Shown here: positions 1-44,120 of the stretch, piece by piece | Numbering within the stretch: position 1 is the stretch's first letter | How the letters are laid out: each line of letters begins with the position of its first letter | Assembly: GCA_024636755.1 (NCBI GenBank) | Contig: JAGXGL010000014.1 | Location: forward strand, 1-44,120 | Direction: 5' to 3' | Length of the DNA: 44,120 nucleotides | Source: Guyparkeria sp. | GTDB taxonomy: Bacteria; Pseudomonadota; Gammaproteobacteria; Halothiobacillales; Halothiobacillaceae | Made by a program: the position numbers and the translations under genes | Notes under the pieces: generated by a model | What the model was told of the DNA's origin: nothing | The model's input: the letters and a program-made list of their open reading frames with translations, nothing else | The model's database searches: none

Positions 1-50
1 GGACTGGACAGGAGAGCGGCCCCGAAGGCCCCAACGAGCAATTTTTTCAT
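1..50 (-). CDS. Partial exported protein, probable RND efflux adaptor (N-terminus only)
   Basis: Only the first 16 codons are in the window (MKKLLVGAFGAALLSS): a lysine-rich start and a hydrophobic core, typical of a signal peptide or lipoprotein leader. It begins 8 nt after the stop codon of the upstream TolC-type gene on the same strand, so the two are probably co-transcribed. In heavy-metal efflux operons of the Cus/Czc type the outer membrane factor is commonly followed by the periplasmic adaptor. That position is the only reason for the functional guess; the visible residues alone do not identify the family. Confidence 0.45.
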   Translation of the reverse strand, partial: MKKLLVGAFGAALLSS

Positions 51-58
51 TTGGTGTT

Positions 59-1291
59 TCACGGCATGATCCCCTTGGCCTGGTTGTATTCGGCAATACG
101 GCGCTGCAGCCGGACCCGGCTCATCGCGGCGCGACGTTGTGCGGTCAGTTGACGTGTCTGGACGCGGAGCAGATCGGTCAGCCCGAACTCGCCCAGCGAG
201 TAGCCCCGGCGGGCTAGGGCGAGGCTTTCGTCGGCAAGATCCCGGTGGGCCCGGGCCTGTTCGAGTTCCGTCCGTGCCGCAGCGAGTGCCTCTTCGGCCT
301 GGGCAACCGTGAGGCGGATCTGACGCTCCGTCAGGCGCGCGGTCGAACGGGCCTCGGCCAGGCGGACATTGGCGCGACCCTGCTCGGGTGCCCGCAGAGA
401 CTGCAACTGGATGGGCAGGGAAAGGGAGATGCCCACGCTGTCGACGGCATCGCGGCCGCTCTCTTCCCGGCGGATGTTCATGCCTACCGTCGGTTGCGAT
501 CGGCCACGTTCACGTACCACTGCGCGGTCGGCCTCGGCGGCCTGCACTTCGGCCTGAGCGGCGAGGAGGGCGGGGTGTTGCTGGAAGGCGATGGCGCCGG
601 CGGGGGACTCGGTCCAGTCGGCGGGGCGCGTGGTCAGCCCGGTGACGCGGCGGTATTCCTCGGCGACCTGGGCTCGGTCGAGTTCCGCCTGGCGCAGCTC
701 GGCCTGCCGTTGCAGGGTTTCCTCCCGAGCCAGGATCAGGTGGGTGCGCGGCACATCGCCGTAATCGAGGCGTTTTTTGATCTGTGCCTGCAGTTCCTCG
801 GTGGTCGCGAGTGCCCGTTCTGCCAGTGTCACCTGTGCGTCGGCCTCGGCCAGGCGGGCGAGCAGTTGGCGGACCTGGCCGGCGATCTGCAGTCGCCAGG
901 CGGTGGATTGCTGCTCGGTGGCCGAAAGCCGCCCCTCGGCCTGGCGCTCGGCGGCCGCCTGCAGCCCCGGGCGGCGCAGGGGGAGCGCGACCGATCCTTC
1001 CCATTCGCGCATGCCGGTGTCGCTACCGATCGCGTCGGTCTGGTGGGAGAAACCCAACGACGGCGGTCCGTCGAGTGGGTTTCCCGCGCGCTGGCCGAGT
1101 GCATCGGCGTATGCACGCTGCGCCTCGAACCGTCCGGTTTCGGGGCTGTGAGCCAGGGTGGCCGCCATCACCTCGGCCAAGCTCAGATCCGCATCGACGG
1201 CCAAGGTCTCCATGGCGTGGGCAGATGGCATCAGCCCGGTGAAGACGAGCAGGACCAGGCCAGATTGCAGGGCAGATTGAAGGCGTCGCAT
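59..1291 (-). CDS. TolC/CusC-family outer membrane efflux protein
   Basis: About 410 residues. The first 26 or so form a signal peptide ending in SAHA before METLAV. The rest is long and Ala/Gln/Glu/Arg-rich with heptad-like helices (for example ARTELEQARAHRDLADESL followed by GYSLGEFGLTDLLR), as in outer membrane factors that form a trimeric beta-barrel and periplasmic alpha-tunnel. The motif around RGYSLGEFGLTDLL is typical of CzcC/CusC-type proteins. I chose the ATG at 1291 because GGAG lies 6 nt upstream; an ATG two codons earlier is too close to that site, and the open frame beyond it lacks a signal peptide. The role is the exit duct of a tripartite RND pump; the substrate (metal or drug) cannot be read from this gene. 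Confidence 0.85.
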   Translation of the reverse strand: MRRLQSALQSGLVLLVFTGLMPSAHAMETLAVDADLSLAEVMAATLAHSPETGRFEAQRAYADALGQRAGNPLDGPPSLGFSHQTDAIGSDTGMREWEGSVALPLRRPGLQAAAERQAEGRLSATEQQSTAWRLQIAGQVRQLLARLAEADAQVTLAERALATTEELQAQIKKRLDYGDVPRTHLILAREETLQRQAELRQAELDRAQVAEEYRRVTGLTTRPADWTESPAGAIAFQQHPALLAAQAEVQAAEADRAVVRERGRSQPTVGMNIRREESGRDAVDSVGISLSLPIQLQSLRAPEQGRANVRLAEARSTARLTERQIRLTVAQAEEALAAARTELEQARAHRDLADESLALARRGYSLGEFGLTDLLRVQTRQLTAQRRAAMSRVRLQRRIAEYNQAKGIMP

Positions 1292-1546
1292 GACCATCTC
1301 CGGGTAAGGTATGCGTCGCATTGAATCAGGCGCGTCTGAATTCAGGCTGAACGCCTGTTTCTGATTGGGACGAACCGAAGGGGTACCGATACCGGTCGTT
1401 GCCGGGGGCGGGCGTGCGGCTGGAGACTCGGATTCGCCGAGGCTTCCCTTATCATGGCCGTGGCCAGTGGGCCGGCCCGCCGCGATCCTCGGAGGCGGCG
1501 GATCGAACTCGCTTTGGTGTGCGGGTTCACTTTTGGGGAGGCGTTG

Positions 1547-2533
1547 ATGGCGCTCAAGATCATTGAAATCGTCGCGCCGGCCAGCGAGAAGGCCGCGATC
1601 GCCCGCATTGCCGATTCGCATGAGGTGGTCGACTGGTGGCGCACCTCGTCGTTCGAGGACGAGCGTTTCTCCACCGAACTGGTGGTGCGGCCCGAGGGGC
1701 AGCAGGAGGTGCTCGACGATCTGCAGCAGATACTCGATCGCTGCGAGGATGCGCGCATCATTATCCGCGGCGTGCAGGCGACCCTGCCGGCGGCCGGTGA
1801 CGAGGAGGGCGAGGACGAGCCCAGGCGATCGGTGGCCGCGCGTTCGCGCGAGGAGCTTTACGCCGAGGTCGCCGGCGGCGGCAGCATTACATCGACCTAC
1901 CTGCTGCTTTGCGGGCTATCGGCGGTGGTCGCCGCGATGGGCATGCTCGAGGACAGTGCGGCGGTGGTGATCGGGGCGATGGTGATCGCCCCATTGCTGG
2001 GGCCGAATCTCGCGCTGGCGTTGGGCACCACCCTCGGGGACCCCGATCTGTCCCGTCGCGCGATCGCGGCCAACTTTGCCGGGCTGGTCCTTTCGATCGG
2101 CCTGGCCCTGTTGATGGGGCTGGTGCTCGACCCGGTCGCCAACAGTCAACTGCTCGATCGAACGGACGTCAGCTACCCGGCCATGGTCCTGGCGCTGGCC
2201 TCGGGGGCGGCGGCGGTGCTCTCGCTGACGTCCGGGGCAGCGGCGGGCCTGGTCGGGGTGATGGTGGCCGTCGCCCTGATGCCGCCGGCGGCTGCCCTGG
2301 GGCTGTTCGTCGGCTGGGGGCAGTGGGACAATGCAATCGCCGCCAGCCTGATGCTGGCAATCAACATCGCGGCGATCAACCTCTCGGCCAAGCTGGTGTT
2401 CGTGCTCAAGGGCATCTCGCCGCGACACTGGCCGGAGAAGACCCGCGCTCGGCGCTCGCTGCGTTGGTCCTTCGTCTTCTGGGGCGTCTCGCTCGTCGTG
2501 CTCGGCGGGCTGATCTGGCTGGCGAAGTATTAG
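1547..2533 (+). CDS. DUF389 (TIGR00341-type) membrane protein
   Basis: 328 residues. A soluble N-terminal part of about 105 residues (starting [12 protein letters not shown]) is followed by a DUF389 membrane domain with the family hallmark [11 protein letters not shown] and about six hydrophobic segments to the C-terminus. The start at 1547 follows GGGGAG by 6 nt; the open frame continues upstream but those residues are Arg-rich and unlike the family. The gene is transcribed divergently from the efflux operon across about 255 bp. The biochemical role of DUF389 proteins is not established, so no function is assigned. pyrE follows 73 bp downstream. Confidence 0.85.
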
Positions 2534-2606
2534 GGGCCCTCTACGCACATTGGCTCCCTTTAAAGTTCTTCACCCATCGTTTACGCATCACGAGGAAAAT
2601 CGACCC

Positions 2607-3254
2607 GTGCAGGATTATCGTCAGGCCTTCGTTCAGTTTGCCGTGGAGCATCAGGCGCTCCGTTTCGGTGAGTTCACGCTCAAGTCCGGGCGTGTCAGCC
2701 CGTACTTCTTCAATGCCGGCGCGTTCGCCGACGGGCGGGCGCTGGCCGCACTGGGCGGGTTCTATGCCGATGCGATCCTGGACGCCGGCATCGAGTTCGA
2801 CGTGTTGTTCGGCCCGGCCTACAAGGGCATTCCGCTGGCCGCGGCCACGGCGATGGCCCTGGCCGAGCGTACCGGCGAGCCGGTGCCGTGGTGCTTCAAT
2901 CGCAAGGAGGCCAAGGATCATGGCGAGGGCGGCAACCTGGTCGGCGCGCCATTGGCAGGACGGGTGTTGATCATCGACGACGTGATCACCGCCGGTACGG
3001 CGATCCGTGAATCATTGGATCTGATCCGGGCGAACGACGCGACCGCGGTGGGGGTGGCCGTGATGATGGATCGTCAGGAGCGCGGGCAGGGCGAGCTCTC
3101 GGCGATCGGTGAGCTTAAGCGCGATCACGCGCTCGACGTCGTGGCGATTGCCAACCTGGATGGGTTGATCGAGTTCTGTGCCAACGACGCCACTCTGGCC
3201 CAGTCGGCCGAGGCGATGGCGGCCTATCGCCGCGAGTTCGGCGTGGCCGACTGA
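2607..3254 (+). CDS. pyrE: Orotate phosphoribosyltransferase
   Basis: 215 residues, close to the 213 of E. coli PyrE. The enzyme converts orotate and PRPP to orotidine 5'-phosphate in de novo pyrimidine synthesis in the cytosol. The N-terminal segment [19 protein letters not shown] binds orotate, [11 protein letters not shown] is typical, and the PRPP-binding motif [13 protein letters not shown] lies near residues 120-132. I chose the GTG at 2607 because the homologous protein begins [12 protein letters not shown] and a GAGGA sits 10 nt upstream; the in-frame ATG at 2550 adds 19 residues foreign to the family. It is followed by a strong hairpin shared with the convergent rpsT. Confidence 0.95.
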
Positions 3255-3280
3255 GATTGGGCGGTTGCCGCCACACAAAA

Positions 3281-3308
3281 AGAGGCCCCGCTGAAAAGCG
3301 GGGCCTCT
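3281..3308. terminator. Bidirectional terminator between pyrE and rpsT
   Basis: A perfect 12-bp stem (AGAGGCCCCGCT paired with AGCGGGGCCTCT) closes a GAAA tetraloop. On the minus strand the stem is followed by a run of five T residues, so it should be a good intrinsic terminator for rpsT. On the plus strand only TT follows, so termination of pyrE would be weaker. Confidence 0.9.
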
Positions 3309-3362
3309 TGCGTTCCGGCGGTGGCGCTGCGGGTAAACCCGCGTGCCACTAAACGGACGAGA

Positions 3363-3623
3363 TCAGATCGACTTGATGCGATTGACCAGGGTCGACTTGC
3401 GACGCGCAGCGGTATTGCGCTTGAGAATGCCCTTGTTCACCATCCGGTCGAGGACCGGCTGGGCAGCACTGTAGGCTTGTTGCGCCTTTTCCGCATCACC
3501 GTCTTTCACGGCCGTGATGACGGCCTTGTAGGCGGTGCGTACCTGCGAGCGCATTGCCATGTTGTGCTGGCGGGCTTTCTCCGCCTGGCGAACGCGCTTT
3601 TTGGCTTGAGCGGTATTGGCCAC
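3363..3623 (-). CDS. rpsT: 30S ribosomal protein S20
   Basis: 86 residues (E. coli S20 has 87). It binds 16S rRNA early in 30S assembly. The sequence ANTAQAKKRVRQAEKARQHN and the C-terminal KRNTAARRKSTLVNRIKSI are characteristic. Translation starts at a GTG at 3623, preceded by GAGGAG about 8 nt upstream. Non-ATG starts are also known for this gene in E. coli (UUG), where S20 represses its own translation, so a weak start may be regulatory. The long minus-strand frame running on into priA is an overlap artefact. A good promoter lies about 70 nt upstream. Confidence 0.97.
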   Translation of the reverse strand: MANTAQAKKRVRQAEKARQHNMAMRSQVRTAYKAVITAVKDGDAEKAQQAYSAAQPVLDRMVNKGILKRNTAARRKSTLVNRIKSI

Positions 3624-3690
3624 GGGTAAACTCCTCGATTCGGCTATAAGGTCGGATGAGCTTGATGTAAATATCAATTCAAGGCGCGGG

Positions 3691-3718
3691 ATTATGCCAT
3701 ACGGTCGGGGATAGTCAA
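3691..3718 (-). promoter_or_regulatory. Sigma-70-type promoter for rpsT
   Basis: On the minus strand TTGACT and CATAAT are separated by 16 nt. Both hexamers match the consensus in five of six positions. Start of transcription would fall near 3685, giving a leader of roughly 60 nt before the GTG start of rpsT. Confidence 0.7.
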
Positions 3719-3830
3719 GCAACCAACGACTAAGTGGGTGACGTCCCACCTCGGATGCTTGCCCACCTTTTCCCGGTGTCGTCCGTTCTTGGTCGACGGC
3801 GACCGCCGCGCCTGCGGTATCCTCCGCGTC

Positions 3831-7725
<3,895 letters not shown>

Positions 7726-7849
7726 GGGAGGATCATGCCATCTGGCGGCCGCTGCCGGACATGGCCCGATCGCCGCCTCGGCGGAATCAGGCGGGGTTGC
7801 CAACAGCCCCGTGGGGCACGGGCGTGTGGCGGGCGGCGTCCGGGAAAAC

Positions 7850-7923
7850 TGGAGCGGGTGAAGGGAATCGAACCCTCGTCTTAAGCTTGGGAAGCTTCTG
7901 CTCTACCATTGAGCTACACCCGC
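7850..7923 (-). tRNA. tRNA-Gly, anticodon CCC
   Basis: The 74-nt cloverleaf reads from 7923 downwards. The acceptor arms GCGGGTG and CACCCGC pair fully, the D-arm is GCTC/GAGC, the anticodon loop is TTCCCAA (anticodon CCC), and the T-arm is GAGGG TTCGATT CCCTT. The 3' CCA is encoded at 7850-7852. The sequence is very close to the E. coli glyU type. It lies alone between the glycine-oxidase gene and the pilU-type gene. Confidence 0.95.
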
Positions 7924-7973
7924 AGGAGTCGAGGATTATCGTGGTCCGTCGGGGCAAACGCAAGCCACGTTGA

Positions 7974-9128
7974 TCAGTCCAGCGGCGGCAGTTCGTTGCT
8001 GTCCGACTTGTCGCTCTTGATGCCGCTGGAGTCGGCTGCCGCGGCCTTGAGTTCGTCCTGGCCACTGCCGAAGCTCATCAGCCATTCCATGTTGCTGCGA
8101 CTGTCGGCATTCTCCAGCGCCTCGTTGCGCGATATCAGGCCTTTTTTGAAGAGTTCCAAGACCGACATGTCGAATGTCATGGACCCGCTGGAGGCATTCT
8201 TCTCCATGGATTCCTTGATCGCGTCGACCTCGCCGCGCTTGATCAGGTCGGAGACCAATGGGGTGTTGACCAGGATTTCCACCGCCGGTAGTCGCTTGCC
8301 ACCACTGCCGATGATCAGGCGCTGCGAAATGATCGCCTTGAGGTTCATCGATAGGTCCATCAGCAACTGGTCGCGCGATTCGGACGGGAAGAAGCGGATG
8401 ATGCGATCGAGTGCCTGGTTGGCGTTGGTCGCATGGAGGGTGCTGATGCACAGGTGGCCGGTGTCGGCATAGGCCAGCGCGTGTTCCATGGTCGCGCGGT
8501 CGCGCACCTCGCCGATCATGATTACGTCCGGTGCCTCGCGGAGGGCCTCCTTGAGTGCCGCGGCGTACGAGCGGGTATCGACCCCCACCTCGCGCTGGTT
8601 GACCACCGAATTGCGGTGCTTGAAGGCGAATTCCATCGGGTCCTCAACCGTGAGGATATGCCCGGGGCGCGTTTCGGCGCGATGGTCGATCATGGCGGCC
8701 AGCGTGGTGGACTTGCCCGAGCCGGTCGCGCCGACGACCAAAATCAGTCCGCGGCGCTCGACGATCAGGTCCTCGACCACCATCGGCAGGTTGAGGTCGG
8801 CCGCACGCGGAATTTCCGCCTGGATGTAGCGGATCACCAGCGACCACTCGCCACGCTGCATGAACACGTTCATCCGGAAACGGCCGGTGCCCGGACGTGA
8901 CAGCGCGACGTTGAGCTCGAGATTCTCGAGGAAATCATCGATCTGGTGCTGGTTGAGCACCGAGCGGGCCAGCTCCTCGACCTGGCCGGCGCGCAACCGG
9001 TCCTTGCCGATAAAGCGCATCTCGCCCTGGATCTTGATCGCGGGCGTAGTGCCGCTGGAGAAGTACAGGTCGGAGCCTTCCTTGTCGGCGAGCAGCTTCA
9101 GGTAGGGGTCGAGGCTCGGTTCGCTCAT
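7974..9128 (-). CDS. PilT/PilU-type ATPase, third paralogue
   Basis: 384 residues. A PAS-like N-terminal domain (about 1-110) is followed by the secretion-ATPase core with Walker A GATGSGKST at 133-141, the Asp box around TVEDPMEF, Walker B DVIMIGE at 201-207 and the His box TGHLCISTLHATNA. The family powers type IV pilus retraction. The PilT-specific AIRNLIRE motif is missing; the protein resembles PilU more than PilT but differs from the neighbouring PilU. The last 35 residues are polar, acidic and probably disordered (DSSGIKSDKSDSNELPP). It is the third gene of a pilT-pilU-pilU-like series on this strand, 104 bp after pilU. Confidence 0.88.
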   Translation of the reverse strand: MSEPSLDPYLKLLADKEGSDLYFSSGTTPAIKIQGEMRFIGKDRLRAGQVEELARSVLNQHQIDDFLENLELNVALSRPGTGRFRMNVFMQRGEWSLVIRYIQAEIPRAADLNLPMVVEDLIVERRGLILVVGATGSGKSTTLAAMIDHRAETRPGHILTVEDPMEFAFKHRNSVVNQREVGVDTRSYAAALKEALREAPDVIMIGEVRDRATMEHALAYADTGHLCISTLHATNANQALDRIIRFFPSESRDQLLMDLSMNLKAIISQRLIIGSGGKRLPAVEILVNTPLVSDLIKRGEVDAIKESMEKNASSGSMTFDMSVLELFKKGLISRNEALENADSRSNMEWLMSFGSGQDELKAAAADSSGIKSDKSDSNELPPLD

Positions 9129-9232
9129 GGGGCGGGGTCCTTTTCAGGTCGCGGATCGGGTGGCGGCACTGCGTCTTGCCTCTGGAGGCCTAGCGATCCG
9201 CAGGGGTCGTCGATGATTTTCCAGGCCTTCCC

Positions 9233-10378
9233 TCAGTCGGATTCGACCTTGAGATCGTCTTCGGCGCCGTCCTCGCGGCTCTTGGGTAGACCGCGCTTGC
9301 TGTCGAGCTTGATGCGCAGTCGCAGATCGTTGACCGAGTCGGCCTTGCTGATGACTTCGTCGTAGTCGGCCTGGTGGCTGTCGTAGAGGTCGAACAGGGC
9401 CTGGTCGAATGTCTGCATGCCGAGCTCGCGCGAACGCTTCATCACTTCCTTGATCTCGGAGACATTGCCCTTGAAGATCAGGTCGCCGAGCAGGGGGGTG
9501 TTGATCAGCACTTCCACGGCCGGAACGCGCCCTTCACCGTCCGGCTTGCGCAAGAGACGCTGCGAGATCACCGACTTGAGGTTGAGCGACAGGTCCATCA
9601 ACAATTGCTGGCGCCGTTCTTCGGGGAAGAAGTTGATGATGCGATCCAGTGCCTGGTTGGTGTTGTTCGCGTGCAGCGTGGCCAGGCACAAATGCCCGGT
9701 CTCGGCGAAGGCGATGGCGTGGTCCATGGTCTCGCGATCGCGGATCTCGCCGATCAGGATCACGTCGGGGGCCTGGCGCAGGGTGTTTTTCAGCGCCGCG
9801 CCAAAGGACTCGGTATCCACGCCCACCTCGCGCTGGGTGACCAGGCAACCCTTGTGCTTGTGGACGAACTCGATCGGGTCTTCGATGGTCACGATGTGAC
9901 CGCGCGAATTCTCGTTGCGATAGTCGAGCATCGCGGCCAGCGAGGTGGACTTGCCCGAGCTGGTGGCGCCGACGAAGATCACCAGGCCTCGGGGCGTCAT
10001 CGCGATCTCGCCCAGTATGTCGGGGAGCTTGAGTTCGTCGAAGTTGGGGATTTCCGAGCGGATCATCCGCAGCACCATGCCTTCGCTGCCACGCTGCATG
10101 AACGCGTTGACACGAAAGCGCGCTACCCCCGGCAGGGCGATGGCGAAGTTTGACTCGTGGGATTCCTCGAACTGGGCCACCTGCTTGTCCGTCATGATCG
10201 AGCGGACCAGCATCTGGGTGTTTTCCACCGAGAGTTTCTGGTCGGTCAGATGGACGACCTTGCCGTCGATCTTGGCCGAGGGTGGCGCACCGACGGTGAC
10301 GAACAGGTCGGAGGCGTCGCGCTCGACCGAACGTTTGAGGAGGGCCTGTACGTAGTTGGCTGCTTGCTGACGGTCCAT
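9233..10378 (-). CDS. pilU: Type IV pilus retraction ATPase PilU
   Basis: 381 residues. The core contains GATSSGKST at 137-145, a Walker A in which a Gly of the usual GATGxGKS is Ser. It also has TIEDPIEFVHKH, DVILIGEIRDRETMDHA and TGHLCLATLHANNTNQALDRI. The run ALKNTLRQAPDV with METGHLC-like His box and the C-terminal MQTFDQALFDLY are typical of PilU. PilU assists PilT in pulling pili against load. I chose ATG 10378, where the family N-terminus (MDRQQAANYVQALLKR) begins, with GGGA about 8 nt upstream; 35 further open codons upstream look non-coding. The C-terminus is a charged tail (SREDGAEDDLKVESD). Confidence 0.9.
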   Translation of the reverse strand: MDRQQAANYVQALLKRSVERDASDLFVTVGAPPSAKIDGKVVHLTDQKLSVENTQMLVRSIMTDKQVAQFEESHESNFAIALPGVARFRVNAFMQRGSEGMVLRMIRSEIPNFDELKLPDILGEIAMTPRGLVIFVGATSSGKSTSLAAMLDYRNENSRGHIVTIEDPIEFVHKHKGCLVTQREVGVDTESFGAALKNTLRQAPDVILIGEIRDRETMDHAIAFAETGHLCLATLHANNTNQALDRIINFFPEERRQQLLMDLSLNLKSVISQRLLRKPDGEGRVPAVEVLINTPLLGDLIFKGNVSEIKEVMKRSRELGMQTFDQALFDLYDSHQADYDEVISKADSVNDLRLRIKLDSKRGLPKSREDGAEDDLKVESD

Positions 10379-10523
10379 CGAGAATTCCCGGCTTGCGTTG
10401 TCCGCCCGGCCGCCCTGGCTGGCCGGCGTGGATGAGGTATTCAGGCGAGGCGTGAGCTCTTCAAGAGCTTCCCTTCGCGGCATCGGCGTGATCCGATCGC
10501 CAAACGATTGCCTCGGGGATTGC

Positions 10524-10565
10524 CCCAGGCGCGTGACGCCTTAACCCAGGCGCGTTACGCGTTAC
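10524..10565 (-). repeat. Imperfect 21-bp tandem repeat at the pilT stop
   Basis: Two 21-nt units (10524-10544 and 10545-10565) share CCCAGGCGCGT-ACGC-TTA with three differences. The second unit contains the TAA stop codon of pilT, so part of the repeat is the end of the gene. Confidence 0.7.
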
Positions 10566-11611
10566 CTGAAGTCTTCTTTGTTCTTTGCCCGTCCGCGCGC
10601 ATGGTCCTTGGAGATGACACCGCGGGTGACCAGCTGCTTGAGATTCTGGTCGAGCGTCTGCATCCCCTGTGCCTGGCCGGTCTGGATCGACGAGTACATC
10701 TGCGCGACCTTGTTCTCGCGGATCAGGTTGCGGATCGCCGGTGTGCCCAGCATGATCTCATGGGCCGCGACGCGCCCGCCGCTGATCTTCTTGAGGAGGG
10801 TCTGCGAGATGACCGCGCGCAGGGATTCCGAGAGCATCGCCCGCACCATGTCCTTTTCCGCCGAAGGGAAAACGTCGATGATCCGGTCGATGGTCTTGGC
10901 CGCCGAGTTGGTGTGCAGCGTGCCGAAGACCAGGTGGCCGGTTTCTGCCGCGGTCAGGGCCAGGCGGATGGTCTCCAGGTCACGCAGCTCACCGACCAGG
11001 ACGACGTCCGGATCTTCGCGCAGCGCCGAGCGCAATGCGGCGTTGAAGCTGTGGGTGTCGCGATGGACCTCGCGCTGGTTGACCAGGCACTTCTTGGAGT
11101 CGTGGACGAATTCGATCGGGTCCTCGACCGTGAGGATATGGTCGTTACGATGGTCGTTGACGTAGTCGACCATAGCCGCGAGCGTCGTCGACTTGCCCGA
11201 ACCGGTCGGGCCGGTGACCAACACGATGCCGTTGGGGTAGTCGCACAGCTCCTGGAAGACCTTCGGCGCGTCAAGCTGTTCGAGGGTGAGGACCTTGCTG
11301 GGGATGGTGCGGAAGACCGCACTCGCGCCCCGGTTCTGGTTGAATGCGTTGACACGGAAGCGGGCATGCCCGCGCAGTTCGAAGGAGAAGTCGACCTCGA
11401 GGTTGTCCTCGTACTCCTTGCGCTGCCGGTCGTTCATGATGTCGTACACCATGGAGTGGACCTGCTTGTGGTCCATCACCGGCACGTTGACCTTGCGGAT
11501 GTCGCCGTCGATGCGCACGCGGGGCTGCTCGCCGGCCGAGAGATGGAGGTCCGATGCCCCGTTTTTGACGGTGAACATCAGCAGGGAGTCGATATCTCGA
11601 GATTCGGCCAT
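10562..11611 (-). CDS. pilT: Type IV pilus retraction ATPase PilT
   Basis: 349 residues, near the family norm of 344. It hydrolyses ATP at the inner membrane base of the pilus to depolymerise pilin, giving twitching motility. Features are GPTGSGKST at 134-142, TVEDPIEFVH, DVVLVGELRDLETIRLALTAAETGH with the His box, and AIRNLIRENK near residue 295, the motif that marks true PilT. The ATG at 11611 has AAGGA 8 nt upstream; an upstream extension of 51 codons is rejected as it reads into the divergent promoter region. It heads the three-ATPase series and is transcribed divergently from yggS, as in Pseudomonas. Confidence 0.95.
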   Translation of the reverse strand: MAESRDIDSLLMFTVKNGASDLHLSAGEQPRVRIDGDIRKVNVPVMDHKQVHSMVYDIMNDRQRKEYEDNLEVDFSFELRGHARFRVNAFNQNRGASAVFRTIPSKVLTLEQLDAPKVFQELCDYPNGIVLVTGPTGSGKSTTLAAMVDYVNDHRNDHILTVEDPIEFVHDSKKCLVNQREVHRDTHSFNAALRSALREDPDVVLVGELRDLETIRLALTAAETGHLVFGTLHTNSAAKTIDRIIDVFPSAEKDMVRAMLSESLRAVISQTLLKKISGGRVAAHEIMLGTPAIRNLIRENKVAQMYSSIQTGQAQGMQTLDQNLKQLVTRGVISKDHARGRAKNKEDFR

Positions 11612-11742
11612 GCGATCGTCCTTTGCGGGGAAGGCCCCGTGAAAAGTCCATTGGTGGTGCCTGTCGAGGGCCCGGAGCGCCGCAGTGACGCGGCTCGGCC
11701 TTCGTTGCAGACAAGGTAAAACGAACACGCACAAGGTGCAAG

Positions 11743-12405
11743 ATGGGAAATCGAGAAAGCGCATACCACGGCATCCGCGCGCGCATCGAAGCGGCGAGTG
11801 CCGATCGGCCCGGCGATTCGGGTGAAGTAACGTTGGTGGCCGTCAGCAAACGCCAGCCGGCCGAGGCCATCCGCGCGCTGGACGAGCTGGGGCAGCAGGA
11901 CTTCGGCGAGAATTACCTGCAGGAAGCGATCGACAAGCAGCCCGAGCTGGCCGACCTGTCGTTGACCTGGCATTTCATCGGCCCGATCCAGTCGAACAAG
12001 ACCCGCGCGATCGCCGCTCATTTCGACTGGGTGCACAGTGTCGATCGCGCCAAGATCGCGCGCCGACTGGGCGAGCAGCGCGATCCGGTGATGGGCCCGC
12101 TAAACGTGCTGATCCAGGTCAATGTCGACGGTGAGGCGAGCAAATCCGGGGCCGATCCGGCCGATGTGCCCGATATCGTCTCTGCGTGTGCCGAGTACCC
12201 GACGCTGTGCCTGCGCGGCCTGATGTGTATTCCGCGACCGGGGAATACCGCGGCCTTCGCTCAACTCGCGGCGCTCAACGCGTCACTGGCCGAACCGTTG
12301 CCCGACCTGTCGATGGGGATGAGCGGCGATTTCGAGGCGGCGATTGCCGAGGGGGCGACCGTCGTGCGGGTGGGCACGGCGCTGTTCGGGCCGCGCGATT
12401 CCTGA
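11743..12405 (+). CDS. yggS: PLP homeostasis protein, YggS/PLPBP family
   Basis: 220 residues. A single-domain alanine-racemase-fold barrel that binds pyridoxal phosphate without known catalysis and buffers PLP supply. The PLP lysine lies in VAVSKRQPAEAI near residue 35, followed by FGENYLQEA, WHFIGPIQSNKTR, HSVDR, LIQVNVDGEASKSG and the C-terminal LSMGMSGDFEAAIAEGATVVRVGTALFG. It begins the yggS-proC-yggT-metX-metW set; pilT is divergent across about 130 bp. Confidence 0.93.
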   Translation: MGNRESAYHGIRARIEAASADRPGDSGEVTLVAVSKRQPAEAIRALDELGQQDFGENYLQEAIDKQPELADLSLTWHFIGPIQSNKTRAIAAHFDWVHSVDRAKIARRLGEQRDPVMGPLNVLIQVNVDGEASKSGADPADVPDIVSACAEYPTLCLRGLMCIPRPGNTAAFAQLAALNASLAEPLPDLSMGMSGDFEAAIAEGATVVRVGTALFGPRDS

Positions 12406-12480
12406 GGGGCGGCGGCCGGCGGTTGCCATTCGTGTTATTTTTCTGGGTTCTGGATTCACGCACATAGGGCAGGTGAGACA

Positions 12481-13320
12481 ATGAATGCCTCGCGGATAGC
12501 TTTCATCGGTGGCGGCAATATGGCCGCCGCACTCATTGGCGGCATGCTCAAGGACGCGCCGTCCGACGCCAGGCCGTCGATCGTGGTCGCCGAGCCGGAT
12601 GCCGATCGGCGACGTGCCCTGGGCGAGCAGCTCGGGGCGGAGACGACCGAGGACAACCACGCGGCCATCGAGGGCGCCCAACTGGTGGTGCTGGCGGTCA
12701 AGCCGCAGGTGATGCAGATGATCGCCGAAGACTTGGCCCCTCATTTGGCGGCGGGGCAGCTGGTGGTCTCGATTGCCGCGGGCATCCCGGTCGCCGCCCT
12801 GGCCCGATGGCTCAACGGTCACGCCGCGATCGTGCGCGCCATGCCCAACACCCCGTCGATGGTCGGCTGTGGTGCGACCGGGCTGTTCGCCGCCGAGGCG
12901 GTCAGTCGCGAACAGCACAACGATGCCGAATCGCTGATGCGGGCGGTCGGCGTGGTGCAGTGGCTCGATGCCGAATCGCAGATTGACGAGGTCACGGCGC
13001 TGTCCGGCAGTGGCCCCGCCTACGTCTTCTACGTGATGGAGTCGATGCAGGCCGCGGCCGAGGACATGGGCATGGCGCCGGACGTGGCGCGGCTGCTGAC
13101 CTTGGAGACCGTGTTCGGTGCGGCCAAGCTGGCGCTGGCGGCGGACGACTCGCCGGCCGAGTTGCGCCGCCGGGTCTGTTCGCCGGGCGGGACCACCGAG
13201 CGGGCGATCGCGGCGCTGGACGAGTCGGGCGTGCGCGAAGCTTTCGCCCGGGCGATTCGTGCCTCGCGTGACCGCAGCCGGGAGCTGGCGGCCGATGTCA
13301 GTGATCGCGCGGCCGAGTGA
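12481..13320 (+). CDS. proC: Pyrroline-5-carboxylate reductase
   Basis: 279 residues. It reduces 1-pyrroline-5-carboxylate with NAD(P)H to proline, the last step of proline synthesis. The Rossmann motif FIGGGNMAAALIGGML is at about residues 8-23, AVKPQVM and the segment VRAMPNTPSMVGCGATGLFA follow, and the signature SGSGPAYVFYVMESM and SPGGTTERAIAALDESGVREAF complete the family pattern. It follows yggS by 75 bp and precedes yggT by 72 bp, a conserved neighbourhood. Confidence 0.95.
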   Translation: MNASRIAFIGGGNMAAALIGGMLKDAPSDARPSIVVAEPDADRRRALGEQLGAETTEDNHAAIEGAQLVVLAVKPQVMQMIAEDLAPHLAAGQLVVSIAAGIPVAALARWLNGHAAIVRAMPNTPSMVGCGATGLFAAEAVSREQHNDAESLMRAVGVVQWLDAESQIDEVTALSGSGPAYVFYVMESMQAAAEDMGMAPDVARLLTLETVFGAAKLALAADDSPAELRRRVCSPGGTTERAIAALDESGVREAFARAIRASRDRSRELAADVSDRAAE

Positions 13321-13392
13321 ACCGGTCGATTGAGCCGGGCGTTTTCGGGCTGGCCTGCCGGCCCCAACCATCAACCTGTCGAGTAGTTCTGC

Positions 13393-13944
13393 ATGAGCGG
13401 TAGTTTCGGGGATCCGAGCGTTTTTCTGGTCCGGGTGCTTTTCGAACTGGTGGCCTTCGTCGCCTTCATCCGGTATTTCCTGCAACTGTTCCGGGCGAAC
13501 TTCTACAACCCGGTGAGCCAGGCGATCGTCAAGATCACCGATCCGGTGCTCAACCCGCTGCGCACGGTGATCAAGCCGGTCGGTCGCCACGACCTGGCCG
13601 CGCTGGTATTCGGTGTCGTGATGGTGGCCCTGATGGTCTGGGCGATTACCGCGATGCAGGGTGTCGGCATGACCGGCACCGGCGTGTTGATCGGTACGAT
13701 CTATTTCACCTTTCTGACGGTGACCAACCTGTTCTTCTGGACGGTGTTGCTGCGGGCGGTGGCGTCCTGGCTGGGCAATGACCGCTCGCCTGGCGTGGCC
13801 TTCCTCGCCGATCTCACCGACCCGGTGGTCGATCCCATCCGGCGCGTACTGCCGCCGATCGGCGGGATCGATCTCTCGCCGCTGGCCGTGTTGCTGATTA
13901 TCCAGGTGGCCCAGATGGTGGTCGGCAACCTGTTGATGGGCTGA
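13393..13944 (+). CDS. yggT: YggT-family integral membrane protein
   Basis: 183 residues with two YGGT repeats of about 90 residues, each consisting of hydrophobic segments around a conserved stretch: [22 protein letters not shown] in the first half and [24 protein letters not shown] in the second. The family is linked to osmotic or cation stress in some bacteria, but its molecular role is not settled. It lies 17 bp before metX. Confidence 0.9.
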
Positions 13945-13961
13945 ACGCCAAGAGGACGTTG

Positions 13962-15170
13962 ATGAGCGAATCCACCGCAAAGAAATCGTCGCTTGACGGC
14001 ACAACGCACCAGCCGAGTTCGGTCGGGTTGGTCGAGCCGCAGGCCGCGCACATCGACACGCCGTTGCTGCTCGACTGTGGTCGCCGGATCGAGGAATACG
14101 AACTGGTCTACGAGACCTACGGCGAGCTCAACGAGCGCGCCGACAATGCCGTGCTCATCTGCCATGCGCTGTCCGGGGACCATCATGCCGCCGGTCGTCA
14201 CCGCCCCGAGGACCGCAAGCCGGGCTGGTGGGATACCGCCATCGGCCCGGGCAAGCCGATTGATACCGATCGGTTCTTCGTCGTCTGCGTGAACAATCTG
14301 GGTGGTTGCAAGGGTTCGACCGGGCCGTTGTCCACCAACCCGGAGACGGGGCGACCGTACGGCCCGGACTTTCCCATCCTCACCGTGCGCGACTGGGTCA
14401 ACAGCCAGCACGCGCTGATGCGGCGGCTCGGCATCTCCCGCTGGGCGGCGGTTGCTGGCGGCAGTCTCGGTGGCATGCAGGTGATGCAGTGGGCGATCAG
14501 CTATCCCGAGGCGATCGCCCACGCGGTCGTCATCGCCGCGGCGCCGAAGCTCTCGGCGCAGAACATCGCCTTCAACGAGGTCGCGCGTCAGGCGATCATC
14601 ACCGACCCGGACTTCCACGACGGGCGCTACGCCGAGCATGGGGCGATCCCGCGGCGCGGCCTGATGCTCGCCCGGATGCTGGGGCACATCACCTATCTGT
14701 CCGATGACGCCATGCGGGCCAAGTTCGGTCGTGAGCTGCGTTCGGGCAAGGTGCAGTACGGCTTCGATGTCGAGTTCCAGGTCGAATCCTACCTGCGCTA
14801 CCAGGGCACGAGTTTCGTCGACCGCTTCGACGCCAATACCTACCTCTTGATGACCAAGGCGCTGGACTACTTCGACCCGGCCGCCGAGGCCGACGACGAT
14901 CTGGCCACCGCGCTGGCGCCAGCGACCGCCCGCTTCCTGGTGGTGTCGTTCACCTCCGACTGGCGCTTCTCGCCGGTGCGCTCGAAGGAGATCGTCCGCG
15001 CGCTGCTGGCCACCGGCAAGTCGGTCTCCTATGCCGAGGTCGAGGCGCATCAGGGACACGATGCCTTCCTGATGCCGATTCCCTATTATCACCAGGTCTT
15101 GCGTGGTTATTTCGACAATATTGCCCGCCGCATGACCGAGGACGCCGGCACCGAGGAGGGTTACGCATGA
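13962..15170 (+). CDS. metX: Homoserine O-acyltransferase (MetX family)
   Basis: 402 residues, alpha/beta-hydrolase fold. It acylates homoserine from acetyl- or succinyl-CoA for direct sulfhydrylation to homocysteine. Seen are [24 protein letters not shown], the nucleophile elbow AGGSLGGMQ with Ser168, [10 protein letters not shown] carrying the acid, and the catalytic His in [11 protein letters not shown]. Start at ATG 13962 with AGAGGA 6 nt upstream; a TTG one codon earlier is less likely. The metX-metW pairing is common where MetX uses succinyl-CoA (MetXS), but acyl specificity cannot be decided here. No SAM-type riboswitch is visible in the 17-bp gap. Confidence 0.92.
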
Positions 15171-15772
15171 ATCGCCCCGACTGGGATATCGTCACCGGCT
15201 GGATTGGTGAAGGCGCCGGCGTGCTCGACCTGGGCTGTGGCGACGGCGCGTTGTTGCGCCATCTGATCGCCGAGCGCTCGGTGCGCGGGGTGGGCATGGA
15301 GGTCGATGACGAGCGCGTCGCCCGCGGCGTGGCGGCCGACCTGAACATCGTCCAGGCGGACCTCGACGACGGCATCCGCGATTGGTTTGGTCGGCACAGC
15401 TTCGATTACGTGCTGGTCAGTCAGACCATCCAGGCCATTCGCCACCCCGAGCGCCTGCTCGGGGAGATGCTCGATATTGCCTCGGAGGGCATCGTCACCT
15501 TCCCCAACATGGGCTACTGGCGCAATCGCTGGCAGCTGGGGGTGCAGGGGATGATGCCGACCACCAAGGCGCTGCCCAATCCCTGGTACAACACGCCCAA
15601 CATTCACCTCTGCACCCTGCGCGACTTCGAGTCGCTCTGCGAGGGGTTGGGCATCGAGATCCTCGACCGGGCCGTGGTCGACCAGAATCGCCGCAGCTCA
15701 CCGCTGCTGCGGGCGCTACCCCACTGGTTTGGCGAGCACGCGATCTATCGCATCCGCAAGCGGGTGGTCTGA
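15167..15772 (+). CDS. metW: Methionine biosynthesis protein MetW
   Basis: 201 residues with the class I methyltransferase motif [12 protein letters not shown] near residues 18-29 and the MetW blocks [30 protein letters not shown] and [17 protein letters not shown]. The start codon overlaps the metX stop as ATGA, implying translational coupling. MetW is needed with MetX for homoserine acylation in several proteobacteria; a methyltransferase substrate is not established. Confidence 0.93.
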
Positions 15773-15818
15773 GCGCACCCCGAGAAACGGCTTGAGCCAC
15801 CCGATTGCCGCCATGCGT

Positions 15819-15835
15819 CCGGAATGGCATTCCGG
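15819..15835. repeat. Short inverted repeat between convergent metW and methyltransferase genes
   Basis: CCGGAATG and CATTCCGG form an 8-bp palindrome around a single G. It sits in the 96-bp convergent gap. It could stop transcription from either side, but no T-run follows it, so it is recorded only as a palindrome. Confidence 0.4.
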
Positions 15836-15868
15836 TCATTCCGTCACTCGCGCGACCGGCGTCGGTCC

Positions 15869-16486
15869 TTATGCCTTTACAGCGCGGTGCACGGTGTAGG
15901 TCTTGCCCTGCTTGATCTTCTCGTAGTTGCCGAACTGTTCTTTCATCGTGCGCTTGAAGTACTCGCGCAGGCCGTTGATCGACACGAACCAGACCTCGCC
16001 ACCGCGGTTGAGGCCCCGCCAGGTGTCGAACAGCATGATCTGCCACATCTCCTTGCCTACCTTGGCCGGGACGTTCGAGTAGAGCCGATCGAATTTCTCG
16101 CCATCCACTGCCGACAGGCCGTTCGACAACCGGGCCTCGGCGTTTTCCAGCCGATTGCGGCCCAGGTTGCCCTGGGCGTAATCGATCGCGACGAAATCCT
16201 TGTCCAGCAAAATCACGTGGCCATCCGGGCAGGCCTTGGCCATGGTGGCCCCGATGGGGCCGTAGCCGCATCCTAGATCAACGATGCTGCTGCCGGCTGG
16301 CGGAATCGGGGTGTGCTCGAGCAGCAGGCGGGTGCCGGCGTCCACCTCGCGTGGGGAGAACAGTCCCCAGGTGGAATGCAGGGTCAGGCGCTGGCCGAGC
16401 AGTTCGCAGTCGAGAATCTGGTCGCGACGCAGGGCGGCGATGGTTTTGGCGTTGGGCGCTGGGTTCATGCGGGGCGCTAGGCTCAT
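15869..16486 (-). CDS. Class I SAM-dependent methyltransferase, RsmC-like
   Basis: About 205 residues. The methyltransferase-small fold is shown by LTLHSTWGLFSPREVDAGT, as in the C-terminal domain of RsmC/RlmG enzymes, and by SSIVDLGCGYGPIG, the SAM-binding loop, near residues 70-85. In place of the catalytic NPPF motif of RNA guanine-N2 methyltransferases it has SNVPAKVGKEM, so the target base may differ or the substrate may not be RNA. ATG 16486 is a compromise: ATG 16468 six codons later is equally possible and neither has a strong ribosome-binding site. It lies 29 bp after zur on the same strand. Confidence 0.8.
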   Translation of the reverse strand: MSLAPRMNPAPNAKTIAALRRDQILDCELLGQRLTLHSTWGLFSPREVDAGTRLLLEHTPIPPAGSSIVDLGCGYGPIGATMAKACPDGHVILLDKDFVAIDYAQGNLGRNRLENAEARLSNGLSAVDGEKFDRLYSNVPAKVGKEMWQIMLFDTWRGLNRGGEVWFVSINGLREYFKRTMKEQFGNYEKIKQGKTYTVHRAVKA

Positions 16487-16515
16487 GCGGTGTGATCGCT
16501 TGACGTGGTGGTGGG

Positions 16516-16977
16516 TTAATGAGCGGTTCGGCAGGCCCGGCACAGGCCGCGCAGTTCGATTACCGCCGAGCGGGGCGCAAAGCCCGTCTGGTTGGCGAGG
16601 TCGTCGAGGGCGGCATGCACGGCCGGGTTGTCCTCCTCGAGGATGTCGCCGCATTGATCGCAGATCAGCAGGATGGCCTGGTGCGGCTCCTGGGGGTGCT
16701 CGCAGCCGACGAAGGCATTGAGGCTCTCGATGCGGTGGATCAGGCCCTGCTCGAGCAGGAAGTCCAGCGCCCGGTAGACCGTGGGGGGCTTGACCTGCTC
16801 GCCGTGCTTCGAGAGACGCTCGATCAGGTCATAGGCCTTGGTGGCCTCGTGGTTGGACCATACCTCGCGCAGCACGTCGCGCCGAATCGGCGTCAGGCGC
16901 GCGCCGGAGTGGGCGCAAATCGCCTCGGCGCGGGCGAGGGCATCGTCGATGCACTGGTCGTGATGGGCGCAGGACAT
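16516..16977 (-). CDS. zur: Zinc uptake regulator Zur (Fur family)
   Basis: 153 residues. The N-terminal winged helix contains GARLTPIRRDVLREVW and QVKPPTVYRALDFLLEQGLIHRIES, nearly the same as E. coli Zur. The dimerisation half has the structural zinc pairs CDQC and CRAC and a HPQEPHQ-like metal segment. Zn-loaded Zur represses zinc import genes. No zinc transporter is adjacent; the divergent gene begins about 250 bp away and encodes a predicted zinc-dependent hydrolase. I chose ATG 16977 (MSCAHHDQ); a TTG 8 codons earlier is possible. Confidence 0.92.
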   Translation of the reverse strand: MSCAHHDQCIDDALARAEAICAHSGARLTPIRRDVLREVWSNHEATKAYDLIERLSKHGEQVKPPTVYRALDFLLEQGLIHRIESLNAFVGCEHPQEPHQAILLICDQCGDILEEDNPAVHAALDDLANQTGFAPRSAVIELRGLCRACRTAH

Positions 16978-17082
16978 GAATTCGCCGCTATCTGGAATCA
17001 ATGAGGCATCATAGTGTAGTGGCCCGGCATCGAGGACAGAAGCAAACCTGACGCCGGATCAACAATCTCGATCGCCACAACG

Positions 17083-17111
17083 TTGAAATTTCGGGTCACG
17101 GCGATCATTAT
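17083..17111 (+). promoter_or_regulatory. Possible promoter of the sulfur-related gene block
   Basis: TTGAAA (17083-17088) and CATTAT (17106-17111) are 17 nt apart in an AT-rich pocket of the divergent gap between zur and the exported hydrolase gene. It is the only good match in the 248-bp gap and would give a leader of about 110 nt. I saw no clear Zur-type palindrome around it. Confidence 0.4.
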
Positions 17112-17225
17112 TTAGAGACAGCTAATAAACATGGCCTGCTCGCCCCCTCCGGATCGGCCCAGTCGAACGGCCGGCCCGGCGTGAGGTCCCCGAAGGCGAA
17201 AGCGGGCACACCGGAGGAAAAGGCA

Positions 17226-18251
17226 ATGGAATTCAAAGAGCAGTTCCAGGTAACGCGCCGTCGTTTTTTGCGCAACATCGGGGTCACCGCCGGCCTCGCC
17301 GCCGCGCCCCTGTCATGGTCCTCGCGTGTGTTCGCCGAGGAAAAACTGGTGATCGAAGGGCCGCCGATGCCGGACATCCCGGCCACCGAGATCACCGAGA
17401 ACGTCTACATGATCGTCTCGCCCTGGGGGTTCCCCTCCGAGGAGAACCAGGGAATGATGAGCAACATCACCTTCGCCATCACCGAGAAGGGTGTCGTGGT
17501 GATCGACAGCGGCGCCTCCTTGCAGATTGGTCGCATGGCCTTGCGCCAGATCCGAGAAATCACCGAAAAGCCCATTGCAGCGGTCTTCAACACGCACTAC
17601 CACGGTGATCACTGGCTGGGTAACCACGCCTTCGTCAACGAGAACCCGGACGTGCCGATTTACGCGCACGAGAAGACCGCCTCGGCCATTCGCACCAACC
17701 AGGGCGAATTCTGGGTCAGCCTGATGGAACGCTCCACGGGTAACGCGATCGAGGGCACCGTGGTGACACCGCCGAACAAGGTGGTTGGTCATGGCGACGA
17801 GATTGATTTCGGCGACCTCACGATTCGCGTGCATTTCTACGGCACCGCGCATACCCCGTCGGATATCAGCCTCGAGCTGGTGGAAGAGCGGATCGTTCAC
17901 GTTGGCGACATCGCGATGAACAATCGCATCGCCTACATGGACGACGGCAGCTTCCTCGGGACCTTCAAGGCGTTCGATGCCCTTGAGCAGAACGTGCCGG
18001 ATGCGTTCTGGATTCCGGCCCACGGCTTTCCGGCCTACGATCTGCTCGAGCACAATCGCATCTTCTTTCAGGGCATCTACGAGTCTGCCGAGAAGGCCGT
18101 CGAGGAGATGGCCGGCCCGAGTCAGGCGAAAGCGTATGCACTGGAGGACGAGCGGGTGCAGTACTACGCCCCGGTAACCAACGGTTTCGATCAGAATATC
18201 GGCAAGTACGCCTCGCTCGCGTTTCTCGAGGCCGAAGCGGCTGCCTTCTAA
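17226..18251 (+). CDS. Tat-exported metallo-beta-lactamase-fold hydrolase, SoxH-like
   Basis: 341 residues. A twin-arginine leader (TRRRFLRNI, residues 10-18, then a hydrophobic stretch to VFA, 34-37) predicts folded export to the periplasm. The metal-binding motif HYHGDH at 124-129, a His in GTAHTPSD, the Asp in HVGDIAMNN and the late His in PAHGFP give a complete set of zinc ligands. Proteins of this shape occur in sulfur-oxidiser clusters as SoxH and near quinoprotein dehydrogenases; the substrate is unknown. The start at 17226 follows GGAGGA by 7 nt. It is the first gene of a six-gene block that continues with YeeE/YedE-type transporters, and it is transcribed divergently from zur. Confidence 0.85.
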   Translation: MEFKEQFQVTRRRFLRNIGVTAGLAAAPLSWSSRVFAEEKLVIEGPPMPDIPATEITENVYMIVSPWGFPSEENQGMMSNITFAITEKGVVVIDSGASLQIGRMALRQIREITEKPIAAVFNTHYHGDHWLGNHAFVNENPDVPIYAHEKTASAIRTNQGEFWVSLMERSTGNAIEGTVVTPPNKVVGHGDEIDFGDLTIRVHFYGTAHTPSDISLELVEERIVHVGDIAMNNRIAYMDDGSFLGTFKAFDALEQNVPDAFWIPAHGFPAYDLLEHNRIFFQGIYESAEKAVEEMAGPSQAKAYALEDERVQYYAPVTNGFDQNIGKYASLAFLEAEAAAF

Positions 18252-18257
18252 GGGGGT

Positions 18258-18282
18258 GTCACCCGGGCGGGGTGACCCGCCC
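18258..18282 (+). promoter_or_regulatory. Two mutually exclusive hairpins after the hydrolase gene
   Basis: GTCACCC (18258-18264) can pair with GGGTGAC (18270-18276). Alternatively GGGCGGG (18265-18271) can pair with CCCGCCC (18276-18282) across a GTGA tetraloop. The two stems share bases, so only one can form at a time. No T-run follows, so it is not a classical terminator; it could be an mRNA-end stabiliser or a switch before the transporter genes. Confidence 0.5.
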
Positions 18283-18366
18283 ACTGACAGTTGATATCGA
18301 TAGGCTCGCTGGATTGGCGGGTCTTTCAGGATTTTTAATTGCTGATTCCAGGAGGTCCAGCAGGGA

Positions 18367-18879
18367 ATGTCTTGCCAAGTTAGGCCGTTATGGCCCCCCT
18401 TTATCGCCGGCATCGTGCTCGGCCTGGTCGTTTTGCTCACCTTCGTGCTGGTGGGCAACGGCATGGGCTCTTCCGGTGCCTTCGCCCGCGTGGCCACCGA
18501 GATCGGTCTTCAGGTCGCACCCGAGGCCACTCGTGAGAACGCCTACCTCGGTGGCATGGCGCAGGGAAATCCGCTCGCGGCATGGATCGTGGTCGCCGCC
18601 ATCGGCACCCTGATCGGCGCGATCCTCGCGTCGGTTTCCTCCGGGCGGTTCCGGGTCAAGGTCGATCGCGGTTCCGGCCGGATCGGGGTCGCGCCGCGCC
18701 TGCTGCTCGCCCTGGGTGGCGGCCTGCTGGCCGGCTTCGGTTCGCGGCTGGCGGCTGGCTGCACCAGTGGCGTCGGCCTTTCCAATACCGCCATGCTGGG
18801 CGTGGCGGGCTTCGTCTTCCTGGTCGTGTTCTTCGTGGTCGGGATATTGATCAGTCTGTTGATGCGGAGGGTCTGGTAA
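18367..18879 (+). CDS. YeeE/YedE-type sulfur transporter, first half
   Basis: 170 residues with about four hydrophobic segments. The last part contains LAAGCTSGVGLSNTA, the Cys-bearing loop seen in YeeE/YedE (TsuA) thiosulfate-uptake proteins and their half-size relatives, in which paired Cys residues relay thiosulfate by transient hydrogen bonds. AGGAGG lies 11 nt before the ATG. It overlaps the following half gene as TAATG, so both are made together and probably form one transporter. Single-chain YeeE has about 350-400 residues; here the two halves add up to 391. A long periplasmic or cytoplasmic loop between TM1 and TM2 (about 35-65) is unusual. Confidence 0.85.
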   Translation: MSCQVRPLWPPFIAGIVLGLVVLLTFVLVGNGMGSSGAFARVATEIGLQVAPEATRENAYLGGMAQGNPLAAWIVVAAIGTLIGAILASVSSGRFRVKVDRGSGRIGVAPRLLLALGGGLLAGFGSRLAAGCTSGVGLSNTAMLGVAGFVFLVVFFVVGILISLLMRRVW

Positions 18880-19544
18880 TGGATTACGGCATCGCGGGTA
18901 CCGCACTGGCCACCGGCTTGTTGTTCGGCTTCGTGCTCGAGCAGGCCGGTTTTGGCTCCCCCTGCAAACTTACCGCCCAGTTTCGCCTCACCGACTGGTC
19001 GGTGTTCAAGGTCATGTTCACGGCCATCATCGTCGCGGCGATCGGCATCCTGTTGCTGCAGCTGAACAACACCTTCGGCGCACAGGGTTTCTTCGTTGCC
19101 GAAACGTATCTCTGGGGCACCGTGCTGGGGGCCGTGTTGATCGGCGCCGGTTTCGCCATTGGTGGCTACTGTCCCGGCACCTCCGTGGTCGGGTTCGGTA
19201 GTGGCCGGATCGACGGACTGATATTCATGCTTGGCATGGTGATCGGTGTCTGGGCCTTCGCCGGCGTCTACGACAGCGATTTCATCCAGGCCGCGGTCAA
19301 CGGGATGCAGGTATCGGCTCGCACCGTGCCGGAATTGCTGGGTGTCTCGCCGTGGCTGGTGGTGGTCGCGATGCTGCTGGTGCTGGCGGGTGGTTTCTTT
19401 GCCGGTCGCGCGCTTGAGCAGCGTAGCCAGGGTGTTTACAGCGCCGAGGACATCACCGAGGGGCGTGACCCCGGCAACCATGATGAACTCGGCCGCGACC
19501 TGGGTCGCGAGGCCAGCGCCGCGCGCCGCACCGACGACGATTGA
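18879..19544 (+). CDS. YeeE/YedE-type sulfur transporter, second half
   Basis: 221 residues. The N-terminus GLLFGFVLEQAGFGSPCKLTAQF and the internal GFAIGGYCPGTSVVGFGSG are the two Cys-containing signatures of the YeeE/YedE family. About five transmembrane segments are followed by a charged, soluble tail of roughly 45 residues (from LEQRSQGVYSAED to the end). Translation is coupled to the first half by overlapping TAATG. Together they should move a small sulfur compound (thiosulfate is the known TsuA substrate) across the inner membrane; direction and substrate are inference. The Cys-repeat protein gene follows 70 bp downstream. Confidence 0.87.
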   Translation: MDYGIAGTALATGLLFGFVLEQAGFGSPCKLTAQFRLTDWSVFKVMFTAIIVAAIGILLLQLNNTFGAQGFFVAETYLWGTVLGAVLIGAGFAIGGYCPGTSVVGFGSGRIDGLIFMLGMVIGVWAFAGVYDSDFIQAAVNGMQVSARTVPELLGVSPWLVVVAMLLVLAGGFFAGRALEQRSQGVYSAEDITEGRDPGNHDELGRDLGREASAARRTDDD

Positions 19545-19614
19545 GCCGCCGAGGCTTCGCGATTTCGCGGACCGGCCGACGGCCGCCCGCCCTTATTCAG
19601 AGGAGAATGATCAG

Positions 19615-20175
19615 ATGGAATCGAAGAAGATCGCCCGACAGGCCCGCGCCCGCCGCGCGCTCAAGTTGTCCGTGCCGGCCATGGCGTTCACCGTGGGCGC
19701 CTCGCTTGCCGCGACCACCATGCTGCCGCTGTCGGCCGCGGCGCAGACCCGGGGTGGCAATCCATGCGCTCCCTCCGCGCGTGGCGGCAACCCCTGTGCC
19801 CCGTCGTCCCGTGGGGGGAATCCTTGCGCCCCGTCGGCGCGAGGTGGCAATCCCTGCGCGCCCTCGGCTCGGGGCGGGAATCCGTGCGCTCCATCGGCTC
19901 GCGGTGGCAATCCCTGTGCGCCCTCGGCTCGGGGAGGCAACCCTTGTGCACCATCGGCTCGGGGCGGCAACCCCTGCGCACCGTCGGCTCGCGGTGGTAA
20001 TCCCTGTGCGCCATCGGCCCGAGGTGGCAACCCCTGTGCGCCGGCCGCTCGTGGTGGCAATCCCTGCGCCCCAGCCGCTCGGGGAGGTAATCCCTGTGCG
20101 CCGGCAGCCCGAGGCGGCAACCCTTGCGCCCCGGCGGGGCGTGGCAGCAACCCCTGCGCACCGGGCGGTCAGTGA
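19615..20175 (+). CDS. Secreted protein of fourteen RGGNPCAPSA-type repeats
   Basis: 186 residues. Residues 1-45 are a long signal peptide: a basic start (KKIARQARARRALK), a hydrophobic core (VPAMAFTVGASLAATTMLPL) and probable cleavage after SAAA. Everything after residue 45 is fourteen uninterrupted 10-residue repeats, consensus RGGNPCAPSA, ending in a single Q. Each repeat has one Cys, so the mature chain carries 14 Cys at exact 10-residue spacing and no aromatic or acidic residues. Unit 2 has SS, units 10-12 have AA, unit 13 AG and unit 14 RGSNPCAPGG. Codons vary widely while residues do not, which points to selection on the protein. AGGAG lies 9 nt before ATG 19615. I do not recognise a named family; a periplasmic thiol or metal carrier is inference. 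Confidence 0.88.
   Translation: MESKKIARQARARRALKLSVPAMAFTVGASLAATTMLPLSAAAQTRGGNPCAPSARGGNPCAPSSRGGNPCAPSARGGNPCAPSARGGNPCAPSARGGNPCAPSARGGNPCAPSARGGNPCAPSARGGNPCAPSARGGNPCAPAARGGNPCAPAARGGNPCAPAARGGNPCAPAGRGSNPCAPGGQ
19750..20169 (+). repeat. Fourteen 30-bp coding repeats
   Basis: The array has 14 units of exactly 30 bp with no spacer and no frame change. Units differ at third codon positions: Gly as GGT, GGC, GGG or GGA, Cys as TGC or TGT, Pro as CCC, CCT or CCG. The copies are therefore not recent duplicates. Confidence 0.95.
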
Positions 20176-20206
20176 TCGAGTGCCGCTCACGGTCTGAGAT
20201 GTCTCG

Positions 20207-20905
20207 ATGAGTGACGCCCCGTCCCATCGGTTGCCCGAGGACTGGCTTGATGCCGGTCTGGCGGCCATTGATGAATGGGGGTCGATCCAGGCGGCGCTTG
20301 CCGCCGACAACCAGACCGTGCTTACCGAATTGTTCCGGGATCACCCGGAAGACGGCTTCGACTACTGGGCGCATTTTCCCCCCGACGATGCTCGAGACCC
20401 GGTTAGCGGGGCCCGTTTTTACTATCACGCGCATGAACCGGCTGAGTGGACGCTGGCCGAACACGGCCACTTTCACCTCTTCATTGCCGATGACGACGAG
20501 CCAGACTTCGCTCACGTCGTCGCGGTATCGATGGACAATCAGGGGCGTGCGCGGCGGTTGTTCACCACCAACGCCTGGGTGACCGGTGAAACGGTTCGCT
20601 CGGCCACTGAGCTGCTGGCGCGATTGCCGAACGCTTTCGAGATCAACCGGTCTCGTCCGTCGTGGCTGGTGGGGCGGTGGTTGACGGCCCTGGTGGCGCT
20701 GCTGATGCCACAGATTCGCGAGTTGCTCGAGGCGCGCGATCGCGCCTTGACGACCGATGCCGGCGAGTGGCCTGATCCGGAGGTGCTGGCGGATCGAGAC
20801 CGGCATGTCTTGAGCGAATGCCCGCTGGACATGGGCGCCATACGGGCCGAGTGGTCGCGGCGCCTCGAGGCCATGCAATCCCAATTGGTTTTCCCGCCCG
20901 GCTGA
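20207..20905 (+). CDS. Unknown soluble protein with YYHAH and EHGHFHLF motifs
   Basis: 232 residues, no signal peptide or clear membrane helix apart from a hydrophobic stretch near WLTALVALLMPQI. The central region holds two His clusters, RFYYHAHEPAEW and LAEHGHFHLFI, followed by ANVVAVSMDNQGR-type strands (seen as HVVAVSMDNQGRARRLFTTNAWVTGE). Such spacing could bind a metal, but no catalytic family is evident. It resembles what I remember as DUF6969 proteins; this is from memory and uncertain. It starts 31 bp after the Cys-repeat gene and ends 62 bp before the rhodanese, so it belongs to the same transcript. Confidence 0.8.
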   Translation: MSDAPSHRLPEDWLDAGLAAIDEWGSIQAALAADNQTVLTELFRDHPEDGFDYWAHFPPDDARDPVSGARFYYHAHEPAEWTLAEHGHFHLFIADDDEPDFAHVVAVSMDNQGRARRLFTTNAWVTGETVRSATELLARLPNAFEINRSRPSWLVGRWLTALVALLMPQIRELLEARDRALTTDAGEWPDPEVLADRDRHVLSECPLDMGAIRAEWSRRLEAMQSQLVFPPG

Positions 20906-20967
20906 GGGCGGCTTTTCCGACGCCACTTGGTGTCGTTTGTTGATGCACGAAGAAGGAGTTGAGTCAT

Positions 20968-21966
20968 ATGGAATTCAAGCGGTTTCTCGCTGTTCCCGCC
21001 GGGGCGGCCGCCCTGGCCATCGCGCAAGGGGCCTGGGCACTGGATGTGCCGGGTCCGGTAGTTGACCCGCAGTGGCTGAATGACAACCTCGAGCAGGTCA
21101 CCGTTCTCCAGATTGCCGGGTCGGAAAAGGCGTTTGCCATGGCGCCGAAGTACGAGAAGGTCGAGGGGAAGAAAGTCGTTTCCGTCGTCTCCGGTCACGT
21201 GCCGGGTGCCCAATTCGTCGATTGGGGCAAGGTGCGCGTCGAGCGCATGGAAAACGGCAAGAAGGTCGGCAAGCTGATCCCCGAAAAGGCCGACTTCGAA
21301 TCCTTCGTCCAGGCCCTGGGCGTGGACAAGGACGACACGGTCGTGATCGTGCCGTTGGGCCTGTCCGGCTCCGACTTCACCAAGGCCACCCGCCTGTACT
21401 GGCAGATGAAGTACTTCGGCCATGACGACATGGCTATCCTGGACGGTGGTCTAGCCAACTGGCTGGCGGCAGGTTTTGATGCCGGCACCGGGCAGTCGGA
21501 GAAGATGGATGCGGGTGACTGGGTAGCGACCGACGAGCGTGACGAGATCCTCGCCACCTATGCCGAGACGCGCGAGGCAGCGGACTCGAACGGCGGCGGT
21601 ATCCAGCTGCTGGATGCCCGCCCACCGAACCAGTACCTGGGCGTGTTCAGCAAGTCCAAGACCGTGCCCGGCCACCTGCCCGGCGCCAAGAACGTGCCGA
21701 CCAGCGTGCTCGTGCGGGCCGATGGTGCGGCGGCCAATTTCCTGCCGGCGTCCAGCTATCGCTCGATCATGGAATTCAAGGACATCGATCCGAGTGGCGC
21801 GGCGATCGCGTATTGCAACTCGGGCAACCTGGCTTCCGGCGTGTGGTTCGTCGCAAGCGAAATCATGGGCAATGATGACGTCGCGTTGTACGACGGCTCC
21901 ATGAAGGAATACGGCATGTATGTCGACGATGGAGCGACCTCGGTCAACCCGGCGCAGCTCTACTGA
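20968..21966 (+). CDS. Secreted two-domain rhodanese-type sulfurtransferase
   Basis: 332 residues. The signal peptide is MEFKRFLAVPAGAAALAIA to AWA. The first rhodanese-like domain (about 30-170) carries the DGGLANWLAAGF segment but no catalytic Cys. The second (about 185-332) has LLDARPPNQYLG, GHLPGAKNVP and the active loop YCNSGNLAS with Cys283. Classical loops read CRxG; here Asn replaces Arg, which may change the sulfur donor. Rhodaneses move sulfane sulfur from thiosulfate or persulfides to thiol acceptors. ATG 20968 has AAGGAG 9 nt upstream; a TTG at 20959 is too close to it. It is the last gene before a strong terminator. Confidence 0.87.
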   Translation: MEFKRFLAVPAGAAALAIAQGAWALDVPGPVVDPQWLNDNLEQVTVLQIAGSEKAFAMAPKYEKVEGKKVVSVVSGHVPGAQFVDWGKVRVERMENGKKVGKLIPEKADFESFVQALGVDKDDTVVIVPLGLSGSDFTKATRLYWQMKYFGHDDMAILDGGLANWLAAGFDAGTGQSEKMDAGDWVATDERDEILATYAETREAADSNGGGIQLLDARPPNQYLGVFSKSKTVPGHLPGAKNVPTSVLVRADGAAANFLPASSYRSIMEFKDIDPSGAAIAYCNSGNLASGVWFVASEIMGNDDVALYDGSMKEYGMYVDDGATSVNPAQLY

Positions 21967-21990
21967 TCCACCAATGCCTCACGATCCGAC

Positions 21991-22018
21991 AACCCCGCCG
22001 ACCGGCGGGGTTTTTTTT
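21991..22018 (+). terminator. Intrinsic terminator after the rhodanese gene
   Basis: AACCCCGCC and GGCGGGGTT form a 9-bp GC-rich stem with a GACC loop, followed by an unbroken run of eight T (22011-22018, the first two shared with the stem). It lies 25 bp after the rhodanese stop and ends the six-gene block. Confidence 0.93.
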
Positions 22019-22190
22019 GTGTGGGGCAGTGCTCATCGAAAGACGGCGACCTGCGTCGCGCGCCGAGGTGTTCGACGTCGGTTGATCCCACCGCTGACGA
22101 GATGACGTTGCCAGTGGTCCCCGCGGCAGGTGACGAGATCAGCGTATACACTCGTGGAGGTCAACACGACAGAGCAAGGAGGTTGGGCCT

Positions 22191-22676
22191 ATGAGTACCT
22201 GGGTAGTGGTTGCCGATGAGGCTCGGGCGCGTTTTCTCGCGGTCCGTGACAACAGTGGCGCGTATCGCGGCAGTGAGATCCACCCCTCCAGCCGTCCCGC
22301 GCCCAAGGGAGAGCTCGAGGAGGTGGTTTCGTTGTCCAATTCCGCGGCCCGATTGGCAGAATCGGACTTGGAGACCGATCGGCCGGGCTCGACCACCGAC
22401 CGCAAGGGCGACGCCATGCATGCCTACGAACCGGCCAACAGCGCGCGTGACGTGGAAGCCAAGCGCTTCGCCCGAGAAGTAATCGCCGAATTGGATCAGG
22501 CCCTGCAGAAGGGGCGGGTGGAGCGGTTCTACCTGATGGCCGCGCCCAGCTTTCTCGGTTTGCTGCGCGAGGAGATGGGAAAGGGGCTTCAGGCCAAACT
22601 GGTAGCCGATCAGGCCAAGGATTTCTCGGCTCGGTCGCCGGAGGAAATTCGTGCCGCCTTGCCAGAACGCCTGTGA
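22191..22676 (+). CDS. Host-attachment-type protein (Host_attach family)
   Basis: 161 residues. The start STWVVVADEARARFL, the mid-section RPGSTTDRKGDAMHAYEP and the C-terminal VERFYLMAAPSFLGLLREEM match the family named after an Agrobacterium plant-attachment gene. The name is historical; in free-living bacteria the function is unknown, and the fold resembles release-factor eRF1-like domains. AGGAGG lies 9 nt upstream of the ATG. It stands after the terminator and so has its own promoter in the 170-bp gap, where I saw no convincing hexamer pair. Confidence 0.85.
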   Translation: MSTWVVVADEARARFLAVRDNSGAYRGSEIHPSSRPAPKGELEEVVSLSNSAARLAESDLETDRPGSTTDRKGDAMHAYEPANSARDVEAKRFAREVIAELDQALQKGRVERFYLMAAPSFLGLLREEMGKGLQAKLVADQAKDFSARSPEEIRAALPERL

Positions 22677-22727
22677 GTTGGATTCGCACCGGTTTACAGA
22701 CCATTTCCCGAACCAGGAGAGCGGCGC

Positions 22728-22937
22728 ATGTTTCTCAAGCGCAAGGATAACGACAACATGATCGAGATCATCGATCTGGAAACCCTCGCTGACCCGGCCT
22801 TGCCGAGCGTGATGGGCCGGCAGCACGCGGGCGAGGAAATGCAGGATGAGGAAAGCGTCGAAAAAGCCGATCTCGAGTTTCCGTCTGGCGAGCCATTGCC
22901 CCGCTGCTGGATCGACCTGCACTGGCGAGAAGACTGA
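22728..22937 (+). CDS. Conserved small acidic protein, 69 aa
   Basis: 69 residues, preceded by AGGAG at 9 nt. The layout is a short basic start (MFLKRKDND), an IEIIDLETLADP segment, VMGRQHAGEEMQDEE and the C-terminal FPSGEPLPRCWIDLHW. I recall similar 60-75-residue proteins in many gammaproteobacteria, sometimes labelled acetyltransferase without evidence. No domain can be assigned. A hairpin terminator follows, so it ends the transcript that probably starts with the host-attachment-type gene 51 bp upstream. Confidence 0.75.
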   Translation: MFLKRKDNDNMIEIIDLETLADPALPSVMGRQHAGEEMQDEESVEKADLEFPSGEPLPRCWIDLHWRED

Positions 22938-22953
22938 CGCGCGCGCCAGCCCC

Positions 22954-22983
22954 AATCAGCCAGCTTCAAATCAGCCAGCTTCA
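22954..22983 (+). repeat. Two identical 15-bp tandem units
   Basis: AATCAGCCAGCTTCA occurs twice in direct succession just after the 69-aa gene and immediately before its terminator hairpin. Confidence 0.85.
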
Positions 22984-22990
22984 AATTAGA

Positions 22991-23020
22991 AAGGCCGCCG
23001 ATCTTTGATCTGGCGGCCTT
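22991..23020. terminator. Terminator hairpin after the 69-aa gene
   Basis: AAGGCCGCC pairs with GGCGGCCTT, with an inner GATC/GATC stem and a one-base bulge. CGTCTTTT follows on the plus strand, and TCTAATTT follows on the minus strand, so it may serve both the small gene and the convergent membrane-protein gene. Confidence 0.8.
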
Positions 23021-23062
23021 CGTCTTTTCCAGGGCTGTTCGGGGGGCGGGTGTGTGGGTGAC

Positions 23063-23524
23063 TCAGGGCAGCAACCACAGCGTGAGCGACAACAGCAGGC
23101 TGGCGATTGCGCTACCGATCACCGGCAGCATCATCAGGCCGGCAAGCGCCTCGCGGCGGGCGAGTTGCCACCCGGTCCAGATCAGGGTCGCCAGCCAGGC
23201 GATCGCGAGCAACAGCGCAATCAGGGATTGGCCCGCGTCGAGCAGCACCACGATGATCAGTGGCAGGATAAGCGCCGCCCACAGCCCGACATGCTCCAGG
23301 CCCCGGTGCGGTGTCGTGATCGAAGCGGCGTAGGCAAAGGCCGCCCAGGCAAGCAGGAAGGCAAACCCCATGGCACCGGTCAACGGGGAGGCGGGCAGCG
23401 TGCGCGCACTCTCGGCGCCGGGCGGATGTAGATCGGCACCGACCCACATCAGCAGGACGGCTACGGCCAGGCTGGCGATCATCCACAGCGCAAGGGCAGG
23501 GCGGTTGACGGTCGGTTCGCTCAT
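23063..23524 (-). CDS. Small integral membrane protein of unknown family
   Basis: 153 residues with about five hydrophobic segments: 13-29, 49-68, 78-99, 104-121 and 129-151. After TM1 comes a loop VGADLHPPGAESARTLPASP, then a TM2 rich in Ala and Phe. The basic turn GWQLARREAL between late helices suggests a cytoplasmic face. It does not show TspO or other signatures I know. It is a lone minus-strand gene between the 69-aa gene and the polysaccharide-type genes, with TTTCTCC rather than a good ribosome-binding site upstream. Confidence 0.65.
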   Translation of the reverse strand: MSEPTVNRPALALWMIASLAVAVLLMWVGADLHPPGAESARTLPASPLTGAMGFAFLLAWAAFAYAASITTPHRGLEHVGLWAALILPLIIVVLLDAGQSLIALLLAIAWLATLIWTGWQLARREALAGLMMLPVIGSAIASLLLSLTLWLLP

Positions 23525-23792
23525 AGGATGTTTCTCCCGGATTGAGTTGGCTGTGTCACGTTGGCCGAGTTCAAGCCCTGATCATGTCCCGGATCGTGAC
23601 GCGCGAGGGGGCAGTGGACATACCGTGGGCTGGCCGATCTTCCTCACTCGGAAGAGCTCGGCACAGGTGTTGTTGCCGGTGGCGTTAATGCTGGGCATCG
23701 GGTAAAGATAGCAGGGGCAACCACAGGCGTCAGGCGGGCGCCTGCCTTGATATGCCGGCTGCATGCGGCTGCGGTTAAGTCGACTACACTCT

Positions 23793-23823
23793 GGCACGGA
23801 TGGCAAAATTTGCCGTCCGTGCC
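23793..23823. promoter_or_regulatory. 15-bp inverted repeat upstream of the epimerase gene
   Basis: GGCACGGATGGCAAA (23793-23807) faces TTTGCCGTCCGTGCC (23809-23823) around a single A, with one mismatch in 15 pairs. It ends 33 bp before the epimerase ATG, just downstream of a TACACT that could be a -10 box. The place and symmetry suit an operator for a dimeric repressor, or a leader hairpin. No partner regulator is in the window. Confidence 0.55.
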
Positions 23824-23856
23824 ACCGCGGTAATCGGGGACAAAAGGAGGCTCGGG

Positions 23857-24834
23857 ATGCACGTTTTAATCACTGGCGGCGCCGGTTTCATCGGCTCGCA
23901 TCTGGTTGACCATCACCTCGCCCAGGGTGATTTGGTCCATGTCGTCGATAACCTCAGTACCGGGTCACGCGATAACCTTGCCACCCACTTTGACTCTCCG
24001 TATTTCCGTTTTACCGAGGCCGACATCGTCACCTGGTCCGGGTTGTCTGAGTCTGTCGGCTGGGCCGATCGTGTTTACCACCTGGCCGCCGTGGTCGGGG
24101 TTTTCCGGGTGCTCGAACAGCCCATTGGCGTGATGGCAACCAATATCGCGGGCTGCGAACGCCTGCTGCGTGCGGTCGATCGCTGCGGTTGGAAGCCGCA
24201 GGTGCTGGTGGCCTCGAGCTCCGAGGTCTATGGCCCGCGTACCGACCCCCGGCTCTCCGAGGATATGGATCTGATCATCCAGCCAGAGGCGCCGCCACGC
24301 TGGAACTACGCCATCAGCAAGCTTGCCGACGAGGCGTTCGCCTTGTCCTACGCACGTGTGAAGGACATCCCGGTGACGGTGGTCCGGCTTTTCAATACCG
24401 TCGGGCCTCGACAGACGGGCCGCTACGGCATGGTGGTGCCGCGGTTTGTCGCGCAGGCTGTATCCGGCGAGCCCCTGACGGTCTTCGGCGACGGGGAGCA
24501 GAGCCGCTCATTCACCGATGTGCGTGACACCGTCGTGATGCTTGACCAGTTGGCCGGGCAGGCGAATACCAAGGGGTTGATCGTCAATGTCGGCAGCGAT
24601 CGTGAGCTGTCCATGAATGCCTTGGCGGATCGTGTGATCGAGCGCGCCGGCTCGAGCTCGGGCATCGAGCGCCTCTCGTACGAGGTGGCCTACGGGCAGG
24701 AATACGTGGACATTCCGCATCGCTGCCCGGACGTGACGCGGCTGCATGGGCTGATTGACCACCGACCACAATGGACACTGGATACCACCCTGGACGATCT
24801 GATCGCCCGGGTCCGGCAAGCTGAAGGCTCCTGA
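23857..24834 (+). CDS. NAD-dependent sugar epimerase/dehydratase
   Basis: 325 residues, extended short-chain dehydrogenase. TGGAGFIGSHL at 6-16 binds NAD, VDNLSTGSRDNL follows, SSSEVYGP and YAISK form the catalytic Ser/Tyr/Lys set, and RLFNTVGPRQTGRYGMVVPRF is typical for UDP-sugar 4-epimerases, UDP-glucuronate decarboxylases and dTDP-glucose dehydratases. The exact sugar is not decided by these motifs. AGGAGG lies 6 nt before the ATG. It starts a three-gene run with a GT2 enzyme 9 bp downstream, so it probably prepares the nucleotide sugar for that enzyme. Confidence 0.88.
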   Translation: MHVLITGGAGFIGSHLVDHHLAQGDLVHVVDNLSTGSRDNLATHFDSPYFRFTEADIVTWSGLSESVGWADRVYHLAAVVGVFRVLEQPIGVMATNIAGCERLLRAVDRCGWKPQVLVASSSEVYGPRTDPRLSEDMDLIIQPEAPPRWNYAISKLADEAFALSYARVKDIPVTVVRLFNTVGPRQTGRYGMVVPRFVAQAVSGEPLTVFGDGEQSRSFTDVRDTVVMLDQLAGQANTKGLIVNVGSDRELSMNALADRVIERAGSSSGIERLSYEVAYGQEYVDIPHRCPDVTRLHGLIDHRPQWTLDTTLDDLIARVRQAEGS

Positions 24835-24843
24835 GGAGAGCGC

Positions 24844-26238
24844 ATGGCAACCACTCCCTACTTCGTTCTGAGTCCGAGTGCCATCTTGAGTATCATCGGC
24901 CTGCTTCGCGGGCCGGACAAGACTGACCCCAATCCCGCCGAGGACTGGCGCGATGCGGTTGTCGATGTGGTCATTCCGACGCTCAACGAGCAGGCCAACG
25001 TGGTGCTCTCACTGGAATCAGTGCGGCGGCAAACGATGCCGCCGCGGAATATCATCCTGGTCGACGATGGCAGCTCGGACCGGACCATCGAGTACGCACG
25101 GCTCTTCGCCGATCATCACAACATGCCGTTGACGGTGATCAAGCGTGCCCATCCGCTTGGCAAGACCCCTACGATCAAGCGCCAATCGCGCGAGTACAAC
25201 GCCGATGTCGAATTCATCCTCGACGGCGATACCTATCTGGATTCCGACAACTACATCGCTCGCGCCGTTGAGGAGCTCTACAAGGGTGTGGGGATCGCCA
25301 GCGCCTGCGGGGTGATTATGCCTACTCGGGAGAAGGACCGGCGGCGTCGCATCGATGGCCCGGCGATCCGTGCCTTTCTAGAGGCGCATAAGGATTTTGA
25401 TCTGCATCAGCCTCAAGGGGGCTGGTGGCACCGACTGAACCGCAATCTCACCGTCCTCTATCGCCAGCAGCTATATACCTTCTTGCAGCGGTTCGTCTAC
25501 GTCGGTCAGATGGAAATCTTCGGCAGCATCACCAATCCGGTGGGTTGTGCCGTGGCCTATCGACGCAAGTACATCAAGGATCTTTTTGACAAGTACGAGC
25601 CGGTGCTGGGTGATGACCTAACCAATTCCGAGGACATTTTCATCGGTTTTGCCCTCATGAACGAAGGCTATCGCAACATCCAGTTGCAGGACGTCATGGC
25701 CCACTCGCTGGAGCCGGAGATGCGCAATTTGCCGCGGCAGATCTACATGTGGTCGTCGTCGTTCCTGCAGAGCTGCTACTACTTTGACGGCCTGCTCGGC
25801 AGCCCGTTCAAGTCGCTGCGGCGCCTGCGCGGTCGCTACCGGGAAAAGCACGATCCGGCGATGAAGGAATTGGTCGCGCGTCGCCAGATCCGCGAGGCCT
25901 ATCGTCAGCCATTCGGGGTGACTCATACTGAACGTCAGGGACGTCCAGCCGGCTGGATTCCCTTTTTGGCCGCGTTCGAGAAGGTCGGCTTCCCGACGGC
26001 CTTGTTGATCATGCTCTTGCTGCAACTATGGGAGCCGCTGATCGTCACCCTGATTGCGGAGATGATCATCGCGGTGGGTATTCTTACCGCCATCTCGAAG
26101 GGGCGGCGTGTCAAGGCATTCATACAGGGCATCCTGATGACCCCGGTACGCTACGCGAGCCTCTTGTACGAACTGGTCACGATCGGGCGCTTCGCCACCG
26201 ATCTTTGGATTACGGGGAATAGAAAATGGCGCAAATGA
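24844..26238 (+). CDS. Processive-type family 2 glycosyltransferase
   Basis: 464 residues. The GT-A domain shows VVIPTLNEQANVVLSLES, ILVDDGSSDRT, ILDGDTYLD (DxD, binds metal and sugar nucleotide) and NSEDIFIGFALMNEGY with the catalytic ED. A RQIYMWSSSF segment stands where processive synthases such as PgaC or hyaluronan synthase have QxxRW. C-terminal hydrophobic stretches (around FPTALLIMLLLQLW and IVTLIAEMIIAVGILTAI) anchor it in the inner membrane. The product is probably a secreted polysaccharide of unknown composition. It overlaps the next gene by 13 bp. Confidence 0.87.
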   Translation: MATTPYFVLSPSAILSIIGLLRGPDKTDPNPAEDWRDAVVDVVIPTLNEQANVVLSLESVRRQTMPPRNIILVDDGSSDRTIEYARLFADHHNMPLTVIKRAHPLGKTPTIKRQSREYNADVEFILDGDTYLDSDNYIARAVEELYKGVGIASACGVIMPTREKDRRRRIDGPAIRAFLEAHKDFDLHQPQGGWWHRLNRNLTVLYRQQLYTFLQRFVYVGQMEIFGSITNPVGCAVAYRRKYIKDLFDKYEPVLGDDLTNSEDIFIGFALMNEGYRNIQLQDVMAHSLEPEMRNLPRQIYMWSSSFLQSCYYFDGLLGSPFKSLRRLRGRYREKHDPAMKELVARRQIREAYRQPFGVTHTERQGRPAGWIPFLAAFEKVGFPTALLIMLLLQLWEPLIVTLIAEMIIAVGILTAISKGRRVKAFIQGILMTPVRYASLLYELVTIGRFATDLWITGNRKWRK

Positions 26239-28088
26239 CACGTCTTCCCCGCCACCCCCGTTTTTCGGGAAGGCTGGTGGGGCGTCTGGCGGCCGCCGCC
26301 CTAGGCGCGGCTATCATCCTCGGTCCGCAGGCGACGTGGGCCCAGTCGGTGCCCGATGCCGCGATCGGTGCCGAGATGCGCGAGGACTGGACGGCGGCGG
26401 CCGAGATTTACCGGCGTGCCCTGGACGCCGACCCCGAACGCATTGAACTATGGCGCCGCCTGTCCGACGTGCTGGCACGCGACGGCCAACCGGAGGCCGC
26501 AGCCCAAGCCCTGGAAGGTGCCGTGGCCGTCGAGCCGGATGACCCCGATCTGCGGCTGGCGACCAGTGCGGCGTGGGCGCAGGCCGACCGACCGCGGCGC
26601 GCGCTCGAGCATTGCCTCGCCGCGGCCGACGTGACACCCGAGAATGTCTCGACCTTGCGGATTTGTGCCCAGCAGGCCAACTGGGCCGGTGATACGGCCG
26701 CGGTGGCGGACATTTCCGGTCGGGTCCACGCCATCACGGGCGAGTCGTCAGACCTCAAGTCCTACGCGCGTGCCCTCGGCGGAATGGGCGAGCTTGACGA
26801 ATCGGTCGCGCTGTACCGTGACTATCTCGCCTCGCATCCGGATGATGCCGAGGCGTTGCTGGGTTACGCCACCATTCAGACCTGGCGCGGCGACTATGCC
26901 GAAGCCGCCGAGGCGCTAGCCCACTATCGAGAGGTGCAGGGCGAGGATGTCGAATGGGCCGCTCGCAGCGCGCGGCTGCTTGCCTGGGCACACCGTCCGA
27001 CACAGGCGCGGGTGCTCAACGACGAGCTGATCGCAGAGGAGCCCGACAACTACGAATACCTCTACACTCGCATGCTGATCCTGCGCGGCGAGAAATGCCA
27101 CAGCGAGGCGATCGCGGCGCTCGAGCCGCTCAAGCGCCTGCGCCCGGATTCCAAGGACACGCGTGACGCCATACGCAGCACGCATGCCTTCCTGCGCTCG
27201 AATGTCGGCATCGAGGCCGGCTGGCGGGATGACGCTGACAACATCAGCCAGCGTCGCTTCGCGGTCAAGGGGCGGTGGTCGTTGACGCCCGAGACCTATC
27301 TTTACGGCCGGCTTGAGCGTCGCGACCTGCGCACCGAGGCGAGCAGCCCATACGTCGGTGTCGAGGGCGACACCAGTATCGACATCGAGCACGGCTGGGT
27401 GGGTGCTCGTCATCGCTTCGGCCCGCTGGTTGAGGTCGGCGGCGAAATCGGCGCGGCGCGCATCGATGGCGGGGGAGGGGATCTCGGCCTTTATGGTCTC
27501 TACGCCGACCTGAGACCGCGAGACAATCTCTGGGTAGACCTGTCTGCGACCCGCCGCGTCTGGGATATTTCGCCGCAGTCGGCCTCGCTCGGCATCACGG
27601 TGCGAGATCATCGTGCCCGGGTCCACTGGCAGCCGACGCTACGGCATTCCGTCAATGCCGAGGTGGCCCATGGTCGCCTGAGCGACGGCAACCGTCGCAA
27701 TGAACTGTTCGTCAACCCCTACCGGGCGATGCTGCGCACCGAGCGCTTCAATTTGGATCTTGGCGTCTCGGCCCATTGGCAGGATTACGACAAGGACCTC
27801 GACAACGGTTACTACGACCCGTCGAACTACCGCCGCTTTGCGCTCACCGCGGTGGGCTACTGGAAGTTCTCCGACGACGACGGGCTGAACGTCTCGCTCA
27901 GCCCGGGCTGGCACACCGATGACAGCCTGTCCAAGTACGAGTTCGGCACGGATGTGTCTGTCGAGTTGATCAACGGCATCTACCGGGATTGGTACAGCCG
28001 GCTGGGCGTGTCCTACAGCGACCGCTCCCAGACCACCGGTCGCTATGACGCCTATGCGATCAACTGGGAACTGGTGCGTCGCTTCTGA
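26226..28088 (+). CDS. TPR-containing outer membrane beta-barrel protein, export-porin-like
   Basis: 620 residues. A signal peptide (about 1-39, ending TWAQS) leads to TPR-like helices at roughly 45-320 (for example [23 protein letters not shown] and [22 protein letters not shown]). A beta-barrel of alternating strands runs from about 325 to the terminal Phe, the usual last residue for BAM-dependent barrels. This order is that of PgaA and the TPR-barrel exporters, and the barrel resembles YaiO. Paired with the synthase it probably forms the periplasmic scaffold and outer membrane exit for the polymer. ATG 26226 has GGGGA 7 nt upstream; ATG 26235, overlapping the previous stop as ATGA, is an alternative. 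Confidence 0.87.
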
Positions 28089-28395
28089 TGCCGCCGCCAG
28101 TACCCGGGGACTCCGGGTGAAGACAAGCCCCTGATCTGATAGAGTCGCGCCCTTGTCTGCAGGACTGCGCCGCCTTCCAGCATGCCAGCGAAGGCGTCCC
28201 CGCCGTTCGTCCGACTCGTCCTTACGTACTCGATCGCGCCACGGAATGGTCGCCTGCTGCCCGGTCTGTCGGGCGGGCGGCGTTTCCCGTCGTTGGCGCG
28301 ACAGGGGCATCGTGTCGTGATCGCGAAAGGCGAACCTGGCGAACCTGGCGAGTCGGCGATCCTGTCTAACCGAATCCGCTGGACAGAGAGTCACG
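28089..28395 (+). other. Intergenic region before the SulP gene
   Basis: About 307 bp without a credible gene. It holds a short direct repeat (GCGAACCTG twice at 28330-28347) and probably the SulP promoter. No convincing sigma-70 pair, terminator or structured RNA was found by eye. Confidence 0.5.
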
Positions 28396-29886
28396 ATGAA
28401 CTGGTACCGCATCAAGCAGGAATGGTTTTCCAATATCCGCGGGGACCTGCTCTCTGGGCTGGTCGTCGCCCTGGCGCTGATCCCGGAGGCGATTGCCTTC
28501 TCGATCATTGCCGGCGTCGACCCCAAGGTGGGCCTGTACGCGTCGTTCGCCATCGCCGTGGTAATCGCCTTCACCGGTGGTCGGCCGGGCATGATCTCGG
28601 CGGCCACCGCGGCCACGGCGCTGCTGATGATCACCCTGGTCAAGGATCACGGGCTGGAATATCTGCTGGCCGCCTCGATACTCGCCGGGGTGCTGCAGAT
28701 CGCGGCGGGCTACATTCGCCTGGATCGGTTGATGCGGTTTATTTCCAACTCGGTGATGACCGGCTTCGTCAACGCGCTGGCGATCCTGATCTTCATGGCC
28801 CAGTTGCCCGAGCTGACCAACGTCACCTGGCACGTCTACGCGATGACGGCCGCGGGCCTGGCGATCATCTACGGGCTGCCCAAGCTGACCACGGCGATCC
28901 CCTCGCCGCTGGTCACCATCGTGGTGCTCACCCTGATCGCCTGGCTCATGAACATCGACGTGCGCACCGTGGGTGACATGGGCGAAATGCCCGATACCCT
29001 GCCGGTGTTCCTGTTCCCGGATATCCCGCTGAACCTCGAGACGCTGATGATCATCCTGCCGTACTCGGCGGCGATCGCGGTGGTCGGTCTGCTCGAATCC
29101 CTGATGACGCAGAACCTGCTCGACTCGCTGACCGACAGCAAGACCAGCAAGGCACGCGAGTGCAAGGGGCAGGGGATTGCCAATATCGTCTCCGGCTCGA
29201 TGGGCGGCATGGCCGGCTGCGCGATGGTTGGCCAGTCGGTGATCAACATCAAGTCCGGCGGGCGCGGGCGCCTGTCCACTTTCGTCGCCGGTCTGTTCCT
29301 GCTGATCCTGGTGGTCTTTCTGGCGCCGGTGCTCACCCTGATCCCGATGGCCGCGCTGGTGGCGGTGATGATCATGGTTTCGATCGGCACGTTCAGTTGG
29401 GGATCGATCCGGGATCTCAAGAAGCATCCGACGAGCACCAACGTGGTGATGCTGATGACGGTGATCGTCACCGTGGCGACCCACAACCTCGCCTATGGCG
29501 TGCTCACCGGCGTGCTGCTGGCAGCGATGTTCTTCGCCAACAAGGTGGGGCAGTTCATGCATGTGTCCTCGTGGCTGTCCGAGGACGAGAACGATCCGCG
29601 GCATCGCACCTACGAGGTAAGCGGGCAGGTGTTCTTCGCCTCGACCGAGAAATTCCTCGAGTCGTTTGATTTCAAGGACGACGTGGATAAGGTGTCGATC
29701 GACCTGTGCAAGGCGCACTTTTGGGATATCACCGCGGTGCACGCGCTCGACAAGGTGGTGGTCGACTTCCGCCGGGAAGGTATCGAAGTGGAGGTCATCG
29801 GCATGAACCAGGCCACCGCCACGATCGTCGACAAGCATGGCGTGCACAACGATCCGGACGCCGCCGAGAAGCTGATGGGGCACTGA
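28396..29886 (+). CDS. SulP-family anion transporter with STAS domain
   Basis: 496 residues. Ten or more hydrophobic segments start with the family signature [35 protein letters not shown] and [17 protein letters not shown], and a cytosolic STAS domain occupies about 410-490 ([26 protein letters not shown]). SulP proteins carry sulfate, bicarbonate or other anions with Na+ or H+. The [12 protein letters not shown] pattern is shared with BicA-like bicarbonate carriers, which would fit an autotroph, but substrate cannot be proven. A Usp gene follows at once, suggesting a regulated pair. Confidence 0.92.
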
Positions 29887-29902
29887 CATGGGAGCCGAGA
29901 AC

Positions 29903-30766
29903 ATGACCGACAACAAGGACCAGGTGCTCGCCTGCATCGACGGCTCGCGCTCCTCCGAGGCCGTCTCCGACTATGCCGTCTGGGCGGCGCAGGCACTGGC
30001 CGCGCCGCTAACCTTCCTGCATGCGATCAGCAACCCGCATGCCCCGGCGAAGACGGATCTGTCCGGCAACATGACCCTCGGCGGGCGCGAGAAGCTGCTC
30101 GAGGAGATGGTCGAGCTGGAGGAAAAGCGCGGCAAGCTTGAACGCGAACGGGGCCGGGTCCTGCTGGCCGACGTGCTCTCGCGGGCACGTGACCGCGGGT
30201 TTGATGCCCCCGCTGAACTGTTGCGCAACGGCGACATCACCGAGGTGATCCTCGAGCTCCAGGATGCGATGCAGATGCTGGTGCTCGGCAAGCAGGGCCA
30301 GGATGGTGACGCGGTTGCCATGCACGTCGGCAGCCACCTGGCCGGCATCCTGTCAATGATCCACAAGCCGACCCTGGTCACGCCGCTTGAGTTCAAGCGG
30401 CCCGAGAGCTTCCTGATCGCCTACGACGGCAGCCCGACGGCCTACAAGCTCGTGGAGATGGCGGCGAACACGCCGCTGTTGCAGGGTCTGCCGGTGCACA
30501 TTCTGATGGTGGGCGAGGAGAAGCAGGCCAACTGGGACAAGATTCAGGCGGCCAACACCAAGCTGCAGAAGGCCGGCTTCGATACGCAGGTCGCCATCCG
30601 CCAAGGCAAGGTCGACGAGGCGGTGTCGATGTACCTCGAGGAAAAGCACATCGATCTGCTGGCGATGGGCGCGTACGGCCACAGCCCGATCCGTTACCTG
30701 GTACTGGGCAGCACCACCACCAAGATGATCATGAAGGCCAACGTGCCGCTGCTGGTGGTGCGCTGA
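29903..30766 (+). CDS. Tandem universal stress protein
   Basis: 287 residues with two Usp domains. The first begins VLACIDGSRSSEAVSDYAVW; the second begins near residue 170 (SFLIAYDGSPTAYKLVEMAA) and ends in the nucleotide-binding loop MGAYGHSPIRYLVLGSTTTKMI. The first domain's equivalent loop (VLGKQGQDGDAV) is partly degenerate, so one site may bind ATP and the other not. ATG 29903 has GGAG 8 nt upstream; ATG 29888, two bases after the SulP stop, gives five more residues and is nearly as good. Co-transcription with SulP suggests control of the transporter. Confidence 0.9.
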   Translation: MTDNKDQVLACIDGSRSSEAVSDYAVWAAQALAAPLTFLHAISNPHAPAKTDLSGNMTLGGREKLLEEMVELEEKRGKLERERGRVLLADVLSRARDRGFDAPAELLRNGDITEVILELQDAMQMLVLGKQGQDGDAVAMHVGSHLAGILSMIHKPTLVTPLEFKRPESFLIAYDGSPTAYKLVEMAANTPLLQGLPVHILMVGEEKQANWDKIQAANTKLQKAGFDTQVAIRQGKVDEAVSMYLEEKHIDLLAMGAYGHSPIRYLVLGSTTTKMIMKANVPLLVVR

Positions 30767-30802
30767 GCCGCGCTAAACGTCGCACTTTGGCGTTGTATGA
30801 AA

Positions 30803-30832
30803 GAAAGGCCGTGCCTCCGGGCACGGCCTTTC
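30803..30832. terminator. Bidirectional terminator between usp and bioD
   Basis: GAAAGGCCGTGCC pairs perfectly with GGCACGGCCTTTC (13 bp, TCCG loop). The stem itself contributes TTTC, and CGTGTTT follows on the plus strand. On the minus strand TTTC and TTCATAC follow. It separates convergent genes. Confidence 0.85.
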
Positions 30833-30855
30833 GTGTTTAAGCAGCTTCGACGTGC

Positions 30856-31563
30856 TTACGTGTCTCGGTCGAGCAGCGGGGCGAGGCACTGCTGGTCATT
30901 GTCGAAACGCAGCACCGGGGGTGGTTGCGCCACCAACCGGGGCAACCATTCGGCGAGTGCGCCTTGGTTGTCCGGCGAGTCGTTGTCGCTGGGGTCTTGC
31001 GGTCGGCGATTGAGGATGATGGCCGCCAGCGGAATGCCCCGGCGTTCGAGGGATTCGGCGGCTGCCAACGTGCTCGACAGGGTTCCCAGCCGGTCGGGGG
31101 CGACCAGGATGGCCGGCAGCCCGGTGTATTCGGCTAGGCGGACGTTCAGCGCATCGTCGGCCAGCGGCGAGAGCAGGCCGCCGGCGCTTTCGATGATCAC
31201 GCGTTCGGTGGTCAGTTGGGCCAGTGCCCGGTCGAGAATCGGGGCAAGATCGCGTTTGAATCGCAGTGTCTGGCCCTCGCGGCGGGCCGCTTCTGGGGCG
31301 GCGACCGGGGCGAGATAGCGGATGGGGCAGACCGTCTCCAGAGATTCGCGCCAGCCGGCCGCCTCGCGCAGGGCAATGCCGTCGGCCGGCTGGCGTTCGT
31401 CCTCACGGAGCTCGCAGCCGGTTTCCACCGGCTTTCTCACCCGGGGCGACAGGCCGTGTTCGCGCAGCAGCCGCGCGAGTGCGCAGGAGACTACCGTCTT
31501 GCCAACGCCAGTGTCGGTCGCCAAGACGATCCAGCCGCGCGGATTGTGTGTCGGCGCGCTCAT
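30856..31563 (-). CDS. bioD: Dethiobiotin synthetase
   Basis: 235 residues. It closes the ureido ring of biotin by ATP-driven carboxylation of 7,8-diaminopelargonate. The P-loop is ATDTGVGKTVVSCAL near residue 15, RKPVETGC is the substrate loop, and IIESAGGLLSPL and APDRLGTLSSTL follow the family order. Its start overlaps the purC stop by 4 bp on the same strand, so it is translated with purC rather than with other biotin genes, none of which is in this window. Confidence 0.93.
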   Translation of the reverse strand: MSAPTHNPRGWIVLATDTGVGKTVVSCALARLLREHGLSPRVRKPVETGCELREDERQPADGIALREAAGWRESLETVCPIRYLAPVAAPEAARREGQTLRFKRDLAPILDRALAQLTTERVIIESAGGLLSPLADDALNVRLAEYTGLPAILVAPDRLGTLSSTLAAAESLERRGIPLAAIILNRRPQDPSDNDSPDNQGALAEWLPRLVAQPPPVLRFDNDQQCLAPLLDRDT

Positions 31564-32477
31564 GCAATACCGGGCAGGTCCTCGCCGGTCAGTCGGCGGT
31601 AGGCGGTCAGGTAGCGCTCGCGGGTCTGGGCAATGATCTCGTCGGGAACGGCCGGCCCGGGGGCGGTCTTGTCCCAGTCGAGGGTTTCCAGCCAGTCACG
31701 GATGAACTGCTTGTCGAACGACGGCGGACTGATGCCCGGGCGGTATTCGTCCGCCGGCCAGAAGCGCGAGGAATCCGGTGTCAGCGCCTCGTCGATCAGG
31801 TGCAGCGTGCCGTACTCGTCGAGGCCGAACTCGAACTTGGTGTCGGCAATGATAATGCCGCGTTTGGCGGCGTAGTCAGCCGCCAGGCGATACAGCCGCA
31901 TGGCGGTGTCGCGTACCTGGGCGGCCATCTCCGGACCAATCAGGCGTTCGGTTTCGGCGAAATCGATGTTCTCGTCGTGATCGCCGACATCGGCCTTGGT
32001 CGCCGGGGTGTAGATTGGTTCGGGGAGCTTGTCGGCCAGCTGCAGCCCGCCGGGCAGCGTGATGCCGCAGACCGCGCCGCTCGCCTGGTAGTCCTTGTAG
32101 CCCGATCCGATCAGGTAGCCGCGCACCACTGCCTCGATCGGCAGGGCCTCGAGATTGCGCACGATCACGCTGCGGCCCTCGAGTTGGGCGCGCTGTGCTT
32201 CGTCCGGCACGATGGCGCTCAGGTCTTGTGCCTCGCAAAGGTGATTGGGCACCAGGTCCTGGCTTTTCTCGAACCAGAAGCGCGAGATCTCGGTGAGCAC
32301 CCGGCCCTTGTCGGGGATCGGCGTGGGTAGGATCACGTCGAAGGCCGAAACCCGGTCGGTGGTCACGATCAGCATGCGTTCGTCGTCGATGCGGTATAGA
32401 TCGCGCACCTTGCCGCGATGGATCAGTTCCAGGGCGTCGATGTGCGTGTCAAAGACGGCGGGGGCCGAGTGTGTCAT
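31560..32477 (-). CDS. purC: SAICAR synthetase
   Basis: 305 residues. It joins aspartate to CAIR with ATP in de novo purine synthesis. Key blocks are LIHRGKVRDLYRID, TDRVSAFDVILPTPIPDKG, EALPIEAVVRGYLIGSGYKDYQ and IIADTKFEFGLDEYG, with DEALTPDSSRFWPADEY near the end. This is the longer form of the enzyme (about 300 rather than 237 residues of E. coli), as in yeast and many proteobacteria. It heads a two-gene unit with bioD and is divergent from the hydrolase/TlpA fusion across 114 bp. Confidence 0.95.
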   Translation of the reverse strand: MTHSAPAVFDTHIDALELIHRGKVRDLYRIDDERMLIVTTDRVSAFDVILPTPIPDKGRVLTEISRFWFEKSQDLVPNHLCEAQDLSAIVPDEAQRAQLEGRSVIVRNLEALPIEAVVRGYLIGSGYKDYQASGAVCGITLPGGLQLADKLPEPIYTPATKADVGDHDENIDFAETERLIGPEMAAQVRDTAMRLYRLAADYAAKRGIIIADTKFEFGLDEYGTLHLIDEALTPDSSRFWPADEYRPGISPPSFDKQFIRDWLETLDWDKTAPGPAVPDEIIAQTRERYLTAYRRLTGEDLPGIA

Positions 32478-32591
32478 GGGCGCTCAACTGCTAGCATGCT
32501 AAGGATTTGCCGCCCGGTGGGTTTCCGGGCATTCGGCTATTGTACGAGAGCGCGCCGCGCGATGCGATGCGCAATCACCCGGAGGACAGGT

Positions 32592-33917
32592 ATGAGTTGC
32601 GGTGTTCGCATGTGGTGGCAAGGCGGGCTCGTTGCTGTCTTGATGATGGCGTTGGCCGGCGGGGCTCGGGCCGACTTGGCGATTCCCCTGGGCGAGAGCG
32701 GCGAGCAGCTTGACGTGCGAGTGATCGAGCCGCCGGAGGGCGCGTCGGCCGACAGCCCGCTGGTGCTCTGGGTCGTCAACCAGTACGGCGACAGGGCCGG
32801 GCCGGATAGTGTCGCCCATGCGTTGGCACGTCGCGGCGCGACCGTCTGGATGGTCGATGTAATGGATTCGTTGTTCCTGCCGCGGTCGGACGTCAACGTC
32901 CGCAACGTCGACGGCAAGCCGGTCGGTTCCCTGATTCAACGGGCCGTCGAGGAAGACCGGCCCACCGTGGTGGTGGCCGCCGACCGGATGGCCGTGCCGA
33001 CCCTGCGCGGGATGCGCTGGTGGCAGCAACGCACGAATGATCCCGACGCGCTGGCAGGCGCCGTGCTGATCTTCCCGAGCCTGTATCGAGGCGCGCCGGT
33101 GGCGGGCGAAGAGCCGGAACTGTTCTCGATCATCGATGCCACCAACCTGCCGGTGATGCTGTTCCAGCCGGAGCGTGGGGTGTATCGACATCGCCTGCTC
33201 GACCTGCGCGAACGTTTCCTTCAGGCGGGCAGCGACCTGTTCGTCCAGGTGATCCCCGGGGTGCGCGACTACTACCACATGCACCTCGACGAGCCGCAGC
33301 TTGATTCGCTCGATCAACTCACCGAGGTCATGGACGACCCGGCCGAGGCCCGTGCCGTCCGGGCGCTGCCCAACGACATCCTGCGTTCGATCCCATTGCT
33401 GGCCGGCGCCAATCATCCCAGCAAGGTGCGGCCAATCGACCCCGCTCGGACCACGCCCGTGGATCGCCAGACCGGGCTGCTGCGGGTCGAGCCGCAGGAG
33501 GCGCCGGACTTTGAGCTAACGGATCTCGAGGGCAATCCCCAGAGCCTCGATCCCGATTTCGGCGGCGTGCAGATCGTGAACTTCTGGGCGACCTGGTGTC
33601 CCGCCTGCGTCGAGGAGATCCCCTCGATGGAGCGACTCGCCCGTCGTTACCCCGATCAACTGAAGATCTACGCCATCGCCTTTAAGCAGTCGCCCGAACA
33701 CCTGCGCGAGTTCATGCAGGACTTCGATGTCTCCTTCCCGGTGCCAGTCGATCCGGACGGCGAGGTGGCCGCTCGCTACGATGCCTTCGCCTTCCCCTCG
33801 TCCTTCCTGGTCGCGGCCGACGGACGCATCCACTACTCGGTCAACGCCGGCATTATCTGGGATACCGAGGAGGTCGATGCGATCGTTCGGGAAATGCTGG
33901 AAATCGAAAGCGATTGA
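32592..33917 (+). CDS. Exported hydrolase-like protein fused to a TlpA-type thioredoxin
   Basis: 441 residues. Signal peptide about 1-25 (GGARA). Residues about 40-260 look like an alpha/beta-hydrolase fold related to DUF3530: PLVLWVVNQYGDRAG, TVWMVDVMDS, then TVVVAADRMAVPTLRG where the nucleophile elbow GxSxG should be, but no Ser is there, and a late VIPGVRDYYHMHLDEPQ. Residues about 300-441 are a TlpA/ResA-like domain: APDFELTDLEGN, NFWATWCPACVEEIPSME with the CPAC redox pair at Cys336 and Cys339, and the cis-Pro strand FPSSFLV. Such thioredoxins reduce periplasmic disulfides, for instance in cytochrome c or oxidase maturation. The fused front half may bind a specific partner. GGAGG lies 6 nt upstream of the start. 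Confidence 0.85.
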   Translation: MSCGVRMWWQGGLVAVLMMALAGGARADLAIPLGESGEQLDVRVIEPPEGASADSPLVLWVVNQYGDRAGPDSVAHALARRGATVWMVDVMDSLFLPRSDVNVRNVDGKPVGSLIQRAVEEDRPTVVVAADRMAVPTLRGMRWWQQRTNDPDALAGAVLIFPSLYRGAPVAGEEPELFSIIDATNLPVMLFQPERGVYRHRLLDLRERFLQAGSDLFVQVIPGVRDYYHMHLDEPQLDSLDQLTEVMDDPAEARAVRALPNDILRSIPLLAGANHPSKVRPIDPARTTPVDRQTGLLRVEPQEAPDFELTDLEGNPQSLDPDFGGVQIVNFWATWCPACVEEIPSMERLARRYPDQLKIYAIAFKQSPEHLREFMQDFDVSFPVPVDPDGEVAARYDAFAFPSSFLVAADGRIHYSVNAGIIWDTEEVDAIVREMLEIESD

Positions 33918-33954
33918 GCGGGACGCCGCTAGCCGACAGCTTGAGGAAGGGCGC

Positions 33955-33977
33955 GTAGGAGCGGCTTTAGCCGCGAA
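33955..33977. repeat. REP-like palindromic sequence
   Basis: GTAGGAGCGGCTTTAGCCGC followed by GAA forms a short hairpin (GCGGCT/AGCCGC) after a GTAGGA head. This is the layout of REP elements of Pseudomonas and related gammaproteobacteria. It lies in the convergent gap between the TlpA-fusion gene and mutM, the usual location for REPs. Only one copy is in the window. Confidence 0.7.
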
Positions 33978-34034
33978 AGGTCGCAAGAAAGCGAGACATC
34001 AAAGGGCGGATGCGCGCCCTCTGATCCTGAACGC

Positions 34035-34868
34035 TCATCTCCTGCGTGTTTCGGCCGCCTGACACCCCGGACAGAACCAGGTCGAGCGCTGGCCCAGGAC
34101 GACGCGCTCGATCGGCGTGCCACAGCGACGACAGGGCTGGCCCGTGCGTTCGTAGACGGTGAGCGTCTGGCGGAAGTAGCCGGGATTGCCCGAGGGGGCG
34201 AGAAAGTCGCGTAGCGTCGTGCCGCCCTGTTCGATCGCCGCGGTGAGCACCTGTCGGATCGCGGCGGCGAGGGCATGGCACTCGTCGTGGTCGAGCCGGC
34301 CTGCCGGGGTCATGGGATGAATGCCGGCGAGAAACAGCGCCTCGGAGGCGTAGATGTTGCCTACGCCCACCACGATGTCGGCGTTCATGATCGCCTGTTT
34401 GATGGCCACGCGCCGGCCGGCAAGCCGGCTGGCAAGGTGGTCGCCATCGAATGAGGGGCCAAGCGGCTCGGGGCCGAGTCTTTCCAGGCGCTCATGCGGC
34501 GCATCGACCCGGTCGGTCAGCACGGCGCCGAATCGCCTCGGGTCATGCAGGCGCAAGACCCGGCCGTTGTCGAGACGCCATTCGACGTGATCGTGTTTGC
34601 GCGGCGGGTTGCTCGGGTCGTCCAGTCGCAGGCTGCCCGACATGCCCAAGTGGATCAGTACCCGGTCGCCGCCATCGAGGCACAGCAGCAGGTACTTGGC
34701 GCGTCGCTCGACCGCCTCGACTGGGCGACCCGTGAGGAAGGTGGCCAGGTCCGCGCGCACCGGCCAGCGCAGGCGGGCGTCACGCACGGCGACACCCTCG
34801 ATGCGGTGGCCGGCGAGGAACGGCTCGATGCCGCGGCGGGTGGTCTCGACTTCAGGTAGTTCGGGCAT
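34035..34868 (-). CDS. mutM: Formamidopyrimidine-DNA glycosylase
   Basis: 277 residues (E. coli 269). It removes 8-oxoguanine and formamidopyrimidines and nicks the DNA by beta,delta-elimination. The mature N-terminus PELPEVETTRRGIEPF gives catalytic Pro2 and Glu3; LIHLGMSGSLRL carries the Lys/His region, NADIVVGVGNIYASEALF is the helix-two-turn-helix, and CRRCGTPIERVV with CPGCQ is the zinc finger. The start lies only 11 nt beyond the rpmG terminator and lacks a Shine-Dalgarno sequence, so expression may depend on read-through from the ribosomal genes. Confidence 0.95.
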   Translation of the reverse strand: MPELPEVETTRRGIEPFLAGHRIEGVAVRDARLRWPVRADLATFLTGRPVEAVERRAKYLLLCLDGGDRVLIHLGMSGSLRLDDPSNPPRKHDHVEWRLDNGRVLRLHDPRRFGAVLTDRVDAPHERLERLGPEPLGPSFDGDHLASRLAGRRVAIKQAIMNADIVVGVGNIYASEALFLAGIHPMTPAGRLDHDECHALAAAIRQVLTAAIEQGGTTLRDFLAPSGNPGYFRQTLTVYERTGQPCRRCGTPIERVVLGQRSTWFCPGCQAAETRRR

Positions 34869-34879
34869 GACACGAAGAA

Positions 34880-34904
34880 ACCCCGCGAGGCGTCCTCGCG
34901 GGGT
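34880..34904 (-). terminator. Terminator/attenuator between rpmG and mutM
   Basis: ACCCCGCGAGG pairs with CCTCGCGGGGT (11 bp, CGT loop), followed on the minus strand by TTTCTTC. The short T-run suggests partial termination after rpmG and read-through into mutM, whose start codon is 11 nt further on. Confidence 0.75.
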
Positions 34905-34956
34905 CCATCAAGGGCCGATCAAGAGGGGGCTGGCCGTCTGGCGACGGCCGAGCGCC

Positions 34957-35112
34957 TTACTTGATCTTGGCTTCCTTGTACATGACGTGCTTGCGTACTA
35001 CCGGATCGTACTTCTTGATTTGCATCTTTTCCGGCATGTTCCGCTTGTTCTTGTCGGTGGTATAGAAGTGGCCGGTGCCGGCACTGGATACCAGTCGGAT
35101 CTTGTCGCGCAT
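34957..35112 (-). CDS. rpmG: 50S ribosomal protein L33
   Basis: 51 residues, read directly: [14 protein letters not shown] then [15 protein letters not shown] and [19 protein letters not shown], the full L33 pattern. This is the Cys-free form, lacking the zinc-binding CxxC pairs of zinc-type L33, so it is not expected to need zinc. It follows rpmB by 38 bp, the conserved rpmB-rpmG order, with mutM behind it as in E. coli. Confidence 0.96.
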
Positions 35113-35150
35113 GTCGTGTTACCTGTCGATATATGGTGGTAAGCGGTGTT

Positions 35151-35387
35151 TCAGACCTTCTCGCCGCGCGCACGCATCTCGGCGATGACCGTCTCGATGC
35201 CGATCTTGTCGATCGTGCGCAGGCCGTGGCTGGAAACACGCAGGCTGATGAAGCGCTGCTCGCTCTCTACCCAGAACCGCTTCTTGTGCAGGTTCGGCAG
35301 GAAGCGACGCCGGGTCTTGTTGTTCGCGTGCGATACGTTGTTACCGACCGCCGGGCGCTTCCCGGTTACTTGGCAAACTCGGGCCAT
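35151..35387 (-). CDS. rpmB: 50S ribosomal protein L28
   Basis: 78 residues, the length of E. coli L28. It begins [21 protein letters not shown] and continues [19 protein letters not shown] and [18 protein letters not shown], typical of L28. ATG 35387 follows AGGAGA by 7 nt; the 24 open codons upstream are not part of the protein. It heads the rpmB-rpmG pair. The only Cys (CQV) is alone, so this is also a non-zinc form. Confidence 0.96.
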
Positions 35388-35492
35388 GATTGTCTCCTGA
35401 GCGACTCGTCTTGTTTGCGCGCGTGCCGAGGGGATCGGAGCCATTCCGGCGGCCGGCACGCGGGCGGGTCAATTCAAAGGCCGCGTAGGATA

Positions 35493-35638
35493 AGGGAAGG
35501 CCTGCACGAATGCAATACCGTTCTGTGCGCCTCGAGACGGGGTGATGCAAGGCAACCGTCCGTCGCGCAAGGCTGCTTACCTTTCCAAGGACGGCAAGGC
35601 CACGGTTGCCCGGCTCGAGCTGCGCCCTACGGGGCTTG
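35493..35638 (-). repeat. Dispersed palindromic element, left-half copy
   Basis: In the 340-bp gap between rpmB and the SLC13-type gene this stretch aligns with the left half of the element at 42459-42727. Shared blocks include CTGCACGAAT near the end, CTTTCCAAGGACG at 35581-35593 and GCGCCCTACGGGGCTTG at 35622-35638. The inner inverted repeat is kept: CTCGAG at 35531-35536 and 35614-35619. In the complete copy the same arms are CTTGAG and CTCAAG, so one base pair has changed on both sides. The right half and second terminal repeat are missing. Strand is arbitrary. Confidence 0.75.
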
Positions 35639-35727
35639 GTGGCGAGTGATCGATTCTACCCGACTCGCCCTCGGTTTGGGTGGTTTCGTCGCCGGTGTGC
35701 GCAGACATGCCGTGTCATTTGGCCACA

Positions 35728-37536
35728 TCAACCGGTCATGGGCCACACCCACAGGATCATGGGCACGGCCACGATCACGACCAGCAAGGACAGCGGTAAC
35801 CCCATCCGCCAGTAATCACCGAACTGGTAGCCACCGGGCGCCATGACCAGGGTATTGGACTGGTGGCCGATCGGCGTGAGGAAGGCGCAGGAGGCACCGA
35901 TGGCCACCGCCATCAGGAACGGATCGGGCGAGGCGTTCATCCCCTGCGCGATCTGGATGCCGATCGGGGCGGCAAGCACCGCGGCGGCGGCGTTGTTGAC
36001 GATGTTCGAGAGCAGCATGACCGCGACCATCAGTAGGGCGAGCATCATGAAGGAGGGCAGGTAGTCGGCCATGCCGAGCAGGGCCTCGGCGATCAGGGCC
36101 GAGCCGCCGGTGGTTTCCAGGGCCTGGCCGACCGGCAGCATGGCGGCGAGCAGCACGATCACCGGCATGTCGATGGCCCGATAGGCGTCATCGGAGGGCA
36201 GCAGGCCGGCGATCACCATCGCCACGGCGGCACCGACCAGCGCGGTGGCGACCGGCAGGAGATCGAAGGCCACCAGCACCAGGCCGGTCGCGAAGATGCC
36301 GGCGCCCAGTGCCACCCGGCGGGGACGGGCAATGTGAAAGCCGCGCGAGGCGAGCGGCAGACAGCCGAGTCGGCTCATCGCGTCGGGCAGGCTTTCCTCG
36401 CGTCCCTGCAGCAACAGGATGTCGCCAGGGAAAAAACGGATGTGACTGAGTCGCTGCTTGAGGCGCTTGCCCTGCCGGGCGACGGCCAGGATGTTCACGC
36501 CGTAACGTTCGCGCAGATCGAGTGCGACGGCGGAAGCCCCGACCAGTCGCGAATTGGGTGCGACGATCGCCTCGCTCAGGGTCAGTTCGCCGCTCGACTC
36601 CCCGGGTTCCTCCGACGACTCCTCCGAAGACTTGTTGGATTCACTGCCGGCAAGCTCCAGTCCGGTGATTTCGAGCAGGGCCTTGAGCCCGTCGGAATCG
36701 GCCTCGACCAGCAGGATGTCGCCCGGTTGCAGAACTTCGTAGGTCGAGGGCATCCGTCGTCGTTCGCCTTCGCGAAGCAGGGCGGTGACCATCACGTCGG
36801 CCTCGTCGGCGACCGATTCGATCAGTTCGTGCACGCTGCGGCCCGCGTAGCGGCTCGATTCGGGCACCCACAGTTCGGTGAGGTAGTTCTCGATCTCGAA
36901 CAGTTCGCCGTCATCGGCCGCCTGGTCGCGCTGCGGGGTCAGGCGCCAACCGATCAACGCAATGAAAGCGACACCGACGAGCGTGATGGCAAGCCCGACC
37001 GGCAGGAAGTCGAACATGCCGAAGGCCCCGGCACCGGTGTCGGCCCGGTAGGCGGCGATGATGATGTTGGGCGGGGTGCCGATCAGGGTCAGGGTGCCGC
37101 CGAGCAACGAGCCGAAGGCCAGCGGCATCAGCAGGAACGATGGCGAGCGCCCGGTATGTCGGGCCATCCAGACGGCCACCGGCATGAACAGCGCCAGCGC
37201 GCCCACGTTGTTGATGAACCCCGAACTCAATGCGACCACGCCGGTCAGCGTGATCACCTGTACTGCTGGGCGGTCGCCGACCCGTGTCAGGCGTCGTGCC
37301 AGCAGGTCGATAACCCCGGCGTTCAGCAGCGCCCGGCTCAGAATGAGCACGGCCGCCACGGTGATGACCGCGGGGTGAGAGAGCCCGCTGAACATCGCCT
37401 CGGGCGGCACGAGTCCGGTCAGCCCGGTGGCCAGCAGCGCGAGCAGGGCCACCACGTCGTAACGCAGTCGCCCCCACGCGAAACCGGCCAGTGTCAGGCC
37501 GAGAATGGCGAACAGCAGCGTCTGGTCACCGATCAT
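35728..37536 (-). CDS. SLC13-type transporter with two RCK_C domains
   Basis: 602 residues. About five transmembrane segments at each end flank a soluble middle (about 205-385) containing two RCK_C/TrkA-C modules, LPSTYEVLQPGDILLVEADSDGLKALLE and RLSHIRFFPGDILLLQGREESLPDAMSRL. The membrane halves carry the DASS-type hairpin motifs SSGFINNVGALALFMPV and LTLIGTPPNIIIAAY, repeated as LSNIVNNAAAAVLAAPI and CAFLTPIGHQSNTLVMAPGGY. Relatives move sulfate, dicarboxylates or other anions with Na+. A Ser/Glu-rich linker (ESNKSSEESSEEPGES) joins the two RCK_C parts. A sulfate or sulfur-anion role fits the surroundings but is inference. Confidence 0.9.
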   Translation of the reverse strand: MIGDQTLLFAILGLTLAGFAWGRLRYDVVALLALLATGLTGLVPPEAMFSGLSHPAVITVAAVLILSRALLNAGVIDLLARRLTRVGDRPAVQVITLTGVVALSSGFINNVGALALFMPVAVWMARHTGRSPSFLLMPLAFGSLLGGTLTLIGTPPNIIIAAYRADTGAGAFGMFDFLPVGLAITLVGVAFIALIGWRLTPQRDQAADDGELFEIENYLTELWVPESSRYAGRSVHELIESVADEADVMVTALLREGERRRMPSTYEVLQPGDILLVEADSDGLKALLEITGLELAGSESNKSSEESSEEPGESSGELTLSEAIVAPNSRLVGASAVALDLRERYGVNILAVARQGKRLKQRLSHIRFFPGDILLLQGREESLPDAMSRLGCLPLASRGFHIARPRRVALGAGIFATGLVLVAFDLLPVATALVGAAVAMVIAGLLPSDDAYRAIDMPVIVLLAAMLPVGQALETTGGSALIAEALLGMADYLPSFMMLALLMVAVMLLSNIVNNAAAAVLAAPIGIQIAQGMNASPDPFLMAVAIGASCAFLTPIGHQSNTLVMAPGGYQFGDYWRMGLPLSLLVVIVAVPMILWVWPMTG

Positions 37537-37686
37537 GCGTCGTCCTTGCTATGGCGTCTCACCGAGTGATGTTTGTGGCGAAGTGCGGTTTTCCGGTTCG
37601 CGTCATGGGCGTCTCCCGGTCGTCTGGTCGCGAGCCTGCCTCCACTCTATAGCAGCAAGCGGCCCTGACGACCGGCGCAGGGGCTT

Positions 37687-37695
37687 TGCTATGAT
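37687..37695 (+). promoter_or_regulatory. Extended -10 promoter element upstream of trpS
   Basis: TGCTATGAT is an extended -10 (TGn followed by TATGAT). The -35 side is poor (CTGACG at 19 nt), so the TGn may compensate. It would place the transcript start near 37702, about 80 nt before the trpS ATG. The 245-bp gap otherwise shows nothing. Confidence 0.45.
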
Positions 37696-37781
37696 GAGCC
37701 GCCTTTGACCGTCCGCGCGGGGAAATCCATCCGCCCGGCCGGGAACATGCCGTATTCACCCGCTTCAAGAAGTCACATTCT

Positions 37782-38804
37782 ATGTCCAAGAACGACAAGC
37801 CGCCGGTGGTGCTCTCCGGCATCCAGCCCTCCGGCCAGCTGCTCATCAGTCACTACGTCGGCGCGATCCGCAACTGGGTGACCATGCAGGACACGCACGA
37901 TGCGTTGTTCATGCTGGTCGATCTGCATGCGATCACCGTGCGCCAGGACCCGGCCGAGTTCCGCTCGCGCTGCTATGACTTCCTTGCCTTGTACCTGGCC
38001 TGCGGCCTCGATCCGGACAAGAGCACCCTGTTTGTCCAGTCGCACGTCCCGGCGCACGCCGAGCTGGGCTGGGTGCTCAATTGCTACACCTACATGGGCG
38101 AGCTCGAGCGCATGACGCAGTTCAAGGACAAGTCGCAGCGCCACCAGGCCAACATCAATGCCGGGCTGTTCGACTACCCCGTGCTGATGGCCGCCGACAT
38201 CCTGCTCTACCAGGCCACCCACGTGCCGGTGGGCGCCGACCAGAAGCAGCACCTGGAGCTCACCCGTGATCTCGCCATGCGCTTCAACAAGCTCTACGGC
38301 GACGTTTTCACGGTGCCCGAGCCGTTCATTCCCAAGGCCGGTGCCCGCGTCATGTCGCTGCAGGACCCGACCGCCAAGATGTCGAAGTCCGATCCCAGCG
38401 AGGCCAGCTACGTCGCCCTGCTCGACGAGCCGAAGAAGATCCTCAAGAAGTTCAAGAAGGCGGTGACCGATTCGGACATGGAAATCCGCTTCGATCCGGA
38501 GAACAAGCCGGGCGTGTCCAACCTGTTGACGCTGCTGTCGATCTTCGGTGACGAGTCGATCGAGTCGATCGAGGGCCGGTTGGCCGGCGAGGGCTACGGC
38601 AAGCTCAAGGTCGAGACCGGCGAGGCGGTGATCGCCCACCTCGAGCCGATCACGGCCCGCTACCGCGAGATCCGTGCCGACGAGGCCGGGCTGGATGCGG
38701 TTCTGGCGAAGGGCGCCGAGCGCGCCGCCGAGCGGGCTCGACCGACACTGCAGCGCGCCTTCGATGCACTCGGCTTTCTGCCGCGCCCCGACATTCTCGG
38801 TTGA
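37782..38804 (+). CDS. trpS: Tryptophanyl-tRNA synthetase
   Basis: 340 residues, class I synthetase. [18 protein letters not shown] contains the HIGH-like [26 protein letters not shown] forms the tryptophan pocket, and [13 protein letters not shown] holds the KMSKS loop. It charges tRNA-Trp in the cytosol. The [16 protein letters not shown] segment is typical. nnr follows 17 bp later. Confidence 0.96.
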
Positions 38805-38821
38805 ATACCCCGGACTGAACC

Positions 38822-40429
38822 ATGTCGCCCGCCGCCCCGCAGCTCATTCGCCCCGTTCTCGATCCGGCCCTCGCACGGGCCTGGTCGGTGGAGAGCATTC
38901 AGGCCCACGAGCAGGCGCTGTTCGCCGGTGGGGTGGATGCCTACGGGCTGATGGCGCGGGCTGGTGGGGCGGCGTTCGCCGAGTTACGTGATCGCTGGCC
39001 GGCCGCCCGGCGCGTGGCCGTGCTGATCGGGCCGGGACAGAACGGTGGTGACGGGCTGGTGATCGCCCGGCTGGCGCAGCAGGCCGGCTTGGCGGTCGAT
39101 CTGCTCGGCTGGAATCGGCCGACATTCCACGGCAGTGCCGCGCATGCCTGGGCCGATCTGTCGACGGACGTGCCGGCCATCGAGGTGCAGACCGAGCCGG
39201 CAGTCATCGACGAGGCGTTGCGAGCGGCCGACGTGGTGGTCGATGCCCTGTTCGGCATTGGCCTGTCTCGGGCGATCGAGGGGGCGGCGGCGGACTTTCT
39301 GCGTCGCGCGGATGCGGCGCTCTGCCTGCGTGCCGAGCGCCCCGGGGTGCTGGCGGTGGATCTGCCTTCTGGCGTGGATGCGGATACCGGCGCGGTCGAT
39401 CCACTCACGCTGGCCGCCGACTGCACGGTGACGTTTCTGGGCATCAAGCGTGGCTTGACGACCGGGCCGGCCGTGGCCGCCTGTGGCGAACGAGTGCTGG
39501 CTGACCTGGATTGCCCGCCGGATGCAGAGAAGGCATCCATCGAACTGCTGCACGGCGGGCTGCGGTTCGCCCCACGCGCCCGTGATGGCCACAAGGGGCG
39601 TTTCGGCACGGTGCTGGTTGTCGCCGGCAATCGCGGCATGCCCGGTGCGGCGCGGCTGGCGGCCGAGGCCGCCTTGCGTGCCGGCGCGGGCAAGGTGATC
39701 GTCGCCACCCATCCCGATCATGCCGCCACGCTCAATATCGGTCGCCCCGAGCTGATCGTGCACGGGGTCGAGTCGGCCCACGATCTGCTGCGCCTGGCCG
39801 CCGAGGCGACCGCCGTGGTGATCGGCCCGGGGCTGGGGCGTGATGCCTGGGCGATGACCGCCTGGCGTGCGCTGCGCGACTGCCCGTTGCCGCTGGTGCT
39901 GGATGCCGATGCCTTGCGCCTGCTGGGACCGAACTCGCTGCTGGAGCGGGACGCGGTGATCACGCCTCACCCGGGGGAGGCGGCCACGTTGCTTGAGTGC
40001 GATGCCGCCACCATCAACGCCGATCGGCTCGGCGCGGCGCGGTCACTGGCCGAGCGTTTCGCTTGCGGGGTGGTGCTCAAGGGCAGTGGCAGTGTGCTGG
40101 CCGATGCCGATCGCCTGGCGGTCTGCCAGCGGGGCAGTCCCGCATTGGCCACGGCCGGCACGGGCGATGTCTTGGCTGGGCTGCTGGGCGCCCTGCGGGG
40201 CATGGGCTTGCCGCGGTTTGCGGCGATGGAGCTCGGGGTCTGCCTGCATGCCGAGGCCGGCGAGATCGAGGCCGAGGCATGCGGCGAGTGGGGGATGGCG
40301 GCCAGTGACCTTTTCGGGGCGATTCGCGCGCGGCTCAACGGCCAGGTCGAGCCGGTCGCCACGGGCTGGCGCCGGGCATGTTCTTGCCAAGATGATTCCT
40401 CACGAGGGCAGGGTGATCATGGGGGCTGA
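38822..40429 (+). CDS. nnr: Bifunctional NAD(P)H-hydrate repair enzyme
   Basis: 535 residues. The N-terminal epimerase half (about 15-225) has VAVLIGPGQNGGDGLVIARL and VVVDALFGIGLSRAI, and the C-terminal ADP-dependent dehydratase half (about 245-520) has RDGHKGRFGTVLVVAGN, VVIGPGLGRDAW, DADALRLLG, TPHPGEAATLL and ATAGTGDVLAGLLGAL. Together they return damaged NAD(P)H hydrates to NAD(P)H. The gene overlaps tsaE by 11 bp, the common nnr-tsaE-amidase-mutL order of gammaproteobacteria. Confidence 0.95.
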   Translation: MSPAAPQLIRPVLDPALARAWSVESIQAHEQALFAGGVDAYGLMARAGGAAFAELRDRWPAARRVAVLIGPGQNGGDGLVIARLAQQAGLAVDLLGWNRPTFHGSAAHAWADLSTDVPAIEVQTEPAVIDEALRAADVVVDALFGIGLSRAIEGAAADFLRRADAALCLRAERPGVLAVDLPSGVDADTGAVDPLTLAADCTVTFLGIKRGLTTGPAVAACGERVLADLDCPPDAEKASIELLHGGLRFAPRARDGHKGRFGTVLVVAGNRGMPGAARLAAEAALRAGAGKVIVATHPDHAATLNIGRPELIVHGVESAHDLLRLAAEATAVVIGPGLGRDAWAMTAWRALRDCPLPLVLDADALRLLGPNSLLERDAVITPHPGEAATLLECDAATINADRLGAARSLAERFACGVVLKGSGSVLADADRLAVCQRGSPALATAGTGDVLAGLLGALRGMGLPRFAAMELGVCLHAEAGEIEAEACGEWGMAASDLFGAIRARLNGQVEPVATGWRRACSCQDDSSRGQGDHGG

Positions 40430-40910
40430 GACCGAACGTCATTACGGCGCGCTCGATCAGGCCGCGGTCGAGTCGTTGGCGGCGGAGCTGGCCTCCGTGG
40501 CGCCTTCGGCCGGTCTATTGTCGCTGCGCGGCGAGTTGGGGGCGGGCAAGTCCACCTTGGCGCGGGCGTTTCTGCGCTCGCTGGGCGTGACCGGCACCGT
40601 CCGCAGCCCGACCTACACGTTGGTCGAACCCTACGACGTGATGGCCCCGCCGGGCGGGCCGGAGCGTGTGTTGCATCTTGACCTCTACCGACTGGCCGAT
40701 CCGGAGGAGCTCGACTACCTCGGCGTGCGCGACGAGGCGGATCACGCGTTGTTTCTGGTGGAGTGGTTGAGTCAGGCCCACGGCGAGTTGACCGCCGACC
40801 TCGAGATCGCGCTCGCCGGGTGCGTCGATTGGCCGGAGCGCCGCGATCTCGTCTGTCGGGCGTCCAGCCCGTTGGGAGAGGCCTGGTTGGCGCGTCTTGC
40901 CGTCATCTGA
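40419..40910 (+). CDS. tsaE: tRNA threonylcarbamoyladenosine synthesis ATPase TsaE
   Basis: 163 residues. The P-loop GELGAGKSTLARAFLRSLG is at about 38-56, then VRSPTYTLVEPY and VLHLDLYRLADPEELDYLGVRD, all standard TsaE blocks. With TsaB and TsaD it makes the t6A37 modification of ANN-decoding tRNAs. I chose ATG 40419, preceded by AGGG at 6 nt; ATG 40392 is possible but overlaps nnr further. Confidence 0.94.
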   Translation: MGAETERHYGALDQAAVESLAAELASVAPSAGLLSLRGELGAGKSTLARAFLRSLGVTGTVRSPTYTLVEPYDVMAPPGGPERVLHLDLYRLADPEELDYLGVRDEADHALFLVEWLSQAHGELTADLEIALAGCVDWPERRDLVCRASSPLGEAWLARLAVI

Positions 40911-41139
40911 GCGTTTTGTCCGACCGGGTGTGGTGTTTTTTCAACGCCCACCTAAACCACATCATCTTGTGCTTATCGCTGGGCACGGCTGCCACATTTG
41001 GTGCGCGCGCTTCTCGTATCGGGTTAAGGAGTGCGCGCTATCTTCTTGCATTTGTTGAAAAAAATCATTTTTGGCCCACACTGATGGTAACCGTGTTGTA
41101 TGACACGTTCTTGGGGCTGTGTGGCCAGAGGTGGTGTGC

Positions 41140-42396
41140 ATGAACAACTCATCCCGATTTTCCCGTGATGCGCTTGCCTTGCTCGATGCCGAGCGCCGCC
41201 GCTTTCTGCGCACGGCGTTCGGCACTGGGGTGGCGGCCTTCGGTCTTCCCCTGGCCGGGCCGGCGCTGGCCGGTCGGGCCGTCAATGTCTCCCGTGTCGA
41301 GGCGGGGCGCCACGACGGCTTTACCCGCTATGTCTTCGCCATCTCCGATCCGGTCGATTTCGACACCCTGTTGCTGGACAACCCGGCGCGCGCGGTCATC
41401 GACATCCGTTCGACGCGGTTGAAGGATGTCTCCCTGCCGTCGACACCGAATTCGCCGGTGGTCAAGGGGTTGCGTGTCGGCGTGCGCAACGGCCATGACC
41501 TGCGCCTGGTGTTCGACCTCAAGAAGCGGGCGCGCCCGCAGATCATCATCCTGCCGCCCACCGGCGGTGGCTCCTATCGGCTGGTGATCGACCTGCCCCA
41601 CGGAGGTGGTGCGGATACCGTGATTGCGGAACGTCCCGACGTCCCGCAACAGGAATCCGCGCTCCGATCCGGTTCGGGCGCGTTCCGCGACCTCGTGGTG
41701 GCGATCGACCCCGGCCACGGGGGCAAGGACCCGGGCGCCATCGGTCGTCGTGGCACACGCGAGAAAGACATCGTGCTCAATATCGGCCTGCAGCTGCGCG
41801 ACCTGATTGCGGCGACACCCGGTTTGCGGCCGGTCATGACCCGTGAGGACGACCGGTTCATACCGTTGCGCCAACGCACCGAGATCGCGCGACGCTACGA
41901 GGCGGATCTGTTCATCTCGGTACACGCCGATGCCTTCCGGCTTGCCTCGGCGAAGGGCGCGTCGGTCTACTGTTTGAGCCAGAACGGCGCCAGCTCCGAG
42001 GCCGCCCGCTGGCTGGCGGCCAAGGAAAACAGCGCCGATTTCGTCGGTGGCGCCTCGCTCTCCGGTCACGACGAAGACGTCGCCTCGGTGCTGCTCGATC
42101 TGGCCCAGACCAAGACGCTGGAATCGAGCCTCGACTTCGGCGACCGCGTGCTTGACCGCATCGGCGGTATCGCCAAGTTGCACAAGCACGATGTGCAACA
42201 GGCGGGTTTTGCGGTGCTCAAGTCGCCGGACATCCCCTCGATCCTGGTGGAGAGCGCCTTCATCAGTAATCCGCAAGAAGAGCAACGGCTGCGCTCTTCG
42301 AGCTATCAGCGTCAGATTGCCCAGTCGATCCTTGCGGGTGTGACGAGTTACTACACGGCGCACGCCCCGCAGGGCACCCGCTACGCCATGCTCTGA
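41140..42396 (+). CDS. amiC: N-acetylmuramoyl-L-alanine amidase with AMIN domain
   Basis: 418 residues. A twin-arginine leader (RRRFLRTAF, from residue 19) suggests Tat export, as for E. coli AmiC. An AMIN domain (about 47-150, DGFTRYVFAISDPVDFDT) targets it to the septum. The catalytic domain (about 187-410) shows AIDPGHGGKDPGAIG, SVHADAF and LVESAFISNPQEE, giving the zinc ligands His, Glu and His and the late catalytic Glu. It cleaves the peptide stem from murein during cell separation. A DxASVLLDL regulatory-helix region lies near 315. It follows tsaE after 229 bp, a gap with an AT-rich tract but no clear promoter. AmiB is the alternative name; the Tat leader favours AmiC. Confidence 0.92.
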   Translation: MNNSSRFSRDALALLDAERRRFLRTAFGTGVAAFGLPLAGPALAGRAVNVSRVEAGRHDGFTRYVFAISDPVDFDTLLLDNPARAVIDIRSTRLKDVSLPSTPNSPVVKGLRVGVRNGHDLRLVFDLKKRARPQIIILPPTGGGSYRLVIDLPHGGGADTVIAERPDVPQQESALRSGSGAFRDLVVAIDPGHGGKDPGAIGRRGTREKDIVLNIGLQLRDLIAATPGLRPVMTREDDRFIPLRQRTEIARRYEADLFISVHADAFRLASAKGASVYCLSQNGASSEAARWLAAKENSADFVGGASLSGHDEDVASVLLDLAQTKTLESSLDFGDRVLDRIGGIAKLHKHDVQQAGFAVLKSPDIPSILVESAFISNPQEEQRLRSSSYQRQIAQSILAGVTSYYTAHAPQGTRYAML

Positions 42397-42458
42397 GTCC
42401 GGTCGCCGCCGTGCTTGTTTCCCGACAGGCCGGCGGGCGACAATCACGGTTTTGCGCA

Positions 42459-42727
42459 AGGAACCTCTGCACGAATTCGATGCCGCTCTGCGCGTCTTGA
42501 GCCGGGCAGGTGCAAGGCGCTCGTCCGCCGTGGAAGAGTCATGCTCTTTCCAAGGACGACAACGCCGCAGATGCCCGGCTCAAGGCGCGCCCTACGGGGC
42601 TTGACGGAGCCGCCCGTGCTCGGCGTTGCGCCGTCTTGACGTGACCACCGGCATGCCGGCGACGACGCGCCTTGATCGCGAACGGCTCGCCAAGCCAGAG
42701 TGCCATCGAATTCGTGCAGAGTTTCCT
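42459..42727 (+). repeat. Complete MITE-like palindromic element upstream of mutL
   Basis: A 269-bp non-coding element bounded by 32-bp terminal inverted repeats (42459-42490 and 42696-42727) that match at 29 of 32 positions and include 18 perfect bases, CTCTGCACGAATTCGATG and its complement. Inside, CTTGAGCCGGGCA (42496-42508) pairs with TGCCCGGCTCAAG (42572-42584), extendable with GCGCG to a 19-bp stem with one G-T pair. A smaller stem around GGAAGAG/CTCTTTCC lies within that, and a CCGGCATGCCGG palindrome lies in the right half. There is no open frame typical of a transposase. No obvious target-site duplication flanks it. Two half copies are elsewhere in the window. Confidence 0.85.
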
Positions 42728-42738
42728 AACGGAGTCCC

Positions 42739-44120
<1,382 letters not shown>

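Follow-up and report, generated by a model that had tools for sequence, protein, structure and literature searches.

An exported-type cysteine-repeat protein and its DUF6969 partner in Guyparkeria suggest a possible new system for extracytoplasmic sulfur or metal handling

RESULTS AND DISCUSSION

The DUF6969 family (PF22308), which no paper in the literature searched names, is almost always encoded close to exported Cys-repeat peptides across the Pseudomonadota, and this pairing gives an uncharacterized family a testable substrate. One such pair lies in a 44,120-nucleotide stretch of a contig from Guyparkeria, a sulfur oxidizer (Halothiobacillaceae; 79%-complete genome assembly), which we refer to as the window. 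The locus combines an intact array under selection, a conserved operon, a conserved NPC motif, and invariant His and Glu residues in DUF6969. Together these features suggest that sulfur or metal is dealt with beyond the cytoplasmic membrane by a system not yet described.

A cysteine array held at the protein level

The Cys-repeat protein is encoded on the forward strand at 19615..20175 (187 codons with the stop, 186 residues) and comprises a predicted N-terminal export signal (about residues 1-44) followed by 14 units of 10 residues of the RGGNPCAPSA type, encoded in frame by exactly 14 repeats of 30 bp at 19750..20169. The array's Tandem Repeats Finder score of 324-418 is far above that of every other array in the window. 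A first-pass annotation made from the sequence described fourteen exact repeats; this holds for the 30-bp spacing and the 14 in-frame units, but only 8 of the 14 units are identical RGGNPCAPSA. R, G (position 2), N, P, C, A, and P are kept in 14/14 units, with variation confined to positions 3, 9, and 10. Differences among unit comparisons amount to 62% at third codon positions, 8% at first, and 4% at second, and the comparison of synonymous with nonsynonymous change between units that the annotation had called for gives a pN/pS of 0.08, indicating an array old enough for silent divergence yet held at the protein level. These values, together with conserved arrays in relatives, bear out its proposal of selection on protein sequence. 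Chance or artefact as the origin of the array was considered and is ruled out by the codon statistics, the conserved arrays in relatives, and 0/26 control pieces. Antisense open reading frames also cover the array on the minus strand (e.g., 19688-20926, 412 aa, and 19611-20150), and we attribute them to the GC-rich repeats, given that changes in the forward frame are almost all synonymous.

The N terminus is basic, then hydrophobic, and ends in SAAAQT (inspection and hydropathy, with no signal-peptide program); its signal-like appearance suggests export, and its conservation in relatives supports the original description of a secreted protein. The mature part here contains 14 Cys and 14 Arg and no D, E, F, W, Y, K, or H, as had been noted. 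No match was found to Pfam and NCBIfam profiles, including DUF2282, and a literature search on the motifs NPCAAK, NPCAP, and NPCNP returned unrelated acronyms only. The AF2 model has a mean pLDDT of 38.5 and no structure for the array, which is consistent with, rather than proof of, an intrinsically disordered protein.

In-frame arrays of 4 to 14 complete units that keep NPCAP occur in Guyparkeria and its sister genus, so that repeat number, flagged for checking in relatives, is variable; none of the arrays seen in the family genomes was frameshifted or free of Cys. Net charge and aromatic content also vary among relatives (D and E occur, and one form of the repeat, in L034/G172, reads GYGGGNPCAPG), and the positive charge and lack of acidic and aromatic residues are thus correct for this protein but not kept in relatives. 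Weak protein matches in two further genomes (G016 and G046) were taken as low-complexity noise.

A conserved operon with sulfur transport genes

The operon lies on the forward strand and opens, as in relatives, with a gene for a metallo-beta-lactamase-fold protein (17223..18251; PF00753, E 7e-24) that appears to be SoxH related and Tat-type exported and matches TIGR04559/TIGR04558 (SoxH-related quinoprotein-relay metallohydrolases, NCBIfam) below cut-off. Two halves of a YeeE/YedE sulfur transporter follow: half 1 at 18367..18879 (PF04143, E 7e-19), with a weak match, far below cut-off, to the NCBIfam TsuA model, and a DUF6691-like half 2 at 18879..19544, a stop-free frame whose PF04143/PF20398 matches fall in the overlapping longer open reading frame 18582-19544. 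The repeat gene comes next, and its stop (20175) lies 31 bp from the ATG (20207) of the DUF6969 gene (20207..20905; PF22308, E 2.6e-57). A two-domain rhodanese with a predicted export signal (20968..21966; PF00581, E 6e-19; active-site loop CNSGNLA) completes the series, and a terminator-like hairpin with a T-run at 21991..22012, found by consensus scan only, closes the cluster on its 3' side.

By tblastn, the order metallo-beta-lactamase, YeeE, YeeE, repeat, DUF6969, rhodanese is common to Guyparkeria and Halothiobacillus relatives, with the PF04143 transporter genes in conserved order, and a Rhodoblastus MAG of the Alphaproteobacteria (L027) carries YeeE-YeeE-repeat-DUF6969. Pfam searches found no MNIO (PF05114) among the window operon genes; the only MNIO detected in the genome is on another contig with other neighbors (G000:C25:14055-14834, L165). 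Action of this MNIO in trans in Guyparkeria is conceivable, but its location on a separate contig led us to set the idea aside. An MNIO gene lies outside the repeat/DUF6969 operon in all Guyparkeria and Halothiobacillus genomes checked.

DUF6969 and Cys-repeat peptides occur together

We ran a DNA pattern of two neighboring NPC-type motifs over 369 gammaproteobacterial genomes. It was present in 10, six of them outside the genus, and a reversed control pattern had no match among the genomes listed. Of these 369 genomes, 30 carried DUF6969: 9/10 with the NPC pattern versus 21/359 others (Fisher exact, p=4e-10) and, with the genus left out, 5/6 versus 21/359 (p=7e-6). The NPC-repeat gene and DUF6969 lie within about 1.5 kb of each other in all five nongenus co-occurrences.

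The converse search started from DUF6969. An independent sample of 398 Pseudomonadota yielded 20 DUF6969 genes outside the source genome; with one cut off by its contig (L108) left out, 17/19 lie no more than about 2 kb from a Cys-repeat peptide of exported or lipoprotein-like type. The class sample gave 23/26 outside the genus, so that in the two random genome samples pooled 40/45 assessable DUF6969 genes have an exported Cys-repeat peptide within about 2 kb and 5/45 have none that we could see. The weakest cases, with two to a few Cys (L116, L149, L153, L155, and L159), were judged by eye; an automatic criterion found a peptide in 14/18 near DUF6969 versus 0/26 control 4-kb pieces. The peptide is on the opposite strand to DUF6969 at three loci (L103, L104, and L106). 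NPC-repeat proteins without DUF6969 occur in G087 and in L035, where 10 kb was seen; the latter is a peptide at 5001-5150 in a Proteobacteria MAG.

The peptide motifs near DUF6969 are diverse (NPCAAK, NPCGP, SPCGL/SPCSLD, KPCAAK, GCCAAEGCC, CAAGCAAC, AKCGAKCGA, and GCCGCCGCC), suggesting a conserved partner gene and a peptide free to vary apart from its cysteines, by analogy with the precursor and maturase of exported peptide systems. Two DUF6969-linked peptides (L153 and L155) have only two SPC motifs, and the regular 14-fold ladder is therefore probably not essential. The SPCGL/SPCSLD peptides of the class sample (L152-L162) sit directly between YeeE and DUF6969. Their N termini have in common a stretch resembling IMGSAxGLAAIAxAIDHTRHxLPEP, which may be a membrane anchor that stays uncleaved and contains a conserved His.

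Features of DUF6969 and its neighbors

Over 44 DUF6969 sequences, H56, D61, H74, H76, E85, H86, H88, H90, H103, N122, W124, R177, and D178 (window numbering) are invariant or nearly so, a set that includes a His/Glu cluster. In the AF2 model (pLDDT 88.5, pTM 0.87), the His of H86/H88/H90 and H74/H76 fall at alternating positions on or next to predicted strands, an arrangement that could let them point the same way, as they would at a metal site. A Foldseek search of the model against PDB and BFVD gave no match at E <= 0.001. No signal peptide is apparent on inspection of the N terminus; DUF6969 is presumably cytoplasmic and may be an enzyme.

Among 103 neighbor open reading frames of DUF6969 loci, the leading Pfam families are Sulf_transp (12), Rhodanese (10), and SoxA-TsdA cytochrome (6). 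Counted per locus (n=50; within 4.5 kb for YeeE and rhodanese), YeeE occurs at 20, rhodanese at 18, a SoxA-like gene at 7, an ECF sigma factor at 4, and MNIO at 2, and over half of the loci that pair DUF6969 with a peptide have neither YeeE nor rhodanese. The loop CN[ST]G[HNQ]LA is conserved at rhodanese-bearing loci. When 51 DUF6969 domains were placed in a tree, the YeeE-linked members fell into two or more separate parts and the SoxA-linked members into another, so the sulfur module is not a single recent acquisition.

At seven loci the SoxA/TsdA-like cytochrome is itself an NPC-repeat protein: these c-type cytochromes beside DUF6969 (L105, L107, L109, L110, L066, L069, and L070) carry NPC-type repeats at one or both ends. 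Two loci from different genera have DUF3179 genes (L107, 7733-8776, and L109, 9084-10220) close to DUF6969 and the NPC cytochrome. At L103 (6835-7728) a formylglycine-generating-enzyme-like gene (PF03781) adjoins DUF6969 and an NPC peptide; some PF03781 members have a cysteine-oxidizing fold. Both MNIO-bearing loci include a peptide, with the order peptide-peptide-DUF6969-MNIO-DUF2063 at L068 and DUF2282-MNIO-DUF2063-DoxX-peptide-DUF6969 at L115. In the latter (2610-6659, G738), a complete bufferin operon runs into an AKCGAKCGA-type exported peptide and DUF6969, which makes the locus well suited to testing how the two systems are related.

Proposed role and alternatives

The SoxT report (PMC11582611) calls the entry of sulfur into the cytoplasm poorly understood, states that SoxT proteins import sulfur for oxidation, and reports its delivery to the cytoplasm by the YeeE-like SoxT1A. 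We tentatively hypothesize, at somewhat short of even confidence, that the repeat protein is an exported, disordered multithiol carrier in periplasmic sulfur import that is handled by DUF6969 before export, the two genes forming a unit within a periplasmic sulfur-import module. In this scheme the rhodanese would charge the NPC thiols with sulfane sulfur or discharge them, and the array would hold and concentrate the sulfur close to the YeeE/YedE importer, which would hand it to the cytoplasm. Cytoplasmic DUF6969 would work on the peptide ahead of its export, its most likely role being that of a metal-dependent enzyme that modifies the peptide or protects its thiols. Sulfur as the ligand, and with it the carrier role, is suggested by gene context, which in the Guyparkeria lineage favors sulfur handling because the YeeE/YedE and rhodanese neighbors are conserved in relatives. 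The first-pass annotation had offered Cu or Zn binding, persulfide carriage, or crosslinking as guesses from composition, and it did not extend to the partner gene DUF6969, which proved the most telling feature of the locus; metal binding is kept alive by the links to bufferin (MNIO) clusters at other DUF6969 loci. Counting against the carrier are the loci with neither YeeE nor rhodanese, the five DUF6969 genes with no visible peptide, the NPC-repeat proteins that occur without DUF6969, and the failure of the DUF6969 model to match a solved structure.

The two MNIO-bearing loci, where copper is the expected ligand, are further evidence against the carrier and lead to its chief rival, which we consider unlikely but serious: the exported Cys peptide would be a modified (RiPP-type) chelator of copper or another soft metal, a bufferin-like buffer for which DUF6969 replaces or assists MNIO as maturase. 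The architecture is shared (an export signal, variable Cys repeats, and an adjacent cytoplasmic metalloenzyme-like gene), DUF6969 and a peptide lie within the MNIO clusters at L068 and L115, ECF sigma factors, known bufferin neighbors, occur at four DUF6969 loci, and EGKCG precursors likewise have variable Cys repeats with up to 58 Cys (PMC12452194). However, the window locus is without MNIO, the only one detected in the genome being on another contig, the repeat protein has no DUF2282 match, and the neighbors in the Guyparkeria lineage are sulfur genes rather than copper genes.

It is improbable, in our estimation, that the protein is an unmodified redox or thiol buffer with DUF6969 as a chaperone, export factor, or regulator rather than an enzyme. 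The predicted disorder and the free variation outside the Cys motif (NPCAAK, SPCGLD, GCCGCC, and AKCGAKCGA) would suit a simple thiol reservoir, but His56/74/76/86/88/90/103, Glu85, Asp61, and Arg177-Asp178, as conserved over the 44 sequences, look like an active or metal site and not a binding surface. We give very little credence to a disulfide-crosslinked structural or sulfur-globule envelope protein: a repetitive, Gly/Pro/Asn-rich exported protein in sulfur oxidizers and the GYGGGNPCAPG form would fit, yet the operon is the same where the peptide has just two Cys motifs, its neighborhood includes no genes for cell-wall or globule functions, and sulfur globule proteins are not known to be defined by Cys.

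Beyond the sulfur carrier in Guyparkeria, we entertain, with more doubt than conviction, a wider proposal in which DUF6969 would be a new metalloenzyme family that modifies Cys of exported xPC-repeat peptides before secretion. The products would be a class of exported cysteine RiPPs made independently of MNIO, with those of the YeeE/rhodanese type serving sulfur import, the SoxA/TsdA fusions serving c-type cytochromes, or others serving metal buffering. Modification of the peptides by DUF6969 would mean a cysteine-modifying enzyme, and an exported peptide, of a new class. Even without it, the module supplies candidates for the missing carriers that would link periplasmic rhodanese to YeeE/SoxT importers.

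Comparison with described systems

Bufferins and Buf_EGKCG/oxazolin precursors with MNIO (PF05114) are, like the peptides here, exported and Cys rich, some with variable Cys repeats, and bufferin-type precursors in Pseudomonadota lie beside a cytoplasmic iron enzyme with ECF sigma neighbors (PMC12452194); that MNIO survey makes no mention of DUF6969, YeeE, or rhodanese. The repeat protein has the bufferin feature of an export signal with Cys in the mature part, given its signal-like N terminus and 14 Cys, and by analogy it may work like a bufferin-type exported Cys-peptide system. The window locus is nevertheless not a bufferin system, as the MNIO and DUF2282 features are absent: its partner gene is DUF6969, by Pfam unrelated to MNIO, it has no DUF2063 or DoxX, its motif is xPC instead of EGKCG, and its context is sulfur transport. 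YeeE/YedE sulfur import systems (TsuA and SoxT) share the two-part transporter with the window operon, but those described use YeeD/TusA-type or SoxYZ partners, and no Cys-repeat peptide or DUF6969 was found in the accessible part of the SoxT paper (PMC11582611).

The window locus fits a grouping that we propose here as DUF6969-linked Cys-repeat peptides, defined by an exported-type Cys-repeat peptide within about 2 kb of PF22308; here the two genes are 31 bp apart. Sulfur globule proteins are, like the repeat protein, exported, repetitive, Gly/Asn-rich proteins of sulfur oxidizers, but they are not known to form Cys ladders or to be linked to DUF6969. Metallothioneins are likewise small, disordered, and Cys rich; they are cytoplasmic with CxC/CC clusters, whereas the repeat protein has isolated Cys ten residues apart and a putative export signal.

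Follow-up and report, generated by a model that had tools for sequence, protein, structure and literature searches.

The region upstream of the mutL gene in Guyparkeria sp. raises the question of what kind of sequence lies there, how it reached its place between two genes and what keeps its long arms complementary. The stretch of DNA analysed (44,120 nucleotides, hereafter the window) holds at this position a unit flanked by two genes on the + strand. The upstream one was assigned by the gene model (41179..42396), and its product is, we presume, N-acetylmuramoyl-L-alanine amidase-like; the downstream one (42739..44118), which we take to be mutL, is conserved in 11/11 genus genomes. A preliminary description had read the unit as a non-coding, MITE-like element of 269 bp, with dispersed half copies and with internal stems that also resembled a structured RNA.

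Structure of the element

The inverted-repeat search recovered the terminal arms just as they had been described, with 32 nt each at 42459-42490 and 42696-42727, 29/32 positions complementary (91%) and, as read off the arms, 18 contiguous perfect positions. When the boundaries were taken from the register of the family, the outermost A (42459) and T (42727) were found to be letters of the target-site flanks lying outside the element, and the element proper was one full MITE copy of 267 bp (42460-42726). The gene model assigns no gene inside it, in agreement with the earlier view of the unit as non-coding. The left terminal inverted repeat (42460..42490, + strand, beginning GGAACCTCTGCACGAATTCGAT) forms one side of the closing stem of a Y, as judged from the inverted-repeat search and the DNA fold, and the right one (42696..42726, − strand) was placed by the inverted-repeat search. 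Both ends begin with GGAAnnTCTGCACGAAT in the family copies. The long imperfect hairpin that we call arm A (42490..42590, + strand) is defined by an inverted repeat at 42490-42526/42554-42590 (37 nt, 76%), by the fold and by its presence in both subfamilies. Arm B (42597..42695, + strand), a second long imperfect hairpin seen in the RNA and DNA folds, overlaps an inverted repeat at 42580-42607/42648-42675 (28 nt, 71%). These two repeats, both recovered by the inverted-repeat search, bear out the internal stem and smaller palindrome reported earlier.

Copies and size classes

With the element as query, blastn returned 50 rows in its own genome (79% complete); merging the rows that one palindrome gives on opposite strands, and joining split copies, reduced these to about 37 distinct places. 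The lack of further copies that would have refuted the earlier reading was not observed. Element matches were found in 10/11 genus genomes, the exception (G006) being 64% complete. When up to two mismatches were allowed, the end pattern GGGAAnCTCTGCACGAAT occurred 82 times in the complete, single-contig genome G001, while the reversed control gave 0 occurrences. With one mismatch it was present in 14/27 genomes and 2/4 genera of the family; the second genus is Halothiobacillus, relatives from which also carry the element. Searches of plasmids and phages gave no match to the element; a single match in a viral contig (L232) was set aside as a chance match, since it lay inside a reading frame and had no second end.

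We collected 131 end-bounded elements, allowing up to 4 mismatches per end. They span 40-405 bp with a main class of 264-268 bp; the boundary, fold and tree analyses used fetched copies, which are a subset of all copies in the genomes. Inspection of the folds showed that a smaller class of about 161 bp has arm B as its only arm, that a class of about 177 bp has arm A only and that a 339 bp class has extra side hairpins within arm A. Intact ends were present on elements without arm A, without arm B or without both. According to a simple codon-usage gene model, 64/72 full-length copies are intergenic, and the copies beside tandem genes split 26 to 12 between the two orientations. Among the 72 full-length copies examined, the closest pair within one genome was 97.7% identical, and for this reason we see no recent bursts.

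Insertion sites

Identical 4-bp flanks were found in 28/131 end-bounded elements, a set in which a few likely chance pairs (e.g. L069, L091 at 1567) and the nested alternatives L084, L087 and L088 were kept for this count, compared with 0-1 for lengths of 2, 3, 5, 6, 8 and 9 bp. Shuffling of left against right flanks gave a mean of 9.4 identical pairs and a maximum of 19 in 5000 shuffles; with CTAG excluded, 16 identical pairs remained against 2.4 in the shuffled sets. The duplicated 4-mers are usually YTAR/CTAG, and YTAR was present on 56/131 left and 55/131 right flanks. Pairs such as CAAG, TTAT and CTAA are not palindromic, and the repeats are therefore direct duplications. In three tandem element pairs a single 4-bp unit was common to both neighbours, one of them reading TTAT-element-TTAT-element-TTAT. 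The target duplications that the preliminary description had proposed to look for are thus 4 bp long at the level of the family. In the copy of the window the duplication has decayed: in the register given by the 131 elements its flanks are GCAA on the left (42456..42459) and TAAC on the right (42727..42730).

The start of mutL lies 8 bp downstream of the insertion site once one 4-bp flank is removed. In 9/10 relatives (the tenth being G006, in which the site could not be read) a short spacer without the element separates the upstream gene from mutL, and blastn with the flanks also showed the empty site in 8 of the 9. We propose that the mutL-side copy was inserted after its own lineage split from the sampled relatives.

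The half copies noted previously proved to be real. The one at 35493..35638 (+ strand), comprising the left end and arm A, was matched by blastn at 35502-35638 (77%, element positions 9-145). It is a decaying remnant, because it is partly in place in G005 and G001, which retain even less of it than the window does. The other, comprising the distal half and the right end (6115..6238, + strand), was matched at 6150-6236 (75%, positions 172-268), and its orthologous place is empty in G008 and G003. Ordinary decay yields half copies, as the 35.5 kb copy shows. Directly before the 6.1 kb half copy, at 6051-6095, the window has a short array in which a 15-bp unit resembling ATCGATCGGGCCTAG is repeated in tandem; the unit contains CTAG, the favoured target of the element.

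Search for a partner transposase

The earlier suggestion that a transposase with the same ends might be found did not hold within the genus: none was detected in the 11 genus genomes. PF01609 was present in one of the 11 (G008), and this candidate was rejected as an IS4-family transposase with different ends; PF05598 was likewise present in one (G006), as a broken IS5_1-type piece without these ends. In the wider family, PF01609 was present in 9/27 genomes. Among these loci, a complete IS5-family insertion sequence was found in Halothiobacillus (L206); it encodes a 331-aa transposase (NF033581, 298 bits against a cut-off of 140), has the ends GGAAGGTCTGATCAAT and is flanked by TTAA on both sides. 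A second IS5 transposase (L209) has the left end GGAACCTCTGATTGAAT, which also bounds a 147-bp MITE in L095. GGAAGGTCTG is common to the MITE ends and L206, and GGAACCTCTG to the MITE ends and L209. The ends of these Halothiobacillus relatives are thus similar to those of the MITE, not identical, and the similarity of the MITE cores to the two insertion sequences is confined to the ends or is weak.

Our search for a complete transposase with exactly these ends found none, the sole candidate being an element end cut off where a contig stops (L090, in the Halothiobacillus MAG G013). There, 57 bp of the element end precede the break, with the exact 18-bp end followed by a different interior. This end may belong to an autonomous parent and is the best lead to one; it gave no match when searched in plasmids. 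Within this MAG, assigned to Halothiobacillus neapolitanus, both L090 (1500-1557) and L082 (1500-1606) combine the exact end with a non-MITE interior and are cut by the contig end. The genomes that carry the MITE seem to have lost the enzyme that would move it. Its ends and target match those of the IS5 group, and from these features the partner would be a transposase of that group.

Folding and paired changes

The whole element folds into a Y, in which the paired ends form the closing stem and arms A and B the two branches. The fold is very stable both as RNA (z -11.0) and as DNA (z -9.4), and in either case 0/200 dinucleotide shuffles were as stable. The full-length copies fall into two subfamilies of 27 and 44 copies, about 62% identical on alignment, plus L011, which belongs to neither and was left out of the G-U/A-C counts and the trees. 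Both subfamilies have the same Y fold. Ungapped pooling of the two gave a poor consensus structure and was abandoned for a structure-aware pairwise alignment. Of 78 pairs common to both consensus folds, 55 were unchanged, 22 showed a two-sided and 1 a one-sided change, a count that leans to shared pairs since this alignment rewards matching brackets. The trees within subfamilies do not have this leaning. On them, two-sided changes restoring Watson-Crick pairing on one branch numbered 26 and 61, compared with averages of 1.3 and 2.7 (at most 5 and 11) for randomly re-paired columns and 0-3 for slid registers; one-sided events outnumber them (132 and 285). The two ends of a copy also tend to be alike: they agree in 85% of cases at positions 5-6 and in 82% at positions 17-20, where 27% and 20%, respectively, would be expected.

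Selection on RNA would spare G-U over A-C. With G-U pairs excluded from the derivation of the structure and only pairs common to the two strands retained, the one-sided cells were 154 GT and 129 AC, over 71 and 74 pair columns, and an apparent excess of G-U was gone overall once the structure had been derived in this way. Since the one-sided changes carry no overall strand bias, the pairing appears to be kept up at the level of DNA and not of RNA. This argues against reading paired substitutions by themselves as proof of a functional RNA.

Proposed mechanism and alternatives

Inverted ends, dispersal, 4-bp target duplications, an empty orthologous site and an IS5-family relative with similar ends together uphold the MITE-like reading of the preliminary description. 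We propose a non-autonomous MITE of the IS5 group, moved in trans, and consider this mechanism as a whole to be very probable. Points that speak against it are that the search gave no complete transposase with exactly these ends, that the duplication of the window copy has decayed, that the MITE cores give no sign of descent from the known insertion sequences by internal deletion and that the full-length pairs examined within a genome do not go beyond 97.7% identity. In this scheme the ends GGAAnnTCTGCACGAAT would be recognised in trans by a DDE transposase of IS5 type, and integration at YTAR/CTAG-like targets would produce the 4-bp duplication seen in the family. The element inserts or survives mainly between genes and has spread through the Guyparkeria/Halothiobacillus lineage. 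As the transposase is missing from the sampled genus genomes, the present copies are probably fossils or reliant on transient invaders. In single-stranded DNA the full-length palindrome is expected to extrude as hairpins. Template switching in replication has been described as a means by which hairpin arms are created and repaired (PMC8794818). Such switching or hairpin-templated repair, possibly together with foldback selection, may keep the arms complementary, and the smaller size classes could have arisen by loss of whole arms, as by deletion across an extruded hairpin. A bolder formulation, which we put forward as a tentative idea, is that in this MITE lineage the DNA fold itself is what evolves. 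The unit would be a branched cruciform in which each arm is copied from its partner, ends and both hairpins changing in concert, and whole arms would be gained or lost; the structure and the 266 bp length would then persist while sequence identity falls to about 62%, in genomes without a detectable transposase.

Three other explanations were weighed against this proposal. Pairing might be kept mainly by selection, for instance on a foldback end complex that aids transposition, and not by hairpin-templated repair. The paired changes in arms A and B and also in the ends agree with this, as does the agreement of the ends at positions 5-6 within a copy (85% against 27%), but one-sided events on the trees are still common (132 and 285), and the intact ends of elements lacking arm A, arm B or both argue that the arms are non-essential for movement; on balance we think selection as the main cause rather unlikely. 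The element might instead be a structured RNA (sRNA, processing site or terminator) that was spread by transposition and is now retained for the fold of its transcript. Arm A alone shows 91 GT against 53 AC cells, a lean that arm B and the ends do not share, and this observation and the 26 to 12 orientation bias beside tandem genes leave some room for an RNA role, in line with the very stable RNA fold (z -11.0). However, the one-sided changes are strand-neutral overall (GT 154, AC 129 cells), the mutL copy is missing in 9/10 relatives and no Rfam family matches the element at the gathering score, a search at E up to 1 giving sub-threshold matches only, the best to asX3 (19.6 bits against a cut-off of 40). 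The likeness of the stems to a structured RNA, remarked on earlier, is thus not sustained, and we regard retention as RNA as improbable.

A REP/BIME-type palindrome mobilised by a Y1 (RAYT) transposase would fit the presence of Y1_Tnp genes in 6/11 genus genomes. Four genomes (G000, G003, G004 and G007), however, have copies and no detected Y1_Tnp, the ends were absent, with up to 3 mismatches, near all 12 Y1_Tnp loci fetched of 17 matches, and 4-bp target duplications with long matching ends are traits of DDE elements. An origin of this type was rejected on the grounds that the Y1 transposase was not flanked by the repeat in these 12 loci, and we consider it extremely improbable.

Relation to known elements

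The element is of an ordinary kind with an unusually strong foldback, a new family of a known kind. Like insertion sequences of the IS5 subgroup of the IS5 family (NF033581), it has ends beginning GGAAGGTCTG / GGAACCTCTG and a 4-bp duplication of the YTAR type. It differs from them in having no transposase gene, in a length of 40-405 bp instead of about 1.2 kb and in a core unrelated to the two insertion sequences compared. Correia and ERIC elements are likewise high in copy number, intergenic and palindromic, with no evident autonomous partner; they differ from the present element in ends, target and size, and the latter has no Rfam match. YTAR is given as the target and duplication of IS5 in the account consulted (PMC10359306). 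A review of prokaryotic MITEs (PMC10969869) names Correia and ERIC elements alongside them and treats a stable fold and numerous partial copies as the norm. Chunjie and QMITE1/2, from the same review (PMC10969869), are also short, non-coding and intergenic, with inverted ends and a duplicated target, and share with our element a stable fold and many partial copies. As far as these descriptions go, the element is set apart from them by its GC-rich palindrome, which takes up nearly the full length and has two long arms as branches; these arms occur singly or together across the size classes. Tn3-derived TIMEs are also miniature and have inverted ends about 30-40 bp long, and Tn3-type duplications are 5 bp long. 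Here, in contrast, a 5-bp duplication was seen in 1/131 elements and a 4-bp one in 28/131 (for TIMEs as a comparison system, see PMC4133298).

Our literature search gave no account of MITEs from either Guyparkeria or Halothiobacillus, and the main text of the Guyparkeria pangenome paper (PMC9032823) contains no word beginning 'transpos'. As far as that search shows, this abundant MITE family of Halothiobacillaceae has not been described before. Its approximately 70 full-length copies in two diverged subfamilies constitute a natural data set on the upkeep of pairing in long palindromes, in which selection on RNA, selection on a DNA foldback and template switching in replication can be compared.

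Several variants were observed in passing. In G002, elements of 338-346 bp (L161-L163) have an arm A with added GC-rich side hairpins, like new branches of a tree. A 152-bp element with the same ends (L084, L087 and L088, around 1365-1521; Halothiobacillus, G016 and G020) does not fold into one Y but forms a series of four or five separate hairpins, and copies of its end sequence also occur internally. In G012 (L081 and L100) elements with these ends have beside them another repeat, in which runs of C and of G form a near-palindrome around TTTGAAAAAG.
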